DNA from: Cylindrospermum sp. NIES-4074
Lineage (GTDB): Bacteria; Cyanobacteriota; Cyanobacteriia; Cyanobacteriales; Nostocaceae
NCBI GenBank assembly: GCA_003994795.1
Contig: AP018269.1
Span: 124,001-188,000, forward strand
Length of the DNA: 64,000 bases
Reading direction: 5' to 3'
Shown here in pieces: positions 1 to 64,000 of this stretch. Position numbers and translations under genes: made by a program. Every line of letters begins with the position of its first letter. Within the stretch, counting starts at the first letter, position 1. The notes below the pieces were generated by a model, which saw nothing but the letters and a program-made list of their open reading frames with translations, had not been told where the DNA came from and did no database searches.

Positions 1-1
1 C

Positions 2-568
2 CATATTGTGGTGATGCTTGACCGTGGCGAACAATGGCAAATGGCCTATGTTATCCCCAAGGGTGGCTATCAAAAACTGCGATCGGCTGGTTTGGCAGCT
101 TTCAAACAGTCTATTGTGGAAGTAGTGCCAGAATTAAGCGATCGCATTCAACATTTACATGATTGGTCACAGATAGCTTTTCTCTCTGTGGAATCTAGCC
201 TCGTTAAGAATTGGTATCGTCCAGGGTTGCTACTTATTGGTGATGCTGCTCATGTAATGTCCCCAGTTGGTGGCGTGGGCATTAACTACGCAATTCAAGA
301 TGCTGTGGTAGCTGCCAATGTATTGAGTAAACCGCTGAAAACCCGCTATGTGGAACTTAGCGACCTGGCAAAAGTGCAACAGCGGCGGGAGTTACCCACA
401 CGCATCATCCAAGGATTTCAAACTTTAATCCAGAAGCGGATATTTGCCCCAATTCTCACCGCAAATCAGACCTTTCAACCGCCTTTCTTCCTGCGACTGC
501 CTATTTTGCGCGATCTCCCAGCACGGCTAATTGGCTTGGGTGTGTTTCCAGTTCATGTCCAAAGTTAA
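2..568 (+). CDS. FAD-dependent monooxygenase, C-terminal part (5' end outside window)
   Basis: The frame is already open at the left edge, so the N-terminus with the first FAD motif (GxGxxG) lies outside. The visible part carries LLIGDAAHVMSPVGGVG followed by GINYAIQDA, the second FAD-binding motif of PHBH-type flavoprotein monooxygenases, in which the Asp of GD contacts the FAD ribityl chain. After it comes a helical tail typical of the family. These enzymes use NAD(P)H and O2 to hydroxylate or epoxidise small, often aromatic or isoprenoid, substrates; the substrate here cannot be told. The stop at 566-568 is clean. A GTG at 8 is inside the gene and is not the real start. Family call is firm, function open. 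Confidence 0.85.
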   Translation, partial: HIVVMLDRGEQWQMAYVIPKGGYQKLRSAGLAAFKQSIVEVVPELSDRIQHLHDWSQIAFLSVESSLVKNWYRPGLLLIGDAAHVMSPVGGVGINYAIQDAVVAANVLSKPLKTRYVELSDLAKVQQRRELPTRIIQGFQTLIQKRIFAPILTANQTFQPPFFLRLPILRDLPARLIGLGVFPVHVQS

Positions 569-934
569 ACTAGTGTGGAGTGATTTTTCTGTCCCACAAT
601 GGTACAATTATACTAATATATGCAGAATTCAATGCTCATTTCAGTCAGGCAAAGCTGATGAGTAGCATCCGATGGATGTTATTCTAGGCGATCGCTTGAC
701 TTTTGTGCTAGTGATGTCTCAAAACTAGGAGTGTGACGAGAATAATTTTGTGATTCCACCGCCAAGGACGCCAAGGACGCCAAGGAAAGACGTAATTTAT
801 TGGGGAAATGTAAAAAATTGATATCTAGTTAGGCAATATATAAGATTCCTATTTGATTTTTGAAAAAACACCGCACATCTAAAGTTTCATCTCAACCCCT
901 TTTGCCTCTTGCCTCACCTATTCAGGAGAATTAA
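569..934. other. Intergenic region with a 9-base tandem repeat
   Basis: A 366-base gap without a supported gene. It holds three tandem copies of gccaaggac at 761-786 (the last with one change), a short repeat of the kind scattered between genes in Nostocales, and one HIP1-like GGCGATCGC at about 688. The 3' part, before ssb, is AT-rich and probably carries the ssb promoter, but I cannot point to clear -35/-10 boxes. Confidence 0.5.
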
Positions 935-1495
935 ATGAACAGCTGTGTTTTGACGGCCCAAATTGTTCAAGAACCGCAACTACGCTATACAGCCGATAAC
1001 CTCGAAGTCACCGAAATGCTGGTGCAGTTTCCCAATTCCCTACGACCAGAAGATCCACCAGCAACTTTGAAGGTTGTTGGTTGGGGGAATATGGCGAAGG
1101 AAATTCAGCAAAACTACCACGAAGGCGATCGCGTTATTATGGTAGGGCGTTTAGCGATGAATACTATTGAGCGTCCAGAAGGTTTCAAAGAAAAACGTGC
1201 TGAATTAACGGTGCAACAAATTGAAGTTGTGGGTGCAAGTTTCGGTGCTACTTCAGCCCCAACTGCTACCAGAACCCCCTCGGTGACAGCAACCCCCGTT
1301 GCACAACCAGCACCCCCTCCACAAGAAACCTATTATGAATCTCCACGTCCTGCACCTACCCCAGTCACAAGTAATACGGGCTACGTTCCCCAGGTGACAA
1401 ACCCTGAACCCATACGCCAACCCGCTAATTATGAGCGTAACTCTTATCCACCAGTAACGGAAGAAGAACCAGATCCAGACGATATTCCGTTCTAG
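935..1495 (+). CDS. ssb: Single-stranded DNA-binding protein (cyanobacterial type)
   Basis: A 186-residue SSB. Residues 1-100 form the OB fold (MNSCVLTAQIVQEPQLRYT at the N-terminus, then VVGWGNMAKEI and GDRVIMVGRL), which binds ssDNA as a tetramer during replication, recombination and repair. Residues 105-175 are a Pro/Thr/Gln-rich flexible linker. The last residues, DPDDIPF, are the acidic tip that recruits partner proteins such as RecQ, RecO and primase in other bacteria. An SD-like aggag lies 8 bases before the ATG. The gene stands alone. Length and the conserved tip leave little doubt. Confidence 0.95.
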   Translation: MNSCVLTAQIVQEPQLRYTADNLEVTEMLVQFPNSLRPEDPPATLKVVGWGNMAKEIQQNYHEGDRVIMVGRLAMNTIERPEGFKEKRAELTVQQIEVVGASFGATSAPTATRTPSVTATPVAQPAPPPQETYYESPRPAPTPVTSNTGYVPQVTNPEPIRQPANYERNSYPPVTEEEPDPDDIPF

Positions 1496-1538
1496 AGTCA
1501 TCTACTTTCATAAATTATCCCGTAGGTGTTGCGTCTCG

Positions 1539-1811
1539 CCCATTGGTGTCAACTTAAGCTACAGATGGCTTATTTGTTGGCTTCCACACCCGCCCAGAAA
1601 TGAATTTCCGGGCTAATAGAAGAAAGTCTACTGAAGTAGACTAAAGATTTTTTATCTCGTTTATCTCGTTCCCAGTCTCCGACTGGGAATGCAATCATTG
1701 CGGCTCTGCCGCTTATACAGAAGGCGGAGCCTTAAAGTAGGCATTCCCAGCCAGAGTCTGGGAACGAGATTACGAGATTTTAAAAGGGTTTTCGCTTAAG
1801 TTGACACCAAT
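1539..1811. mobile_element. Non-coding palindromic insertion (MITE-like) of about 273 bases
   Basis: An 18-base perfect inverted repeat (attggtgtcaacttaagc at 1542-1559, its complement at 1794-1811) bounds the segment, and an 8-base direct repeat gcgtctcg lies just outside on both sides (1531-1538 and 1812-1819), like a target duplication. Inside are further nested palindromes: ctcgttcccagtc...gactgggaa near 1668-1690 is echoed in inverted form at 1741-1770, and gtctactgaagtagac near 1626. There is no open frame. The structure fits a non-autonomous element between ssb and the convergent FHA gene; the mobilising transposase is not in the window. Confidence 0.6.
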
Positions 1812-1834
1812 GCGTCTCGTCTGCCCCCTATCTG

Positions 1835-2599
1835 CTACTGGTTTCTGGGCTTTACTAAAACCTTTGTCGCCGTGGCCATCGACGTGCCACAATAAGTACA
1901 CCATAAATCCCGCTTATAGGGTGCAATTTGATGGCAGTTGAGACACATTGAGCCATAAATCCCGTCTGCGTCTGTTTCTGGGGGGCGTGTTGGCGGTGTC
2001 TTACTAACTCCAACATTACTGGCTTCTTGCTCAACCTGGATGGGGTTTTCCTTTGCCCCTGCTTCAATAGTTTTAGCACTTTTATTTCTAGACTTGTGCG
2101 CTAATTGCTGCAACTGCTGAAAGTAATCAGTATTGACAATATCTGCCACCATGCCAGATATCTTATTTTCATCAATATCGATTTTAATAGATTCTTTTGA
2201 CTGATTTACATCCACATTTGTAGATAGCTGGTGGGGGTTTACAATAGTCGGTGCAACTCGTTTTTCAGTCCCAGAAACAGCCACAACTTTAAATTCCATC
2301 TGCCCTAAATAAATGCTGCTACCCTCTTGCAAAGGCACTTCCCCCTCAATCACACTGATTTTATCTACCACAGGCGGATTAGTTGGTCGGAGGTTCCGCA
2401 AGTAAAAGCTTTGCATCTGGGGGTTAAAAAAGATTTCAACGTGCAGCGCTGATACTGTTGGATGGGTGATAACGATGTCACACTGGGCAGGATCTCGCCC
2501 AATACGCACTGTTCCAGGGTTTTTACTGGGTTGTTGCTCCTGAATTTTCTCACTTTTGGCGATTGCTTCTTCTGTCCAGGTTAAAATTAGCTCATGCAT
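1835..2599 (-). CDS. FHA domain protein with C-terminal zinc ribbon
   Basis: A 254-residue protein. Residues about 27-110 form a forkhead-associated domain (IGRDPAQCDIVI and SALHVEI are the conserved GR, S and H elements), which binds phosphothreonine peptides. A variable, charged linker follows, then a double CxxC (CLNCH ... CTYCG) near residues 219-240 that should bind zinc. Such proteins act as readers for Ser/Thr kinases, which are numerous in filamentous cyanobacteria; no kinase is adjacent. It starts at the ATG at 2597-2599, diverging from the ABC gene at 2942. The family call is sure; the partner is unknown. Confidence 0.85.
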   Translation of the reverse strand: MHELILTWTEEAIAKSEKIQEQQPSKNPGTVRIGRDPAQCDIVITHPTVSALHVEIFFNPQMQSFYLRNLRPTNPPVVDKISVIEGEVPLQEGSSIYLGQMEFKVVAVSGTEKRVAPTIVNPHQLSTNVDVNQSKESIKIDIDENKISGMVADIVNTDYFQQLQQLAHKSRNKSAKTIEAGAKENPIQVEQEASNVGVSKTPPTRPPETDADGIYGSMCLNCHQIAPYKRDLWCTYCGTSMATATKVLVKPRNQ

Positions 2600-2690
2600 T
2601 TGCCATACTCCTGATGCAGCTTCTCCCCAGTCAGGTAAATCTGTGGTAGAGGATAAGTCTTTTTAAAAGCGTGTATTTTATCATGCTTTA

Positions 2691-2718
2691 AGTCTAGAGT
2701 CGATATTGACTCTAGACT
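2691..2718. promoter_or_regulatory. 11-bp perfect hairpin in a divergent promoter region
   Basis: agtctagagtc, a 6-base loop gatatt, then gactctagact. It lies in the 342-base region between the divergent FHA (start 2599) and ABC (start 2942) genes. The position suggests an operator or a boundary hairpin rather than a terminator, since no gene ends here. Nothing else was recognised in 2600-2941. Confidence 0.4.
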
Positions 2719-2941
2719 GTTTTAACATATGTGTAAATTGTATACGGCAGAGATTGTTACTAAGTTTGCTGGATAGTGGTAAAAATGCAGTGAGTCAGTC
2801 AGGATTTCCATATCTAAAACCATTACTGGTTGAGGACTATCCAAACTATAACCGCCATCACTGTTCTTGCTGCCGCCTTCAATTAGGTTCTCAAAGCTAA
2901 ATCGATTGTTAAAATTCAAATAATTTTCCGTCAACATTCCT

Positions 2942-4789
2942 ATGAAAGAAACAGTCCTAGAGGTTCGCAATCTACAAGTTGAGTTTTCCGGTGATGGCAC
3001 CACGGTTAAAGCCGTTGATGGTATTACCTTTGGGTTAAATCGAGGTGAGACTCTAGGAATAGTAGGAGAGTCGGGAAGTGGTAAATCAGTCACAGCTTTA
3101 GCCGTAATGGGTTTGTTGCAAACTCCTGGTCGAGTTAGCGGCGGGGAAATTTGGTTTCGTCCCCAACCGGAAGCCCAACCCATCAATTTAGTGAATTTAC
3201 CTGCTGAGGAAATTCAACTATACCGTGGTGGCGACATCGCCATGATTTTTCAAGAACCGATGAGTTCCCTCAATCCAGTTTATGATATTGGGTTTCAGCT
3301 AACAGAAGCAATTATGCGGCATCAGAATGTGAGTATCGCTGAAGCCAGACAAATTGCGATCGCACTTTTGCAAGAAGTTAAACTTCTACCCAGCGATGAA
3401 AAAATCCAGCAGGAGTATATCAATACTTACCCACAACCAGATGGTTTCAAGCTAGCGCAGTTGGTGAAACAACACAAAGAAGCCTTGCTGGAACGCTACC
3501 CCCATCAACTTTCTGGAGGTCAGTTACAGCGGGTGATGATTGCAATGGCAATTTCTTGCAACCCAACGCTGTTAATTGCTGATGAACCAACCACCGCTTT
3601 AGATGTGACGGTGCAAGCGACAATTCTAGAATTGATGGCAGAATTGCAGCAAAGCCGGCAAATGTCAATGATTTTTATCACCCACGACTTGGGGCTAATT
3701 TCGGAAATTGCTGACCAAGTAGCGGTGATGTATAAAGGCAAGGTTGTGGAATACGGTGCAGTAGAGCAAATTTTCAGCAGTCCCCAACATCCATATACTA
3801 AGGGTTTGGTCGCTTGTCGTCCCACACTCAACCGTCGTCCTCATAAACTACTCACCGTTTCCGACTACATGAGTGCAGAGATATCGCCCTACGGCGAGGT
3901 AGTCATTCAAGCGAAAACACCCACCCCACCGCTAGAAGTCACCAGGGAAGAAATTACTCAAAGATTAGCCACCCTCAGCAAAAAACCACCCCTGTTGGAA
4001 ATTCGCAATCTCAAAGTTGGCTTCCCTGTGCGGGGCGTCTTTGGTGGCATAAAACGCTACAATATGGCAGTCAATGACGTTTCCTTTGATGTCCAACCAG
4101 GGGAAACATTGGGATTGGTGGGAGAATCTGGTTGTGGCAAAACTACCCTTGGTAGAACTTTGCTGCGATTAATTGAACCGATGGCTGGTCGAATTATCTT
4201 TGAGGGGCAAGATATCACCACCCTCAAAGGGGTACCGTTGCAAAAACTGCGACGGGAAATGCAAATAGTTTTCCAAAATCCCTTTAGTTCCCTTGACCCA
4301 CGCATGAGAATTGGGGATGCGGTGATGGAACCGTTGTTAATTCACGCTGTCGGGAAAACCAAGGAACAACGGCAAGAACGGGTGGTGGAACTTTTAAAAC
4401 GGGTGGGTTTACAAGCTGATGATATGAAACGCTATCCGCATCAGTTTTCTGGTGGACAACGCCAACGGATTTGTATTGCTCGTTCTTTGGCATTAAATCC
4501 CAAGTTTATTATCTGCGATGAATCGGTTTCCGCGCTAGATGTGTCGGTGCAGGCCCAGGTCTTGAATTTGCTCAAAGAGTTGCAAGAAGATTTTCAGCTA
4601 ACTTATATTTTTATTTCCCACGACTTAAGTGTAGTGAAATTTATGAGCGATCGCATTTTGGTGATGAATAACGGTGAAATTGTCGAACAAGGAACCGCAG
4701 AAAGCATTTACCTCGAACCCAAAGAAAAGTATACCCAGAAGCTAATTGCAGCCATTCCCACAGGTAGCCCCGAACGCCGGAAAAAATGA
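2942..4789 (+). CDS. Fused oligo/dipeptide ABC transporter ATPase (two nucleotide-binding domains, DppD-DppF type)
   Basis: A 615-residue protein with two complete ABC ATPase domains. The first has Walker A GESGSGKS (42-49), signature LSGGQ and Walker B LLIADEP. The second has GESGCGKT, FSGGQ and FIICDES, with Ser after the catalytic Glu in place of the usual Pro. Each half ends with the oligopeptide-type C-terminal segment (QHPYTKGLVACRP; KYTQKLIAAIP). It should power import of peptides or similar solutes through a DppBC-type permease, as in the single-chain YejF/GsiA ATPases. The permease and binding protein are not nearby, which is usual for cyanobacteria. The first domain carries an extra segment of about 35 residues before its signature motif. 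Confidence 0.9.
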   Translation: MKETVLEVRNLQVEFSGDGTTVKAVDGITFGLNRGETLGIVGESGSGKSVTALAVMGLLQTPGRVSGGEIWFRPQPEAQPINLVNLPAEEIQLYRGGDIAMIFQEPMSSLNPVYDIGFQLTEAIMRHQNVSIAEARQIAIALLQEVKLLPSDEKIQQEYINTYPQPDGFKLAQLVKQHKEALLERYPHQLSGGQLQRVMIAMAISCNPTLLIADEPTTALDVTVQATILELMAELQQSRQMSMIFITHDLGLISEIADQVAVMYKGKVVEYGAVEQIFSSPQHPYTKGLVACRPTLNRRPHKLLTVSDYMSAEISPYGEVVIQAKTPTPPLEVTREEITQRLATLSKKPPLLEIRNLKVGFPVRGVFGGIKRYNMAVNDVSFDVQPGETLGLVGESGCGKTTLGRTLLRLIEPMAGRIIFEGQDITTLKGVPLQKLRREMQIVFQNPFSSLDPRMRIGDAVMEPLLIHAVGKTKEQRQERVVELLKRVGLQADDMKRYPHQFSGGQRQRICIARSLALNPKFIICDESVSALDVSVQAQVLNLLKELQEDFQLTYIFISHDLSVVKFMSDRILVMNNGEIVEQGTAESIYLEPKEKYTQKLIAAIPTGSPERRKK

Positions 4790-5074
4790 GAAAATGCCCT
4801 CAGACTAGAAGTCTGGGGCTACACAAACAAAGTCCACCTCCGTGGACTAAGATTTAGCATTTAGCCTGCGGAGGCAGGCTTCGTTCTGGTAGCCGCGACT
4901 TCCAGTCGTCAGGGCTATATTTGCAATTATCAAATTTATAAGATATACTCCATTTAAGATAAAAGCCTCGCTGCCCTGTAACAGAGTCGTCACAGCGAGT
5001 ATGCTCGTTGCCCCATTTCAGGGGTCGTAACAGCGAGGAACATCTAAGTATATATCCTGTATCTTGTCGTAGTC
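4790..5074. repeat. Intergenic palindromic repeats: agtctggggctac type and two tandem hairpins
   Basis: Just after the ABC gene lies a dispersed repeat (about 4799-4917) with gactagaagtctggggctac, gtccacctccgtggac and cgacttccagtcgtc palindromes, related to the copies at 30378-30497. Then come two consecutive hairpins with matching ends, ctcgctg...cagcgag (4967-4999) and ctcgttg...cagcgag (5004-5037). The second encloses a ccccatttcagggg stem (5011-5024). They are bounded by agatatact (4941) and agtatatatc (5047), a near-inverted pair that could be a PadR operator. Confidence 0.5.
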
Positions 5075-5425
5075 ATGGACACCAAAGAATTAGTACTTAA
5101 TAAAGGCCACACAAATGTCGAAATTTCGCCCCGCGAAGAACTCGTACTCCTCGCCCTCCACAACAAAGAACTCTACGGACTGCAAATACCCCAAGCAATG
5201 GAAGAAGCTAGCGGTGGTCAGCGTCAAATGGGCATTGGCACCCTTTACCCTGTTCTCCATTCTCTGGAAAAAAAAGGGCTGGTCGAGTCCCGTTGGGGAG
5301 ATGAAACACGAGCAGAACGAGGCGGAGCAAGACGGCGCTATTATAAACTTACAGGTAGCGGCGTTGCCACCCTCGAAGCCTTCCAATCCTTCCGCGCTAA
5401 CCTGCTCACCTGGCAACCTAGTTAA
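5075..5425 (+). CDS. PadR-family transcriptional regulator
   Basis: A 116-residue winged-helix protein. The core is LLALHNKELYGLQIPQAMEEAS ... GIGTLYPVLHSLEKKGLVESRWG ... RRYYKLTGSG, with the recognition helix and the wing that defines PadR. PadR proteins are small-molecule-responsive repressors that usually control a neighbouring transporter or modifying gene and their own promoter. Here the likely partner is the gene just downstream, whose frame overlaps or abuts the stop. Paired hairpins and an inverted agatatact/agtatatatc motif upstream may be operator sites. No effector can be inferred. Confidence 0.9.
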   Translation: MDTKELVLNKGHTNVEISPREELVLLALHNKELYGLQIPQAMEEASGGQRQMGIGTLYPVLHSLEKKGLVESRWGDETRAERGGARRRYYKLTGSGVATLEAFQSFRANLLTWQPS

Positions 5426-5492
5426 AGGCACACCAGGAATAGAATTTGAAGATAACGACTGGGAACAGACAATTAGAGAACTGCAACTCAGG

Positions 5493-5891
5493 ATGCAGCA
5501 TTTAGAAAGTATTGCACCCTTAAAATCAGCAGAACTTATCAAAATTGCCGAACAATTACTCACCCAAAAAGAAATCAACGATTTAGAAGAATTAGCCCAA
5601 AAGCTAGAAAAATTCTCTCAACTAAATAAGAGATTACGCAAATACAAAAAATCCGATTCTGCTGAAACTTGGGCGAGTAGGATAGCCTCCCAAATTGCTT
5701 ATCTATTCCCCTCAGAACGACGGGAAGAATGGCTAGGAGACTTGTACGAAGTAAATCGAGAAATGCTACACAAAGGCTATCCCCATTGGCAAATTAATCT
5801 TAATAATCTGGCAAAAACCGTCATTTTGATAATATCTGCTTTAAAAATCAGGTTGTCCGATTTCATTTCACTGGGTAAAGTCAAGAGTTAG
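5493..5891 (+). CDS. Unknown protein following padR, start uncertain
   Basis: From the ATG at 5493 this reads 132 residues. A Leu/Glu/Lys-rich helical part (AEQLLTQKEINDLEELAQKLEKF) precedes AYLFPSERREEWLGDLYEVNREML, which resembles the (R)REEWLGDL segment often found in proteins paired with PadR regulators. A hydrophobic helix (TVILIISALKIRL) ends it. The frame stays open and looks coding upstream of 5493 (GTPGIEFEDNDWEQTIREL), overlapping the end of padR. So the true start may be the TTG at 5364 or the ATG at 5301, or the two frames may once have been one gene. Function unknown; it likely works with the PadR protein. Confidence 0.6.
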   Translation: MQHLESIAPLKSAELIKIAEQLLTQKEINDLEELAQKLEKFSQLNKRLRKYKKSDSAETWASRIASQIAYLFPSERREEWLGDLYEVNREMLHKGYPHWQINLNNLAKTVILIISALKIRLSDFISLGKVKS

Positions 5892-5981
5892 TAGAAAAAA
5901 AGGCATTAGTTTTAACTAAAACTCTTGTGGGGTGGGCATCTTGCCCGCCCTTGTTATGCAAATCAACCGAGAAATGCTATA

Positions 5982-7370
5982 TTACTGCTGCAATTCCGAT
6001 GGATCTACAGGGATTTTAATCACAAATTCTGCTCCCTTACCAGGTTCAGAAACACACTCTAGCGTCCCTTTGTGCTTCTCAACAATAATTTGGTAGCTAA
6101 TTGATAAACCTAAACCTGTACCCTTACCAATCGGTTTAGTAGTAAAAAATGGATCAAATAATTGATTCCTTACCGTTTCCGACATCCCCGGCCCGTTGTC
6201 TGCAATGCGGATAGCCACCCAATTGGGATCTATAACTTCGGTGTAGATAGTAATTGTGCTGAGATTGGCACAAGTGCTGCAACTACACCCGTTGTAGACA
6301 TCGCCATTATGGCTTACCAACCCATCATTCTCACAGGGTGACTCCAAGGAGTCGATCGCATTACTGAGAATATTCATAAACACCTGATTAATCTGTCCAG
6401 CATAGCAATCCACCAAAGGCAAATCGCCATATTTTCTCAAAATTTGAATACCCGGAGTATTTGCGTGAGCCTTGAGACGATACTCCAAAATCAGTAGTGT
6501 GCTTTCAATTCCCTCATGAAGATCAACTTTTTTAACTTCGGCTTCGTCTAGACGCGAGAAGGTACGCAGAGATAAAACAATTTGCCGAATACGCTCGGCT
6601 CCCATCTGTAGAGAAGATATAGTTTTGGGTAAATCTTTAACTAAAAAATCCAGATCAATCTCCTCAATTTGCTCCCGAATCTTTGCAGGTGGTTCGGGAA
6701 CGCATTCTTGGTAAAGGCTTAAAATCTTCAGCAATCCTTGTGTGTATTCATTAATATAACTGAGATTTCCATATATAAAATTCACAGGGTTATTAATTTC
6801 ATGGGCAATACCCGCAACCAATCGTCCCAGACTAGACATTTTTTCAGTTTGCACAAGTTGTACTTGAGCTTGCTTAATCTGTTCATTAGCTGCAACCAAC
6901 TCAGCAGTACGTTCCTCAACCAATTCTTTCAAATGTTCTCGATGTCGCTTTAACTCTTCTTCTGCCTTTTGTCGTTCACTAATATCACGGATTGCTAAAA
7001 CTGCACTGGCATTAGTTCCCTTAAATTGGATATAAGCCCAAGAGATTTCTAAAAATAAGCTTTTATCAACTCCTTGAAATTCGTAGATCCGAGTATCATT
7101 TGACTGATTTTTTAACGCTAAAGTGACTGGGTGCGCGTCAATTGGCACAACTTGCCCTTGTTGAGTCAATGGTAGCAAGTCACATAGGTTAGCACCAAGA
7201 ACTTGAAACCGATGTTGCCCCACTAGATTGTCAAATGTGGCATTAGACCACTTCACTTTGCCCTGTTCATCAGTCCAAGTAATGGCATCGATGATTGTAC
7301 TCAGTGCCACCTCCATCCTGCCTAAAGTTCCCCGCAGTTGATCGGTTAAGGAGATTGATCCTGCTATCAC
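5982..7370 (-). CDS. PAS sensor histidine kinase
   Basis: A 462-residue soluble kinase. A PAS domain covers residues about 20-132, a coiled coil about 135-175, then the H box [14 protein letters not shown] with phospho-acceptor His190, the N box [13 protein letters not shown], and G boxes DNGPGMS and [11 protein letters not shown]. The GTG at 7370 is the probable start, because AAAGGAG precedes it by 8 bases. There is no transmembrane segment, so it senses a cytoplasmic signal. The region between N and G1 carries a Cys-rich insert (NGCSCSTCAN), which could bind metal. No response regulator is adjacent. The kinases at 21019 and 48984 share the same HEINNP-type core and look like paralogs. Confidence 0.9.
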   Translation of the reverse strand: MIAGSISLTDQLRGTLGRMEVALSTIIDAITWTDEQGKVKWSNATFDNLVGQHRFQVLGANLCDLLPLTQQGQVVPIDAHPVTLALKNQSNDTRIYEFQGVDKSLFLEISWAYIQFKGTNASAVLAIRDISERQKAEEELKRHREHLKELVEERTAELVAANEQIKQAQVQLVQTEKMSSLGRLVAGIAHEINNPVNFIYGNLSYINEYTQGLLKILSLYQECVPEPPAKIREQIEEIDLDFLVKDLPKTISSLQMGAERIRQIVLSLRTFSRLDEAEVKKVDLHEGIESTLLILEYRLKAHANTPGIQILRKYGDLPLVDCYAGQINQVFMNILSNAIDSLESPCENDGLVSHNGDVYNGCSCSTCANLSTITIYTEVIDPNWVAIRIADNGPGMSETVRNQLFDPFFTTKPIGKGTGLGLSISYQIIVEKHKGTLECVSEPGKGAEFVIKIPVDPSELQQ

Positions 7371-7676
7371 CTTAAATGCTCCTTTGACAGAATGTTAATA
7401 AAGGCAGATATAGCTATCTCGTGAGTAGAGTAAATTTCCCAATATCTACAAATTTTTCTATTTTTCTGCATTGTACTTTAAGTGTCCGATTTTTTACTCA
7501 AAATTTCAGGGCAAAGCATTCCATCTGTTGTCATTCTGTATAGAATAACTGTGGATATAGGGCGCTTACTCTGTAAAAAAACTGCAAATTAATTAAACTG
7601 TTACAGATTTAATTTATATACATTAATTAGCTCTGATGCTTGCCAATACTAGTCTTTATTCTGCTTAAATTTTGGA
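7371..7676. other. AT-rich intergenic region
   Basis: A 306-base gap between two minus-strand PAS genes. Apart from the SD of the kinase gene at its low end (AAAGGAG on the minus strand) I see no gene, repeat family or clear terminator. Confidence 0.4.
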
Positions 7677-8030
7677 TTATTCACTCAATGGGCGGAGTGT
7701 AGCTCCAAAGATCCATTCCCCATGATGTTTTTCCGCAGTAATTAAATGTTCAGCCACAATTTCACTGCCGTCACGCCGTACAGCTTTTAGTTTCTGTGGA
7801 TGATTGAGAAAGGTCGGCCGCTCAGTCATTGCAAACCGAGAAAAGCCTAGATGATGGGAATCATGAAAGCTGCTGGGAATTACCACTTCTAATGTTTGAC
7901 CAATGACTTCTTTTTCTGTCCAGCCAAACACAACTAAAAAAGCATCATTTACGTAAGTGATCAAACCTTGCTGGTCAGTAATCAACACTGGTAAATTAGC
8001 CTCATGTCTCATTTCTTTAACAGTTGTCAT
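7677..8030 (-). CDS. Single PAS domain protein
   Basis: A 117-residue protein made of one PAS domain (LPVLITDQQGLITYVNDAF, GWTEKEVIGQTLEVVIPSSFHDSHH, then RRDGSEIVAEHLI), with no output domain. It is soluble. The stretch IPSSFHDSHHLGFSRF is like that of PAS domains in cyanobacterial sensor proteins. It lies 307 bases upstream of the PAS kinase at 5982-7370 in the same orientation, so it could feed a signal to that kinase, but this is inference. The ligand is unknown. Confidence 0.8.
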   Translation of the reverse strand: MTTVKEMRHEANLPVLITDQQGLITYVNDAFLVVFGWTEKEVIGQTLEVVIPSSFHDSHHLGFSRFAMTERPTFLNHPQKLKAVRRDGSEIVAEHLITAEKHHGEWIFGATLRPLSE

Positions 8031-8786
8031 CGTGCTTTTACTCCATGATAAAACTTATATGCTTACTAGCAGTAAGCTCTTGAAGCTTAATTATTTGCTT
8101 ATATTTAGAGCATAATCATCTATTTGGTATCAAGTTCACAAGTGATCTTGTTTATTACTAATCTGGAGCATCCGCTAGCGCGAGATGTATTCCTTTACCT
8201 ATTAGATGATAATCTATATCCTATTTCCTACAATATGCCTCGCGGTAGAAATTAGGATATATAGAATATACAAGTTTACTTCTATATGTGTTATTTAAAA
8301 ATAATAAAGGACTCAATCGCCAGAATTCAGAATTGCACTTAAGCGATTGGTGTATGAATAATGGGGTTTAAAACACCCGCTACATTGAAAATTGGTAGTT
8401 AACGAGAGAGTCACTTTTAAAATTTCCCACTAATTGCATTCTATTTACTAGTGTGCCGTTAGGCATATTCTGAATTCTGACAGATATATTTTTTTCAAAA
8501 GTTTCGTTTATTTATGGTGCTTTAACGCGATTTAGAATTGTTGCCTTAGATGCTAAAACAGTAATTCTGTATTCAAAATAGAGGTAGATAAACGGGTCTC
8601 TCTCTTCCTTTAGATAGAAATCTTGTGATTTCCACCTCAAGAAACCCGATTTTGACGATTATTGACAAAAGTAAGGGTGTGGGGGGATGGGGAGATGGGG
8701 AAGAGGGGGGAGAGGGGGGAGTAATATTTAATATTTCTCACTCAGCACTTCCCACACCCCCCACACTCCCCGCCCCCTTATGTACC
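8031..8786. other. Long intergenic region, AT-rich with a purine/pyrimidine tract pair
   Basis: 756 bases with no frame that looks coding on either strand. At 8677-8721 there is a G-rich tract (ggtgtggggggatgggg and so on) matched by a C-rich tract at 8747-8778 (cccacaccccccacactcccc). The two can pair and form a strong stem on either strand, downstream of the gene at 8787-9071. The rest shows nothing I recognise. Confidence 0.4.
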
Positions 8787-9071
8787 TTAAGCTGCCTCTC
8801 TTAGTTGCTGCGGGACACTCACCTCTGGAAAAGGCAGCGAGAGTTGTTCAGCTTGTGGTATTGCGGCTTGTTCTAACACTGTGACTTCGATATTCACACT
8901 CACTAAATAACTACCTGTATCAGCACCCACCGCTTCGGCTATTAGTTTGGCAATGTCTGGACGTTTTGCAGTCAGCGGTTCACGTAAAATACACCGATCC
9001 CATTCGTGCTTGGCGGTCGGATTGAGGTTGAGAATGTAATGCTTCATCATAGGACTAACCGTTGAATCCAT
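8787..9071 (-). CDS. Small conserved-looking protein of unknown function
   Basis: 94 residues, no signal peptide or membrane segment. The core YILNLNPTAKHEWDRCILREPLTAKRPDIAKLIAEAVGADTG looks well structured; the C-terminus is Pro/Glu-rich. The start may be the ATG at 9071 or one of the two Met codons of SPMMKHYIL. It stands alone between long non-coding stretches. I do not recognise the family and propose no function. Confidence 0.55.
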   Translation of the reverse strand: MDSTVSPMMKHYILNLNPTAKHEWDRCILREPLTAKRPDIAKLIAEAVGADTGSYLVSVNIEVTVLEQAAIPQAEQLSLPFPEVSVPQQLREAA

Positions 9072-9175
9072 CTTCCAGAAGGCTGTTACAGATTGGACGC
9101 TATCTAGTTATTGTAGTACGTTTGTACTAAGTTGGCAAGGTGAGACAGCAAAAATAGGTAGTCATCCAGAACCCT

Positions 9176-9205
9176 TGTAGAGACGTTCCATGCAACGTCT
9201 CTACA
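9176..9205. repeat. Dispersed 30-base palindrome (tgtagagacgtt family)
   Basis: Reads tgtagagacgttcc followed by atgcaacgtctctaca, an almost perfect palindrome. Related copies lie at 23727-23756, 33153-33182, 34148-34177 and 54420-54449, all between genes or inside a mobile element. Confidence 0.75.
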
Positions 9206-9359
9206 TTCTTTGTCAAAGATATCTTTTGTTTCTTGCTATCTGAAGAAAAAACCCGGATTGTTGAAGGCTGATATGATAGGAGTTGTGCGATAGCGTAAGC
9301 GCTGACTTGTCAGTTCGCCTACGGTAGGGCGTAGCCCATCGCCACACCCCATCACAGAA

Positions 9360-9466
9360 TCAGCACTCAGCACTCCACACTCCACACTCCACACTCAGCA
9401 CTCAGCACTCAGCACTCAGCACTCAGCACTCCACACTCAGCACTCCACACTCCACACTCAGCACTA
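9360..9466. repeat. Heptanucleotide tandem repeat (cactcag / cactcca)
   Basis: About fifteen units of the 7-base motifs cactcag and cactcca stand in a row and run into the stop codon of the MscS gene (the minus-strand TAG is plus 9464-9466). Short tandemly repeated heptamers of this sort are a known hallmark of heterocyst-forming cyanobacteria. Shorter runs with the same unit occur near 34047. Confidence 0.85.
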
Positions 9467-11146
9467 TGAATCAGCTTTGCCGTTCTTCTGAGGACTCAAC
9501 AACTGAGAATCGTTAATCCAGATTGCTTGTTGAGATACAGGAATAGAAATTCCTGCTTGGTCTAAGGTAACTTTCAAGCGACGGCGATATTCTCGCGCTA
9601 TTTCCCATTGCTTGAGGGGTTGTGTTTTAATCCACAGACGGATGGTTAAACCGCGATCGCCAAATTTCTCTACTCCCAAAACTTTAGGTGTTTCCAAAAT
9701 TTGATGCTGCCATTGGGGATCTTGATCCATTTCCAAAGCCACATTTTCAATCAACTCCAAAGCCTCATCTACATTGGTTTCATAGGAAATGGGAATATTT
9801 AAATCGGCTCGTGACCAGCGACTAGAAAGATTGGCAACAATTTTAATTTCACTGTTGGGAATGGTAATTAACCGTCCTTCAGCATCCCGCACTTGGGTCA
9901 TCCGCAGATTGAGATTTTCTACTAAACCTCCCACAGTACCTACATTAATCACATCCCCAAGAGCATATTGGTCTTCGAGGATGATGAGAAAGCCGTTAAT
10001 TGCATCTTTGATTAAGTTTTGGGAAGCTAGAGACACGGCAACACCGACTAAACCAGCACCAGCTAACAGGGGAATGATATCTATCCCCAAAGCAATCAAG
10101 GCTAGTAAAATGCCAGTTCCTACCCAGACAATAGCAGAGATACTTTTAGTCACACCAGAAAATGTGGAAACTCTTAGTTGCAATCGTTCAGAAGTTTCTG
10201 GGGTGAGTAAAGCACCACTACTAACTATAGTTGAGGTGGAGCGGTCAATGAGGGCATAGGTAAAACGGATGGCTACATAAGTTCCTAGTGCTATGACACC
10301 TAATCGCAAAGGTATTTGTGCTACTGCAAGAATTCCTAGCTGAAACGCTCGTGTGTAGGGAAACAAACCCAAGATGATGAAACTACCACTTCCCCAAATC
10401 CCTGCTTGGGTTAGTTGAAACAATCTTTTTTTGACTTCTTGGAGATGCTGCTGTTGTTGTTGATTTAGTTGTGTGGTGATTGGTTGAGCATCTGTTGAAG
10501 TCGGGGGGATAGATGCTTCTACAACATTTTGATTACGGCGTTGCCAGCGAGAGATTCCCCAACTCATCAGCATCATTCCTACCGCGCTAGCAGCAGCAAT
10601 TCCACCTTGCTGGACTAAAAATTGAGTTTGTCGCTCTTGCTTTGCTTGTTGTAAGTTGCTCTGCAAGGTTTCGGTGATTTGGTTTGCCAATGTCAACCCA
10701 TCTCCTTGTGCTAGTGCAGCATCAGCTGAGGTGATGGTCATCAAGTATCGGTCATTGACATAAATAACTGGTAATCCTTTTAATGTGCGGATTTCTAACT
10801 TGACTTCTGTTGCATCTGTGCGAAAGTAATTATGGCTAAGAACCTGCAAATTCTGCTGTACATTTTGTAAACGCTCTGGAAAATGGGTTTTTGTGGCTGC
10901 TATCTGAAATAAACGGCGACCATCTAAATAAATCCAGCCAGAAACAATTTTGTTATCTGCATCATTATTCACATTGCTAGGAGCTGGCGACTGTGATAAA
11001 AAGGGAATCTGGGCTGTAGCTTTGGGTACAGGTGCAACGGCTATGACCATTGAACCTAAGATTGCGCCCCAAACCCTGGTTTTAGTTAGGGAAGAAGCTT
11101 TTAATAAGTCCAGCGGTGCGACCATCGCTAAAAATTGAAGACGCAC
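9464..11146 (-). CDS. MscS-family mechanosensitive channel with N-terminal periplasmic domain
   Basis: A 560-residue membrane protein. The N-terminus (VWGAILGSMVIAVAPVPKATAQ) looks like a signal peptide or anchor. A periplasmic or linker domain to about residue 175 follows, then several membrane helices, and the MscS pore/beta domain GVAVSLASQNLIKDAINGF ... LEDQYALGDVINVGTVGG, with TIPNSEI and the cytoplasmic alpha/beta domain to the end. It should open on membrane tension and protect against osmotic downshock, or conduct ions. The start is the GTG at 11146: an unusually long SD (aaggaggtgg) lies 4-6 bases before it. The 3' end abuts a heptamer repeat array. Confidence 0.9.
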   Translation of the reverse strand: MRLQFLAMVAPLDLLKASSLTKTRVWGAILGSMVIAVAPVPKATAQIPFLSQSPAPSNVNNDADNKIVSGWIYLDGRRLFQIAATKTHFPERLQNVQQNLQVLSHNYFRTDATEVKLEIRTLKGLPVIYVNDRYLMTITSADAALAQGDGLTLANQITETLQSNLQQAKQERQTQFLVQQGGIAAASAVGMMLMSWGISRWQRRNQNVVEASIPPTSTDAQPITTQLNQQQQQHLQEVKKRLFQLTQAGIWGSGSFIILGLFPYTRAFQLGILAVAQIPLRLGVIALGTYVAIRFTYALIDRSTSTIVSSGALLTPETSERLQLRVSTFSGVTKSISAIVWVGTGILLALIALGIDIIPLLAGAGLVGVAVSLASQNLIKDAINGFLIILEDQYALGDVINVGTVGGLVENLNLRMTQVRDAEGRLITIPNSEIKIVANLSSRWSRADLNIPISYETNVDEALELIENVALEMDQDPQWQHQILETPKVLGVEKFGDRGLTIRLWIKTQPLKQWEIAREYRRRLKVTLDQAGISIPVSQQAIWINDSQLLSPQKNGKADS

Positions 11147-11524
11147 TGATCCACCTCCTTGAACAAAATCTACTTTTGTGTACTTCCCTCACTAGCCTCC
11201 ACCAATAATTTTAAGTAAATGCTCTTGTGCCGACTTAATTTTTTGTTGGCAATTTTCTATCTGGTGATAGATGACAAATTAGTTAATTTCTTGAGAGAAG
11301 GTATAGTAAAAGAAGTCGCTGATAATAGTCTTACCAGAGATGCGCTAAAAAGGGAAAAGCCGGATATGGGGTTGAAATTGCCTCTATCAAACTTCAAGCT
11401 AGTACAGGGGAGTATTCACTAGCTAGTTAGCAATTACAAGCAAAAATAGCCAGTCATGAATAAATATAGTAAGATACTTATAAAGGTTCGTACCTTTTTT
11501 TACTATTTTTGAGGAAATTTTTGA
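11147..11524. promoter_or_regulatory. Region between divergent mscS and ahcY, with a terminator-like hairpin
   Basis: 378 bases. At 11482-11497 aaaggt-tcgt-accttt is followed by a T run, a small terminator-like hairpin 27 bases before the ahcY start, so premature termination in the ahcY leader is possible. The ahcY SD gagga is at 11511-11515. On the other side, the mscS SD is complementary to plus 11151-11160. No coding frame is convincing. Confidence 0.4.
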
Positions 11525-12802
<1,278 letters not shown>

Positions 12803-12826
12803 TACTTTGATTAGCTGATTTTTTGA

Positions 12827-12858
12827 GGGATAGGCTTTTGGGCTTATCCCTTTTTTTT
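12827..12858 (+). terminator. Intrinsic terminator of ahcY
   Basis: gggataggc pairs with gcttatccc (12842-12850) through a 6-base loop, with one G-T pair, and eight T follow. It ends 56 bases after the ahcY stop. The whole block 12811-12858 has a similar copy at 14542-14587. Confidence 0.85.
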
Positions 12859-12862
12859 GTTT

Positions 12863-12960
12863 CTCACGCAAAGACGCAAAGACGCAGAGAGAGAAATACA
12901 TTAATTTAAAAAGCCCCCTCCTCGCTTGCGGGGAGGGGGTTGGGGGTGGGGTTCTCATAT
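12863..12960. repeat. Dispersed repeats: ctcacgcaaagacgc type and a GC-rich palindrome
   Basis: ctcacgcaaagacgcaaagacgcagag at 12863-12891 is the reverse orientation of the cttcctttgcgtctttgcg repeat seen again at 17135, 18651 and 19312. After it comes ccccctcctcgcttgcggggagggggttgggggtgggg (about 12913-12951), a palindromic repeat often found after genes in Nostoc. Confidence 0.6.
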
Positions 12961-13013
12961 CTCACTTAACCAAGAATCGCTATAATAGGATAGAAATATT
13001 ATTTTAACTTTTC

Positions 13014-13433
13014 ATGTCAGCGAAGGATGTTTTTCATAATACTGTTAAAATAGCTTTAGAAAAGGAGAATTGGCAAATTACTCATGATCCTTTGTCATTT
13101 GAACTTACTGAAAAAGTTAAGGTAAGAATAGACTTGGGCGCAGAAAAGTTAATTACTGCGGAGAAAGATAATCAAAAAATAGCTGTAGAGGTAAAAAGTT
13201 TTATAGGACTTTCAGCGATTTCTGAATTTCATCTAGCCATTGGTCAGTTTTTAAACTATAAGGTAGTATTAACACAGAAAGATCCTCAAAGGATATTATA
13301 TCTAGCGATATCTCAAGATATATACGAAGAATTTTTCCTAGATTCCTTTATTCAAACTGTTTTAAAAACTTATGAAATTAAGTTATTAGTATTTGATGTG
13401 AAAAGGGAGGAAATATTACTATGGAAAAGTTAG
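13014..13433 (+). CDS. xisH: XisH-family protein, first copy
   Basis: A 139-residue XisH protein, known as one of the factors controlling excision of the fdxN DNA element during heterocyst development in Anabaena. Its fold belongs to the PD-(D/E)XK nuclease superfamily, and here RIDLGAEKLITAEK...IAVEVKSF shows the D...ExK arrangement. In most Nostocales genomes xisHI pairs occur in many copies away from any excised element, so a developmental role is not implied. It overlaps xisI by 13 bases, which suggests translational coupling. The start ATG opens MSAKDVFHN, as in the second copy at 13774. Confidence 0.92.
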   Translation: MSAKDVFHNTVKIALEKENWQITHDPLSFELTEKVKVRIDLGAEKLITAEKDNQKIAVEVKSFIGLSAISEFHLAIGQFLNYKVVLTQKDPQRILYLAISQDIYEEFFLDSFIQTVLKTYEIKLLVFDVKREEILLWKS

Positions 13434-13753
13434 ATTACCGAGAAATAGTTAAGAATTTCATCCAAAAATATGCACAAGAAGAATGTGTGGAAGATTCAGA
13501 AAATATCGAGGTTGTTTTTGATACAGAGAGGGATGTTTATTTATTATTGGTTACAGGATGGAAAGATGAAAAGAGAATTTATTGGTTTCCCATTCATATT
13601 AGTATTAAAGATGGAAAAATTTGGATTGAAAGAGATTTTACTGAAGAAGGAATTGCTCATCAATTAGTAGAGTTAGGTGTGCCAAAAACAGATATAGTTT
13701 TAGGTTTTAGATCACCCTATGTTCGTCAGTTTACTGGTTTTGCATCGGTTTAA
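13421..13753 (+). CDS. xisI: XisI-family protein, first copy
   Basis: A 110-residue XisI protein, the usual partner of XisH. Typical segments are YREIVKNFIQKYA, TGWKDEKRIYWFPIHISIKDGKIWI and GVPKTDIVLGFRSPYVRQFTGFASV. Its start lies inside xisH, with GGGAGG about 10 bases upstream. The last 35 residues are almost the same as in the second copy (14178-14507), so the pair arose by tandem duplication. The biochemical activity of XisI is not known; a complex with XisH is the common assumption. Confidence 0.92.
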   Translation: MEKLDYREIVKNFIQKYAQEECVEDSENIEVVFDTERDVYLLLVTGWKDEKRIYWFPIHISIKDGKIWIERDFTEEGIAHQLVELGVPKTDIVLGFRSPYVRQFTGFASV

Positions 13754-13773
13754 ATTTTTAATTTATTGTTTAT

Positions 13774-14190
13774 ATGTCAGCGAAGGATTTCTTTCACAAT
13801 GCAGTTAGGTTAGCTTTAGAGAAAGATGGTTGGTTAATTACTGATGATCCTTTAAGATTTATAGTAGATACTCTAGAATTTCGTCTTGATTTAGGAGCAG
13901 AAAGACTTTTAGCAGCAGAAAAAGAAGGAGAAAAAATAGCAGTTGAAATAAAATCTTTTTTGGGGAAATCAGCGATTAGTGAATTTCATACAGCTTTAGG
14001 ACAAACACTTAATTACCGTTTTATCTTAAGAAAAGAAGCACCTGATCGTATTTTATATTTAGCAATTAGTTATGAAATATATACAGCCTTTTTTCTGATA
14101 CCTGTGATTCAAGAAATAATTGCTGAACATAAATTAAAATTATTGATATTTGAAAGTAGCAAGGAGGAAATCGTTTTATGGAAAGAATGA
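13774..14190 (+). CDS. xisH: XisH-family protein, second copy
   Basis: 138 residues, starting MSAKDFFHN like the first copy and sharing its plan: FRLDLGAERLLAAEKEGEKIAVEIKSF holds the Asp and ExK of the PD-(D/E)XK fold. It lies 20 bases after the first xisI and overlaps the second xisI by 13 bases. The divergence from the first copy is clear in the middle and the C-terminal third, so the duplication is not recent. Base composition is more AT-rich than that of ahcY. Confidence 0.92.
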   Translation: MSAKDFFHNAVRLALEKDGWLITDDPLRFIVDTLEFRLDLGAERLLAAEKEGEKIAVEIKSFLGKSAISEFHTALGQTLNYRFILRKEAPDRILYLAISYEIYTAFFLIPVIQEIIAEHKLKLLIFESSKEEIVLWKE

Positions 14191-14507
14191 ATTATCCTGA
14201 ATTAGTACAGACAGTATTAGCAAGACATACAGAAAGTCATTTAGCCAAGGGAACAGAAATACAATTAATATTTGATAATCAAAAAAATCACTATTTAGTA
14301 ATTCATCTAGGTTGGGAAGGTGAAAAACGGACTTATGGTTCAGTGATTCATGTTGATATTAAGGATGGAAAAATCTGGATTCAATGCGATTTTACAGAGG
14401 AAGGAGTTGCTAATGAGTTGGTAGAGTTAGGAGTACCGAAAACGGATATTGTTTTAGGTTTTAGATCACCTCATGTGAGACAGTTTACAGGTTTTGCATC
14501 GGTTTAG
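14178..14507 (+). CDS. xisI: XisI-family protein, second copy
   Basis: 109 residues. GWEGEKRTYGSVIHVDIKDGKIWI and GVPKTDIVLGFRSPHVRQFTGFASV are the family's signatures. AAGGAGG lies 9 bases before the start, inside xisH. It is the last gene of the four-gene xisH-xisI-xisH-xisI unit, followed by a terminator at 14558 that copies that of ahcY. The C-terminal 35 residues nearly match the first copy, either through gene conversion or strong constraint. Confidence 0.92.
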   Translation: MERMNYPELVQTVLARHTESHLAKGTEIQLIFDNQKNHYLVIHLGWEGEKRTYGSVIHVDIKDGKIWIQCDFTEEGVANELVELGVPKTDIVLGFRSPHVRQFTGFASV

Positions 14508-14557
14508 ATTTTTCATTCAGTTTTTATATTTTGGTAGTTTATTAGTTGATTTTTTGC

Positions 14558-14587
14558 GGGATAGGCGTTTTGTTTATCCCTTTTTTT
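14558..14587 (+). terminator. Terminator after xisHI, similar to the ahcY terminator
   Basis: gggataggc pairs with gtttatccc (14572-14580, two G-T pairs) followed by seven T. Together with the preceding ttagttgattttttgc (from 14542) it matches 12811-12858 base for base over most of its length, so the unit is bracketed by two related copies. Confidence 0.8.
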
Positions 14588-14631
14588 AAGGCTTGTATAT
14601 TCATTTTCAAAAATGGTCAGGTGATAAATTT

Positions 14632-16845
14632 ATGAAAGAAAGTGAAATTCAGAAAATTATAGAAACCGCGATTCAAGAAAATAAATTTTTAGAGCTTATA
14701 GAGGATGAAGATATAAATTCCCTAGAATACCGTTATCAATCTTACTATGATCCTGATTCTTTGCCATCATTTTTGCTTGATTATTTATCAACAAAAAAAG
14801 CAATAATTTCTGCTAGAAATGTACTACAATGCTTGGAAAATACTCGTATTATGACAACTGCTTCTAAAAGTATTTCTCTCGATAGATCACAAAGGCTATT
14901 TCCAGACTTAATACTCTTTAATGAAGAACAACGTAAATTAATAATTATTGAAATAAAAAGAAGTAGTCAAACAACAAGAGAAACAATCACAGAAATAATT
15001 GCTTATGAGTCAGAACTGAAAAATATGTTACCATTCTTGTCAAATTATGAAGTAAATTTTTGTATTATATCGACTGAATATCCTGATCTTCTAGATCATT
15101 CTGTTTCAGGTTTAATCACCTGGGAATCAAAGCAAATACTATGCTTGAAAATAGAATTCGATGAACAAGACTTGAAGCTGAGAATTCATATACCTTCTGC
15201 ATGGACTTCAACAGGGAGCATAACTCTTCCCCCAAAAGCTATATCGACTTTTCAAATTATTCTGTATCAGGAAAACAATGAAGATAATTTACAAGATGCA
15301 GAACTTGCTGTTTTAAATGCAGCCCGACTAATCGCTAGGGAAGGGGACAGAAATAACTCACATGGTTTTGTACTTGTTTGGCATGATTGCTGGGATGGAT
15401 GGGAAAATGTTGGTGGTGCTGCTAAATTTCATCTGACTGTAGGTTTCATCAATCCCTATGTATTTCTTCCATTTGCACAAAATAAAGGAATGATTGATGC
15501 TTCTCAAAGTCCCATAGGTGAGTATTTAATTGAAAATTCAGAAGACCTTGCCTCTGCTTACTTATCCAGTGATAATATTTGGAAAACAGGTATTACATAC
15601 TTGAAGCAGTATTATAGAGTTCATATAGAGGGCTTATCCTATTGGGATCTTGAAAGAGAAAAACCTTACGAAATTAATTCGGCATTACTAACAATGCGTC
15701 ATCGTGCGTTACCGTTTCATATCGAACTTTGGGGGACTTTAGGCGATTTTGTTAGAGAATTTATTTCTCATCCTGGAGTAAAAGAAAATATTTTATCTGG
15801 AGTAGCTAACAGGATTATTAGTTGTGAAGATCCATTTATTGGAATACCTATTTTAGATAGTATTTCAGGAGTTAATAAATTAGACAGTAGAGGGTTTACT
15901 TGTAAAGTTTTATTTGATTTTGGTGTTTCTCTAGCTACACTATCAACACTCTATAACACAGCTATTCATAATCAAGATGGAAAGCTTAAAAATTTACCTG
16001 CTTCTATCACTTGGTATATGTTAGATATTCAGGCAACTTTATTGGAAGTGTCAATAAGATATGGAAAATCAAAGAGTCTTACCATTCCTCCTCCAGTAAT
16101 CAAGATTACAACAACAGAAAATTTTGAAGATGCTTTGTCCAGTATTCAATCTTTTATAGATTGGATCTATAATGATTTCTTGACGGAAAAAAATCAAATA
16201 CATAATATTTGCTTTGAGTTAGGTTTACGATGTCACCCGCTATTAGATTCTTATTTTGATTGTGTGCTGTCTGATGAACTCAGGAACGATTTAGAAGAAA
16301 ATGTTTGCAATACCTCAATTTATTTGCTTAAAAATATAGCATACACTTTTTCATCTCCAGAAGATTTATATTTACCAGATGAGGAAATTAGAGATATAAT
16401 CAATGATTTAGCTAAAGATTATCTGGAAAATGATATTCATCAAACCAAATTAGAAGAAATATTTATTTTAATTGATAATGTTCCCAGAAATAAACACTTG
16501 GGACTTTATCATAATAAATTAATGGATTTGCTAGATAGGCTTATTCTTCCAGTGACTCATGGTGAAGATGATAAACTTTCCACTAATCTTTCTGACTATA
16601 AAAACATAGATTGGATATGGATACGTGAAAGAATACTTAATTTGAGGGAAAAACAAAATCTATTTCCGGCTGTTAGAATTGATATTAATGGATTTGTTCA
16701 GATAGTAGATTGTAGTAAAGAAGAGTATAGTTCTTTTTTCAAAGATAAAATAGATTTCAAGAATAATTTTTTACTTATAGCTTCATACAGTGGTGTTGAG
16801 AATGTTTTGATTAAAGAATGGAAAGAAGCAGGTTTGTTAAGCTAA
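14632..16845 (+). CDS. Large AT-rich protein with PD-(D/E)XK-like N-terminal region, unknown function
   Basis: From the ATG at 14632 (aggtgat 7 bases upstream) it reads 737 residues; a TTG at 14593 is less likely. Residues about 85-125 contain LFPDLILFNEEQRKLIIIEIKRSSQ, the PD...ExK pattern of the restriction-endonuclease-like fold. The remaining 550 residues are hydrophilic and unrecognised, with patches such as HDCWDGWENVGGAAKFHLTVGF. There is no helicase, ATPase or membrane signal. Composition is clearly more AT-rich than in the flanking housekeeping genes, and it lies after two xisHI pairs, so it is probably acquired. A role in defence or DNA processing is possible but not shown. Confidence 0.75.
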   Translation: MKESEIQKIIETAIQENKFLELIEDEDINSLEYRYQSYYDPDSLPSFLLDYLSTKKAIISARNVLQCLENTRIMTTASKSISLDRSQRLFPDLILFNEEQRKLIIIEIKRSSQTTRETITEIIAYESELKNMLPFLSNYEVNFCIISTEYPDLLDHSVSGLITWESKQILCLKIEFDEQDLKLRIHIPSAWTSTGSITLPPKAISTFQIILYQENNEDNLQDAELAVLNAARLIAREGDRNNSHGFVLVWHDCWDGWENVGGAAKFHLTVGFINPYVFLPFAQNKGMIDASQSPIGEYLIENSEDLASAYLSSDNIWKTGITYLKQYYRVHIEGLSYWDLEREKPYEINSALLTMRHRALPFHIELWGTLGDFVREFISHPGVKENILSGVANRIISCEDPFIGIPILDSISGVNKLDSRGFTCKVLFDFGVSLATLSTLYNTAIHNQDGKLKNLPASITWYMLDIQATLLEVSIRYGKSKSLTIPPPVIKITTTENFEDALSSIQSFIDWIYNDFLTEKNQIHNICFELGLRCHPLLDSYFDCVLSDELRNDLEENVCNTSIYLLKNIAYTFSSPEDLYLPDEEIRDIINDLAKDYLENDIHQTKLEEIFILIDNVPRNKHLGLYHNKLMDLLDRLILPVTHGEDDKLSTNLSDYKNIDWIWIRERILNLREKQNLFPAVRIDINGFVQIVDCSKEEYSSFFKDKIDFKNNFLLIASYSGVENVLIKEWKEAGLLS

Positions 16846-16900
16846 ATAAATTGAATACATTATATTGATTTTCTAGATTTTAGAATAGCATCTAAACATA

Positions 16901-17098
16901 ATTATTAGAAAATCAACGCCTTTGTTTACTTGTTTTCGACTCAAAACGAGAGGTTATACTGCAATGGATACCTTAGACAATTATCGCCAAATCATTCAAA
17001 AAATCTTAACCGAATATTCCCAACTCCCCTACGCTTACGGTGAACTAGAAAGACAACTAATTATAGACAAAACCGCCAACCATTACCTACTACTAACA
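16901..17098. repeat. 198-base direct repeat, left copy (5' part of xisI)
   Basis: Matches 18230-18427 at an offset of 1329 bases with about nine mismatches counted by eye. It covers the upstream region and first 45 codons of xisI. Identity stops abruptly at 17098. Confidence 0.9.
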
Positions 17099-17164
17099 CC
17101 CTTGCATTTGATAATTTTAATAATCTTTCTGATTCTTCCTTTGCGTCTTTGCGCCTTTGCGTGA
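16964..17164 (+). pseudogene. xisI: Truncated xisI (5' third only)
   Basis: The ATG at 16964 opens MDTLDNYRQIIQKILTEYSQ, the same as the complete xisI at 18293 with one change. After TANHYLLLT the match ends and the frame runs into an unrelated hydrophobic tail (LHLIILIIFLILPLRLCAFA), which is a translation of intergenic DNA including the ttgcgtctttgcg repeat. A functional XisI needs the GWE...KIWI and C-terminal parts, which are missing. It was left by a partial duplication. Confidence 0.85.
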
Positions 17165-17173
17165 GATAAAAAT
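17135..17173. repeat. Dispersed repeat cttcctttgcgtctttgcg
   Basis: cttcctttgcgtctttgcgcc is followed by tttgcgtgaga and aaaaat. Close relatives lie at 18651-18682 and 19312-19350 in the same orientation and at 12863-12891 inverted. This copy marks the point where the truncated xisI ends. Confidence 0.8.
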
Positions 17174-17192
17174 AAATTCAAAAACAATAATT

Positions 17193-17567
17193 TTATGGTA
17201 TAGGAGCATTTTTAGGATGTTTCCCCGCATAATAGACAACAACCTTTAATTGCTCCTCATCAGGAACATAAAATACTCTATCCCCGCTTGAAACTTCATA
17301 TTCCCACGCACCTTTATAAACTTTACCCTTTAAGGGGAAAACACGCTTTGGTTGTCTAGTTATTGGTGCATTGCATAAATCTTCATAACAACGACAGCAG
17401 TTTTCTGGATAACGTTGCATCAAAGCTTCCCAATCTCGATTAACCCTTCGATTTTTAGCAACTACCAACCAAATTCCAATTGTTTGAGATAATGCAGGTT
17501 CAGATAATTTTACTTGTGGTGGCTCAACATTATCTATTAAATCATTTTCAGCAGGATTATCTGACAT
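17193..17567 (-). CDS. RelE/YoeB-like toxin of a type II toxin-antitoxin pair
   Basis: 124 residues. The C-terminal half VFPLKGKVYKGAWEYEVSSGDRVFYVPDEEQLKVVVYYAGKHPK has the order of a RelE/YoeB-like fold (Lys-rich strand, GDRVFY, VVVYYAGKHP), which in known members cleaves mRNA at the ribosome. The N-terminal 45 residues are an acidic extension. It lies 6 bases after the antitoxin in the same direction, the usual antitoxin-toxin order. The pair is the only one of the region that looks complete. The catalytic residues cannot be fixed by eye, so the toxin class is inferred. Confidence 0.7.
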   Translation of the reverse strand: MSDNPAENDLIDNVEPPQVKLSEPALSQTIGIWLVVAKNRRVNRDWEALMQRYPENCCRCYEDLCNAPITRQPKRVFPLKGKVYKGAWEYEVSSGDRVFYVPDEEQLKVVVYYAGKHPKNAPIP

Positions 17568-17573
17568 AAAAAA

Positions 17574-18068
17574 TCACACACCACTTTTATTAGCAGGTGG
17601 TGTTAACTGTATTTCATCAGTTTCATCATTAAAAGCTGCTGCTAAATCAGGACTACTAATAGCTATAGAACTTTCACGCCATTCATGGATAATTTCATCA
17701 ATCAAATCCCAAGCCTGATTAGAAGTATCAGTTAAGCGAAAAGCCTCACTCACCTCTTTAATAAACTCTTGCAATTCATCTGCATCAAAAACCCGCAACC
17801 AGCCATAAGGATGCTCATAACCAATTTCTTGTCCTAGCAACAACCGAAACGCAACCGATAACACCTCAAAAACAACCTTACTTTGTGCTACACCCTTCAC
17901 AAGGTAAGCTACATCCTCACGACGTAACAGCGCAAAAGATTGGTCATTTCTAGTAATAGTAATTGGATGTTCATAAGCTTTATCTAAAACCTTTCCCGGT
18001 TGACGATTTAACTCAGTAGCTGTAACTAACTCATCTGAGAACGCATTGCTAAAAATTGCAATTGACAT
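17574..18068 (-). CDS. Phd/YefM-like antitoxin
   Basis: 164 residues. The first 55 (ELVTATELNRQPGKVLDKAYEHPITITRNDQSFALLRREDVAYL) are a Phd/YefM DNA-binding fold, which represses its own promoter. The long remainder (VFEVLSVAFRLLLGQEIGYEHPYGWLRVFDADELQEFIKEV) is probably the toxin-neutralising part, and the protein ends FNDETDEIQLTPPANKSGV. The antitoxin comes first, toxin second. A degraded echo of its C-terminus (FNDEADEAPLTPP) occurs at 20574-20678, so more than one copy once existed here. Confidence 0.75.
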   Translation of the reverse strand: MSIAIFSNAFSDELVTATELNRQPGKVLDKAYEHPITITRNDQSFALLRREDVAYLVKGVAQSKVVFEVLSVAFRLLLGQEIGYEHPYGWLRVFDADELQEFIKEVSEAFRLTDTSNQAWDLIDEIIHEWRESSIAISSPDLAAAFNDETDEIQLTPPANKSGV

Positions 18069-18229
18069 GATACCTGCGTTTTCCAGAAACGCTGACTTAA
18101 TCCAAAGCTCTTATTACGTACTATTGTACGTAGCTTCTATCATTTGTCAATAGGTAACACGACAAAAACCTTTTTTTGTTTTTCATTTTTCCTTTGCGCG
18201 AAACGAAAATAAGAACCAATTGGTAAAAT

Positions 18230-18427
18230 ATTATTAGAAAATCAACACCTTTGTTTACTTGTCTTCGACTCAAAACGAGAGGTTATACTGCAATGGATAC
18301 CTTAGATAATTATCGCCGAATCATTCAAAAAATATTAACCGAATATTCCCAACTTCCCTACGCTTACGGTGAACTAGAAAGACAACTAATAATAGACCAA
18401 ACCGCCAACCATTACCTACTACTCACA
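18230..18427. repeat. 198-base direct repeat, right copy
   Basis: Counterpart of 16901-17098. The two bracket about 1.1 kb with the toxin-antitoxin pair, so unequal recombination between them would delete the pair. Confidence 0.9.
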
Positions 18428-18628
18428 TTAGGCTGGGAAAATAATCAACGGGTGCATGGTTGCTTAGTTCATATTGACATTATCAACGATAAAATCTGGA
18501 TTCAAAGAGACGGAACAGAATACGGTATAGCCAACAAACTTGTTAACGCTGGTATTCCTAAAAATCAAATTGTTTTAGCATTTCAATCTGCCGATATCAG
18601 ACAATATACTGAATTTGCAGTTACTTAA
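18293..18628 (+). CDS. xisI: XisI-family protein without an adjacent XisH
   Basis: 111 residues, start ATG at 18293. NYRRIIQKILTEYSQLPYAYGELE, LTLGWENNQRVHGCLVHIDIINDKIWIQRDGTEYGIA and GIPKNQIVLAFQSADIRQYTEF are XisI features. It belongs to a subtype different from the two copies at 13.4 and 14.2 kb. No xisH lies upstream; the space is taken by the toxin-antitoxin pair and the truncated duplicate. Orphan xisI genes are common in Nostocales. Confidence 0.9.
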   Translation: MDTLDNYRRIIQKILTEYSQLPYAYGELERQLIIDQTANHYLLLTLGWENNQRVHGCLVHIDIINDKIWIQRDGTEYGIANKLVNAGIPKNQIVLAFQSADIRQYTEFAVT

Positions 18629-18650
18629 AACCTTGAATTTGATTAACTCT

Positions 18651-18682
18651 CTTCCTCTGCGTTCTCTGCGTGAGCTAAAAAT
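18651..18682. repeat. Dispersed repeat cttcctctgcgttctctgcg
   Basis: Variant of the repeat at 17135 and 19312, lying between xisI and the next antitoxin. Confidence 0.7.
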
Positions 18683-18729
18683 ATTCATAACTTCTTGATA
18701 TACTATAAACATTCCTACACAATCATCTC

Positions 18730-18969
18730 ATGTTAACTGTAACCATTGATGAAATCCAGAAAAACCTAACCAGCTATCTTCACCAAGTAGCAGCAGGAGA
18801 AAGTATTATTATCATCGAAGCAGGTAAACCTATTGCAGAAATTAAACCCGTTTCCCCAACATCTCAACAAATGAGACCGTATGGTTTATGTGCTGGAGAG
18901 TTTATTGTTCCAGATGATTTTGATAGTCCCTTACCTGAAGAGATTTTGAACAGCTTCGAGGATAAATGA
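18730..18969 (+). CDS. Phd/YefM-type antitoxin (VapB role) with its toxin lost
   Basis: 79 residues. TVTIDEIQKNLTSYLHQVAAGESIIIIEAGKPIAEIKPV is the standard Phd-type antitoxin of cyanobacterial PIN-toxin pairs, and the C-terminus DSPLPEEILNSFEDK is the toxin-binding end. Its stop overlaps the ATG of the expected PIN toxin (ATGA at 18966-18969), but only about 12 toxin codons remain. It is intact itself. Orphan antitoxins can act as autorepressors or protect against a related toxin elsewhere. Confidence 0.88.
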   Translation: MLTVTIDEIQKNLTSYLHQVAAGESIIIIEAGKPIAEIKPVSPTSQQMRPYGLCAGEFIVPDDFDSPLPEEILNSFEDK

Positions 18970-19267
18970 AACTTTTATTATGTCCCCATATTTTCTTATT
19001 TTCAACTTCTATATCTCTTGCTTTACGCAACTTATCCCGCAATTGTTCAATCACAACTTCCCCATCAATACCTTCCCCTCTATCTAATTGTTCAATAGCA
19101 ATATTAACCTTTTTCCGTGTTTCTTCTACCCACTGCTGATAACCTTTCTCCCATTCTAAAAGTATCTTCAAAGCATTACTAATCACATCTTCAGGATTTG
19201 CATATCTACCCGTTGCAATTTGCGCTTGGATAATTTGTTCTAATTCAGGTTTGATTTGGATATTCAT
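18902..19267 (-). CDS. ParD-like antitoxin with a replaced C-terminus
   Basis: 121 residues. Residues 1-85 (MNIQIKPELEQIIQAQI ... RYANPEDVISNALKILLEWEKGYQQWVEETRKK) are a ribbon-helix-helix ParD antitoxin, with RDKLRKARDI near its usual end. The last 35 residues are antisense to the end of the antitoxin at 18730 and the toxin stub, and look like read-through into foreign DNA. The expected ParE toxin after it is absent. The two antitoxin genes therefore converge and overlap by 68 bases at a deletion or fusion joint near 18985-19010. Confidence 0.8.
   Translation of the reverse strand: MNIQIKPELEQIIQAQIATGRYANPEDVISNALKILLEWEKGYQQWVEETRKKVNIAIEQLDRGEGIDGEVVIEQLRDKLRKARDIEVENKKIWGHNKSFIYPRSCSKSLQVRDYQNHLEQ
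18966..19001 (+). pseudogene. Stub of a PIN-domain (VapC) toxin gene
   Basis: The ATG overlapping the antitoxin stop opens MKLLLCPHIFLF, which resembles the MKLLLDTHIFLW start of VapC-type PIN toxins. The first catalytic Asp (position 6) is replaced, and after about 12 codons the sequence passes into the 3' end of the opposite parD gene. Confidence 0.5.
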
Positions 19268-19311
19268 AATTTATCCTGGTATTTGATCTATATATATTTT
19301 ATAACAACTCT

Positions 19312-19350
19312 CTTCCTTTGCGTCTCTGCGCCTGTGCGTGAGACAAAAAT
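19312..19350. repeat. Dispersed repeat cttcctttgcgtctctgcg
   Basis: Same family and orientation as 17135-17173. It lies between the ParD-like gene and the aspartic protease gene. Confidence 0.75.
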
Positions 19351-19352
19351 AT

Positions 19353-19715
19353 TCAACCCAAAGTCAAAATACCATCTGGAAAATCCACCACCAAACGCAA
19401 AAATTTTAACCACTCAGAACCCAATAGAACTTCTGTAATGTTCTTCCCCACATGAACAGGAATTTCATACTCTTGTCCAGCCAATATTACTTTACCTAAA
19501 TAGATATTAAATCTGGCTTCACCTTGTGCTGTTTGCATAGGTTCATTACCAAGAAAAACCCAGTCAAGTCCATCTAAATCTTGGGTATTAATTGCCATAA
19601 ACTTTGTAAATCCTGTATCTAACATTGCATCTACAGGGAGATTTAATCCATCAGCAGCCATCAAATCAATTTCAAAAAATAGCTGCCCTTCACTACCAAA
19701 ACTTCCCTGAATCAT
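19353..19715 (-). CDS. Retropepsin-like aspartic protease (clan AA)
   Basis: 120 residues, one pepsin-like lobe. LPVDAMLDTGFTKFMAIN carries the catalytic Asp-Thr-Gly, and VLLGSEWLKFLRLVVDF is the usual second landmark with a hydrophobic-hydrophobic-Gly. Such small enzymes must dimerise to be active. Its ATG overlaps the stop of the partner gene at 19712 by 4 bases, so the two form an operon. Small clan AA proteases of this kind are common in cyanobacterial accessory regions; the substrate is not known. Confidence 0.8.
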   Translation of the reverse strand: MIQGSFGSEGQLFFEIDLMAADGLNLPVDAMLDTGFTKFMAINTQDLDGLDWVFLGNEPMQTAQGEARFNIYLGKVILAGQEYEIPVHVGKNITEVLLGSEWLKFLRLVVDFPDGILTLG

Positions 19716-20029
19716 ATCCTACCAGTCGTTCCTGTTTCATTTAAGCAGAAAACATAATTTTTAGCATTTGGGTACTTCTCAAGGACTTTTTTATGAGCTT
19801 GAATATTATCTTTATCAATGAAGTATTCACCACTATTTGGTTCTATGGCAATATACCAACCATAATGACTTTCGATATATTCAGAACGTACACGCTCAAA
19901 AATTGCCCGACAACGCTGATAAAAAACTTCGTCGTCAGCTTCTTGTCTAGCTAATTCTTCAGTTGATACAGTCAGTTCAGGAAAAATTCTTCCTCGTCTT
20001 GCTGTTGGTTTTGGTGTTAACTGAGCCAT
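19712..20029 (-). CDS. Unknown small protein paired with the aspartic protease
   Basis: 105 residues. A basic, Arg/Pro-rich N-terminus precedes ELTVSTEELARQEADDEVFYQRCRAIFERVRSEYIESHYGWYIAIEPNSGEYFIDKD, which looks like a folded domain. It overlaps the protease start by 4 bases (ATGA), so both are made together. I do not recognise a characterised family; a module in which one protein guides or is cut by the other is possible. Confidence 0.7.
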   Translation of the reverse strand: MAQLTPKPTARRGRIFPELTVSTEELARQEADDEVFYQRCRAIFERVRSEYIESHYGWYIAIEPNSGEYFIDKDNIQAHKKVLEKYPNAKNYVFCLNETGTTGRI

Positions 20030-20049
20030 CTTCTTAACCTCAATTCTAA

Positions 20050-20359
20050 CTAGTATTGTAACTTAAATTCCGCTAATTGCTCAAAATCTGGAAGATAATA
20101 ACCTTGCCAATGTAATAGTGCACAAGGCTTGCTTTTTCAACATTAAATAATCAGCACTTACTTGCGGCAATTTCAACAATAACCTATCAGATTCACTTAA
20201 TTGATTATTTTGATTTTTATCCAAAAGTTGTAAATGCAATTTTTATTGACTTTCTGGAATTTGACTTTGGGCAATAGTTAATAATTCCTCAATCGTTAAT
20301 TCTTGCAGAGTGATTAATTTCCCTTGTAAGTCCAGGGGTGGATTGCTTTGAATGGTCAT
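20050..20359 (-). pseudogene. Decayed small gene with one stop and one frameshift
   Basis: From the minus-strand ATG at 20359 the frame reads TIQSNPPLDLQGKLITLQE and so on to an in-frame TAA after 38 codons. It then continues in the same frame through DKNQNNQLSESDRLLLKLP and SADYLMLKKQALC, and after one shift reads CALLHWQGYYLPDFEQLAEFKLQY to a stop at 20050-20052. The pieces together make a coherent protein of about 100 residues. The SADYLMLKKA...LLxWxGxxLP type is a small protein I recall from Nostocales, often near toxin genes, function unknown. Confidence 0.65.
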
Positions 20360-20573
20360 AATTTTTGGTAATGTTTGGTTAGTTTCAGCGCTATTTCAGT
20401 CTCAGTAACCGCCTCAGAATTCATTCTGAATCTAAGCACTCATTCGTCTTTAGACGACTGAAAAAAGTTAAATTCCGTTTTAACGGATTTTAGCTATTAG
20501 CCCGTAACTTCAGTTCTGGGCAGTTTATGTCTAGAACAAAATTGTGTATGATGATAGGCTTCTATCTCAGCCG

Positions 20574-20678
20574 CTATTTCTTCATATGTAAAATATATTC
20601 TATCCCATGTATGGCCTGTGTTTTATCAAATTCAACAGGAGGAGTTAATGGTGCTTCATCAGCCTCATCGTTAAACAC
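20574..20678 (-). pseudogene. Relic of a Phd/YefM-like antitoxin C-terminus
   Basis: Reads VFNDEADEAPLTPPVEFDK and then a short tail to a stop. The start of this piece matches the last 20 residues of the antitoxin at 17574-18068 (FNDETDEIQLTPP). No upstream coding continues, so it is a 3' fragment. Confidence 0.45.
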
Positions 20679-21018
20679 GGTCTAGTTTTGTGTAAAAATT
20701 AATATTAATGTACGGTATAATACTCAAGTATCTATAGCAAAGGTTATTGGCGTCTACACAGATAAAAGCTTTATGGTGAAAGGGTTTAAGGACATTGATT
20801 TTTACCTAGTCTGCGCGAAGCGTCTCGTTCGCGAAGAGTAGAGAAGGCTTAGGTTGACTTGGTTTGTGTAGACGTGATTTATCATTGTAGTACACAAATT
20901 AAAGCCGCGACAGCCGACCAACAGGGAAGGCTTTCTGATAAATTTAATCTCAATAAATCCTATTCCAGAAAATATTTAGTTAATTAGCCAATCTGATTAC
21001 TAGACCTATATTAATTCT
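20679..21018. other. Non-coding region before a kinase gene, with an inverted-repeat element
   Basis: A near-perfect inverted repeat gcgtctacacag (20750) and tgtgtagacgtg (about 20867-20878) bounds a 130-base segment that also holds the gcgcgaagcgtctcgttcgcgaagag palindrome, a frequent Nostoc intergenic repeat. TATAAT at about 20714 could be a promoter -10, but no good -35 is apparent. The kinase ATG at 21019 has no strong SD. Confidence 0.5.
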
Positions 21019-22446
21019 ATGAAAATAGCACCTGTACCACCCAATGAAGCGGATAGGTTAAAAGCACTCGAAAGTTACCAAATTCTTGATACTCCTAATG
21101 AAGAAGGATTTGATGATATAACTGCGCTAGCAGCGTATATTTGTGGCACTCCTGTTGCCCTAGTTAGCTTAGTAGATGCTAGTCGGCAATGGTTTAAATC
21201 GAGAGTCGGTACAGAAGTGACGGAAACACCTAGAGAATTGGCTTTCTGTGCCCATGCAATTCTCAACCCTGATGAGTTGTTTATCGTCCCCAATGCGCTA
21301 CAAGATGAGCGGTTTTGCGATAACCCATTGGTAATATCCGATCCCAATATTCGCTTTTATGCAGGAACACCTTTGGTAACAAAAGATGGTTTTCCCCTGG
21401 GTACTCTATGCGCTATTGATATTATTCCCCGCAATCTCAGTCAAGAACAGACTAAAGCGCTACAGAGATTGGGGCGTCAAGTACTCACGCAAATGGAACT
21501 AAGAATTAATTTAGTTAACTTAGAAAAAAATCTGATTCAGCGTCAGCAAGTTGCAGAAGAGGTAGTAGATAATAATAAGTCTCTGGTCAAGATCATCCAG
21601 AAGTTAAAGCACACTCAAGCCAAACTGATTCATGGGGAGAAAATGTCTAGTCTGGGACAGTTGGTTGCAGGTATAGCTCATGAAATCAATAATCCTATCA
21701 ATTTTGTTTATGGGAATCTCAATCATGTTGGTAATGATGTTCGAGATTTACTTGAATTAGTATATCTTTACCAAATACACTATCCTGAACCACCTGCTGA
21801 AATTCAAGAAAAAGCTGACTCGATTGATTTTTCTTATTTGGCTGAAGATTTACCCAATATTTTGACTTCAATGCAAACAGGCACTAATCGCATCCGGCAA
21901 GTTGTGCTATCTTTGCGTAACTTTTCCCGGTTAGATGAAGCCGAAAAAAAATCTGCTAATATCCACGCAGGTATTGATAGCGCTTTGTTAATTCTACAGC
22001 ATCGACTAAAGGCAAGAATGGAGCATTCTGGTATTGAAGTCATTAAAGAATATGGCGATTTCCCAGAAATTGATTGCTATCCTGGTCACTTGAACCAAGT
22101 ATTTATGAATATCTTGAGCAATGCTATTGATGCCTTGGAGGAGTCATTAATTAATCATCCTGAACGCAAAAATAATTTGAAAATTCGGATTCGGACTGAA
22201 ACTTCACGCCCCGACTATATTATGGTGCGAATTGCTGATAATGGGCCGGGTATTCCTGAAGCTATTCGCAAACACATATTTGACCCATTTTTTACGACTA
22301 AGCCAATAGGTAAGGGTACGGGTTTAGGACTTTCTATTAGCTATCAAATCGTAGTTGAGAAGCATGGGGGAACGTTGAAGTATTTATCAAAGGTGGGAGA
22401 AGGAACGGAGTTTTGGATTGAAATTCCTTGTCGTGCGGAGAATTAA
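21019..22446 (+). CDS. GAF sensor histidine kinase
   Basis: 475 residues, soluble. Residues 1-160 form a GAF domain ([41 protein letters not shown] ... AFCAHAI), of the type found at the front of many cyanobacterial kinases. The coiled coil 165-205 leads to [21 protein letters not shown] with phospho-acceptor His221, then [24 protein letters not shown] and [11 protein letters not shown]. No receiver protein lies beside it. The kinase half is very like those at 5982-7370 and 48984-50333, so three related kinases with different input domains lie in one window. Confidence 0.92.
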
Positions 22447-22637
22447 ATCTTAAGTTTTTCAGGTGTGGGATTTGTGAGAAGAGGTAAATTTGCTGTTGAG
22501 GGTTTGGGAAGTTACAAAGAATGGGATTTTAACAAACCACAGAGGAGGACACTTCTGTGCGGGGGTTCCCCCTGTTGAGGAAAGCGTCCGTCGCGCAGAG
22601 GACGCGGAGGAAGAAGGGAAGGGGAAAAATATCTTAA

Positions 22638-23606
22638 TTAACCCCAAGAACGATAAAATGAGCTTTCCCTCCAAATCGTCGCTGTACGCTGTTCAATCTC
22701 AGCTAATTGTCTATCACTCAACTGCTCAAAACTACGAGCCACATTAACATTCTCTTCCAACTGCTGCACATCATCAACAGAAATTACACAACAATGCACT
22801 CCAGGTTGAGATAAGCTATAACTCATCGCTTGCTGCATTCCTGTTAAACCACCAGCTTGAAATAACTTCCCGTAAGCAGGAACTTTCATGGCAATTACAC
22901 CTAAATTTTGTTGTTGCGCTAATGGTAAAACCGCAGGAATAAACGGACGCGGATAGTGTTTATCTACCGCATTTATTGGTAACAAAGTTGTGTGGAAAGA
23001 ATAACGACGTATTGCTTCAACTATAAAATCTGGTTCGTGATGTCCCGTAATTCCCACAAATCGCACAAGTTTCTGTTCTTGAGCTTCTTCTAAAGCTTTA
23101 ATTCCACCAGATGAACTAAAAAGGGTTTGGAGGTGTTCTGGTGAAGCAACACTATGCAATTGCCACAAATCAAGATAATCTGTATTGAGACGTTTAAGCG
23201 ATCGCTCCAATTCTCGCCACATCCCATCCCGGTCTCGCTTATAAGTCTTACTGGCTAAAAAAACTGTTGCACGATGAGAAGGTAAGGCTTTACCTAAAAA
23301 ATCCTCATTTGCTCCATAACTAGCGGCTGTGTCAAAATAACGAATGCCAAGTTGTAGTGCTTTTTCGATAATTGCGATCGCATCACTTTCTCGATCTTGT
23401 TTGTCAAGTGGTGTTTTTGTACCAGCACCACCCAACCCCAAGATGGGAACTTTTATCCCTGTGCGTCCTAGCACTCGTTCTGGTATTGTTACCAGTGGTG
23501 TAGAAGTGCTAGAAATATTATTTTGCCAAGTATTAGCTCCCAGAATCCCGCCAGCAACAGCAACACTCGTTAGCAGAAAATTACGCCGTGTCGTTTCTTC
23601 TGTCAT
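22638..23606 (-). CDS. Aldo/keto reductase with Tat signal
   Basis: 322 residues. The N-terminus ETTRRNFLLTSVAVAGGILGAN is a twin-arginine signal (RRxFL), so the enzyme should be folded with its NADPH in the cytoplasm and then exported. The AKR barrel follows with the catalytic set: Asp in RYFDTAASYG, Tyr of ASYG, Lys in LASKTYKRD and His in WQLHSVAS. It reduces aldehydes or ketones, substrate unknown. There are no close neighbours in the same direction. The start at the ATG at 23606 fits the signal. Confidence 0.88.
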   Translation of the reverse strand: MTEETTRRNFLLTSVAVAGGILGANTWQNNISSTSTPLVTIPERVLGRTGIKVPILGLGGAGTKTPLDKQDRESDAIAIIEKALQLGIRYFDTAASYGANEDFLGKALPSHRATVFLASKTYKRDRDGMWRELERSLKRLNTDYLDLWQLHSVASPEHLQTLFSSSGGIKALEEAQEQKLVRFVGITGHHEPDFIVEAIRRYSFHTTLLPINAVDKHYPRPFIPAVLPLAQQQNLGVIAMKVPAYGKLFQAGGLTGMQQAMSYSLSQPGVHCCVISVDDVQQLEENVNVARSFEQLSDRQLAEIEQRTATIWRESSFYRSWG

Positions 23607-23726
23607 AGTACTATTTATTAGCTATGTAGTAAATGTCAATGATTTGTTTAAGTATAATGACTTTGACTGTAAGTGAAAATCTTCCTCCTCTCGAAAGAGC
23701 GATCGCATTTGTGAAAAAATACTAAT

Positions 23727-23756
23727 TGTAGAGACGTGGCATAAAACGCCTCTACA
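23727..23756. repeat. Dispersed palindrome (tgtagagacg family, diverged)
   Basis: tgtagagacgtggc, then ataaaacgcctctaca. Lies between the aldo/keto reductase and aroF genes. Confidence 0.6.
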
Positions 23757-23764
23757 TTCATGAT

Positions 23765-24628
23765 CTAAGCCGCACAAAAAACAGGGGCAGATTCTAAACC
23801 CACCCCTGCTATACTGCGCCCAACTGCTGCTGCTACAGGCTTTAAGCTGTGAACCAAACTCACCATATCTGCTAAAGACAACGCTTGACGTGCATCAGAA
23901 ACAGACTTTTCTGGCTCAGGGTGACACTCTATAATTAACCCATCAGCCCCACAAGCCACAGCCGCCCGCGCCAGAGGTGCCACCAGTTCCCGTTTACCAA
24001 CAGCATGGGAAGGATCTACAATTACGGGTAGGTGCGTGATTTGCTTGAGCGCCGCCACAGCCGCTAAATCCAAAACGTTGCGGGTGTAATTATCGAAACT
24101 GCGAATACCTCTTTCACACAACACCACATGAGGATTTCCGTGACTGAGGATATATTCAGCCGCCATCACGAATTCTTCAATTGTTGCGGCTAAACCACGC
24201 TTGAGCAAAATCGGCTTACCCGCTTGTCCCAAAGCTTTCAGCAAATCGAAGTTTTGCATATTGCGACTACCAATTTGCAGCATATCAGCGTGGGCGGCCA
24301 CAACTGCAATTTGGGAGATTGACATGACTTCGGTGATTACTGGAATATTGTAATGCGATCGCACTTTAGCCAAAATTTCTAATCCTTCCTCACCCATTCC
24401 CTGGAAAGCATAGGGAGATGTACGGGGTTTGTAGACACCACCACGCAAACCCTGTACAGGCGCAGCAGCTAACTTTTGGGCGACTGTCTCCATTTGTTCT
24501 AAGCTTTCCACGGTGCAGGGGCCACCAATAATTACCAGTTCTTTACCACCAAAAGCTACTTTGTTTGACAGTTCCACAACCGTTTGGTGGTTGGTATGGG
24601 ATTGCGCGGCAAGTTTAGCATTAATCAC
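23765..24628 (-). CDS. aroF: 3-deoxy-7-phosphoheptulonate (DAHP) synthase
   Basis: 287 residues. It condenses phosphoenolpyruvate and erythrose-4-phosphate, the first step of the shikimate pathway to Trp, Phe, Tyr and, in this window, chorismate for the salicylate-synthase-like enzyme. [45 protein letters not shown] and [10 protein letters not shown] are the type I beta (KDO8P synthase-like) active-site segments. There is no ACT or chorismate mutase domain. The start is the GTG at 24628, with AAGGAGA 8 bases before it. It is preceded by two successive leader peptides with terminators (24651-24942), which indicates ribosome-mediated attenuation by aromatic amino acid supply. Confidence 0.95.
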
Positions 24629-24650
24629 GGTTCATTCTCCTTAAAATTAA

Positions 24651-24679
24651 AAAAGCCCGGAACCTTGAGAGTTCCGGGC
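24651..24679 (-). terminator. Attenuator 2: intrinsic terminator upstream of aroF
   Basis: On the minus strand gcccggaac, loop tctcaag, gttccgggc, then a T run. It ends 22 bases before the aroF GTG, so it acts on aroF. Its 5' arm (cccggaact, 24670-24678) is also complementary to agttccggg at 24711-24719, the 3' end of leader peptide 2, giving a 9-bp antiterminator. Confidence 0.88.
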
Positions 24680-24707
24680 GCGTTCTGATTCATCGACATG
24701 ACGCTAT

Positions 24708-24770
24708 TTACCCGGAACTGAGGCAGGGCCAAAAGTAAAAGCCATAAAACCAGTTAGTTAAATAGGTCAT
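24708..24770 (-). CDS. Leader peptide 2 of the aroF attenuator
   Basis: A 20-codon frame, too short for usual gene calling. SD ttaaggagaa lies 7 bases before the GTG/ATG pair at 24773/24770. The peptide contains NWFYGFYFW: eight aromatic codons (3 Phe, 3 Tyr, 2 Trp) in 20. The stop TAA at 24708-24710 directly follows agttccggg, one strand of the antiterminator. A ribosome that finishes the peptide covers that strand and lets the terminator form. One that stalls at the Trp/Tyr/Phe codons leaves it free to pair with the terminator's 5' arm. The arrangement is that of classical trp/phe attenuators. Confidence 0.85.
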   Translation of the reverse strand: MTYLTNWFYGFYFWPCLSSG

Positions 24771-24790
24771 CACGATGAAATTCTCCTTAA

Positions 24791-24822
24791 AAAACAAAAA
24801 CCGCAGAGTTCGCTCTGCGGTT
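24791..24822 (-). terminator. Attenuator 1: upstream intrinsic terminator
   Basis: On the minus strand aaccgcagag, loop cgaa, ctctgcggtt, then tttgtttttt: a 10-bp stem with a T tract. It ends about 20 bases before leader peptide 2. The first four bases of its 5' arm are part of cccggtgaacc (24819-24829), which is complementary over 11 bases to ggttcaccggg (24858-24868) in the 3' end of leader peptide 1. Confidence 0.85.
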
Positions 24823-24852
24823 CACCGGGCAGTTCCCATTAGGAAACTCAAT

Positions 24853-24942
24853 TCACCCCCGGTGAACCACCCTAAACCAAAAATAAAAGTAGGAGTTGCT
24901 GTTGAACATCTGTGCGGCGCTGTGTTTGCAAGTTTTATGCAT
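24853..24942 (-). CDS. Leader peptide 1 of the aroF attenuator
   Basis: A 29-codon frame from the ATG at 24942, or 18 codons from the ATG at 24909; no strong SD supports either. It contains six aromatic codons in a row, YFYFWF (24874-24891), then RVVHRG and TGA (24853-24855). The last codons (ggttcaccggg) form one strand of the upstream antiterminator. So stalling on the aromatic run would free it, while completion would cover it, as in leader 2. The run of six aromatic codons and the pairing argue strongly against chance. Confidence 0.75.
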   Translation of the reverse strand: MHKTCKHSAAQMFNSNSYFYFWFRVVHRG

Positions 24943-24956
24943 ACCTTTATCCAGTC

Positions 24957-24985
24957 ACGTTAACAGAAAGATTTGGCGGTGTCAA
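24957..24985 (-). promoter_or_regulatory. Candidate promoter for the aroF leader
   Basis: On the minus strand TTGACA (24980-24985), 17 bases, TAACGT (24957-24962). The predicted transcription start is near 24950, only a few bases before the first leader ATG at 24942 and about 40 before the second at 24909. The -35 is perfect and the -10 weak. Confidence 0.5.
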
Positions 24986-25378
24986 GACCCCCACAACATG
25001 AAAAAAAACGATAGACTCATTACAATTGGAGAAAATCAAGACTTATTGCTTGTTTGCGTAGATTTAAGAAAACAGTTGGTAGTCAGATGGCGTCTAAGTT
25101 ATAGATATTCACACATATTGTTAGATCCTTGAGAACGGGAATGATGATAGTTGAATAAGAACGTAATTAGTGCTGGATTTAATCATAGTCACACTTTTGT
25201 AGCTTACCAAATTTTAAACCTGGTGTTTTACCAATTATCTATCCATCAGTCGCTTAACTTTATGCTGACGACTGATGCTGTTATTCTTTCTAGATAAATG
25301 GTTAAAAATCTCACAATTCATAATTAATATCTAAATCATTATTAACCCAAACAAATTTGTAGAAGTAGCAGTTTTGTT
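24986..25378. other. Intergenic region between divergent aroF leader and a membrane protein gene
   Basis: About 390 AT-rich bases. Short frames exist on the plus strand but have no SD or coding look. cagtcgcttaac/ctgacgactg around 25246-25275 form a weak hairpin. No repeat family recognised. Confidence 0.4.
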
Positions 25379-25870
25379 ATGCCAAGTTCCAAAATATTAG
25401 CCACAACTTTCGACCTTCATGGAGTTTATCCTTGTCCAGTTTGTCGCTTTGGCAAAATTTCCCATATGCCATTGATGGAGACAATGTATTGTAACTTTTG
25501 CCAAGAGATTTTTACTATCAATGTAGAACAACAGCAAATCAAAATGCCCTCTAGACAACCTCCCCTAACTTGGCGTTGGAATGGCTTTAATTGGACAGAA
25601 GCTCAATTAGAAGGTGTAGAATTGGGTTGGGGTTATCTGCTAGCAGCTGTTGCTTTTGTATTTTTTCCCACTATTTTAATTGGTATAGGAGCTTACTACT
25701 ATCCACCAGATGCCCATATTCCCCTTTCTTGGATACCATATATTTGGACAGTGCTCACCTTTTTATTACATTTAGCAATTATTCTGTGGATTTATATTGA
25801 AATTTATCAAATTCCAGTGGCAACATATTTGAGAGCTATGGTTAGGTGGAGAAGTGGCGCTAATAATTAA
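25379..25870 (+). CDS. Membrane protein with N-terminal zinc ribbon, unknown function
   Basis: 163 residues. CPVCRFGKI ... YCNFCQ (residues about 19-40) gives two CxxC pairs for zinc. Then LLAAVAFVFFPTILIGIGAYY and YIWTVLTFLLHLAIILWIYI are two membrane helices. A basic tail (RAMVRWRSGANN) should be cytoplasmic. There is no enzyme motif and no operon partner. I do not recognise a characterised family; it reads as a typical cyanobacterial conserved membrane protein. Confidence 0.75.
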   Translation: MPSSKILATTFDLHGVYPCPVCRFGKISHMPLMETMYCNFCQEIFTINVEQQQIKMPSRQPPLTWRWNGFNWTEAQLEGVELGWGYLLAAVAFVFFPTILIGIGAYYYPPDAHIPLSWIPYIWTVLTFLLHLAIILWIYIEIYQIPVATYLRAMVRWRSGANN

Positions 25871-26364
25871 TCACAAAGCCGCACCAGTCCAGATTTTACA
25901 AGCAGGAAGGCAGGGGGAGCAGGGGGAGCAGGGGGAGTTATTGTCCCAATTACCCATTACCCATTACCGAAAAGTTGGTGCTGATTCACACAAAGGTTAT
26001 TGATGGACAGAGTTTGCCGCTCTGGTTTGGTAGGATATTTAAGCAATCGCCAATTTAAGAAAAGCACTTGTTACAATTTTTAGACAGCGTTAGCAGCCTA
26101 AAGCAATACAATATAGCTTTGCAGGTAGCTGACTTGATGCCGTTTACGCAGCAAATTGTATAAGATTAGACTATAATTTAGTAAGAGCTACTTTAACTTA
26201 AGTATGATCTTCAACCCGTCACCTGCCAAATTTAGGGTAAATTGTCGGGAATAAAGATTAAATCTTAGCTAAATTTGCCCAATATAAAAGAGATGATATC
26301 AATAATTATGCCCATAGATGGCTGCATCACTCATAATTAATTTGATTGACTATTAAAACTTTCT
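25871..26364. other. Intergenic region with short tandem repeats
   Basis: 494 bases. Three copies of cagggggag in tandem (25911-25937) and three of attaccc/cattacc (25948-25968), both of the short-repeat type common in Nostocales. The rest is AT-rich with no gene seen. Confidence 0.5.
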
Positions 26365-27021
26365 ATGAGCGATCTGGAGCGGTACTATAGAGTTTTGGAA
26401 TTAGAGCCTGGAGCAACACTTGAAGAGGTGAACCAGGCTTACAAAGATTTGGTTTTTGTTTGGCATCCTGATCGCCTTCCTCAAGACAATCCCCGCTTAC
26501 AGCAAAAAGCCCAAGCAAAGCTCAAAGCAATTAACGAAGCTCGCGAAAAATTGCGCTCTTTAAAAGTTAATCATCAACCCAAAACTTATTCAACGCCTTA
26601 CTCACCACCTGAACCCAAACAACCATCACCAACAAACAATCCGCCACCAAAGCAAAACCCAGACTTGAGCGGTAAAGATTTCAGTCGGGCAAATTTGAGC
26701 AATAAAGACTTATCTGGCAGAAACCTGAGTTATGCCAACTTAAGTGGTGCAAATCTCAGCGATACCTTCATGCACAAAGTTAATCTCAGAGGTGCGGATT
26801 TATCAGAAGCAAATTTATTTAGAGCCAACCTACTTTTAGCCGACATGAGAGAAGCGAATTTACGCTCTGCTAATTTGATTGGTGCGGATCTCAGTGGTGC
26901 TGACTTACGGGGAGCCGATTTAAGGGGAGCAAGGATTCGCTCAGGCGAGCGTCTATTGGTGAAACTGATTGGTGCTAATTTGGCTGGAGCAATTATGCCA
27001 GATGGCGAAATTCATCCGTAA
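26365..27021 (+). CDS. J-domain and pentapeptide-repeat protein
   Basis: 218 residues. Residues 1-65 are a DnaJ domain (YYRVLELEPGATLEEVNQAYKDLVFVWHPDRLP) with the HPD motif needed to stimulate Hsp70 ATPase. A Pro-rich linker (about 75-100) follows, then about 15 pentapeptide repeats A(D/N)LSG/A(D/N)LRG forming a right-handed quadrilateral beta helix. The fusion is typical of cyanobacteria. It probably brings a DnaK to a protein bound by the helix; the target is unknown. Confidence 0.9.
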   Translation: MSDLERYYRVLELEPGATLEEVNQAYKDLVFVWHPDRLPQDNPRLQQKAQAKLKAINEAREKLRSLKVNHQPKTYSTPYSPPEPKQPSPTNNPPPKQNPDLSGKDFSRANLSNKDLSGRNLSYANLSGANLSDTFMHKVNLRGADLSEANLFRANLLLADMREANLRSANLIGADLSGADLRGADLRGARIRSGERLLVKLIGANLAGAIMPDGEIHP

Positions 27022-27223
27022 TCCCTAACTTTCCAGCTTTTGAGGCTAACGAGGAGAAGGTGTAAAAACGCCTCTCCTCATCTCCCCTGCTGTGCTTCCT
27101 CTGCTGGAACTCCTTTCTTCAGTAGCTTAAAAGGTAAAAAAACCTAGTTTCCCAGAAGAAACCGGATTTGTGGTGCCTGCAATATGGGAAACTTGGCAAT
27201 ATTCCCTATAAATTAGTTTCAGC

Positions 27224-27709
27224 ATGAGTAGCACAATATCTGACATCGCCGTCAAGACAATTAACGGTGAGGATAAGCAGCTAAACGAGTACACTGGCAA
27301 GGTACTCTTAATCGTGAATGTCGCTTCCTACTGCGGTTACACCCCTCAATACGAGGGACTAGAAAAGTTAAATCAGAACTATCGAGAAGCAGGTTTGCGT
27401 ATTTTAGGCTTTCCCTGCAACGATTTTGGAGCGCAAGAACCCGGAAGTAATGCAGAAATCGTGCAATTCTGCTCCAGCAAGTTTAGCGTTTCCTTTGAAC
27501 TGTTTGATAAAGTTCATGCTAAAGGTTCACAGCAGCACCCTCTTTATGCTCGACTTACCAATGCAGTTGAGCCAAAAACCGATGTTGCTTGGAACTTTGA
27601 AAAATTTTTAGTCAACAAGCAGGGTGAAGTAATAGCTCGCTTTAAGAGCAGCGTCCAACCATCTTCACCAGAATTAATTGCCATAATTGAAAGAGAATTG
27701 GCAAAATAG
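27224..27709 (+). CDS. Glutathione peroxidase-like thiol peroxidase
   Basis: 161 residues. NVASYCGYTPQYEGLEKL carries the peroxidatic Cys (not Sec), FPCNDFGAQEPGS holds the Gln and the second conserved Cys, and WNFEKFLVNKQG the Trp and Asn of the catalytic tetrad. Lacking the oligomerisation loop of animal enzymes, it should reduce hydrogen peroxide and lipid hydroperoxides with NADPH/thioredoxin or glutathione in the cytoplasm. A single-gene unit. FPCND in place of FPCNQ is a small deviation near the active site. Confidence 0.93.
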   Translation: MSSTISDIAVKTINGEDKQLNEYTGKVLLIVNVASYCGYTPQYEGLEKLNQNYREAGLRILGFPCNDFGAQEPGSNAEIVQFCSSKFSVSFELFDKVHAKGSQQHPLYARLTNAVEPKTDVAWNFEKFLVNKQGEVIARFKSSVQPSSPELIAIIERELAK

Positions 27710-27805
27710 TCATTGGTCATTAGTCAGTATTCATGAGTTAAAATATCTTGTAATATTGACTTTTGACTCTGGGAAGTAATTTAATTTATGTGTGTTTAAA
27801 TTGCC

Positions 27806-28630
27806 ATGAATGTTGCAATAATTGGTTGTGGTTATGTTGGTTATGCAGTTGCCGAATATTGGCAGCAAAATAGGAATTTTAATATCACGACAACCACAAC
27901 TACCCCTGAGCGTGTCCCAGCACTCCAAGCAGTATCCCAAAAAGTTATAGTCACCCAAGGAAATGATCCAGAAGGTCTAAAATCCGTCTTGCAAAATCAA
28001 GATGTAGTCCTGTTAAGCGTTGGTGCTAAAGGTGCAAATGTCTATGAAGAAACTTATCTGCATACTGCCAAAACTTTAGTTTCTGTCTTGCGGCAAATAC
28101 CCAGCATTCGCCAATTGATATACACAGGTAGTTATTCAGTTTATGGTGATAGAAACGGTGTGTGGGTAGATGAAGAAACACCACTAGCACCGCCAAATGT
28201 CAATGCTCATATCCTCCGCAAAACTGAAGAAGTTTTGCTATCAGCAGCCAATGAAAATCTCCGCGTTTGCATCTTGCGTTTGGGGGGAATTTACGGCCCT
28301 GGTAGAGAACTGGTAAAAATATTTGGTCGAGTTGCTGGCACAACCCGCCCTGGTAATGGTGAGGATATCACGAATTGGATTCACCTAGATGATATTGTTG
28401 GTGCAATAGAATTTAGCCGTAACCAACGCTTAGAAGGTATCTATAATTTGGTAGATGACGCCCATCTCACCAGTCGAGAATTATTGGATAATGTGTTTAC
28501 AAAACATAATTTGCCAAATGTTATATGGGATGCAGCTAACAAAACTATCCGCCCGTATAATACCTGGGTGTCGAATCAAAAGCTAAAAGATGCAGGATAT
28601 GAGTTAATTCATCCTCACATGATTTTTTAG
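27806..28630 (+). CDS. NAD-dependent epimerase/dehydratase family protein
   Basis: 274 residues. NVAIIGCGYVGYAVAEYW is the GxGxxG Rossmann motif; TGSYSVYGDRNG and ILRLGGIYGPGRE are typical extended-SDR landmarks. The YxxxK catalytic pair seems replaced (HILRKTEEVL), so it may bind a nucleotide without full epimerase activity. It is followed 21 bases later by an alpha/beta hydrolase gene in the same direction, so they are likely cotranscribed. YeeZ/SDR-type proteins of this sort have no settled role. Confidence 0.85.
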   Translation: MNVAIIGCGYVGYAVAEYWQQNRNFNITTTTTTPERVPALQAVSQKVIVTQGNDPEGLKSVLQNQDVVLLSVGAKGANVYEETYLHTAKTLVSVLRQIPSIRQLIYTGSYSVYGDRNGVWVDEETPLAPPNVNAHILRKTEEVLLSAANENLRVCILRLGGIYGPGRELVKIFGRVAGTTRPGNGEDITNWIHLDDIVGAIEFSRNQRLEGIYNLVDDAHLTSRELLDNVFTKHNLPNVIWDAANKTIRPYNTWVSNQKLKDAGYELIHPHMIF

Positions 28631-28651
28631 CAGCTATTAAAGTTGGCAATT

Positions 28652-29581
28652 ATGCAATCTTCCACTGTAAATAATTCACCAGAATTAACACCATCCCCCA
28701 CCCAGTTTTACACTTGGCAGAATTATCGCTGTGCTTATCAACTTCATCAACCAATTAATTCCCCAACTGAGGGAATACCCTTACTGTTAATTCATCCCAT
28801 TGGTGTAGGATTATCGCGGCAATTTTGGCAACGTTTTTGCCATGAATGGCATCAGACTGGACACCATAATCCCATTTACAATCCTGATTTATTGGGTTGC
28901 GGTGAAAGTGATATGCCTCGTCAGGCTTATACTCCAACTATTTGGGCAAAACAACTGCAACACTTTTTACAAACAGTGGTGCAAAAGCCTGTAATTATAG
29001 TGGTACAAGGTGGTTTATTGCCAGTAGCAATTGAATTAGTTCAACTACAATCAAATTTAATTGCTGGAATTGTACTTTCTGGCCCTACATCTTGGGATGT
29101 AATTACTAAGAATGCGACCAAATGGCGGCAAAATCTGCTTTGGGCTATCTTTGATTCACCTGTTGGAAATGCGTTTTTCCGCTATGCACGCACCCGTAAA
29201 TTTTTAGTTTCTTTCTCGACTGAGAGACTGTTTGCCTCTAGCAATTCTGTTGACGAAGAGTGGTTAAATACTTTAATGGCAGATGCCAGCAATATGGGCG
29301 GACGCTATGCAGTATTTTCGTTTTTAGCTAGGTTGTGGCAACAAGACTATAGTAGCGCGATCGCCTCAATCAAGCAACCAACATTGGTAGTTTTGGGGGA
29401 AACCGCTTCAAGTATTAGCAAAGAAGGTAAAAAAGAAACGCCAGATGAACGCTTGGCTGATTACCTGGCTTGTTTGTCTCACGGACGGGGGGTAAAAATT
29501 ATTGGGCGCAATGTTTTACCATATGAATCAACCGCTGAATTTGTGGCAGCGATAGCCCCATTTATTGATGAGGTTTCTTAA
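28652..29581 (+). CDS. Alpha/beta hydrolase
   Basis: 309 residues from the ATG at 28652 (an in-frame TTG at 28643 is less likely). LLLIHPIGVGLSRQFWQRF is the oxyanion-hole HPxG region, NPDLLGCGESDMP follows, and IIVVQGGLLPVAIELV is at the nucleophile elbow, where the usual GxSxG reads VQGGLL. The Ser nucleophile thus appears replaced by Gly, so hydrolytic activity is doubtful. The C-terminal lid and PTLVVLGE strand are present. It probably works with the dehydratase-like gene upstream. Confidence 0.85.
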   Translation: MQSSTVNNSPELTPSPTQFYTWQNYRCAYQLHQPINSPTEGIPLLLIHPIGVGLSRQFWQRFCHEWHQTGHHNPIYNPDLLGCGESDMPRQAYTPTIWAKQLQHFLQTVVQKPVIIVVQGGLLPVAIELVQLQSNLIAGIVLSGPTSWDVITKNATKWRQNLLWAIFDSPVGNAFFRYARTRKFLVSFSTERLFASSNSVDEEWLNTLMADASNMGGRYAVFSFLARLWQQDYSSAIASIKQPTLVVLGETASSISKEGKKETPDERLADYLACLSHGRGVKIIGRNVLPYESTAEFVAAIAPFIDEVS

Positions 29582-29617
29582 TTTAATCCGCATAATTTTA
29601 TACACGCCGTTGTGTAG

Positions 29618-29931
29618 TGCAGTTCCAGTGATGATGCGATCGCAATTCGGGATGAAGTCGGTTTATTCCCAGCAATTCGCGCAGCCTTTGTTAAGCACAC
29701 GACAACCGGGGGTAAAAGTCCAGAAGATGTAGATACAGACAATTAAAAGAATCAAAACCGCACCATCGAAACCGCCCAGGTAATGAGCGAATTAAAAGCG
29801 TTAAAGCCAACCTGCGCCGTTTAGTCAAGCGCCTACTGCGAAAATACGGCTATCCACCACAAAAGCAGGAAAAGGCGATGGTAACAGTACTGCGACAGGC
29901 AGAGTTTCTGTATAGAGATTGGGCTGCATAG
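29618..29931 (+). pseudogene. Relic of a type I restriction enzyme R subunit (hsdR), C-terminus
   Basis: Three pieces of an HsdR C-terminal domain survive. DDAIAIRDEVGLFPAIRAAFVKHT (29618-29746) ends at an in-frame [20 protein letters not shown] continues in the same frame; and after a shift [41 protein letters not shown] runs to the stop at 29929-29931. The YGYPPxKQExA and AQVxxEL motifs are characteristic of this domain. The ATPase and nuclease parts are gone. It ends two bases before the tRNA-Ala gene. Confidence 0.75.
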
Positions 29932-29933
29932 AA

Positions 29934-30006
29934 TGGAGAATAGGGAGCTCGAATCCCTGACCTCTGCGGTGCGATCGCAGCACTCTACCAACTGAGCTAA
30001 TTCCCC
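29934..30006 (-). tRNA. tRNA-Ala(CGC)
   Basis: 73 bases on the minus strand: acceptor GGGGAAT/ATTCTCC with the G3-U70 pair that identifies alanine tRNAs, D arm AGCTCAGTTGGTAGAG, anticodon stem CTGCG/CGCAG around the loop ATCGCAC (anticodon CGC, reading GCG), T arm with TTCGAGC, and discriminator A. CCA is not encoded. A HIP1 octamer (GCGATCGC) falls in the anticodon stem-loop. Confidence 0.95.
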
Positions 30007-30033
30007 TTAAACAGGCGTTTGAAGCCAAACCAT

Positions 30034-30064
30034 AAATCTGGTTTTTCCCAATTGTACCAGATTT
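30034..30064. repeat. Small inverted repeat upstream of tRNA-Ala
   Basis: aaatctggt (30034-30042) and accagattt (30056-30064), 13 bases apart. It lies between the tRNA 5' end and the integrase relic and could be part of an old attachment or promoter region. Confidence 0.4.
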
Positions 30065-30071
30065 GCACCAG

Positions 30072-30287
30072 ATGAGGCAGATCACACCTTCCAATAACGG
30101 TGGATCTATTCTAATCCGATTTTCCTTTGGTGGAAAGGGCTACAATTTTAACCCGATTCCTGGCGGAAATTATTCCGGCACCAGGGATTGGGAAACAGCA
30201 AGAGCGATTACCTACGGTAGGCTGCGCCAACGCCTTACCCCAGTTCCATGTACAAATATTACAGTAGCTATTTTGTATCTATTTTAA
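30072..30287 (+). pseudogene. Probable N-terminal relic of a cyanobacterial phage-type integrase
   Basis: NNGGSILIRFSFGGKGYNFNP, then IPGGNYSGTRDWETARAI, resembles the arm-binding start of Nostoc tyrosine integrases (GSI.IRFS..GK...NP.PGG.Y...RD...A.AI). After this the frame enters acctacggtaggctgcgccaacgcc, a common palindromic repeat, and the rest of the integrase with the RHRY residues is missing. The family match is from memory and moderate. Confidence 0.45.
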
Positions 30288-30377
30288 ATAATTGAATTAC
30301 AAACTCTAATTATGGGCAAAAAAGCGAGTATATGCAATTTTTATACAGCCAAAGAAAAAAGAACTCATCAAATATCC

Positions 30378-30497
30378 AAAGTCCGCGCAGGCGGACTTCG
30401 TTCTGGTAGCCACGACTTCTAGTCGTTCGGCCTGTAATTATGGGCTTAAAGTCCGCGCAGGCGGACTTCGTTTGTGTAGCCGCGAATTCTATTCGCC
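30378..30497. repeat. Two direct copies of a palindromic repeat (aaagtccgcgcaggcggac)
   Basis: aaagtccgcgcaggcggact followed by tcgttctggtagcc at 30378-30430 recurs at 30448-30497. Each contains gtccgcgcaggcggac and a gaattct/gacttct-type palindrome. A related copy lies at 4799-4917. The remainder of 30288-30508 holds nothing else recognised. Confidence 0.75.
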
Positions 30498-30508
30498 TTT
30501 TCTAAAGA

Positions 30509-31414
30509 TTATTCCAAAGGAATACTATAAGCACTAAAACCATAAGCCAACTTTGCTTTTTCAGCATCCGATGATGGCTTCAGACTCCTATTAATTGCTT
30601 TAGCAAACGGCACCGGAATAGCTTTGATTGTTTCCGGAAAAATAGCATATTCCTTTGTTGGTTCCACAGTGTATTGAGGACACTTATTTTTCATGCCCGC
30701 AGCAGCTAACATATCTTCAATTTCCACCGCAGAATATTGCTTGAGGTAAACAGGATTCTTGCTAAATACATTCAGATTTCTGATAAAATTATGGACACGG
30801 TGAGAAATACAAGATTTGTTATGAAAAGAATGATTGAAAACGAAAACTCCCCCAGGCTTGAGAACGCGAGATATTTCCGCCAAAAGATTTCTTAACTGTG
30901 CATCTGGGATATGCATAAAAACACAGTTAGAAATGACCAAATCTATAGAATTATCTGCTAAAGGCAATATTTCCGCAGAATTGCAAATCAAGTTAAATTC
31001 CGCACCTGGAAAAAAATCATATTCTTGTTTAACCTTAATTAACCGACGCAATAAAGGTTCAGAAATATCAATGCCATAATACTTCTGACAGCGGAGATTT
31101 TTATCTATAGACAGATGCAAAGGAGCGCGACCATAGCCACAACCAAGTTCCAAAATAGAATCAACAGATTTATTCACAGGAAACTGATCCCAAGTACCAC
31201 CAGGTCTGCCACCTAGCAAAGTATAATCTTGTTTTATGGGTGATGTTTCTGCAACTTTCTCTATTTTTTGGGAACCATAATATGTTTTCCCTATTCTGTC
31301 CCAAGTTTGCTTATGTTTAGTTTCGGTTAATTGTGCATAGTCGCTGGGAAAATAAATGCCATCTCTTAATTCAAAATTATTCAAACTGTATTGAACATTG
31401 GCTGATGGACTCAT
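30509..31414 (-). CDS. Class I SAM-dependent methyltransferase
   Basis: 301 residues. ILELGCGYGRAPLHLS is motif I for S-adenosylmethionine, followed by YYGIDIS, NSAEILPLADNSIDLVISNCVFMHI (motif II/post II) and LKPGGVFVFNHSFH. The N-terminal 95 residues and the C-terminal part (KNPVYLKQYSAVEIEDMLAAAGM) form caps that choose the substrate, which is unknown. It diverges from the FAD oxidoreductase gene at 31596, with 180 bases between. Confidence 0.88.
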   Translation of the reverse strand: MSPSANVQYSLNNFELRDGIYFPSDYAQLTETKHKQTWDRIGKTYYGSQKIEKVAETSPIKQDYTLLGGRPGGTWDQFPVNKSVDSILELGCGYGRAPLHLSIDKNLRCQKYYGIDISEPLLRRLIKVKQEYDFFPGAEFNLICNSAEILPLADNSIDLVISNCVFMHIPDAQLRNLLAEISRVLKPGGVFVFNHSFHNKSCISHRVHNFIRNLNVFSKNPVYLKQYSAVEIEDMLAAAGMKNKCPQYTVEPTKEYAIFPETIKAIPVPFAKAINRSLKPSSDAEKAKLAYGFSAYSIPLE

Positions 31415-31595
31415 AAGATTATTCCTGAAGAAAAATTAAGCCTGTCTTCTGTTATACTTACAATTTGGCATGAACAGCAAGAGCTTTTTATCAAGTTAAC
31501 ATAGCTAGCTCCCAACTTCTCCTTTTTACTCTCATGTAGACCTGTCATCTGTTTCGTATACATTGGTTAAGGGAATGCAACAATGGGAGGCGGGG

Positions 31596-33107
31596 ATGAC
31601 GGAAGGTTCACAACAAAAACGAGTGGTAGTTGTGGGTGCAGGTTGGGCTGGTTTAGGGGCAACTTACCATTTGGCAAAACAAGGTTATGATGTAACACTT
31701 CTAGAAGCAGGCCCATATCCAGGTGGACTGGTAGCGGGTTGGCAAACAGCGGCAGGTAAATCAGTAGAAGCCAGTATTCATGGTTTTTGGTATCCTTACA
31801 GAAATATTTTCGCCCTGATTAATGAGTTAGAAATTAATCCCTTTACTACTTGGACTCGTTCGGCGCAATATTCACCAGCAGGTTTGGAAGTTGAGTCACC
31901 TATTTTTCAAGACTTACCGCGACTCCCTACACCGCTAGGAACTTTTATTTACACTCAATTTCAGCGTTTACCATTAATTGACCGTCTTAGCGCCCTACCT
32001 TTACTTTATGCTGTAGTTGATTTTGATAATTCTGATGCGGCTTGGCGACGTTATGACTTTGTAACCGCCCGTGAATTATTTAAAGAATTTGGTGTTTCCG
32101 CAAGACTTTATAAAGAAGCTTTTGAACCAATGTTATTGGTAGGTTTGTTTGCCCCTGGTGAACAATGTTCCGCCGCCGCAACTATAGGGATGTTATATTA
32201 TTTTATTCTGGCACATCAACCTGATTTTGATGTAGTTTGGTGTCGGGGAACGGTGGGAGAAAAAATATTCCGTCCTTGGGTGGAACGGATAGAAAAAACT
32301 GGGGCAAAGTTACTATCTAAGCGCCGGGTTACAGATATAATTGTTGAAAATAATCAAAAAGTTACGGGTGTTGTTTGCGGTGATGAAGTATTTGATGCCG
32401 ATGCCGTAATTTTTGCTGTTGGCGTTTCAGGCATGAAGAAAATTGTCTCTACTAGCCCTAATTTACAAAGCCGTGAAGAATTCCGCAATTTGAGCAATTT
32501 AGGGGCAATTGATGTTTTAGCAACTCGGCTATGGTTTGACCGCAAAATAGAGATTCCCCGTCCTTCTAATGCTTGCTTTGGATTTGATGACACTACAGGA
32601 TGGACATTTTTTGATTTAAATGCCTTGCATGATGAATATCGAGATGAACCAGGAACAGTAATTGAAGTTGATTTTTATCATGCAAATCAGTTTCTCAGTT
32701 TGAGTGATGCAGAAATTGTGGGGATAGTTCAAGGTTATTTAGCAACTTGTTTACCAGCATTTAGGGAAGCGAAAGTAATAGATAGTAGTGTGATTAGATT
32801 ACCTCAGGCGGTGACACACTTTGCACCTGGTAGCTATCGTTATATGTTGCCAGTAAAGACGAGTTTTAAAAATGTGTTTATGAGTGGAGATTGGATTGTT
32901 AGCCGTCACGGTTCTTGGTCGCAAGAAAAGGCTTTTGTGACTGGTTTGGAGGCAGCAAACTCTGTAATTTCTTATTTGGGAGAGGGAAAGCTGGCTGAGA
33001 TTTTAGCAGTTGAAGAGGATGAAGTGCATATTCAAGCAGCAAGGAATCTCAACCAAACAGTACGCGACTTGGGTAAGTCTATCTTGCCAGAATTTTGGTT
33101 GCCGTAA
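31596..33107 (+). CDS. FAD-dependent amine oxidase/desaturase-like oxidoreductase
   Basis: 503 residues from the ATG at 31596, chosen because GGAGG lies 5 bases before it; TTG/ATG codons at 31563 and 31575 are possible. RVVVVGAGWAGLGATYHLAKQGYDVTLLEAGPYPGG is the dinucleotide-binding motif with the RxGG-like extension of the amine oxidase/carotenoid desaturase superfamily, and VFMSGDWIVSRHGSWSQEKAFVTGLEAAN is the C-terminal FAD motif. It is related to zeta-carotene desaturase-like proteins. The substrate may be a carotenoid or another isoprenoid. No carotenoid gene is adjacent. Confidence 0.85.
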   Translation: MTEGSQQKRVVVVGAGWAGLGATYHLAKQGYDVTLLEAGPYPGGLVAGWQTAAGKSVEASIHGFWYPYRNIFALINELEINPFTTWTRSAQYSPAGLEVESPIFQDLPRLPTPLGTFIYTQFQRLPLIDRLSALPLLYAVVDFDNSDAAWRRYDFVTARELFKEFGVSARLYKEAFEPMLLVGLFAPGEQCSAAATIGMLYYFILAHQPDFDVVWCRGTVGEKIFRPWVERIEKTGAKLLSKRRVTDIIVENNQKVTGVVCGDEVFDADAVIFAVGVSGMKKIVSTSPNLQSREEFRNLSNLGAIDVLATRLWFDRKIEIPRPSNACFGFDDTTGWTFFDLNALHDEYRDEPGTVIEVDFYHANQFLSLSDAEIVGIVQGYLATCLPAFREAKVIDSSVIRLPQAVTHFAPGSYRYMLPVKTSFKNVFMSGDWIVSRHGSWSQEKAFVTGLEAANSVISYLGEGKLAEILAVEEDEVHIQAARNLNQTVRDLGKSILPEFWLP

Positions 33108-33152
33108 TCATTACTGAATGAAGTTATATGATGTTCGGCAAATCACCCATAA

Positions 33153-33182
33153 TGTAGAGACGTTGCATGAAACGTCTCTACA
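33153..33182. repeat. Dispersed palindrome (tgtagagacgttgcatg family)
   Basis: tgtagagacgttgca, then tgaaacgtctctaca, 46 bases after the FAD oxidoreductase gene. It could also act as a hairpin at the transcript end. Confidence 0.8.
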
Positions 33183-33208
33183 TTGGTGAGCTTATAGTCT
33201 AGTGGCTT

Positions 33209-33649
33209 TTATTTTGCTTTTTGTCGTGTATGTCTTCCATCTAATCCTTGCTGAATCCAGTTTAGACATTCGTATTCTGATGTGAATAATTTTGGCGCTG
33301 CAATATTATTCAATAATTCTGGTGGGTAATGGTCATAAAAATATTTACCCCCTTCTTTGAAGACAATAATCAAATTATGGCGATAAATATAGCGCGATTT
33401 AAAGCTATCTCCCTGAAAGGGAAAATCTGAATGTTGGTCAATATGTTCTTTAGCAATATCAATGATATTACTAATGCTACTGCCATAGATTTGTGCTGGA
33501 TTATCTGCTTTGTGGAATTGGCTTTTATTGCCAATTTCTGCCAATAATTTATACGAATAAATTTCGTAATTATCTGCTTTGCCAAAAACAAATGGAATTA
33601 TGAGATATCCTTTATATGAGACTGAGTTTTCATAAAGAAGACGACTCAT
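33209..33649 (-). CDS. Unknown protein
   Basis: 146 residues from the ATG at 33649, preceded by a strong SD (aaaggagg, 5 bases away). A longer frame to 33679 has no such site. Soluble and rich in Tyr, Ile and Lys: SVSYKGYLIIPFVFGKADNYEIYSYKLL, then YIYRHNLIIVFKEGGKYFYDHYPPELL and SEYECLNWIQQGLDGR. It could be a small hydrophilic regulatory or phage-like protein. I do not recognise a family. It stands alone after a repeat. Confidence 0.65.
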   Translation of the reverse strand: MSRLLYENSVSYKGYLIIPFVFGKADNYEIYSYKLLAEIGNKSQFHKADNPAQIYGSSISNIIDIAKEHIDQHSDFPFQGDSFKSRYIYRHNLIIVFKEGGKYFYDHYPPELLNNIAAPKLFTSEYECLNWIQQGLDGRHTRQKAK

Positions 33650-34147
33650 CTCAACCTCCTTTGGTGTAACTGTTCTCAAAAAAATTGCCTACATCACACA
33701 CACTAAAAATTAATACTTTTCTGTTAATTATTTTTACCAAGCAGATATCTCCTCTTACCTTTATTGGCAATAAGGTGTGACCCAGTATTTTCAAGCTGGG
33801 CAGATATCTGAGCTTATTAGAAAAGTATCCCAATAACCATTATCGCTCTTTTTGCAATCAATAAGCATTAAATATAATATATAGAAACTGCCAAGGTGGT
33901 TAGGACGGTGTTGATTCCTCAAAGCCTTGAAGCAACTAGGTTTATACTCAGCAACGCCAGTCCGACGCCACTTGCTTCAACGGGGGGAACCCCCGCAACG
34001 CAGTGGCTCCTCAAGTCGGGAAACCCGCCCACGCGGCTGGCTCCTCAGCACTCAGCACTCAGCACTTTGCTATAAAAGTTAAAAAATAATGATTATGATT
34101 TTGTTCATCTGTTGAGAATCTCCCCAACCCGCGTTAGGGAAGGGGAA

Positions 34148-34177
34148 TGTAGAGACGTTGCATGCAACGTCTCTACA
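34148..34177. repeat. Dispersed palindrome, perfect copy
   Basis: tgtagagacgttgca followed by tgcaacgtctctaca, fully self-complementary. The best copy of the family in the window. Confidence 0.85.
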
Positions 34178-34239
34178 TTGGTAGGAGAGAGGTTTGTGCG
34201 TGGTCTACTCATTGGAAAATAGCTGTAAATAACAAAAGA

Positions 34240-34261
34240 CTTGGAGTGTTAAAACTCCAAG
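34240..34261 (-). terminator. Terminator of the pyruvate dehydrogenase E2 gene
   Basis: On the minus strand cttggagt, loop tttaac, actccaag, then tctttt. It lies 43 bases after the E2 stop. Confidence 0.75.
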
Positions 34262-34304
34262 CCTCAAATCAAATTATTCTTACTTAGTTTATGAACCCTT
34301 GATT

Positions 34305-35639
34305 TTAAAGTGTCAAAGATTGAGGATTAGTCTCAATTAACTTCGCTAAATCTTGCAAGAATGCCGCAGCATTAGCACCATAAATAATGCGGTGATCAGA
34401 GGTAATATTAACTTGCATTTGTTGTTGCACGCCAAATAAACCGTTGGCTGTGGCTACGACTTGCGGGCGGGATGCGCCGATCGCTAAAATTGAACCTTGT
34501 CCAGGTGGCAAAATGGCATCAAACTTATCAACGCCAAACATTCCCAAGTTCGACAGGGTAAAAGTACCGCTGCTGTACTCTTGGGGTTGCAGTTGTTTTG
34601 CCCTGGCACGTTCTACCAATGACTTCCAAGTGCGTGATAGGGAATAAATATCCACTAAGTCTGCATTTTGCAATACTGGGGTAATCAATCCTCCGTCATC
34701 CATTGCTACAGCTACAGCAATGTTGATGTCAGAGTGATAGACAATTCCTTGGTCTGAGTAGCTGGCATTTAGCAGGGGGTGTTTTTGCAATGTCACCGCC
34801 ACAGCTTTTGCCAATAGGGCTGTCATCGTTACCCCTTTGGATTTAATCTGCTTGTAAAGCTTGTCTAGTCCATCGGTAGTAATTGTATAACCCACACGGA
34901 AGACCGGCACTGATAGGCTAGCCACCATACTCTTGACTACGGCATTTTGCAGGGTAGTCAAAGGCACTATCTGACCAGGAACAGAACTAGTTGGTGTGGG
35001 TGCTGGTGCTGGTGCTGGTGTTGCTGCTGGCGTTGGTGCTGGGGGTGCAACTGCAATAACAGTGGGTGTTGGTGCTGGTGTTGGTGCTGGTGTTGGGGTG
35101 ACAGGAGGGGTGGCGGGTTGCTTGCCTTTATTGACAAGTCCCTCTACATCTTCGGCGACGATGCGACCATAGGGGCCACTACCTTTGAGGGTATTTAAAT
35201 CAACTTTTAGTTCTTTGGCTAACTTACGGGCGCGAGGTGAGACTATCAGCCGTCCTTCCTTGTGATTCGAGCCATTTTGAGAGGACGAGGCTGGTGTTTC
35301 TACTGAGGCGGTGACGGCAACGGGTGGGGGTGAGGCAGGAGCGGGAGTAGCAGCGCCTCCTGAATTGGCTAGAGACTTGGCGGTAGCGATTTCAGCTTCG
35401 GTTTCTGCTATGTAGGCGATCGCAGATCCTACTGGTGCGGTTTCTCCAGCTGGGACTAAAATATGGGCGAGAAATCCCTCATAAAAGGATTCCACATCCA
35501 TATCTGCCTTATCTGACTCGACAACCACCACTGTTTCGCCTTTTTCCACTTTATCCCCTGGCGATTTCACCCAGGAGACGATTTTACCTTCGGTCATTGT
35601 GGAACTCAGCGCCGGCATAAATACTTCGTTAATGCTCAT
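34305..35639 (-). CDS. pdhC: Pyruvate dehydrogenase E2, dihydrolipoamide acetyltransferase
   Basis: 444 residues, the core of the pyruvate dehydrogenase complex, which passes acetyl from lipoamide to CoA. A lipoyl domain (1-80) has its Lys in VESDKADMDV; the E1/E3-binding domain is RLIVSPRARKLAKELKVDLNTLKGSGPYGRI (about 128-165); a Pro/Ala/Thr-rich hinge (about 172-222) follows; the catalytic domain runs to the end with ITSDHRIIYGANAAAFL, where the His of DHR is catalytic. DHRxxYGA in place of DHRxxDGA is the form of cyanobacterial and plastid enzymes. The other subunits are not adjacent. Confidence 0.95.
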   Translation of the reverse strand: MSINEVFMPALSSTMTEGKIVSWVKSPGDKVEKGETVVVVESDKADMDVESFYEGFLAHILVPAGETAPVGSAIAYIAETEAEIATAKSLANSGGAATPAPASPPPVAVTASVETPASSSQNGSNHKEGRLIVSPRARKLAKELKVDLNTLKGSGPYGRIVAEDVEGLVNKGKQPATPPVTPTPAPTPAPTPTVIAVAPPAPTPAATPAPAPAPTPTSSVPGQIVPLTTLQNAVVKSMVASLSVPVFRVGYTITTDGLDKLYKQIKSKGVTMTALLAKAVAVTLQKHPLLNASYSDQGIVYHSDINIAVAVAMDDGGLITPVLQNADLVDIYSLSRTWKSLVERARAKQLQPQEYSSGTFTLSNLGMFGVDKFDAILPPGQGSILAIGASRPQVVATANGLFGVQQQMQVNITSDHRIIYGANAAAFLQDLAKLIETNPQSLTL

Positions 35640-36020
35640 AGGGTGGTTTCAGAATCAATAGTTTATGGACTTTAACAGCTCTTCCCAGATCGAATTGTAT
35701 CTTGACCCAGGAAGTTTAGATTTGAGATTTTATGTTTCTGACTGGCTGTGCTGTAATCTTGACTGTTGTCAAATCAATTAATCGCGGAATGCTGGAACCT
35801 CAAGACCTGGCAAAAGTCTATATATATAGCAATCTTCAATGATTAGTCAATATCTAAGGCAGGCTGTTGACTTGTCGGTCGCCGCTGGGATTGCTATATA
35901 TTTATATTCCTGATTACTCCTCCAGACACGGACGCTTTTCCAAAGCTCAGGATATGGAGTGAGATCCAATCCAGAATTCAAAATTGGTAATTAACCTGTT
36001 TGAAATTCCCCTTTAACTCT
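35640..36020. other. Intergenic region with a 13-bp inverted repeat
   Basis: About 380 bases between divergent genes. atatatagcaatc (35822-35834) and gattgctatatat (35889-35901) form a 13-bp inverted repeat around 54 bases, a dispersed type in Nostoc. The promoters of pdhC and the gene at 36021 should be here, but no clear boxes are seen. Confidence 0.5.
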
Positions 36021-36548
36021 ATGTCGGCAAAATTAAAATTGTTTTTGATTTTGATACTCAGCATTTTTGCAACTGCTGGGGCTGGAATCTTTATTACCCA
36101 GCGTCAACCTTCTACACTGACTGTTGAGGCTAGCGATCGCCAACAGCAGCAATCGTTTGCAGTACAGCAATCTCAAGAGCTGTTGTCTTTCCCTGAGCGT
36201 TCTAATTATAAAACTATACCACTAGAAAGTATAAATTCTGTACTCCAAGGCAGCGACCCGGCTAACCTAGCCCTGAATGCCTTTGAGGATATCACTTCAG
36301 CAGCAAAAACGCCAAAGGTAGAAGTAGTTTATCCCCAACACAATCAGGCTTTAGTGACGATTACGCAAATCAGGCATAGCGATCGCAATTCAGTGAATGC
36401 CATTAAATATCGAGTTGAGATGACAACCTTTGGGCGATCGCTTTTAGTTAGCTCACCACCAGTATGGCAAATTGTCTGGGCTGGCTCCCAGGTGCAATGC
36501 TGGACTGGAAGCCACCCCCAAACAACGTTAAGTCAAAAGTGTCGTTAG
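36021..36548 (+). CDS. Membrane-anchored protein of unknown function
   Basis: 175 residues from the ATG at 36021; a TTG at 36000 would add seven. LKLFLILILSIFATAGAGIFI is an uncleaved anchor or signal. The rest is a periplasmic-type domain with AVQQSQELLSFPERSNYKTIPLESINSVLQGSDPANLALNAF and two Cys near the C-terminus (VQCWTGSHPQTTLSQKC) that may form a disulfide. It converges on ylqD. No characterised family recognised. Confidence 0.7.
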   Translation: MSAKLKLFLILILSIFATAGAGIFITQRQPSTLTVEASDRQQQQSFAVQQSQELLSFPERSNYKTIPLESINSVLQGSDPANLALNAFEDITSAAKTPKVEVVYPQHNQALVTITQIRHSDRNSVNAIKYRVEMTTFGRSLLVSSPPVWQIVWAGSQVQCWTGSHPQTTLSQKCR

Positions 36549-36589
36549 TCAGTTGTCAGTTGCTAATGACTAATGACCAATGACCAACT

Positions 36590-37039
36590 TTAGATATCGC
36601 CGCGAATTTCTTCTACAATGCCGTCGCGCAGCACAATTTCGACCTGCATTTTGCTAATCAAGCTATCACCCGGTTCTATCCGGAAAAAGCCTTCTATTTG
36701 ACCTTGGACGACTTCTTGATCCGACTCCAAAAACTGCACCTGCTGAAGGTTTTGCAGCAATTGATTTTTTTGTTCTAGAAATTCACTTTTCTTTTGATTG
36801 ACTTGGAGTTGGATATTGTCAATTTGTTGGAGAGTCTGGGGCCCAGGTGGTTGTAGACTCTGCTTTTGAATTGCAGTAATTGCTCTTTGTCCTTCAATGT
36901 CCAGCTGTTGCAGTTGCTGATCAAGTTGATTGATCTGCCCTTGCAGCTGCTGTTGCACTTCCTCTTTCCAGAGGGGAGTGACGATCACTTTGACATTAAC
37001 GACGCGCTTCAAAAGCAATTGAGGGTTGGAGACATCCAT
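36590..37039 (-). CDS. ylqD: YlqD-family protein
   Basis: 149 residues. LLLKRVVNVKVIVTPLWKEEVQQQLQ opens the YlqD fold, a long Gln-rich coiled coil follows (about 30-105), and GFFRIEPGDSLISKMQVEIVLRDGIVEEIRG closes it with a beta-barrel-like part. The function of YlqD is not established. It lies 41 bases after the acyl-ACP/CoA synthetase gene in the same direction, so the two are likely cotranscribed. Confidence 0.85.
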   Translation of the reverse strand: MDVSNPQLLLKRVVNVKVIVTPLWKEEVQQQLQGQINQLDQQLQQLDIEGQRAITAIQKQSLQPPGPQTLQQIDNIQLQVNQKKSEFLEQKNQLLQNLQQVQFLESDQEVVQGQIEGFFRIEPGDSLISKMQVEIVLRDGIVEEIRGDI

Positions 37040-37080
37040 AAAGGTTTTACGTGTACTCTTAAAGTATGCAGATGGAATTA

Positions 37081-39057
37081 TCAGGCAAACATGCCGTCAA
37101 TAATATCGCGATAGCGTTCCATGACAACGTGACGCCGAATTTTCAGTGTTTGTGTCATCAAGCCATTTTCGATAGAAAACTGTTCCAGAATGAGCCTGAA
37201 TGGGCCAATGCGGTCATCCGCGCGATAGCCTGGACGATTTTGCACTTCCCGATTCAATTCTTGCCGAAACAAATCCTGGATTATTTTACTCTCCAAGTTA
37301 ATTTTTTGACTGGTTGAGGCAGTAATATTCTCATCTTCTATGCTGAAAGACAGATTTTGAGCGGCTGCCCATTTTTCTAAAGCTTCGATATTGGGGACAA
37401 TTAAAGCCCCGATGCTGCGTTGGTCTTGTCCCACCAGCATAATCTGATCAATGTATGGCGATCGCAAACAAGCATCTTCAATTGGCTGCGGCTCGATATT
37501 TTCCCCGTTGGTCAACACAATTGTATCCTTTACCCTACCAGTCAGCACCAAGTCATTTTCTGGTGTCACCCAACCAAAATCGCCACTATCAAACCACCCT
37601 TCAGGGTCAATTGCTTTCTTTGTCGCTTCGGGATTTTGGTAATAACCTTGCATAATTTGTGGCCCCCGCAGTAGCACCAAGCCTTTTTCTCCCACTGGTA
37701 GTGGCTTTTTTGTTTCCGGATCAACTATCTTCGTTTCTGTAGCGGGAAGTGGTTGTCCAGAAGCGCCCATCATATTCCGCCAAGGACGACGCACATTGGT
37801 GACAGGAGAAGTTTCTGTCAAGCCATAGCCTTGCAAAATTTGCACACCAATAATTTCAAAAAAGTTATCTATATGTCTAGGAAGCGCACCACCACCGCTA
37901 ATCATCTGCTTAACGCGCCCTCCTGTTGCTTCCCGTACCTTCTCATAAACCAGTTTTATTCCCAAGGCGTGGAGGGGAAACAACACAGCAGCTTGTATTT
38001 TAGCTGCTAATCGCTCGGCGCTTGAGGCATGAAGATGATCTAAACTTAACCCTTGGGCAATGCGTCGCGCTTTGATATATTTTTCGCTAATGCTCAGTAA
38101 AAAGTTAATTAAGCGTTGTTTTTTCGCTGGTTGTTCCCGGAACTGTTTTTGCACTCCTTCATAAATTGATTCCCACAAGCGTGGCACACCCACCATATAA
38201 TGAGGTTTAAATTCCCTTAAATCCTTTTTGACAGAACGCAAGTTAGTATATACTTGCGTGCAACCTTGAGAAAGTAGGTAATATTCCACCGTGCGTTCGT
38301 AGCTGTGCCAAGAAGGCAGGATACTGAGGACAACGTTTCCTACTTGGGGTTGCACTACTGTCCCCATTGTGAGCACTTGGTGCAGCAAATTTCTATAACA
38401 AAGCATCACACCTTTGGGTTTGCCTGTGGTGCCAGATGTATAAATTAGGGTGGCTAAGGTATCAAGGTTTTGCTTAACTGGGACAAAAGTATGTTTCGCC
38501 CCAATTTCCATCAGTTGTAAAAAGTTCAACACTTTGATGGTTTCGTCTGCTGGTGGGGTTTCATTTGTCAGCAAGATTACCAATTGAATTGGTAAATCAT
38601 TGAGGCGATCGCGTAATTTCTGAAGTGTCTTGACATCTTCAACTACTAGCCCTGTGCTACCGCTATTGGCGATGATAAACAGCAATTCTTCCCGTTCGGC
38701 TTGGGAACTACGCACCGCATCCACTGCCCCAGCTGTCATTATGCCTTGATCGGCAATAAACCACCGGGGGCTGTTGTCGGAAATTAGGGAAAGGCGATCG
38801 CCTGATTTTACACCCAAAGCCTGCAACCCAGCCGCAAATCGTTGAATTTGCTCTGCTAGCTGAGTATAAGTAATCACTATTTCTGGTTTAGCGTGGGGAT
38901 TATGGAGCGCAACTGTATCACCAAAGGACTTTGCAGCCAAAGGCCAAATTTCTGGTAGTGACTCCACATTTGTGTAATCTACCAAACGCTTTAATGCCAA
39001 TTTTTCTCTCTCAGTGAGATTAGATAAAAAAGAAGATGCAGGTTGGGTTTTTGACAT
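37081..39057 (-). CDS. aas: Long-chain acyl-CoA/acyl-ACP synthetase
   Basis: 658 residues, ANL superfamily. LIYTSGTTGKPKGVMLC is the P-loop, GYGLTETSPV the A5 motif, GWFDSGDFGWV and LTGRVKDTIVLTNGENIEPQPIED the A7/A8 hinge. The length, the extended N-terminus and the middle section match the cyanobacterial Aas, which activates free fatty acids with ATP and transfers them to ACP for recycling into lipids. In cyanobacteria this single enzyme also imports fatty acids. The final RHVVMERYRDIIDGMF is typical. It is followed by ylqD. Confidence 0.88.
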   Translation of the reverse strand: MSKTQPASSFLSNLTEREKLALKRLVDYTNVESLPEIWPLAAKSFGDTVALHNPHAKPEIVITYTQLAEQIQRFAAGLQALGVKSGDRLSLISDNSPRWFIADQGIMTAGAVDAVRSSQAEREELLFIIANSGSTGLVVEDVKTLQKLRDRLNDLPIQLVILLTNETPPADETIKVLNFLQLMEIGAKHTFVPVKQNLDTLATLIYTSGTTGKPKGVMLCYRNLLHQVLTMGTVVQPQVGNVVLSILPSWHSYERTVEYYLLSQGCTQVYTNLRSVKKDLREFKPHYMVGVPRLWESIYEGVQKQFREQPAKKQRLINFLLSISEKYIKARRIAQGLSLDHLHASSAERLAAKIQAAVLFPLHALGIKLVYEKVREATGGRVKQMISGGGALPRHIDNFFEIIGVQILQGYGLTETSPVTNVRRPWRNMMGASGQPLPATETKIVDPETKKPLPVGEKGLVLLRGPQIMQGYYQNPEATKKAIDPEGWFDSGDFGWVTPENDLVLTGRVKDTIVLTNGENIEPQPIEDACLRSPYIDQIMLVGQDQRSIGALIVPNIEALEKWAAAQNLSFSIEDENITASTSQKINLESKIIQDLFRQELNREVQNRPGYRADDRIGPFRLILEQFSIENGLMTQTLKIRRHVVMERYRDIIDGMFA

Positions 39058-39315
39058 AAGACATTACCTGAATTCTAATCTGAGTGTTTTTATAGCTTAT
39101 TTCGTTATTGTCTAAAATAACCGTCTTCAATGTCCACATTGCCTACTGTGCATAACAGTTGCGCGATTTTAACGGTTATTTTTATAAAAAATCATGTTAA
39201 GATTCATTTAAATAAACTGAAAGCAAAAGATTGGCTCTTGTTCAATTCTATACATTTTCCTTTCAGCAGAAAACAGCGTCCACCGAAATTCTACAGGGAG
39301 TAATTACTTATAGCT

Positions 39316-39549
39316 ATGATGGATGCGGTATTCCTCACACTCATCAACACTGCTGCTTGTCTGGCCTTCCCCAAGCTTCTATCAATGTTTCTGGCTGCAA
39401 AAACCAAATCTCGTGAACCGATAAGTTCCGAGTTAAAAACAGCCAAGGTCGGAATTACTAGTTTTCCCTATTGTACAGCCTATAGCTTGACCGGCAGTCA
39501 ATTCTGTAAGTTCAGCCCTAGTTTCTGTGCTAGATGTTCTACCTATTAA
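39316..39549 (+). CDS. Small hydrophobic peptide, paralog of 45070-45240, stop lost
   Basis: 77 residues. The first 31 (MMDAVFLTLINTAACLAFPKLLSMFLAAKTK) match the peptide at 45070 (MDGVILTLLNTVVCLALPKLLSAILAPK). Both share SFP where the second one stops; here TAA is replaced by TAT, so the frame runs on for 26 residues (YCTAYSLTGSQFCKF...) that look non-native. SD cagggag lies upstream. One membrane-seeking helix. It stands before the ligase-reductase gene, and its partner lies after the salicylate-synthase-like gene. Function unknown. Confidence 0.6.
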   Translation: MMDAVFLTLINTAACLAFPKLLSMFLAAKTKSREPISSELKTAKVGITSFPYCTAYSLTGSQFCKFSPSFCARCSTY

Positions 39550-39812
39550 CCCAAATTGCTAGCGGGATTGGTAATTGGTAATTGGTAATGGGTAATGGGT
39601 AATTGGGAAAAAAACTATTAGCTATTAGCCATTACCAATTTACCTCCATAACTACATAATGAAATCTTATGAATAAATAAAAGTCAATATATATTATTTA
39701 TTAATATATCTTAACTGTCTTAACTGTCCTTGCATTCTTATTAAAAGTCTGAGACCTTAAAAAGGATGAAGTGTGGTGTTATACTTTCCCAACGATTTGG
39801 AAAGTTTAAACA

Positions 39813-39914
39813 ATGACAACCGCAACAACAAGCAAAGCAAATTCTACCTACAAGTGGCAGCAAGCAGCTGGAAAACTTGAGCAAGTATTTGTTAGTTCCG
39901 CTTGCTGCAATTAG
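39813..39914 (+). CDS. 33-residue Cys-ending peptide before the ligase-reductase gene
   Basis: Too short for usual calling. ATG at 39813, stop at 39912-39914. The peptide has a Thr/Ser/Lys-rich start, YKWQQAAGKLEQVFVSS in the middle, and ends ACCN. Upstream, actttcc/ggaaagt (39783-39805) forms an inverted repeat. It lies 47 bases before the adenylation gene. It could be a leader, a small regulatory peptide or a RiPP-like precursor, but no maturation enzyme is seen. The calling rests on position and composition only. Confidence 0.4.
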   Translation: MTTATTSKANSTYKWQQAAGKLEQVFVSSACCN

Positions 39915-39961
39915 GTGTGAAAAGTTTTGTTCTATAAATATTTGCTCGAAAAAGAAATTCT

Positions 39962-42900
39962 ATGATCTTTGGCAGTACATATCCTGACACCCGTATTCCT
40001 GAGCAGCCGTTGACAAAATTTGTATTGCAACGAGCAGTAGAATTAGCAGACAAAGCCGCCCTCATTGAAGGACAGAGCGATCGCATCATAACTTATGGAC
40101 AATTGGCAGACTCAATCCGTCGAGTAGCTGCTGGCCTAACTGCGCGTGGCTTCTCCAAAGGTGATATTTTCGCTATTTACAGTCCTAATCTTCCCGAATA
40201 TGCGATCGCTTTTCATGCCGTCGTCAGTTTGGGTGGGGTAGTCGCTACAGTCAACCCATCCTATACAACACAAGAGCTTATATACCAACTGAATGACACT
40301 GGTGCAAAATACATCCTCACCACACCTGGTCTTTTAAATCAAGCATTAGAAGCAGTTGATCAGTCACAAGTAAAAGAAGTGTTCGTATTTGGTGAGGCAG
40401 TTGGCGCTACTTCATTTTCCGTGCTTTTACAGGATGAAGGAGAAGTACCGCCAGTCCAAATTAATCCCAAAGAAGATTTGATGGTATTGCTGTACTCTGG
40501 TGGTACAACTGGTCTTCCTAAAGGTGTGATGCACACACACTATACATTTGGTGCAAACTTTTACCAATTTCAAAACTGCGAACCAATCACCTCAAGCGAT
40601 CGACTCATCGGAGTTTTACCGTTTTTTCATGCCTACGGTATGCTGATGCTGAATTACAGCCTTGCTTGCGGTGCAACTATTGTCACCATGCAAGGCTTTG
40701 ATTTAGAAACATTTCTCAGCCTGATTCAGCAACATCAAATTACTCGTATTCATGTAGTACCACCAATGCTGCTGGCACTAGCCAAGCAATCATTAGTAGA
40801 AAAATACGATCTTTCCAGCTTGCAGGTACTAACTTCAGCCGCTGCACCCCTGAGTCGTGAATTAATCGCAGAATGTGAACAACGTCTTCCCCATTGCATC
40901 ATCAAGCAAATATATGGAACAACAGAAACCTGTGTGAGTTTGAATGCTCCAGATGAATCTTACAAGAGTAAGCCTGGTTCAGTCGGTAAAAGCATTTCTG
41001 GAGTGGAATGTCAAATAGTAGATGTTGATAGCCAAAAACCATTACCTGCCAATCAGTCAGGAGAAATGTGGATACGTGGGCCACAGGTAATGACAGGGTA
41101 TTTAAATAATCCCGAAGCCACAGCCAACGCAATTGATCAAGATGGTTGGTATCACACTGGTGATATTGTCTATGCTGATGAAGACGGTTACGTTTACATA
41201 GTTGATCGGATTAAGGAGTTGATTAAGTGCAATGGCTACGGAGTAGCACCAGCAGAACTAGAGGCAATATTGCTGACTCATCCGGCTATTGCTGATGCCT
41301 GTGTAATCAAGAGTCCTCATCCAACCAGTGGTGAAGTTCCCAAAGCTTTTGTTGTCCTCAAAAGTGCCGCGACACCAGAACAAATTATGGAATTTGTTGC
41401 GGGACAAGTTGCATCTTATAAAAGAATTCGTCGGCTAGAAATTGTAGACAAAATACCTAAGTCAACCACAGGTAAAATTTTGCGTCGGCTGTTAGTAGAA
41501 CAAGAACTGCTCAAAATTCAAGAACAAAGTAAAAATGAACAGCCATTGACACAACGAGTTGAGTTTTTGCAACAATTAGATGATGCTTCTGCAACTCAAC
41601 GTCAAGAACTACTAATTACTTACATTCAAGAGCAAATTGTCAAAGTTTTAGAAATTGATTCATCTCAATATCCAGATCCAGAGAAGCCTTTAAATGAACT
41701 GAGGCTTGATTCTCTAGTAAATATTGACTTAAAGAACCGCATTGATACTGAACTAGGAGTCAACATACCAATAGAAATATTTATTGGTAACTTTAATATT
41801 AGCCAATTAGCCAATTTATTACTTCAGCAATTAGCAACGCAAAATACAATTGTCTCAGAATCTTCCTCAACTGATTTAGCGACGGATTTAAATTCAGAAG
41901 CTGTTTTGGATTCTACAATATTTCCTGAATATCCATTTGAATCATTTGTGACTGAGCCTGCTGCTATTTTCTTAACTGGAGCTACAGGTTTTTTAGGAGC
42001 TTTTTTACTTCAAGAACTGCTGCTGCAAACGCAAGCAAATGTTTATTGTTTGGTACGTTCTGCTGATTCTGAATCAGGTAAGATGAGGATTCAAAAGAAC
42101 TTAGAATCTTATGGCATTTGGGATGAGGAGTTATCTGCCAGAATTATTCCCGTTTTAGGTGATTTATCTCAACCGCTATTAGGTTTGTCATCGGCAGATT
42201 TTCAGAAAATGAGCAGCCTGATCGATGTGATTTATCACAACGCTGCATGGATAAATTATGTTTACCCATACTCAGCATTAAAGCCTACTAATGTTTTCGG
42301 AACTCAAGAAATTCTCAGATTAGCTAGTCAAACTAAAACCAAGCCGGTACATTACATTTCCACAATCGCGGTTTTTGAGTCACCTGCTTATTGGGGGAAA
42401 AACGTCACTGAATCAGATCCACTTGCTCATAGCGAGGGAATGAAACTTGCTTACTCCCAAAGTAAATGGGTAGCAGAAAAGTTAATGATGACAGCGCTTA
42501 ACCGAGGAATTCCAGTTTCGATTTATAGACCACCATTTATTTCCGGTCATAGTCAAACAGGTGCTTGGTATAAAGATGATGTTATCTGTCGTACCATCAA
42601 AGGCTGCATACAAATGGGAAGCATGACAGATATCACCGATAGATTAGATTTAGCTCCCGTGGATTATTTGAGTCAAAGCATTGTTTATTTATCTCAGCAA
42701 AAAGATTCTCTAGGCAAGACTTTCCATTTAAATAATCCTCAACCTGGTTCTTGGCAGGAATTAACAGATTTTATCTATTCTTTAGGCTATCCCATTCAGC
42801 ACATTGCTTATCAAGATTGGCAAGTAAAACTGAGTAATGTTGTCCGTTCCAGAGAAAATCCTTTATATCATCTCTTGCCCTTTTTTCTCAAGAAATTGCC

Positions 42901-43075
42901 TCAAGAACAACTAGCTGTTTCCCACAAGTATCAGCAGTTAATAGACCCTCAAGTTAGTTGTTCTGAAACACAGAGGGCGCTAAATGGTAGTTCTATATCT
43001 TGTCCTCCTGTGAATAAGGAATTACTCAATACCTATTTTTCCAATTTTATTCGTAGTGGCTGGCTTGACTCATAG
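39962..43075 (+). CDS. Ligase-carrier-reductase (4CL-like adenylation, carrier, thioester reductase)
   Basis: 1037 residues in three parts. Residues 1-520 are a 4-coumarate:CoA ligase-like adenylation domain (LLYSGGTTGLPKGVMHTHY, IYGTTETCVSLN, GEMWIRGPQVMTGYLNNPEAT, DRIKELIKCNGYGVAPAELE, KSTTGKILRR). About 555-630 are a carrier domain with the phosphopantetheine Ser in LRLDSLVNIDLKNRI. About 665-1037 are a Lys2-type reductase (FLTGATGFLGAFLLQELL, YSQSKWVAEKL). It should activate an acid, load it on its own arm and release it as an aldehyde with NADPH, like carboxylic acid reductases. With a salicylate-synthase-like enzyme next to it, an aryl acid such as salicylate is the natural candidate. 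Confidence 0.88.
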   Translation: MIFGSTYPDTRIPEQPLTKFVLQRAVELADKAALIEGQSDRIITYGQLADSIRRVAAGLTARGFSKGDIFAIYSPNLPEYAIAFHAVVSLGGVVATVNPSYTTQELIYQLNDTGAKYILTTPGLLNQALEAVDQSQVKEVFVFGEAVGATSFSVLLQDEGEVPPVQINPKEDLMVLLYSGGTTGLPKGVMHTHYTFGANFYQFQNCEPITSSDRLIGVLPFFHAYGMLMLNYSLACGATIVTMQGFDLETFLSLIQQHQITRIHVVPPMLLALAKQSLVEKYDLSSLQVLTSAAAPLSRELIAECEQRLPHCIIKQIYGTTETCVSLNAPDESYKSKPGSVGKSISGVECQIVDVDSQKPLPANQSGEMWIRGPQVMTGYLNNPEATANAIDQDGWYHTGDIVYADEDGYVYIVDRIKELIKCNGYGVAPAELEAILLTHPAIADACVIKSPHPTSGEVPKAFVVLKSAATPEQIMEFVAGQVASYKRIRRLEIVDKIPKSTTGKILRRLLVEQELLKIQEQSKNEQPLTQRVEFLQQLDDASATQRQELLITYIQEQIVKVLEIDSSQYPDPEKPLNELRLDSLVNIDLKNRIDTELGVNIPIEIFIGNFNISQLANLLLQQLATQNTIVSESSSTDLATDLNSEAVLDSTIFPEYPFESFVTEPAAIFLTGATGFLGAFLLQELLLQTQANVYCLVRSADSESGKMRIQKNLESYGIWDEELSARIIPVLGDLSQPLLGLSSADFQKMSSLIDVIYHNAAWINYVYPYSALKPTNVFGTQEILRLASQTKTKPVHYISTIAVFESPAYWGKNVTESDPLAHSEGMKLAYSQSKWVAEKLMMTALNRGIPVSIYRPPFISGHSQTGAWYKDDVICRTIKGCIQMGSMTDITDRLDLAPVDYLSQSIVYLSQQKDSLGKTFHLNNPQPGSWQELTDFIYSLGYPIQHIAYQDWQVKLSNVVRSRENPLYHLLPFFLKKLPQEQLAVSHKYQQLIDPQVSCSETQRALNGSSISCPPVNKELLNTYFSNFIRSGWLDS

Positions 43076-43169
43076 CATATTTAAATATCTTCAAGAAAGC
43101 TGCCGCAAAAATAGCATTAATGAAAACATCAAATGGTTCTATCGTGTCCAATTTTCCTCCTTGGGCTTA

Positions 43170-43323
43170 TGTGTAGTTGCAATACTGTTCGGTTAACGTT
43201 TGAATCTATCGAAGATCCCCCCAATCCCCTTAAAAAGGGGGCTTTTAACTCTTTTTTACCCCCTTTTTAAGGGGGTCGCCACAGGCGGGGGGATCTTATC
43301 CGAACCGTATTGTGTGTAGTTGC
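43170..43323. mobile_element. MITE with 10-base target duplication
   Basis: Element 43180-43312 begins caatactgttcgg and ends ccgaaccgtattg (13-base terminal inverted repeats, one mismatch), flanked by direct repeats tgtgtagttg (43170-43179 and 43313-43322). Inside is a palindrome agatccccccaatcccc...ggggggatct (43213-43296) with a related copy at 53544-53622. Same terminal type as 54377-54490. It lies in the 397-base gap between the two biosynthetic genes, whose remainder shows nothing else. Confidence 0.8.
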
Positions 43324-43472
43324 GTGCAAAATTCACCGCAATTTATTACTGAAACAACAGCATCTTGTTCGTAATTAAGCAATTCAGATACTCTTTTGGT
43401 TTTTAATTGATATCTGTTGCCCAGTTTTAGAAAATTAGAATCACTCGAAAATTATTAAAGAAGGTCAAATTC

Positions 43473-44795
43473 ATGGTAGCGGAACTCAAAACTCAGATTA
43501 AGTATAATGAAGCATTTGTAACAGGGAAAAAAGAGCCAATTATTGTCTTAAATAACTTGCTACAAGCTGGGATTTTTTCTAACTATGTCATGTATGAAGG
43601 CAATGATGAGGTTCGCATTGCTGGTAATGAGCTTGTGAAGGTGTCAGTAACCCAAGATTCTGTATTAATTAATGGTTTAGGAAAATCCTACTCTGAACCA
43701 GTGAGTGATCCCTTGAAACAGGTAGAGGCTTTGTTCAATTCTTTGAATATTGAAAATTGGACAGCTTATGGCTATGTTGCATTTGATATAGCTCGATTCT
43801 ACTCGGCATATTCTCAAGCAATTTCCCAAGAACTGCTCTATTTTTTGATTCCTGAGACTGAACTGCGCTTTACAGAGACAGGGATACATATCAAGACTAC
43901 TAAGTCATTAGAACAGGTTCAAGAACAATTATTGCTTGAGAATGAATTACCAAATTATGAGTTATCTTCGGTAGTAGTTGATTTTCATGATCGCCAAAAT
44001 TACAAAAACCGTGTTGAGACTCTAGTTACAGCAATTAAACAAGGAAATTTGCAAAAAGCAATTATTTCTCGTTCTGTTAAAGCAACAGGTAATTTAGATA
44101 TTTTAGGAACTTATGTGGTCGGATCAAAAACAAACAACTCTGCACGTTCCTATTGTCTCAATTTAGAAGATATCCGCGCTGTTGGTTTTAGTCCGGAAAT
44201 TCTCATGCAGGTAAACGAGGACGGTTTTGTAGTGACTAATCCACTAGCAGGAACTCGACCCCGTGGTGCAGACTTAGAGGAAGACACACGATTAAGCGGT
44301 GAACTATTTACAGATGCGAAAGAAGTGAAAGAACACGCACTGTCAGCTTGGTTAGCACAAAATGAGATTACCTCACTTTGTTCACCAGAAACCGTGCGAG
44401 TTTTTGATTTCATGGAAGTCAAAAAGTATAGATGTGTACAGCACTTATCATCACGAGTAGGTGGCAAACTTCTACCTGGAAACAGCTTGTGGGATGCGTT
44501 AAAAGTGTTATTCCCAGGAATTACCGTTTCTGGGATTGATAAAGCACAAGCCTTAGCATGGATTGACCGTTTAGAAGATGAGCCAAGAGGTATTTATGCT
44601 GGTGGTATTGGTTGGGTAGATAGTAATGGTGCGGCGGATATTGCGATCGCTATTCGCTCGGTTTACCAATACGGTAATAAAATTTACCTAAATGCTGGTG
44701 CGGGAATTGTAGCAGAATCTGTTCCTGAAAGCGAGTATATCGAGTCAGTTAATAAGATGAATACTATCCTGAATAACTTAGTTTTGGAGGCTTGA
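43473..44795 (+). CDS. Salicylate synthase-like chorismate-utilising enzyme
   Basis: 440 residues of the chorismate-binding family. LQKAIISRSVKA has a Lys where isochorismate and salicylate synthases have their general base (anthranilate synthases lack it). NPLAGTRPRG, VKEHALSAW, CVQHLSSRVGGKL and VSGIDKAQALAWIDRLEDEPRGIYAGGIGWV follow MbtI/Irp9-type salicylate synthases, as does the ending LNAGAGIVAESVPESEYIESVNKM. It should turn chorismate through isochorismate into salicylate plus pyruvate. In the same direction as the ligase-reductase gene, but a MITE separates them. Isochorismate synthase is the main alternative. Confidence 0.85.
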   Translation: MVAELKTQIKYNEAFVTGKKEPIIVLNNLLQAGIFSNYVMYEGNDEVRIAGNELVKVSVTQDSVLINGLGKSYSEPVSDPLKQVEALFNSLNIENWTAYGYVAFDIARFYSAYSQAISQELLYFLIPETELRFTETGIHIKTTKSLEQVQEQLLLENELPNYELSSVVVDFHDRQNYKNRVETLVTAIKQGNLQKAIISRSVKATGNLDILGTYVVGSKTNNSARSYCLNLEDIRAVGFSPEILMQVNEDGFVVTNPLAGTRPRGADLEEDTRLSGELFTDAKEVKEHALSAWLAQNEITSLCSPETVRVFDFMEVKKYRCVQHLSSRVGGKLLPGNSLWDALKVLFPGITVSGIDKAQALAWIDRLEDEPRGIYAGGIGWVDSNGAADIAIAIRSVYQYGNKIYLNAGAGIVAESVPESEYIESVNKMNTILNNLVLEA

Positions 44796-44905
44796 AAGGT
44801 ATTGAGCCGAATCTGTTGCGTTCGATGGGTGCGAGAAATTATCCCGATTTAGCCGCAGCAATTCAAGAGGTATTCACTCATGTATCTAAGCGAGGATATT
44901 TGTAG
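44792..44905 (+). pseudogene. Short coding-like fragment after the salicylate synthase gene
   Basis: A 37-codon frame overlapping the upstream stop (TTGA): GIEPNLLRSMGARNYPDLAAAIQEVFTHVSKRGYL. It looks like the C-terminus of a larger protein. I cannot name the family. It could be a gene relic or a tiny coupled gene. Confidence 0.35.
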
Positions 44906-45069
44906 CTGGTTTACACACTGCTGCTATTTACCTCGCTAGACTAGGAAACGCATTTGTTTTTCTTATACCTTATAGAAGAAACTCAAAATTTCCCATGTAG
45001 TAAATTGTACTGTTTGTGGTTCAAACTAAGAGTATAGTAACTACTGATTCTGATAAGGGGGGGTTATCT

Positions 45070-45240
45070 ATGGGTGTAATGGATGGTGTAATCCTAACTC
45101 TGCTAAACACCGTGGTCTGTCTGGCATTACCTAAGCTACTGTCTGCAATTTTAGCTCCCAAAGGCAACCGCGCTGTAAAGTCATCGCAGCCTACCAGAAC
45201 ATCACCAGAGCCTAGCGCGGAAATCCTCAGTTTTCCCTAA
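45070..45240 (+). CDS. Small hydrophobic peptide, paralog of 39316
   Basis: 56 residues, start ATG at 45070 with aaggggggg about 6 bases upstream. MDGVILTLLNTVVCLALPKLLSAILAPK is one amphipathic or membrane helix, then a Ser/Pro/Thr-rich tail ending EILSFP. The paralog at 39316 has the same helix and SFP but lost its stop. The two lie at the borders of the ligase-reductase/salicylate synthase locus, which suggests a shared role or a duplicated border. Function unknown. Confidence 0.6.
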   Translation: MGVMDGVILTLLNTVVCLALPKLLSAILAPKGNRAVKSSQPTRTSPEPSAEILSFP

Positions 45241-45376
45241 AGTAGGCGATCGCATTCTGCCAGATGAGTATCCAGCTACAGCATTAAAGAATCTGCTGAG
45301 ACGAGATATGGAAAGAAACACTTGATACATAAAAATCATAAGATACTTAAATAAGTTAATCTTGAGATTTTTTACA

Positions 45377-46126
45377 ATGGCAGAATTCGATCATAAAGTT
45401 GCCTTAGTCACAGGTGGGAGTTCTGGTATAGGTCGAGCAGCTGCATTAGCTTTTGCTCAAAAAGGAGCTAAAGTAGTGGTTGCTAGCCGCAGAGTCAAAG
45501 AAAGCGAAGAAACTGTTGCCCTCATTCAAGCAGCTGGTAGTGAAGCTATATTTGTGCAAACTGATATTACTCAGGCTGCTGAAGTTGAAAACTTAATTGC
45601 GAAAACAGTCGCCACATACGATCGCCTAGACTATGCTTTCAATAACGCTGGTATTGAGGGAGCAGTTGGGCCTAGCATTGAACAAACAGAGGAAGCCTGG
45701 GATCACATCATTGATACAAATCTCAAAGGGGTGTGGTTATCGATGAAATACCAAATCCCGCAGATGTTAAAGCAAGGTGGAGGTGCGATCGTTAATAATG
45801 CTTCCATCGGCGGGTTAATTGGCTCTGTCAATCTTTCGATTTACACTGCTAGCAAGCACGGTGTAATTGGTTTGACAAAATCACTAGCTTTAGAACACGC
45901 CAAAAACAACATTAGAATTAACGTCGTGTGTCCTGGTGGGATTGATACAGAAATGCCTGAGCGCGCTTTTGGTGAGGAAGGTAAACTCCAACTCGCAGCT
46001 TTACATCCCATCGGTCGTTTAGGTAAACCAGAAGAGATTTCTAGTGGTGTTGTCTGGCTTTGTTCAGATGCAGCTAGCTTTATTACTGGTCATCCTCTGG
46101 TCATTGATGGTGGCTTTACAGTGTAA
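45377..46126 (+). CDS. Short-chain dehydrogenase/reductase
   Basis: 249 residues from the ATG at 45377; a TTG at 45362 is upstream. VALVTGGSSGIGRAAALAF binds NAD(P), NNAGIEG, then the catalytic Ser of NNASIGGLIGSVN and the Tyr/Lys pair of YTASKHG, followed by RINVVCPGGIDTEM: a complete classical SDR. After a presumed aldehyde-forming reductase, it may reduce the aldehyde to an alcohol or act on another product, but nothing in the sequence fixes this. Short gene remnants (for example 45244-45325, GDRILPDEYPATALKNLLRR) lie just upstream. Confidence 0.92.
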   Translation: MAEFDHKVALVTGGSSGIGRAAALAFAQKGAKVVVASRRVKESEETVALIQAAGSEAIFVQTDITQAAEVENLIAKTVATYDRLDYAFNNAGIEGAVGPSIEQTEEAWDHIIDTNLKGVWLSMKYQIPQMLKQGGGAIVNNASIGGLIGSVNLSIYTASKHGVIGLTKSLALEHAKNNIRINVVCPGGIDTEMPERAFGEEGKLQLAALHPIGRLGKPEEISSGVVWLCSDAASFITGHPLVIDGGFTV

Positions 46127-46145
46127 TAGATGGAAATTTCTGTCT

Positions 46146-48335
46146 CTATTTAGACTTGCGAGTTTCCCGACGCCACTTGCCCCTGACTAGGCGAATTTCA
46201 TCAAAAGTGTAGCTTTCGCCTAGTTGGTCACGAATGGGGGTAAGAGCAATATCGCCTAGAACTTCTAAAACTTGCCAAATTTTTTGTTGCCGTTCTAAAG
46301 GTATCAACTGACTTAAATCTACAGGTTGATTTTTCTCAATTAAATCTGCCAAATGACGGATAATTGTTGTCGGGCGAATGTTGCGTTTTTGGGCGATATC
46401 TTCAATGCTCAAACCTTGTTGATATAACTGGAATGTAGTTAATTCCGTGTCTGTAGGAAAATTTAAACTGGGTGTATAATTTCCTAGTGGAACAATTGGT
46501 AAACCTTGTTCTTGGCGATAAGCTTGAATTTCTTTGAGGAACTTTTCACCGTATTGAGCTAGTTTGTGACTACCAACACCCGAAAGTTTGCCAAATTCTA
46601 TGAGGGTTTGGGGTTGGGCCTGGGCCATTAATTTTAAGGTAGAATCGGCAAAGATGACGTAGGGCGGGACAGATTGGGCATCAGCCAGTTGTTTACGAAG
46701 CGATCGCAATCTCTGCATGAGAACTTCTACCTCCGCAGCTTTTTCGCTTCCCTCTTCCCAAGTTACCTTTTGCGCCACAGGAACCGCTAGAGTCACGGGC
46801 CGCTGTTTCCGCATCACTTCCCAACTGAGGGCGTTAAGCTTCAAAACCGAGTAACCATCAGCGGTTTGTTCGAGTAATCCTTGATGTAAAAGCGATCGCC
46901 CCAACATCCGCCATTCATCCACAGTTTTATCTTTCCCAATACCGTAAGTAGAAAGTTGATCATGTTTATTGATCGTAATTTTCTGGTTCTTCGCCCCCCG
47001 CAACACATCAATAATATGCAGCATTCCAAATCTTTCTTTACAACGCGCCACACAAGATAAAAACTTCATCGCTTCAATTGTCCAATCTTCCATCGGTTTG
47101 GGATAACGGCAATTATCACAGTTACCGCAATTTCCCGGAAAGCGTTCGCCAAAATAACCTAATTGAATTGTACGCCGACAATCTGTGCCTTCAGCATAAT
47201 CAATTACCTGACGCAGTTGCTGTTTAGAAATCAACTGTTCTTGAGGATCAGTTTTTTGATTAATGCTCCATTCAATAGTTTTAATATCACTAAAACTGAA
47301 AAAAAGCGTACAACGCGACGGTTCGCTATCTCTGCCAGCCCTGCCTGATTCTTGATAATAACTTTCTAAATTCCGGGGTAAATCATAGTGAACTACAAAC
47401 CGCACATCAGGCTTATTAATTCCCATCCCAAAGGCAATTGTTGCCACCATCACGCGCACATCATCTCGAATAAATCGCGTTTGATTTTTTGAGCGTTCAT
47501 CATCACTTAAGCCAGCATGATAAGGCAAAGCTGAAATTTTATGATTTTGTAATTTAAAAGTGAGTTCATCAACTTTTTTTCGAGTTAAACAATAAATAAT
47601 TCCCGAACCTTCATTTTCCCGAATTATTTCTAACAATTCAGCATAAGCATTCTTGGTTTTATTTCTAACCTCATAATAAAGATTTTGGCGGTTAAAGCTG
47701 GCAATGTGAATACTGGGTTGCTTTAGCCCTAATTGTTGGATAATATCAGCACGGACGCGATCTGTCGCAGTAGCAGTGAGGGCGACGGTAGGAACATCAG
47801 GATAGCGTTTCCGCAGAGATTTCATCTGGCGGTATTCTGGACGAAAATCGTGTCCCCACTCGGAGACACAGTGCGCTTCATCAATAGCAAAAGTAGAAAT
47901 ACCGATTTTTTCTTTAACTAAATCCAACAGGGGGAGAAATCTTTCGCTTAAAAGACGTTCTGGGGCGACATATAGTAATTTAACTTTACCGTTGAGGATG
48001 GCTTCTTCACGCGATCGCACTTTGTAGGCGTTCAGACTACTATTCAGAAAGGTTGCAGAAATGTTGTTATTTCGCAATGCTTCCACCTGGTCTTGCATCA
48101 AAGCAATCAACGGTGACACCACCACCGTTAAACCTGGTTTGAGGAGTGCAGGTAATTGAAAGCACAGAGATTTACCGCCACCAGTAGGCATGATAATCAG
48201 TAAATCCCGATTTTGCAGCGCATCTTCGATAATCTGCCTTTGTCCAGGGCGGAATTTGTCATAACCGAAGTGATATTTCAGCGCTTGTTCGAGTTGGGGA
48301 TACTGAAGCATAGCGATCGATTCTTTGGGAAACAT
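46146..48335 (-). CDS. recQ: RecQ ATP-dependent DNA helicase
   Basis: 729 residues. MPTGGGKSLCFQLPAL is motif I, AIDEAHCVSEWGHDFRPEY motifs II and zero-like, YYQESGRAGRDSEPS motif VI. The zinc-binding Cys set (CGNCDNC, about 385-410), the RQC winged helix (KNQKITINKHDQLSTYGIGKDKT) and an HRDC domain (about 535-610) follow. A C-terminal helix-turn-helix (GLSIEDIAQKRNIRPTTIIRHL) completes the long RecQ1 form. It unwinds DNA 3' to 5' in RecF-pathway repair and fork rescue. It converges on the SDR gene with 19 bases between. Start ATG at 48335 or the Met at codon 9. Confidence 0.96.
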   Translation of the reverse strand: MFPKESIAMLQYPQLEQALKYHFGYDKFRPGQRQIIEDALQNRDLLIIMPTGGGKSLCFQLPALLKPGLTVVVSPLIALMQDQVEALRNNNISATFLNSSLNAYKVRSREEAILNGKVKLLYVAPERLLSERFLPLLDLVKEKIGISTFAIDEAHCVSEWGHDFRPEYRQMKSLRKRYPDVPTVALTATATDRVRADIIQQLGLKQPSIHIASFNRQNLYYEVRNKTKNAYAELLEIIRENEGSGIIYCLTRKKVDELTFKLQNHKISALPYHAGLSDDERSKNQTRFIRDDVRVMVATIAFGMGINKPDVRFVVHYDLPRNLESYYQESGRAGRDSEPSRCTLFFSFSDIKTIEWSINQKTDPQEQLISKQQLRQVIDYAEGTDCRRTIQLGYFGERFPGNCGNCDNCRYPKPMEDWTIEAMKFLSCVARCKERFGMLHIIDVLRGAKNQKITINKHDQLSTYGIGKDKTVDEWRMLGRSLLHQGLLEQTADGYSVLKLNALSWEVMRKQRPVTLAVPVAQKVTWEEGSEKAAEVEVLMQRLRSLRKQLADAQSVPPYVIFADSTLKLMAQAQPQTLIEFGKLSGVGSHKLAQYGEKFLKEIQAYRQEQGLPIVPLGNYTPSLNFPTDTELTTFQLYQQGLSIEDIAQKRNIRPTTIIRHLADLIEKNQPVDLSQLIPLERQQKIWQVLEVLGDIALTPIRDQLGESYTFDEIRLVRGKWRRETRKSK

Positions 48336-48425
48336 TCTGCGTGGCTAGTTATGAAGATATCAGGATAGTTAAATCTTAAACAATTCAAAATTCAAAATTC
48401 AAAATTGTTCGCGTAGGGTCACCAA

Positions 48426-48983
48426 GTGAAGGCTGTTTCTGACTTTTATTTCCACCCCGACCTCAATCCCTATCAACAGCACGGCTTGCAGATTTATCTC
48501 CAGACAACCAAAAGCGATCGCACCATCGCCAATCCTGTAGCGTCCTACTCAAGAGTAGGACTAAAGCTGCGTGTCACACTAAACGTAAGATTGTGGGGTG
48601 CGTCAGGTGCAACCCTAGAAAAACTGCTACAGGATGCGATGCGATCGCCAATGGTGGCATTTACCGCTATCATTTATGGCCACTCTGGGTACAACTGCAA
48701 GAAAAACCTTGTCTAGCAAAGGCTGATGCTGAAGTCGTGGCAGCAGGGCAAAGTATTTCTCTTCATCCCCTTGATACATATAGGCTGGATAGTTTAGGCT
48801 TGATTTGCTTTGATGGCGATCGCATTTTACCCAGTTGCGAACTCTACCGCATTTATTTTGCCAAACAACTATCAAAAATTGTTTAACAAAGTTCGATCAT
48901 CTGTTTCCCAATTACCAAAGAGTGATTTGGCAATTGTACAAAAAAATTTAAGAAATTTTAATTTACTCGTGGATAGCGCAGGT
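48426..48983. pseudogene. Decayed gene region, end resembles an AAA-like ATPase C-terminus
   Basis: Coding-like pieces lie in different plus frames. VSDFYFHPDLNPYQQHGLQIYL (from 48426) is in one, and ANGGIYRYHLWPLWVQLQEKP, then SLHPLDTYRLDSLGLICFDGDRILPSCELYRIYF (48640-48886) in another. The latter resembles the C-terminal winged helix of cyanobacterial AAA-like domain proteins (NGGIYR...HxLGL...PxCxLYRxYF). The ATPase part is missing. A 7-base repeat (caaaatt, about 48380-48405) precedes. The match is from memory, so the identity is tentative. Confidence 0.4.
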
Positions 48984-50333
48984 CTAATCATCAAGTGCAA
49001 CAGCACTAGCAACTTGGGCAACTTGCTGACGAATAGGGATTTTAATCACAAATTCGGTTTCTTTTCCAGGTGTCGATTGGCAATATAGATTGCCACCATG
49101 CTTTTCTACAATAATCTGGTGACTGATAGACAAGCCCAAGCCTGCTGCTTTTACCGCAGATTTAGTTGTAAAGAAAGGATCAAATAGTTTTGTTTTTACT
49201 TCTTCACTGATACCGATACCATTATCGATAATGTGGATGGCAACCCAATCGTTTCCAATCATCCTAGTGCGAATGTCAATTCGACTTGGTTGCTTCTGAA
49301 CTTCCTCAAACGAACGCTGTTGATTGTATTCATCTAGTGCATCAATAGCATTAGCAATAATATTCATTAACACTTGATTTATTTGTCCCGCATAGCATTC
49401 AACTGGTGGCAACTGACAGTAATCTTTAACTACTTCGATTCCGGGATGCTCTAATTTTCCTTTGAGGCGATAATTCAAAATGGTAAGTGTGCTATCCAGA
49501 GCTTCATGGATATTAACTGCTTTCATATCAGCTTCATAGACACGAGAGAAAATCTGCATAGACTTCAATAGTTCACGAATGCGTTGTACTCCAATATTCA
49601 TTGAGTTCAGCAGCTTTAACAAATCATCCTGGATAAAATCTAAATCAATTGCTTCAATTTCTGCTTGAATTTTCGGGGTGGGGTTGGGGTATTCTTCTTG
49701 ATAGAGATGCAGGAGTTTCAGCATATCTTTGTTATATTCGCTAGCGTAAATTAGATTTCCACAAATGAAATTTACGGGGTTATCAATTTCATGAGCTATT
49801 CCTGCAACTATCTGTCCTAAACTGGACAATTTTTCACTTTGAATCAGCTTGATTTGCATCTGTTTCAAGTTATCGTAAGCCTGACTGACTTCCGTAACTT
49901 TTTGCTCTAATTGAGCATTTCTCTGCTCCAATTTTTCAGTCAAATCGTGCAACTGTAAGTGCAATTTAACCCGTGATAGCACTTCCTCTTGCTGGAAGGG
50001 CTTGGTAATATAGTCTACCGCGCCTGCTTGAAACCCTTTGACCTTATTGGCTGTGTCGGAAAGTGCAGTCATAAAGATGACAGGAATATCTTTAGTTGCT
50101 GCATCAGCCTTTAATTGATGACAAGTTTCAAATCCATCCATCTCCGGCATCATCACATCCAACAAAATCAAATTGGGTAGAGCATATTTGGCCCGTTCTA
50201 GAGCTACTTTTCCAGATTTAGCTACCCACACTTCTAACCCTGCCAGATCGAGAGCATCAGATAAAACACTTAAATTTGCAGGATTATCATCAACAATGAG
50301 AACTGTTGCCATTTGCTCAGTTGCAAGATTCAT
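48984..50333 (-). CDS. Response regulator-histidine kinase hybrid
   Basis: 449 residues. A receiver domain comes first (ATVLIVDDNPANL, phospho-Asp59 in LLLDVMMPEMDG, Lys in ITKPF), then a coiled coil (125-165) and a kinase with GIAHEIDNPVNF (His181), NQVLMNIIANAIDAL, DNGIGISEE and AAGLGLSIS. The order REC-HK means the kinase is probably driven by another kinase's phosphate. It lies 5 bases after the multi-PAS hybrid kinase gene, so the two form one operon, a likely relay. The HEIDNP box carries Asp in place of the Asn seen in the paralogs. Confidence 0.92.
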   Translation of the reverse strand: MNLATEQMATVLIVDDNPANLSVLSDALDLAGLEVWVAKSGKVALERAKYALPNLILLDVMMPEMDGFETCHQLKADAATKDIPVIFMTALSDTANKVKGFQAGAVDYITKPFQQEEVLSRVKLHLQLHDLTEKLEQRNAQLEQKVTEVSQAYDNLKQMQIKLIQSEKLSSLGQIVAGIAHEIDNPVNFICGNLIYASEYNKDMLKLLHLYQEEYPNPTPKIQAEIEAIDLDFIQDDLLKLLNSMNIGVQRIRELLKSMQIFSRVYEADMKAVNIHEALDSTLTILNYRLKGKLEHPGIEVVKDYCQLPPVECYAGQINQVLMNIIANAIDALDEYNQQRSFEEVQKQPSRIDIRTRMIGNDWVAIHIIDNGIGISEEVKTKLFDPFFTTKSAVKAAGLGLSISHQIIVEKHGGNLYCQSTPGKETEFVIKIPIRQQVAQVASAVALDD

Positions 50334-50338
50334 CGCGC

Positions 50339-53335
50339 CTACTTATAAGATTGAATGAGTGCTAAAATTTCTTGGTCTTGGAAACCTTTTGCCAGTTGGT
50401 GCAGCTTGTTCGCAAACGGAATGTATGTTGCATCCATTTGTTCCAGCAATGCCGCTTGTTTAATAATTCCCTTGAAGTTGCCTTTCTTCACTAACTCGTA
50501 CAGGATTTCCATTTTGTCTGTAGGTGGAGCAACTAGCTGGCCATTGTCTCGGTCGGGACGGCTTAGATTACTCTGCTGTTCATAAAGCCATTCCAAATGA
50601 AGATGTTGCCGCAATTGCTGGAAGAGAACGATCGCCTCTACGGGCTTAGTGAGAAAATCATTTCCTCCTACTTCCAAGCTGCGATGTTGATCGGCTTCAA
50701 ACACGCTTGCGGATGACACAATAATGACTAGATCGTTGAAGGCTTCCGAGGAGCGGATGCGCTTAATGAGTTCAAATCCATCGATTTTTGGCATCAATAT
50801 GTCGGTGATGACGAGATCTGGCTGAATTTCCACGACTTTCCGCCACCCCTCTTCTCCATCGATAGCTTCAGCAACTTCAAAGCCGATGGGACTGAGCAAA
50901 TTGACAATAACTGAGCGATTTGCCCATTTGTCATCAACGATCAGAACCTTGGGGCGACAGTTTTTAATGCCGATAATTTGTCCATGATCGTCAGCTTGGG
51001 ACGTTTTGACCCATTCTTCAGCTGCGGGTAGGTTGACATCAAACCAGAAAATGCTGCCAACGCCCATCTCACTTTGAACTTGAATGGTGCTGCCCATGAA
51101 TTCGACAATTTTTTGACTAATTGCCAATCCCAAGCCAGTGCCCTCAGTTTGTCGGCGGCTGTCTCCCACTTGCTCAAAGGGTAGAAAAATCGCTTGCAAC
51201 TTTTCTTGGGGGATGCCCAGTCCCGTGTCTCGAACTTCAAAGCGAATCTTATCTTGGGCGCCATAGCTAATTGTAAAGTTGACGCTGCCTGCATCGGTAA
51301 ATTTGATGGCGTTGCTTAAGAGGTTGATCAACACTTGTCGCAGACGTTTTTCATCGGCACGGATACCGATGGGTAATTCTGAAGCTAATTGATAGTGAAA
51401 CTGAATGTTCTTTTGTTCGGCACGGATGCGGCACATTTCGGCTACACCTTGGAGGAACGCCGGGAAATGGAAATCTGTGAGCATGAGTTCCACTTTCTGG
51501 GCTTCGATTTTTGATAAATCCAAGATGTCATTGATTAAAGTCAGCAAATGGGAGCCACACTGATAAATTATATTAATGCGCGATCGCTCTTCTTCGTGCA
51601 AATGTTTGGAACGCTGAAGAATTTGGGCATAGCCCATAATCCCATTGAGGGGTGTTCGCAACTCGTGGCTCATATTGGCTAGGAATTCGCTTTTGGCATA
51701 ACTTGCTGCTTCTGCTGCTTCCTTGGCTTGAGCCAGGGCAATTTCCGCTTGCTTACGCTCAGTAATGTCGGTATTGACGCCAATCCACTCACGGACACTG
51801 CCATTATCATCCAAAATTGGCACACCTCGTACACTCATGTAGCGGTACTCGCCATCGTAACGGCGCAAGCGATACTCAGTTTCATAAAGTGCCTTGTTAG
51901 TAACGGCTTTTGACCAAACCTCTGAGGTGTAACCTTGATCTTCAGGATGAATGCTATTGAGCCAGCCAAATCCTTGAGTTTCCTCAAAGGACTGTCCAGT
52001 AAATGCAATCCATTGAGGTTGTTCAGTGAGCACCGCGCCCTCTGGATCGGTATACCAGATAATATTGGTAGTTGCTTCAATTAGCGAGCGAAATCGTTCT
52101 TCGCTATATTGAAGCGCCATCTCCGCTTGTTTGCGTTCGGTAATATTTCTAGTGGTGGCAATGATGCCAAGATTATTACCATTTGCATCCCGCCAAGGGC
52201 CCTTAGTAGTTAGAAAGATGTCGCGATGATTATCATTAGAAAGATATTCCTCGTAACTTTCGGTAATGCCTGTTGTGATAATGTGGCGGTCTTTTTCTAT
52301 GATTTGACGCGCAATATCAGCCGGAAACATTTCAAAATCGTCTTTGCCAATGAAGTCTTCTACTGACTTGTTAAGAAAGCTTGCCGCATTGGAATTGAGG
52401 GTGACATAACGCCCCTCACAATCTTTAACAACAATTGAGTCTGGTGTACATTCCAAAATAGAGCGTAACAGCATATTGCTTTCGCGTAGGGCTGCTTCAG
52501 CTTGTTTGCGTAAGCGAAGCTCGTCGTAGACAGCGGTAATATTTCGTGTGGTGGCAATTATACCTAGTATATTGCCATCAGCATCTCGCCAAGGAGCCTT
52601 TGTGGTGAGAAAGGTGTTTCTAGTGTTGTCCTCATTAACTGACTCTTCTTCGTAAGTCTCAGTAACGCCTGTTGTGATAATCTGGCGGTCTTTTTCCATA
52701 ATTGCTTGCCCAACCTCAGGTGGCAGCAATTCGGAATCGACTTTGCCGATGATTTCCTTCATTTGCTTGCCGAAGAAATTTGCCAAATTGGAGTTGAGAG
52801 CAACATGACGTCCTTGACGATCTTTAACGACAATGATGTCTGGCGTACTTTCCAAAATTGAGCTTAACAACGTGTTGCTTTGGCGTAAAGCTTCTTCAAC
52901 TTGTTTGCGCTCGGTGATGTTTTCGCTGAAGATCATAATGCCGCCAATTTCACCGCTTGCCATCTGCCAAGGGCGGATTAAGGAGCGCACCCACTTGCCA
53001 GACCCGTTAGCGCATGGATCAGGATCTTCATCACCTTGTTCAATTGCCCCTGCTAAACACCGTTGATAAATCTGCTGCCATTTTGGAGGAATGTCAGGAA
53101 AGACTTCATAGTGAGAGCGTCCGATCATGTCATCGGTCAGATCATACTCTGTGAGCCATCTGCGATTTACAGCAAGATAGCGCATTTCTCGATCTAAGAT
53201 AGCGATCGCCACAGGAGCATATTCAATTGCTTGCAGTAGGTATGCTTGGCTCTCATGCATACCTATCTCTGCTTCATTGCGCCCAGTCATATCAATATAG
53301 GGATAGTCTTCACACACATATCTATGATTCCCCAT
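50339..53335 (-). CDS. Multi-PAS hybrid sensor histidine kinase
   Basis: 998 residues from the ATG at 53335 (TTG at 53365 possible). About four PAS domains occupy residues 30-560; the second and third (LSSILESTPDIIVVKDRQGRH and LRSILECTPDSIVVKDCEGRY) are a tandem duplication. The fourth is PAS_3-like (IIWYTDPEGAVLTEQPQW). The kinase follows with SEFLANMSHELRTPLNGIMGYAQIL, NLLSNAIKF, GLGIPQEKL and GTGLGLAIS, then a receiver domain (KVLIVDDKWANRS, LVITDILMPKIDGF, FLTKPVE). No membrane segment, so it senses cytosolic signals. The receiver-kinase gene is 5 bases downstream. Confidence 0.92.
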   Translation of the reverse strand: MGNHRYVCEDYPYIDMTGRNEAEIGMHESQAYLLQAIEYAPVAIAILDREMRYLAVNRRWLTEYDLTDDMIGRSHYEVFPDIPPKWQQIYQRCLAGAIEQGDEDPDPCANGSGKWVRSLIRPWQMASGEIGGIMIFSENITERKQVEEALRQSNTLLSSILESTPDIIVVKDRQGRHVALNSNLANFFGKQMKEIIGKVDSELLPPEVGQAIMEKDRQIITTGVTETYEEESVNEDNTRNTFLTTKAPWRDADGNILGIIATTRNITAVYDELRLRKQAEAALRESNMLLRSILECTPDSIVVKDCEGRYVTLNSNAASFLNKSVEDFIGKDDFEMFPADIARQIIEKDRHIITTGITESYEEYLSNDNHRDIFLTTKGPWRDANGNNLGIIATTRNITERKQAEMALQYSEERFRSLIEATTNIIWYTDPEGAVLTEQPQWIAFTGQSFEETQGFGWLNSIHPEDQGYTSEVWSKAVTNKALYETEYRLRRYDGEYRYMSVRGVPILDDNGSVREWIGVNTDITERKQAEIALAQAKEAAEAASYAKSEFLANMSHELRTPLNGIMGYAQILQRSKHLHEEERSRINIIYQCGSHLLTLINDILDLSKIEAQKVELMLTDFHFPAFLQGVAEMCRIRAEQKNIQFHYQLASELPIGIRADEKRLRQVLINLLSNAIKFTDAGSVNFTISYGAQDKIRFEVRDTGLGIPQEKLQAIFLPFEQVGDSRRQTEGTGLGLAISQKIVEFMGSTIQVQSEMGVGSIFWFDVNLPAAEEWVKTSQADDHGQIIGIKNCRPKVLIVDDKWANRSVIVNLLSPIGFEVAEAIDGEEGWRKVVEIQPDLVITDILMPKIDGFELIKRIRSSEAFNDLVIIVSSASVFEADQHRSLEVGGNDFLTKPVEAIVLFQQLRQHLHLEWLYEQQSNLSRPDRDNGQLVAPPTDKMEILYELVKKGNFKGIIKQAALLEQMDATYIPFANKLHQLAKGFQDQEILALIQSYK

Positions 53336-53365
53336 AAATACGGCAAAATAACAGGGGTCAAGCAA

Positions 53366-53858
53366 TAAATCTGTTTATAGCGGTTTTCTACTCATGGCGA
53401 TGGCTCTGACGCCGCCGGAGGCGTTCGGCCCTGCCGTGCCGGAGGCAATCGCTTTTTTGAGAGAAAATCTGTGTAGCTAGTTCTGAAGATACCAGCATCT
53501 TAGAGGATGTTTTAAAAGTCCTTGGTGATGTATCAAAAATATTGAGATCCCCCTAAGTCCCCCTTTTTAAGGGGGACTTTGACTCCAATTCCCCCCTTTT
53601 TAAGGGGGCTAGGGGGGATCTCGATACGACTTGATACTTTACAAACATCCTCTTAGCTCACTTTGGGCAATGGGGAACGGGAAACAGTAATTACAATATG
53701 AGAGTAACAGGACTTTAATTTACTGTTGCTCACTTTATTGAGTCCATTTAAACTGACTTCATCTATTAGCCCTGTTCGCGTAGCGTTGCCGTAGGCTACT
53801 TTAGTTCTGGGCGGTGTAGATCAAGGCTAAAATAGCCCAACCCCGTTACCCAAATATT
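53366..53858. other. Intergenic region with dispersed palindromes
   Basis: About 490 bases. gagatccccctaagtcccc...ggggggatctc (53544-53622) is a long palindrome related to the core of the MITE at 43170. gcgttcggccctgccgtgccggaggc (about 53420) and ctattagccctgttcgcg...agttctgggcgg (53764-53813) are other frequent repeats. No gene seen. Confidence 0.6.
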
Positions 53859-54368
53859 ATGACTCAAGAATTAATAGAATTAAGACAAAGTATCTTAGAA
53901 GGTCGTTATGATGATGCACTAGAAATTATTGATGATTTAGAAGAAATGAGCAAGCAGTCAACGCTGCGAAAAATAGAAGCTTTTTTAGTTAGATTATGTA
54001 TCCATCTCATAAAAAATCAAATTGAACAGCGGTTAACTAACTCTTGGATTGCCTCTATTTCTGACTCGGTAATTCAAATTGCTAAATTAAATATTAAGGA
54101 TAATCAAAAATCTTACTATATTAAAGCTGATGAATGGCAAGAGTATGTAGAAGAAGCAGTAGCAATGGCAATCAGACCAGCGAGTGCAGAAATTTTTGGA
54201 GGTACGTTAAAACCTAGTCAAATCACACAAAGACTAAATCGAGAAATATTGATTGATTTTGCTCAAAGGCTTTTACAGCTAACTTATCAATATCAACCCA
54301 AAGAATTACCAGATGTAATAGATAATCATTTAGCACAATTACCAGGAGGTGAGGATTGGTTTGAGTAA
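53859..54368 (+). CDS. DUF29-like protein
   Basis: 169 residues. ELIELRQSILEGRYDDALEIIDDLEEMSKQSTLRKIEAFLVRLCIHLIKNQIEQR...SWIASISDSVIQIAKL fits the all-helical DUF29 family, abundant in cyanobacteria and of unknown function. Typical DUF29 has the (D/N)WExLxEELEDL motif; here it reads YDDALEIIDDLEEM. The C-terminal half is a divergent helical part (PDVIDNHLAQLPGGEDWFE). It stands alone, just before a MITE, in an accessory zone with toxin-antitoxin genes and a NACHT gene. Confidence 0.7.
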   Translation: MTQELIELRQSILEGRYDDALEIIDDLEEMSKQSTLRKIEAFLVRLCIHLIKNQIEQRLTNSWIASISDSVIQIAKLNIKDNQKSYYIKADEWQEYVEEAVAMAIRPASAEIFGGTLKPSQITQRLNREILIDFAQRLLQLTYQYQPKELPDVIDNHLAQLPGGEDWFE

Positions 54369-54501
54369 ATTTAAGCCAATACGGTTCAGTTAAGGATAAT
54401 TTGTGGGAATTGGCATAAGTGTAGATATGTTGTATGCAACGTCTCTACATTGTATGAGTTCACTGTCAAATTTATTAACTGAACCGTATTTAAATTTAAG
54501 C
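54366..54501. mobile_element. MITE with perfect 16-base terminal repeats and 11-base target duplication
   Basis: aatacggttcagttaa (54378-54393) and ttaactgaaccgtatt (54475-54490) are exact inverses, and the direct repeat taaatttaagc flanks the element (54366-54376 and 54491-54501). The interior includes a tgtagatatgttg...caacgtctctaca palindrome (54420-54449). The ends match those of 43180-43312. The left duplication overlaps the DUF29 stop codon. Confidence 0.88.
54420..54449. repeat. Dispersed palindrome inside the MITE
   Basis: tgtagatatgttgta followed by tgcaacgtctctaca, the family of 34148-34177, here carried within a mobile element. Confidence 0.75.
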
Positions 54502-54567
54502 AACTGGAAAAATTATCTTTATTGTAGACTAGATGCATATACTACCTGTTACTTCGGAAATGACAGT

Positions 54568-54801
54568 ATGGCTACAAACACACATTTTAACGCTAGAGTT
54601 AACAACGGCAAAATCGAAATTCCCGTTGAGTATCAAGACGAGATATGCAGCGCCGAAATGGTGCAAATCGTGATTTTGCAACCCGTCCCAAAAAAGAAAC
54701 GCTTTTCACAAACGGGCATTATCGCCCAATTAACCACAAATCCTATCCAAATACCAGATTTCAAACCACTCACCAGAGAAGAAGCGAATCAACGCTGGTG
54801 A
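54568..54801 (+). CDS. Antitoxin of a VapBC-like pair
   Basis: 77 residues from the ATG at 54568. FNARVNNGKIEIPVEYQDEICSAEMVQIVIL is a small beta-rich DNA-binding start of the AbrB/VapB kind, and IIAQLTTNPIQIPDFKPLTREEANQRW is the toxin-binding tail. The stop TGA overlaps the expected GTG start of the PIN toxin. The toxin downstream is frameshifted, so this is an antitoxin without a working partner. Confidence 0.75.
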   Translation: MATNTHFNARVNNGKIEIPVEYQDEICSAEMVQIVILQPVPKKKRFSQTGIIAQLTTNPIQIPDFKPLTREEANQRW

Positions 54802-55235
54802 TAGGACGCGATGCTTTATTAATTCCAATATTTGGCTCTATCGTTTCATCTTGAATCCCAGTGATCCAGGTGCAATGCAAAAGCAGCAAATAGCTACAAG
54901 TGTTACAAGTCAAGAAAACCTACTGGTTAGCACGCAAGTTATCAATGAGGTTTGTGCAAATTTAATCCGCAAAGCAGGTTTTGATAGAGGAACAGATTCA
55001 AACCCTAATTGCAGAGTTTGCAGAAGGCTGTGAAATCTTGCCTGTCTCACTAGAAACGCTTCAGTATGCAGCAAAATTGCGCGATCGCTACTCCCTCTCA
55101 TTTTGGGATAGCCTGATCGTTGCCAGTGCAATTTTAGGGGAAGCAAGTATTCTTTACTCCGAAGATATGCAAAATGGCTTAATTATCGAAAATACCTTAC
55201 AGATTGTGAATCCATTTTTGGCGGTGAAGATATGA
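54799..55235 (+). pseudogene. PIN-domain toxin (VapC) broken by two frameshifts
   Basis: GTG at 54799 begins VIGRDALLI; the frame shifts near 54817 and continues as NSNIWLYRFILNPSDPGAMQK...VSTQVINEVCANLIRKAGF. A second shift near 54982 leads to IEEQIQTLIAEFAEGCEILPVSLETLQYAAKLRDRYSLSFWDSLIVASAI and the stop at 55235. SNIWLYRF, INEVCANL and FWDSLIVASAI correspond to the acidic motifs of PIN ribonucleases (DSN, NE, WDS). Without correction of both shifts no active toxin is made. Confidence 0.8.
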
Positions 55236-55298
55236 ATCTAGAACATTATAAACCCATTGTCTGAATGACAGACAAGACACCTGTTCTGCAATCTGTAA

Positions 55299-58200
55299 TC
55301 AAAACAATCTCATATTTAAAACTTTTAAGAATTTCCGGCCAATTCTCTTTAGACTTCCCATTGTGCGAGTAACAAAGGTGGACTGATGCCAAGCTTGATA
55401 AAATTCGGGGTAGGGCATTTTTTTGGCGTAGTTCCAGATAAATTGGTAGCACTCATCATTAAATCGCTGAGAGTCATTGAAGCAGCTTTTTAGACCTGTA
55501 ATAATGGTTGTCAACTGATTGCCAGGGTCTATTTTCCCTAACCTTTCAGCCACCCACAAACGGGTGTCATCTTCCTGTGAGTCAGCCAGCAGATTTTCTA
55601 AAGCGGCGATCGCTTTTTTATTGCCAGAGTCTATTTTCCCTAAGCTTTCAGCCACCCAGAAACTGGTGTCATCATCCTGTGAGTCAGCCAGCAGATTTTC
55701 TAAAGCGGCGATCGCTTTTTTATTGCCAGGGTCTATTTTTCCTAGGCTTTTAGCTGCCTGCATACGGGTGAAATCATGGTTTGAGCCAGCTAGCATATTC
55801 ACCAAAGCGGCGATCGCTTCTTGATTGCCAGGGTCTATTGTCCCTAAGCTATCAGCTGCCCGCCAACGGATCAACTCATCCTTTGGGTCAGCTAGCAGAT
55901 TTTCTAAAGCGGCGATCGCTTTTTTATTGCCAGTGCCTATTTTCCCTAAGCTTTCAGCCACCCACAAACGGGTCAAATTATCCGTTGAGTGAGCCAGCAG
56001 ATTTTCTAAAGCGGCGATCGCTTTTTTATTGCCAGTGCCTATTTTCCCTAAGCTTTCAGCCGCCAGCCTACGGGTCAAATCATCCGTTGAGTCAGTCAGC
56101 AGTTTCACCAAAGCGGCGATCGCTTTTTTATTGCCAGTGCCTATTTTCCCTAAGCTTTCAGCCGCCAGCCTACGGGTCATATCATCCGTTGGGTCAGTCA
56201 GTAGTTTCACCAAAGCGGTGATTGCATCTTGATTGCCAGGGTCTATATTCCCTAAGCTTTCAGCCGCTTGCTTACGGGTGTAATCATTCTTTGAGTCAGC
56301 CAGCAGATTTTCTAAAGCGGCGATCGCTTTTTTATTGCCAGTGCCTATTTTCCCTAAGCTTTCAGCCGCCTGCATACGCGTCATATCATCCGTTGAGTGA
56401 GCCAGTAGTTTCAGCAAAGCGGCGATCGCTTTTTTATTGCCAGTGCCTATTTTCCCTAAGCTTTCAGCCGCCTGCATACGCGTCATATCATCCGTTGAGT
56501 GAGCCAGTAGTTTCAGCAAAGCGGCGATCGCATCTTGATTGCCTGGCTCTATTTCCCCTAAGCTTTCAGCCGCCAGCATACGGGTAAAATCATCCGTTGA
56601 GTCAGTCAGCAGATTTTCTAAAGCAGCGATCGCATCTGGATTGCCAGGGTCTATTTTTCCTAAGCTTTCAGCCACTAGCATACGGGTGTAATCATTCTTT
56701 AAGTCAGTCAGCAGTTTCACCAAAGCGGCGTTGGTATTTTTGCGTTCTGTTTCTTGCAATACTGCCCTGGCTTCATTTTTAATTAAATCTAAAAATGTTA
56801 CCCACTTCTGCTTTTTAGTATTAAAATAACCAAAACCCCATTTCACGATTTGGTTTACTATTTCCTCTGTTCGGGAACAATCTCTAAACTCAGCAATTCC
56901 CGCAGCAGCTAAAAAATAGGCTTGATACTCATAAAAGCCTTTGTCTACAACATTTACCCAGCCTAATATTTCACATCCATCTTTAAACTCAACCAATGCC
57001 TGAATAAACTCTTCCTTCTTTTCTTTCTTCTGGGTTTCTTCTGGTAGCCCTAACCATAGTAATATCGTTTGTTTCCACTGTGGTTCAAAGATGCGGTAAT
57101 TTCCCTGATTGGGATTTTTGGGAACATCATTAAGAAAAAAATGCCAATCATCAATTGCTAAAGCTGCAAAATACTCTTGAAATGAGGCATGGAAGAAAGC
57201 ATATACAGGTTTTCTCTCTGTATCTATTCCCACGTGATTCAGCCAACCTAAATTTAGGGCTAATTTCAAGAGCGAATCTTTATCAGCATCCCCCAAAAAC
57301 TCATTAACAAAATCTCCTCGCAAGCGAAAACGAGTCACTTCTTTATCTATAGCTTCTTTAGCTAATTCCCCCAATTTAAGATTAAGCTGTTTTCGTTTTT
57401 CTGAATCTGTCGCGGTTTGGTCTTTTTTCCATTTGTAGAAATCATCAACAAATCGCTCATATAATCCTGCCTGGGTATCTGGTAATTTACCTTCTGCAAA
57501 TTGCCAATTAAAACAGAGCAGAGTCAACCGGAGAGGATTTTTCACCAAATCCTGAATCCGTTCTTTACCTGGTTCTTTCAGAGCATCACATAATCGCTTT
57601 CCACGTTCTTTATCTGCTTCGGTAATCGCTGTAAACCATTTATCAATAAAGCTTTCTACCTGATTTGGGTAAGAAAAGTCTAGAGTGCGATAAATATCAA
57701 AATTATCCAAAACATTACTGCTATTATCCCACAAATTTACCCGACCAGTCATGATAATTTGCGCTTGGCAAATACAACCACCTTCGCGGATTTGTCGGGC
57801 AATTTCTGTTAGGGGATTACCTTCAGATGTAGACATTTCATCTAATCCATCTAACAGCAAACATATCTTATTTTGGTTAAATTGACTAATTAAATCTTCT
57901 TTGATTGTTTCAGCAATTTTAGATTTACCTTTTTTCTCCGCAACCTGAGTTAACCAAATCTCAAATAAATAAGATTTTAAATCTTTATCCCGCAAATCGG
58001 CTAAAGATATCCAGATGACAAGGGAATTTTGAATATTTCCATATATCCAATCGGCTATTTGCTGTAAAAGCGTTGTTTTTCCTGCTCCTGGTTCGCCAAT
58101 AATAGCAATCCGCTTTCCTTGACTTTTAGGAGTATTTTTCTGTTTAAGAACTTGTGCTAAAAATTCATCATGCTCAAATGTTTTAGTAATTTCTGTCTCT

Positions 58201-58364
58201 TTGTAAAGTTCTGAACCCTGCTCTGGTGAACTATCCTTTTGACGTTTAGATTGTTTTTTCCGTTCTACTAATCCCAGTGATACATAAACATCTTTAACTT
58301 GCAGAGTTAGCCCTTCAGTTGATGTCAGGGGATTTGTGGTGAGATTTTGGCGTTCTGTCAGCAT
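55299..58364 (-). CDS. NACHT NTPase with 12 HEAT-like repeats (candidate STAND defence protein)
   Basis: 1021 residues from the ATG at 58364. IAIIGEPGAGKTTLLQQIADWI is Walker A (about residue 87), KICLLLDGLDEM Walker B, then the NACHT helical part and winged helix. From about residue 555 twelve 34-residue HEAT-like repeats (AIAAL..LLA.S.DD.TR..AAESLGKIG.GNKK) form the sensor, and FYQAWHQS is near the end. Bacterial NACHT proteins sense phage components and trigger defence or cell death. A conserved-looking stretch LTPDEWREVCRE lies upstream of this ATG, in frame with the gene at 58434 and separated from it only by one TGA, so the true N-terminus may be further upstream. Confidence 0.88.
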   Translation of the reverse strand: MLTERQNLTTNPLTSTEGLTLQVKDVYVSLGLVERKKQSKRQKDSSPEQGSELYKETEITKTFEHDEFLAQVLKQKNTPKSQGKRIAIIGEPGAGKTTLLQQIADWIYGNIQNSLVIWISLADLRDKDLKSYLFEIWLTQVAEKKGKSKIAETIKEDLISQFNQNKICLLLDGLDEMSTSEGNPLTEIARQIREGGCICQAQIIMTGRVNLWDNSSNVLDNFDIYRTLDFSYPNQVESFIDKWFTAITEADKERGKRLCDALKEPGKERIQDLVKNPLRLTLLCFNWQFAEGKLPDTQAGLYERFVDDFYKWKKDQTATDSEKRKQLNLKLGELAKEAIDKEVTRFRLRGDFVNEFLGDADKDSLLKLALNLGWLNHVGIDTERKPVYAFFHASFQEYFAALAIDDWHFFLNDVPKNPNQGNYRIFEPQWKQTILLWLGLPEETQKKEKKEEFIQALVEFKDGCEILGWVNVVDKGFYEYQAYFLAAAGIAEFRDCSRTEEIVNQIVKWGFGYFNTKKQKWVTFLDLIKNEARAVLQETERKNTNAALVKLLTDLKNDYTRMLVAESLGKIDPGNPDAIAALENLLTDSTDDFTRMLAAESLGEIEPGNQDAIAALLKLLAHSTDDMTRMQAAESLGKIGTGNKKAIAALLKLLAHSTDDMTRMQAAESLGKIGTGNKKAIAALENLLADSKNDYTRKQAAESLGNIDPGNQDAITALVKLLTDPTDDMTRRLAAESLGKIGTGNKKAIAALVKLLTDSTDDLTRRLAAESLGKIGTGNKKAIAALENLLAHSTDNLTRLWVAESLGKIGTGNKKAIAALENLLADPKDELIRWRAADSLGTIDPGNQEAIAALVNMLAGSNHDFTRMQAAKSLGKIDPGNKKAIAALENLLADSQDDDTSFWVAESLGKIDSGNKKAIAALENLLADSQEDDTRLWVAERLGKIDPGNQLTTIITGLKSCFNDSQRFNDECYQFIWNYAKKMPYPEFYQAWHQSTFVTRTMGSLKRIGRKFLKVLNMRLF
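55560..56730. repeat. 102-base tandem repeats coding HEAT-like units
   Basis: About twelve units of 102 bases, most with a HIP1 octamer (GCGATCGC) at the same place, on the AIA codons. The blocks 56341-56429 and 56443-56531 are identical, which shows recent duplication or conversion. Confidence 0.9.
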
Positions 58365-58433
58365 TTCCCGGCAGACTTCGCGCCATTCATCGGGAGTTAA
58401 CTTTGTCCTATTCTCCCCTGGGGACGACTCCAG

Positions 58434-58868
58434 TCAGTTAAATGTTACTGAGTCATTAAATGTGTTGCCTTGGAAGACATTCTTAATCTCATCTGCTAAT
58501 TTTGCATTGTTGACGACTGACGGCTGAGATTTAATTTCTTGTGCTAATTTTTGAATTTCTTTAGCAGTGTCAGATTTATCATTATTAACTGCTGCTTCCA
58601 CATCCAATACTGCTTGAGCAATTTCCGGGTCTTGCTTTGCTGCTGATATGAGTTCTAGCACGGCTTGACCATAATCTAGGCGCGGGGGTTCATTTGCTTC
58701 TATAGATGCGGTGAGGGTTGGCGCTTGCTGCTTTTGGCGTAGCTGAGTGATTAATTTCCCGGCTTGCGTCCAGATGAAATCACCCACATTTTCGCCAATT
58801 TTCTCTAAAGGTTTACTTAATATGGTAGCAACAGCGGTCACAACAGCCGTGAGTAATATGGCTTCCAT
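58434..58868 (-). CDS. Small N-terminal partner/domain of the NACHT protein
   Basis: 144 residues. ILLTAVVTAVATILSKPLEKIGENVGDFIWTQAGKLITQL is a hydrophobic then amphipathic start that may sit at a membrane. Then helical ELISAAKQDPEIAQAVLDVEAAV...LADEIKNVFQGNTFNDSVTFN to TGA (58434-58436). The next 23 codons, then the NACHT ATG, are in the same frame, so this may be the effector-like N-terminus of one 1,189-codon gene cut by a nonsense codon. Separate small partner genes ahead of NACHT genes also exist in Nostocales, so both readings remain open. Confidence 0.7.
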   Translation of the reverse strand: MEAILLTAVVTAVATILSKPLEKIGENVGDFIWTQAGKLITQLRQKQQAPTLTASIEANEPPRLDYGQAVLELISAAKQDPEIAQAVLDVEAAVNNDKSDTAKEIQKLAQEIKSQPSVVNNAKLADEIKNVFQGNTFNDSVTFN

Positions 58869-58973
58869 AAATTTACTGTATATATTTTGCTATCAAAGCT
58901 ATCTTAATATACACAGATGCCGTTCTGCAAAAGATGCGAATATTCAAACATGACTTACGCAACTGGCATGGCT

Positions 58974-59043
58974 TTGTAGGGTGCGTCAGATGCCGAAAAT
59001 CTGTTGATTATTACCAAATTATCGAGTCTGACGCACCCTACAA
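58974..59043. repeat. Palindromic repeat with 17-base arms
   Basis: ttgtagggtgcgtcaga (58974-58990) and tctgacgcaccctacaa (59027-59043), perfect, 36 bases apart. A widespread cyanobacterial intergenic repeat type; a piece of the same motif (ggggtgcgtcagg) is seen at about 48595. Confidence 0.8.
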
Positions 59044-59161
59044 GAGACTACAAGGAAAGAGATTTTGAGAGAGGTTTCCAACCCGTCACTATTCACAGAT
59101 AGTTGCTTCCAGCGGTGGACGTGTCAAAATGTGAAGTGTATGTTTTTTCTCAAACTCAATT

Positions 59162-59443
59162 ATGAAAGCAATTTGGAACGGCGCTGTATTAGCCGAAAGC
59201 AATGATACCGTAGTGGTGGAAGGCAACCATTATTTCCCTGCTGACGCCATTAACAAGCAGTACTTCCAAGAAAGTAACACTCACACAACTTGTTCATGGA
59301 AAGGTGTCGCTAGTTACTACAGCGTCGAAGTTGACGGACAAGTTAACAAAGATGCTGCTTGGTACTATCCCAGCACCAAGGAAAAAGCAAAAAATATTGA
59401 GGGTTACATCGCCTTTTGGAAAGGTGTCAAAGTTGAGTCTTAA
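59162..59443 (+). CDS. DUF427 domain protein
   Basis: 93 residues. MKAIWNGAVLAESNDTVVVEGNHYFPADAINKQYF and HTTCSWKGVASYYSVEVDG...AAWYYPSTKEKAKNIEGYIAFWKGVKV cover the whole DUF427 fold, a small beta barrel found in bacteria and fungi. Conserved residues include W, the TTCSWKG(x)A(x)YY motif and the AAWYYP segment. The enzyme or binding role is not known. It stands alone. Confidence 0.92.
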   Translation: MKAIWNGAVLAESNDTVVVEGNHYFPADAINKQYFQESNTHTTCSWKGVASYYSVEVDGQVNKDAAWYYPSTKEKAKNIEGYIAFWKGVKVES

Positions 59444-59907
59444 TTTGCTTTAAAGCCTCGGCTTTAACATCGATTGCGATGTTCGCTCATTTTATCACTT
59501 TAATCATGCCTATAATCAAGAACTTTCAGACGACTTTATCTGCCCTTCGGGCAAGGCAGAGGGCAGAGGGTATCCGGGAAGAAAAAGTCTTAAGGTAAGC
59601 CTTTTTGCCTTGCCCAAACTGGGTTTAAGACCCCCACTAAATCTAAGATTTAGTGGTCTTCAATTAGAGGGGGATTCAGACCCCCTCTAATTGGCTTTCT
59701 GCCTCCTGCCGCAAGCATTGCGGCCTTCTTCAATGCTTATCTTACGAATCCTAAAAATCGAGATTTGGGAGTTGTTAAATATCAACCCAAATCTCAACAG
59801 CGAGAGACTTTAGACTTATCTCCACACCCCACTTGACATTTTGGCGATCGCTTTAAGTTGTCGCCAATAGTCGGAGACTCTTAACGAGATTTTAGGGATG
59901 CCTGAAT
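59444..59907. other. Intergenic region with several hairpins
   Basis: About 460 bases. ccactaaatc/gatttagtgg (59634-59643, 59647-59656) and caattagaggggg/ccccctctaattg (59661-59673, 59681-59693) are perfect stems side by side, and gcccttcgggc lies at about 59541. They form the convergent end between the DUF427 and nucleotidyltransferase genes and may terminate transcription on both sides. No gene seen. Confidence 0.55.
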
Positions 59908-62436
59908 TTAAACTTCTGCTGTGTAGTGTTCTAGTTCTCTTTCCACAAATGATTGAACACGAGAGCGGTAGTTTCTCATGGTTTCGTCTACCCAATCGCG
60001 ATCGTTGCTGTTAGCATACAAATGCACCATTGGCTCACTAGCGTCTGGTAAAACTAACAGCCAACTATCATCATAAGGTTGACAAATTTTCACGCCATCG
60101 ATTAATTCCAAGTTTTGGGCTGGGTGAGTTTCTACTAAGTAACGCATCAACGCGCCCTTAGCTGTCCAGGGGCAACGCACTGTATAGGTTTTGTGTACTA
60201 CACGGGGTAGTTCTGATCGTACCACTGCAAGCGATCGCTCTTGGATAGTTAACATCTCAATCAGCTTGGCAATACAGAACATGGAATCAAAGCCAGGATG
60301 CAGATGAGGGAAGATAAAACCAGTATCACCACTACCGCCCAGCACCACATTGGGATATTTCTGACAAGCTTCCATCAATGCTGTCGGATTTGCTTTGGTG
60401 CGAATCACCTTACCATCATGGCGTCGGGCTACTTGTTCCACAGCACTAGAAGCGTGAACTGGTACTACTACTGTGCCTCTGGGGTTAGCAGTTAACATCA
60501 TATCCACCATCAGCGCCGTGAGTATTTCCCCTCGGATGGGATAGCCAGATTCATCAACTAAAATCAACTGTTCTCCATTCGCTGAGACTTGGACACCAAA
60601 GTTAGCCTTGAGTGCTTCAACCACATGACCTAATTGAGTCAGCAGTCCTTCGCGGCTAGTGGTTGTCATCGAGGTTCTATTCAGACTGGCGTTCAGCACT
60701 ACTGCATCAGCCCCAAATTTATCTAACATTTGGGGTAAAACAGCCCCAGATACAGCATAAACATAGTCAATTACCACTTTTGCCCGACTGTTACGCAGGG
60801 TAGAAACATTTAACAGTTTCTCAAATGCGGTGCAGTAGCGGTCATTCACTTGGCTGGGATATGCCACATCACCAATTTCATGAATTAGTGCCCGTCGCAT
60901 ATCTTCCTTAAAGTAAGCCCCCTCAATTTTCTTTTCCAAGGCTTTGGTGATGTTAATTCCCTTGCTATCCATAAACTCAATGAGGATATAGTCTGGGCGG
61001 TCTGGATGTGCGCGGACATGGATACCACCAACTACCGTCATTGTGGGGATAACTGTACGGGCGATGGGAATTGCTGTGGCATCAAGGTTTTGGATATCGA
61101 TACCTACTGACATTAAACCAGCAATTAGCGATCGCGTCACCATCCGCGAAATATTTCGCTGATCACGAGAAACTGTTACCTTAGAAGCAGGCTTCAAGGT
61201 GGAACCATAAGCAGCACCCAACTTCACCGCAAATTCTGGGGTGATGTCAACATTGGCTAACCCTTGCACACCACGTTGTCCAAATAAATTCCGTTGGGCG
61301 GTGTTTCCCCAAATCAGGTTAATGTTTAAAACAGCACCTGACTCAATCTTTTTACTCGGCCAAACACGCACCCCAGGACTAATTTGAGCTTCTTCTCCCA
61401 CCGTGGAAAGCGAACCCACCACGGCTGCTTCTAATACATGGGCGCGGCGGTCAACACGAGTGCCACGGGAAATCACACAGGCAGACAAATGTGCTTCATC
61501 CCCAATAATTGCCCCATTCCACACAATCGGCCGCTTGAGATTAGCATCAGCGCCAACTGTGACATTATCCCCAATCACAGTCCCGTCTTCAATCTGCACT
61601 CTCGCCCCAATGCGGCAATTATCCCCAATCACCGCTGGAGTTTCAATAATTGCCGTGGGGTCAATAAAAGTATTTTGACCAATCCACAACCCAGTGGAAA
61701 CTTCTTTGTAGGCAAAATCGAGTTTTACCCGCTGATTTAAAGCATCATACTGAGCTTCTCGATAAGCGTCTAAGTGACCAACATCACACCAGTAACCATG
61801 AGCAATGTAACCATAAAGTGGCTCATTTTTCTCTAGGAGTAAGGGGAATAAGTCTTTGGAAAAATCTGATTCAGTATAATCTGGCAGGTATTCTAAAACT
61901 TCGGGCTCTAAAATATACGTACCAGTGTTGACAGTATCAGAAAAAATTTCACTACTAGAGGGTTTTTCTAAAAATCGCTGAATCCTTCCTTGTTCATCTG
62001 TAATTACTACCCCAAATTCGATGGGGTTGGGAACGCGGGTTAAAATTAAAGTGGCTTTTGACTGTTTTTGTTTGTGAAATGCGATCGCAGCTGAAAGATC
62101 AAAATCTGTGATGCTATCTCCACTAATCACCAAAAAAGTTTCATCCAGGAGTTCGGCAATATTTTTTACACAGCCTGCTGTCCCTAGCGGCTGGTCTTCT
62201 TCCACAGCGTAAGTCATCTGCACGCCAAAATCACTGCCATCGAGAAAGTAGTCCCGCAGGACATCAGGTAGGTAGTGCAATGTCGCAATAACTTCTGTGA
62301 TTTGATGCCGTTTGAGGAGATTGATGATATGTTCTGCGATCGGTCGATTGAGAATTGGTACCATTGGTTTGGGCAAATCGCAAGTTAAAGGACGTAACCG
62401 CGTCCCCGAACCACCTGCCATTAGTACTGCACGCAT
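59908..62436 (-). CDS. Nucleotidyltransferase fused to a degenerate phosphomannomutase
   Basis: 842 residues from the ATG at 62436, chosen because aaggaggg is 5 bases before it. Residues 1-230 are a sugar-phosphate nucleotidyltransferase ([37 protein letters not shown]), 250-360 left-handed beta-helix repeats ([27 protein letters not shown]), and about 375-842 a phosphomannomutase-like part. In the latter the catalytic Ser loop (TASHNP) reads VRAHPDRP and the metal loop DGDxDR reads GSGDTGF, so mutase activity is doubtful. It probably makes GDP-mannose or a related sugar nucleotide for polysaccharide or glycolipid. It stands alone. Confidence 0.9.
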
Positions 62437-62891
62437 AATTCCCTCCTTAGCTATTTGCAGCATTCGCTGCTTCAAAACCCGCGCGATATCTTGTGTTCTT
62501 CTTTCTTTAGTCTCCTATGAATCTTGAATTTTGTGGAACTTCCACAAGAGGCATCTGATAAAAAATAAGTATATTTACTCAATACTCTAGGGTGTTTACC
62601 AAGAGAAAATTGAGCAAGCACACTGCTTGTAAATAGGAAATTTTGGCGCTACTAGGCTATGTTAACGAATAATTTATTTGAGACTTCTTGCGACTATTCT
62701 ATCGTTACCATAGGTAATTTTTTTCTTAACTGAAACCTAGCTACTATACGGGAAGCTATTTTACAATAGAATCACCAAATTAAAATGTCGAAGAATGAGG
62801 AGTTTATTTATACTTTTTCAGTCCTGGTAATCGAGTGCCTACATTGTGTGGCAATAGTTAGCTAAAATTTTGTTAGTTAATAAGGGAGTTG
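62437..62891. other. AT-rich intergenic region between divergent genes
   Basis: About 455 bases holding the promoters of the nucleotidyltransferase gene and the small membrane protein gene. No clear repeats or terminators; the SD aaggaggg of the former is at its low end. Confidence 0.4.
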
Positions 62892-63089
62892 ATGGGAATG
62901 GGTAACTTAATTATTTTTGTTGTGGTTGTTGGTTATGGAATTGGTGTTTGGAAGTTCTGGACTGGGTTTGAGAAAACTAACTTTACTAAAAGCTTACCAA
63001 ATCGCATTGCTTTGGCTTTGCTATGGCCAGCTTTGTTTATTGCCAATCCATCCTATCGACGTAATTTCCAAAAGGCACTTAAGGGTTAG
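62892..63089 (+). CDS. Small single-span membrane protein
   Basis: 65 residues from the ATG at 62892 (SD aaggga upstream; ATG at 62898 possible). NLIIFVVVVGYGIGVWKFW is the first hydrophobic span, and RIALALLWPALFIANPSYRRNFQKALKG a second, weaker one with a basic end. The ALLWPALxxxNxxYRxNFxKAL pattern recurs in small cyanobacterial proteins of unknown role. No partner is near. Confidence 0.75.
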   Translation: MGMGNLIIFVVVVGYGIGVWKFWTGFEKTNFTKSLPNRIALALLWPALFIANPSYRRNFQKALKG

Positions 63090-63220
63090 TGATTAACTTT
63101 AAATTAATTTAGCAGCATTTAGTTTGCTAATATTCCCTAGCAGAGCCAGGGAAGTTACAAAACAAATTTTTAATTGATAATTCTTAATTGTTCTGCTAAT
63201 TAAGAATTGTCAACTACCAT

Positions 63221-63625
63221 TTATTTGCCATTGGTCAGCAGATGGATGGCTGCACCCGCAACTGCACCATCAACTGCATCACCAAGGGTATCTTTGCCAC
63301 CGCGAGTAACTGCACCAGTCGCAGTGCTAGCTGCTGCACCTACTCCGATATCTTGACCCAAGTTACGGTGTTTGCGATGATAGCGGCTTCTAGTGCCATT
63401 AACTGCATTCACAGCGGCACCAGCTGCTGCACCCTTAACAGCATTATTTAATACAGAACCACGTCCTCTCACTGCCCCAGATGTGACACTAGCAGCAGCA
63501 CCAATGCCCACATCTCTTAATATTTGGTCATCAGCAGCAGCTGGTTTAGCAGGAACTAAAGTCACACTAGCTAAACTTGCAGTTATGAAGCTGGTGATCA
63601 ATGTGCGTTTCCAGATTAGATTCAT
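63221..63625 (-). CDS. Secreted glycine-zipper-like protein with internal duplication
   Basis: 134 residues. RTLITSFITASLASVTLVPAKPAAA is a signal peptide cut near AAA-DD. The mature part is two related halves: DVGIGAAASVTSGAVRGRG..LNNAVKGAAAGAAVNAV and DIGVGAAASTATGAVTRGG..LGDAVDGAVAGAAIHLL, separated by a basic RSRYHRKHR stretch. Gly/Ala-rich repeats of this type form glycine zippers in the envelope. The role is unknown; periplasm or outer membrane is likely. Confidence 0.8.
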   Translation of the reverse strand: MNLIWKRTLITSFITASLASVTLVPAKPAAADDQILRDVGIGAAASVTSGAVRGRGSVLNNAVKGAAAGAAVNAVNGTRSRYHRKHRNLGQDIGVGAAASTATGAVTRGGKDTLGDAVDGAVAGAAIHLLTNGK

Positions 63626-63812
63626 GGTCGTACCTTATCCAAGAATTAAACGATTAGAAAAAACCGCAGTTTTTGCTGTGGTAAATAACCTGATTCTTCG
63701 CCAGTAAACAGCAAAGGTCGCGTGCATGAGATCATCTTTAGGATGACACTAACAAAGGCTTTTGTGCATCTACTAAAAGTACGATTTAGCAAATACAGCT
63801 ATTGATTGTTAA

Positions 63813-64000
63813 CTAAAAAGCTTGAATCCATTCTTTTACAGAGTATTCAGTCCAGATGCCGTTTTGCCAGTAGGGGTCAGCTTCAATCAACTGACGTACC
63901 GTCGCTTCGTCTTCTGCTTCATAAATGCCAAAAACTTGAGTAACATCTTTGGTTGGGCCAATAGTAATCAATACACCAGATTCTTTCTGTTTTTGTAATC
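63813..64000 (-). CDS. YciI-like protein, C-terminal part (5' end outside window)
   Basis: The minus-strand frame from the right edge reads SGVLITIGPTKDVTQVFGIYEAEDEATVRQLIEADPYWQNGIWTEYSVKEWIQAF and stops at 63813. The EAEDEATVRQLIEADPYWQNG stretch is the ferredoxin-like YciI core. YciI proteins are small, often dimeric, with a possible dehydrochlorinase-like or regulatory role. About 62 codons are inside the window. Confidence 0.8.
   Translation of the reverse strand, partial: LQKQKESGVLITIGPTKDVTQVFGIYEAEDEATVRQLIEADPYWQNGIWTEYSVKEWIQAF

Follow-up and report, generated by a model that had tools for sequence, protein, structure and literature searches.

Two putative ribosome-mediated attenuators in series upstream of aroF in cyanobacteria

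In the window, that is, the whole stretch of 64,000 nt from Cylindrospermum sp. NIES-4074 that was analysed here, the gene aroF is preceded on the minus strand by two short frames rich in aromatic codons, each ending in one arm of an antiterminator and followed by an intrinsic terminator. The finding itself is real and its interpretation as attenuation is very likely; judged on the sequence, we put the probability that two ribosome-mediated transcription attenuators in series control aroF at about 0.85. Reading towards the gene, the order is promoter-like site, leader 1, antiterminator 1, terminator 1, AAGGAG, leader 2, antiterminator 2 and terminator 2, with the following coordinates and supporting evidence:

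24980–24985, minus strand: promoter-like −35 element TTGACA (pattern shared by 97 of 98 loci)
24957–24965, minus strand: extended −10 element TGTTAACGT, with TG at 24965–24964 and TAACGT at 24962–24957 (conserved pattern)
24853–24909, minus strand: leader 1 open reading frame MFNSNSYFYFWFRVVHRG and stop codon, with ATG at 24909, the YFYFWF codons at 24891–24874 and TGA at 24855–24853 (sequence, conservation)
24858–24868, minus strand: 5′ arm of antiterminator 1, GGTTCACCGGG, the last codons of leader 1 (pairing, covariation)
24831–24848, minus strand: small hairpin AGTTTCC TAAT GGGAACT within antiterminator 1 (alignment)
24819–24829, minus strand: 3′ arm of antiterminator 1, CCCGGTGAACC (exact complement of GGTTCACCGGG at 24868–24858)
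24789–24822, minus strand: terminator 1, a 10-bp stem-loop (24822–24799) plus T-rich tract (terminator scan, alignment)
24783–24788, minus strand: AAGGAG, possible ribosome-binding site of leader 2 (sequence)
24708–24770, minus strand: leader 2 open reading frame MTYLTNWFYGFYFWPCLSSG and stop codon, with the aromatic stretch WFYGFYFW (sequence, conservation)
24711–24719, minus strand: 5′ arm of antiterminator 2, AGTTCCGGG, the last codons of leader 2 (pairing)
24670–24678, minus strand: 3′ arm of antiterminator 2, CCCGGAACT, inside the 5′ arm of terminator 2 (pairing)
24649–24679, minus strand: terminator 2, a stem-loop (24679–24655) plus TTTTTT (terminator scan, alignment)
23765–24628, minus strand: aroF, DAHP synthase with catalytic domain only, 287 aa, GTG start (TIGR01361, PF00793)

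Among all six reading frames of the 64-kb window there is a single run of six F/Y/W codons, where 40 Markov simulations predict 0.18. When the upstream 60 nt were subjected to 20,000 mononucleotide shuffles, no complement of at least 10 nt to the arm region arose, the longest being 9 nt in four shuffles. A consensus terminator scan of positions 24200–25400 returned exactly these two terminators, each on the minus strand. As chance alone would give 1.0, the terminators by themselves are unremarkable, and it is their conservation that establishes both as real. By eye, no clear Shine-Dalgarno sequence was seen before leader 1. The first-pass annotation had placed leader 1, its aromatic run, an 11-base complement and terminator 1 here, and every one of these coordinates was borne out when read on the minus strand. 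It had also claimed a second complete switch before aroF, and leader 2, both antiterminator arms and terminator 2 are indeed present. The overlap that it described between the antiterminator and terminator 1 exists but is confined to the 4 nt AACC (24822–24819), so that pairing of the arms would open the base of terminator 1 alone.

From this arrangement we infer the following sequence of events, from the start of the transcript through translation, stalling and termination to the combined logic of both switches. RNA polymerase would start about 40 nt before leader 1, with a predicted transcript start at around 24950, and a following ribosome would translate leader 1. If charged tRNA-Phe, -Tyr or -Trp were short, the ribosome would stall in the aromatic run; a ribosome at the last Trp codon would end just before the 5′ arm, the arms could pair and the base of terminator 1 would be taken away. 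If all three charged tRNAs were plentiful, the ribosome would reach the stop codon and cover the 5′ arm, and terminator 1 would form. A second ribosome would repeat the test at leader 2 and terminator 2. A shortage of a single aromatic amino acid would be enough to open both gates (OR within a leader, AND in series), and serial terminators would multiply the range of control. The result would be transcriptional end-product control of a DAHP synthase isozyme that is devoid of the ferredoxin-like regulatory domain, an enzyme probably made only when Phe, Tyr or Trp runs short.

The pattern TTGACN-(16–18)-TA precedes leader 1 in 97 of 98 loci, all but L077, and occurs in 4% of shuffles of the same regions, the pattern having been selected after inspection of the loci. 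The spacer measures 17 nt in 83 and a TG extension is found in 96 of the 98 loci; in the window the site reads TTGACA-17-TAACGT with TG before the −10 (24985–24957). The distance from the −10 to the ATG of leader 1 is 36–58 nt in 83 of the 94 loci in which both were found. This conserved promoter-like site upstream of leader 1 argues against transcripts that start only after leader 1.

An AroF scan of GTDB species genomes confirmed 543 relatives, of which the closest 80 were analysed; judged by name, their loci belong mostly to Nostocales and include Coleofasciculus, Kastovskya, Microseira and Trichocoleus. The culture-collection strains Fischerella thermalis PCC 7521 (L070) and Calothrix brevissima NIES-22 (L036) are two that have the locus. 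At least 400 nt of upstream sequence was available for 77 of the 80 (L012, L019 and L032 were too short), and both leaders are found in all 77 of these named loci: regular expressions recovered each leader in 76 loci, and the two that they missed, leader 1 of L079 and leader 2 of L002, were recognized by eye. For the detailed counts, the window, the 77 named loci and 21 further ones were combined into 99 loci, which are partly redundant (e.g. L153 and L080). Element 1 is present in 98 of these 99, the exception being L158, in which no leader 1 was seen; the anchors GTTC, ACCGCAG and CTGCGG used for element 1 are invariant by construction and excluded L158 only. Element 2 was detected in 96 of the 99 loci and recognized by eye in L020 and L074, with none in L156; automatic detection missed these two and chose a wrong frame for L174. 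L158 and L174 were excluded from the codon and folding counts of element 2, and L173 additionally from its tree count. The two single-switch lineages, L156 with leader 1 only and L158 with leader 2 only, represent natural single-switch controls.

In addition, covariance models of both elements, built from 42 sequences each, were run on 386 genomes of the phylum with strict filters, so that absences are not certain; leader 1 was matched in 38/386 and leader 2 in 36/386 genomes, with one match per genome. The same 386 genomes contain 39 AroF proteins at E up to 1e-100, 38 at 71% identity or more and one, in genome G343, at 59%. Among the 38, leader 1 accompanies 37 (not G143), leader 2 likewise 37 (not G116) and both accompany 36, counting the leader 2 of G170, which the model missed and which was found by eye. 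The sole model match without a close AroF lies in G030, a genome of the window's own genus, at a decayed aroF. Since the model matches track close AroF, including the G030 remnant, element and gene come and go together. The G030 locus (L171, G030:C48) retains an aroF remnant in which the middle of terminator 1 runs into aroF codons, and several neighbouring genes are as in the window. In a further locus (L172, G382:C1:3949000-3958500), an interval of about 5.7 kb interrupts aroF, both leaders lie upstream and an integrase-like gene adjoins one junction; the interval may be an integrated or programmed-excision element.

At codon positions −8 to −4 before the arm of leader 1, Phe, Tyr or Trp occupies 483 of 490 cells (the exceptions are six Leu and one Ser), and positions beyond these are far more variable. 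Substitutions of aromatic codons nearly always yield another aromatic codon: Phe and Tyr exchange, and the run shifts by one codon in L166 and L168 and gains one in L157. What is kept is therefore an aromatic composition and not a fixed peptide. The spacing from the last Trp codon to the antiterminator arm, which refines the earlier description, is nearly constant, with 8 nt in 95 of 98 loci, 11 nt in two and 2 nt in L079, which has a second Trp. According to the available part of one source, a ribosome covers up to 12 nt beyond a stop codon (PMC4833913). With such a footprint, the arm would lie just beyond a ribosome waiting at the last Trp codon and underneath one at the stop codon; with 8 nt between this Trp codon and the arm in 95 of 98 loci and the usual stop after the arm, the register is, as far as geometry goes, that of an attenuator. 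The stop codon itself moves in L003, L154, L161 and L166 while the arm is kept. All 31 diverse sequences have GTGA directly 3′ of the 5′ arm (columns 29–32 of the element 1 alignment); these include L154, L161 and L166, whose frames end at an earlier stop and do not need it for that purpose. In L174 (G174:C1:729850-730650), the run of leader 2 is NFYFWFFYWF and the frame has no stop before the terminator, through which it reads.

Codon choice within the aromatic stretches of both leaders is one-sided for Phe, with TTT at 522 of 540 codons, compared with 104/394 Phe codons in aroF and 1929/2857 in open frames of at least 150 aa in the named loci; a distant set gives 166/179 in leader stretches vs 309/528 in open frames of the distant loci, all these counts being inflated by kinship of the sequences. 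Tyr codons in the leaders are unbiased (226 TAT, 203 TAC). The TTT bias fits selection on the codons themselves, and equally a requirement for RNA that is rich in U and unpaired. These data bear on a different explanation, in which an aromatic nascent peptide in the exit tunnel would stall the ribosome on a free metabolite, as TnaC does in response to tryptophan, and the codons would matter through the residues they encode. The residues are bulky and hydrophobic and their order is quite conserved (SYFYFWF; WFYGFYFWPR), as such arrest would have it, but lineages differ in the placing of Phe, Tyr and Trp, with runs that are shifted or lengthened (YYYYWF, YYFFFWF, QFYFWFF, YYFYFWWF), Phe is almost only TTT although TTC encodes the same peptide, and the C-terminal residues track the RNA pairing and not the peptide. 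We therefore regard arrest by the nascent peptide as very unlikely.

The pairing of antiterminator 1 was followed in the 13 pairs of its outer stem across the 31 diverse sequences, in which standard pairs make up 90.8% of cells. Double changes occupy 28 cells, against 9.1 in shuffles (sd 2.4; 0/500 as high) and 2 to 8 in slid structures, and the covariation score is 0.271, against 0.149 in shuffles and 0.043 to 0.082 in slid structures. Two of the five measures do not rise above shuffles, namely the number of pairs with double changes (5 vs 4.3; 220/500 as high) and of further pair types (18 vs 15.6; 55/500 as high). Parsimony on the AroF protein tree of 93 loci, with partners slid by 1 to 3 and 100 permutations as controls, gave 15 compensatory changes for antiterminator 1, compared with 0–3 for slid partners and a mean of 2.0 (maximum 6) in permutations, alongside 16 one-sided changes under which pairing is preserved and 30 changes that disrupt it, 14 of the latter at the three innermost pairs. 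The excess of double changes and the compensatory changes on the tree thus mark antiterminator 1 as a pairing with covariation. Its inner hairpin is paired in 81.8% of cells, with double changes in three of seven pairs and the outermost pair unpaired in 39/41. Terminator 1 is paired in 100% of cells of the 31 sequences, which were found by anchors inside the stem, and is near-invariant: seven of eight pairs never vary and the remaining one is A-U or G-C.

Element 2 is more uniform than element 1. For antiterminator 2, whose arms were chosen by best pairing, the tree gave 12 compensatory changes vs 0–9 for slid partners and 47 that break pairs; its covariation score is 0.059, with one slid control higher at 0.073, and mismatches occur in L050, L056 and L002. 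The pairing as such is retained, with covariation that does not clearly exceed that of slid controls. Terminator 2 is paired in 97.6% of cells, with 11 double-change cells that all fall at one pair. The proposal of an attenuation switch with Phe, Tyr and Trp codons is thereby strengthened by conservation and, for switch 1, covariation; the comparison suggested for the region upstream of aroF came out positive for this switch, in both the conserved aromatic run and the covarying 11-bp antiterminator. As to tandem attenuation, the presence of the second switch holds (76 of 77 named loci by regular expression, the last by eye), but its covariation is weaker.

Folding predictions refine this picture. 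Folded by itself, antiterminator 1 exceeds terminator 1 in stability in 98/98 loci (mean −25.5 vs −15.1 kcal/mol), and when the 5′ arm is masked the terminator folds in 98/98 loci for element 1 and 94/94 for element 2. With the 5′ arm free, the predicted fold of the window retains a hairpin of 6 bp that ends 2 nt short of the T tract; across the 98 loci, none loses terminator 1 wholly and 12 keep at least six of eight arm pairs. Switch 1 may thus be leaky, because the overlap is 4 nt and a shortened hairpin stays in the predicted fold; the trp leader of Bacillus subtilis likewise has a 4-nt overlap. The arms of antiterminator 2 coincide with terminator 2, and antiterminator 2 alone is the more stable in 79/94 loci. 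With the arm free, the static fold retains the terminator in 67/94 loci; as it mostly favours the terminator, the model for switch 2 needs co-transcriptional folding, the order of which should favour antiterminator 2. A conserved protector partner that would hide arm 1 when leader 1 is not translated was not seen on inspection, which was not systematic, and before its partner is made the arm is paired with a median probability of 0.56 (above 0.5 in 74/98 loci); in view of both, the predicted readthrough without translation is soft.

These doubts, the small overlap for switch 1 and the static folding and weak covariation for switch 2, speak for a single working switch, with the other a relic or a constitutive partial terminator, as does the existence of L156 and L158 with one leader each. 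We nevertheless consider this unlikely, as both switches are kept in 36/38 orthologs of the phylum sample and both aromatic runs are kept across several families, and we favour two attenuators in series. Translational or RNA-stability control, or a protein-binding or small-molecule riboswitch with incidental open reading frames, would account for the conserved inner hairpin of element 1 and loop of element 2, which a minimal attenuator does not need. Such control appears very unlikely, given that terminator 1 and its T-rich tract are found together in 98/99 loci and terminator 2 in 96/99, plus L020 and L074 by eye, that the codon content fits the pathway products, and that no Rfam 15 covariance model, leader families included, matches positions 23000–27000 of the window at E up to 1. 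For lack of such a match, a known RNA family was rejected as an identification.

The product of the attenuated aroF scores above the TIGR01361 cut-off and, in the domain search, contains PF00793 and no PF18152. The ferredoxin-like domain PF18152 is present in both DAHP synthase paralogs found in the same genome. In other DAHP synthases, feedback inhibition acts through this domain, and RNA-level control seems to serve the isozyme that lacks it. Elsewhere in this genome, no terminator scoring at least 8 was found in 16 regions of 450 nt before the first possible start of amino-acid genes (two DAHP synthase paralogs, four trpE-like, one pheA-like, three leuA-like, one hisG and five ilvB-like frames; the leuA-like matches L190, L191 and L193 were left out), a scan in which an overlong open frame could hide a leader inside and weak terminators could escape. 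A near-identical scan recovers both terminators before the window's aroF. Leader-like open reading frames before L082, L187, L194 and L195 are accompanied by no terminator in the 16-region scan.

The AroF at 59% identity belongs to G343, a genome of the same phylum but not of the same class as the window's genome; its order is one that we take to be a member of a non-photosynthetic sister class. Among 18 genomes of this order, nine contain AroF matches, 14 in all. The best matches are preceded by one aromatic leader and one terminator in eight of nine (L200, L201 and L203–L208, not L202), for example with the leaders MMKRFYYFSFYPNALRC and NYFYYFFYPIEGFKRH, and the terminators before the gene are mostly of the AACCGC...GCGGTT type. 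The arm chosen by script pairs better than nearly all shuffles in L200, L203, L206, L207 and L208, and does not in L201, L204 and L205. Of the further AroF copies, L209 has a terminator and a Trp-rich short open reading frame MFYEMSQTPVISRKSPQWTWWRLQNKRLQDWFLR, L210 has neither, and L211–L213 have no leader or terminator but contain PF18152. In L209 (G388:C125, second AroF copy), bases ~1250–1430 hold the frame QWTWWRLQNKRLQDWFLR with its stop codon and the terminator ACCGCAGG...CCTGCGGT before a catalytic-domain-only AroF; perhaps this is a Trp-only attenuator for one isozyme.

Eleven of the 14 AroF proteins of this order are without PF18152. Taken together with the window's genome, leader and terminator accompany 10 of 12 genes without PF18152 and none of five with it, an association of 0.003 by a hypergeometric sum made by hand, which assumes independent genes, which they are not. 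The attenuator is either older than the split of the classes or has moved with the gene. Because the terminator type is common to both classes, the older of the two would be switch 1, with switch 2 a later addition. The widest reading would be an attenuator in two stages that senses whether the tRNAs for Phe, Tyr and Trp are charged, has one stage that predates the split of photosynthetic cyanobacteria from another class, stands in for allosteric control of a catalytic-domain-only DAHP synthase and implies transcription-translation coupling on cyanobacterial leader RNAs; we give it an even chance.

The trp, phe and his leader peptides of Escherichia coli represent the classical attenuators. 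As in these, a frame with end-product codons, an antiterminator and an intrinsic terminator precede a biosynthetic gene (also outlined in the accessible part of PMC3641672), and the run of end-product codons and the intrinsic terminator, both by sequence and fold, qualify the leaders as putative ribosome-mediated attenuators. Unlike in E. coli, two such elements stand in series, each leader has codons for all three aromatic amino acids, the system is cyanobacterial, and neither a conserved protector hairpin nor an Rfam match was found. A DAHP synthase gene aroF behind an aromatic leader peptide is also described for Corynebacterium glutamicum, in which aroR-aroF has a Phe-Tyr-Phe leader peptide (Neshat 2014, as cited in the available portions of PMC11802643 and PMC4046766); that system has, in these portions, one leader peptide, compared with two here, and responds to Phe limitation but not to Tyr (PMC11802643). 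Likewise, uORFC-13-1 is an upstream frame with at least one Phe residue before aroF, listed in the accessible text for Acholeplasma and environmental sequences only (PMC8632094); by its description, with which alone it was compared, it shares with our loci a frame with Phe codon(s) and a terminator. For Shewanella, the part of PMC2659441 at hand lists, following work in E. coli, an attenuator of aroF that senses Tyr-tRNA.

Two leader frames in one leader RNA are also found in Salmonella mgtCBR, where, in the excerpt available, they act independently on different signals (ATP and proline) and have no intrinsic terminators (PMC3641672). Here, both leaders contain Phe, Tyr and Trp codons and an intrinsic terminator follows each; a tandem attenuator of the mgtCBR type was rejected on account of these same three amino acids and the terminators. 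The accessible part of a 2016 paper states that there are no reliable data on attenuation in cyanobacteria (PMC4833913), and no cyanobacterial case was recognized among the openly accessible papers listed by our searches, subscription papers being outside this scope. Very likely, the element works like a classical attenuator; what appears new is the same three-amino-acid sensor twice in tandem, the phylum, and the age or mobility. A leader-peptide attenuator this strongly conserved would make coupling in cyanobacteria directly testable, link a missing regulatory domain with RNA-level control and provide a handle for engineering aromatic production in cyanobacteria, and its natural tandem design poses the question why there are two sensors of the same kind.

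Two further genes were noted. In the window itself, positions 43902–44774 on the plus strand (L186) hold a trpE/pabB-like gene for anthranilate or aminodeoxychorismate synthase component I. At G042:C1:3292649-3293473, the AroF search reported an aroF with one in-frame TGA.
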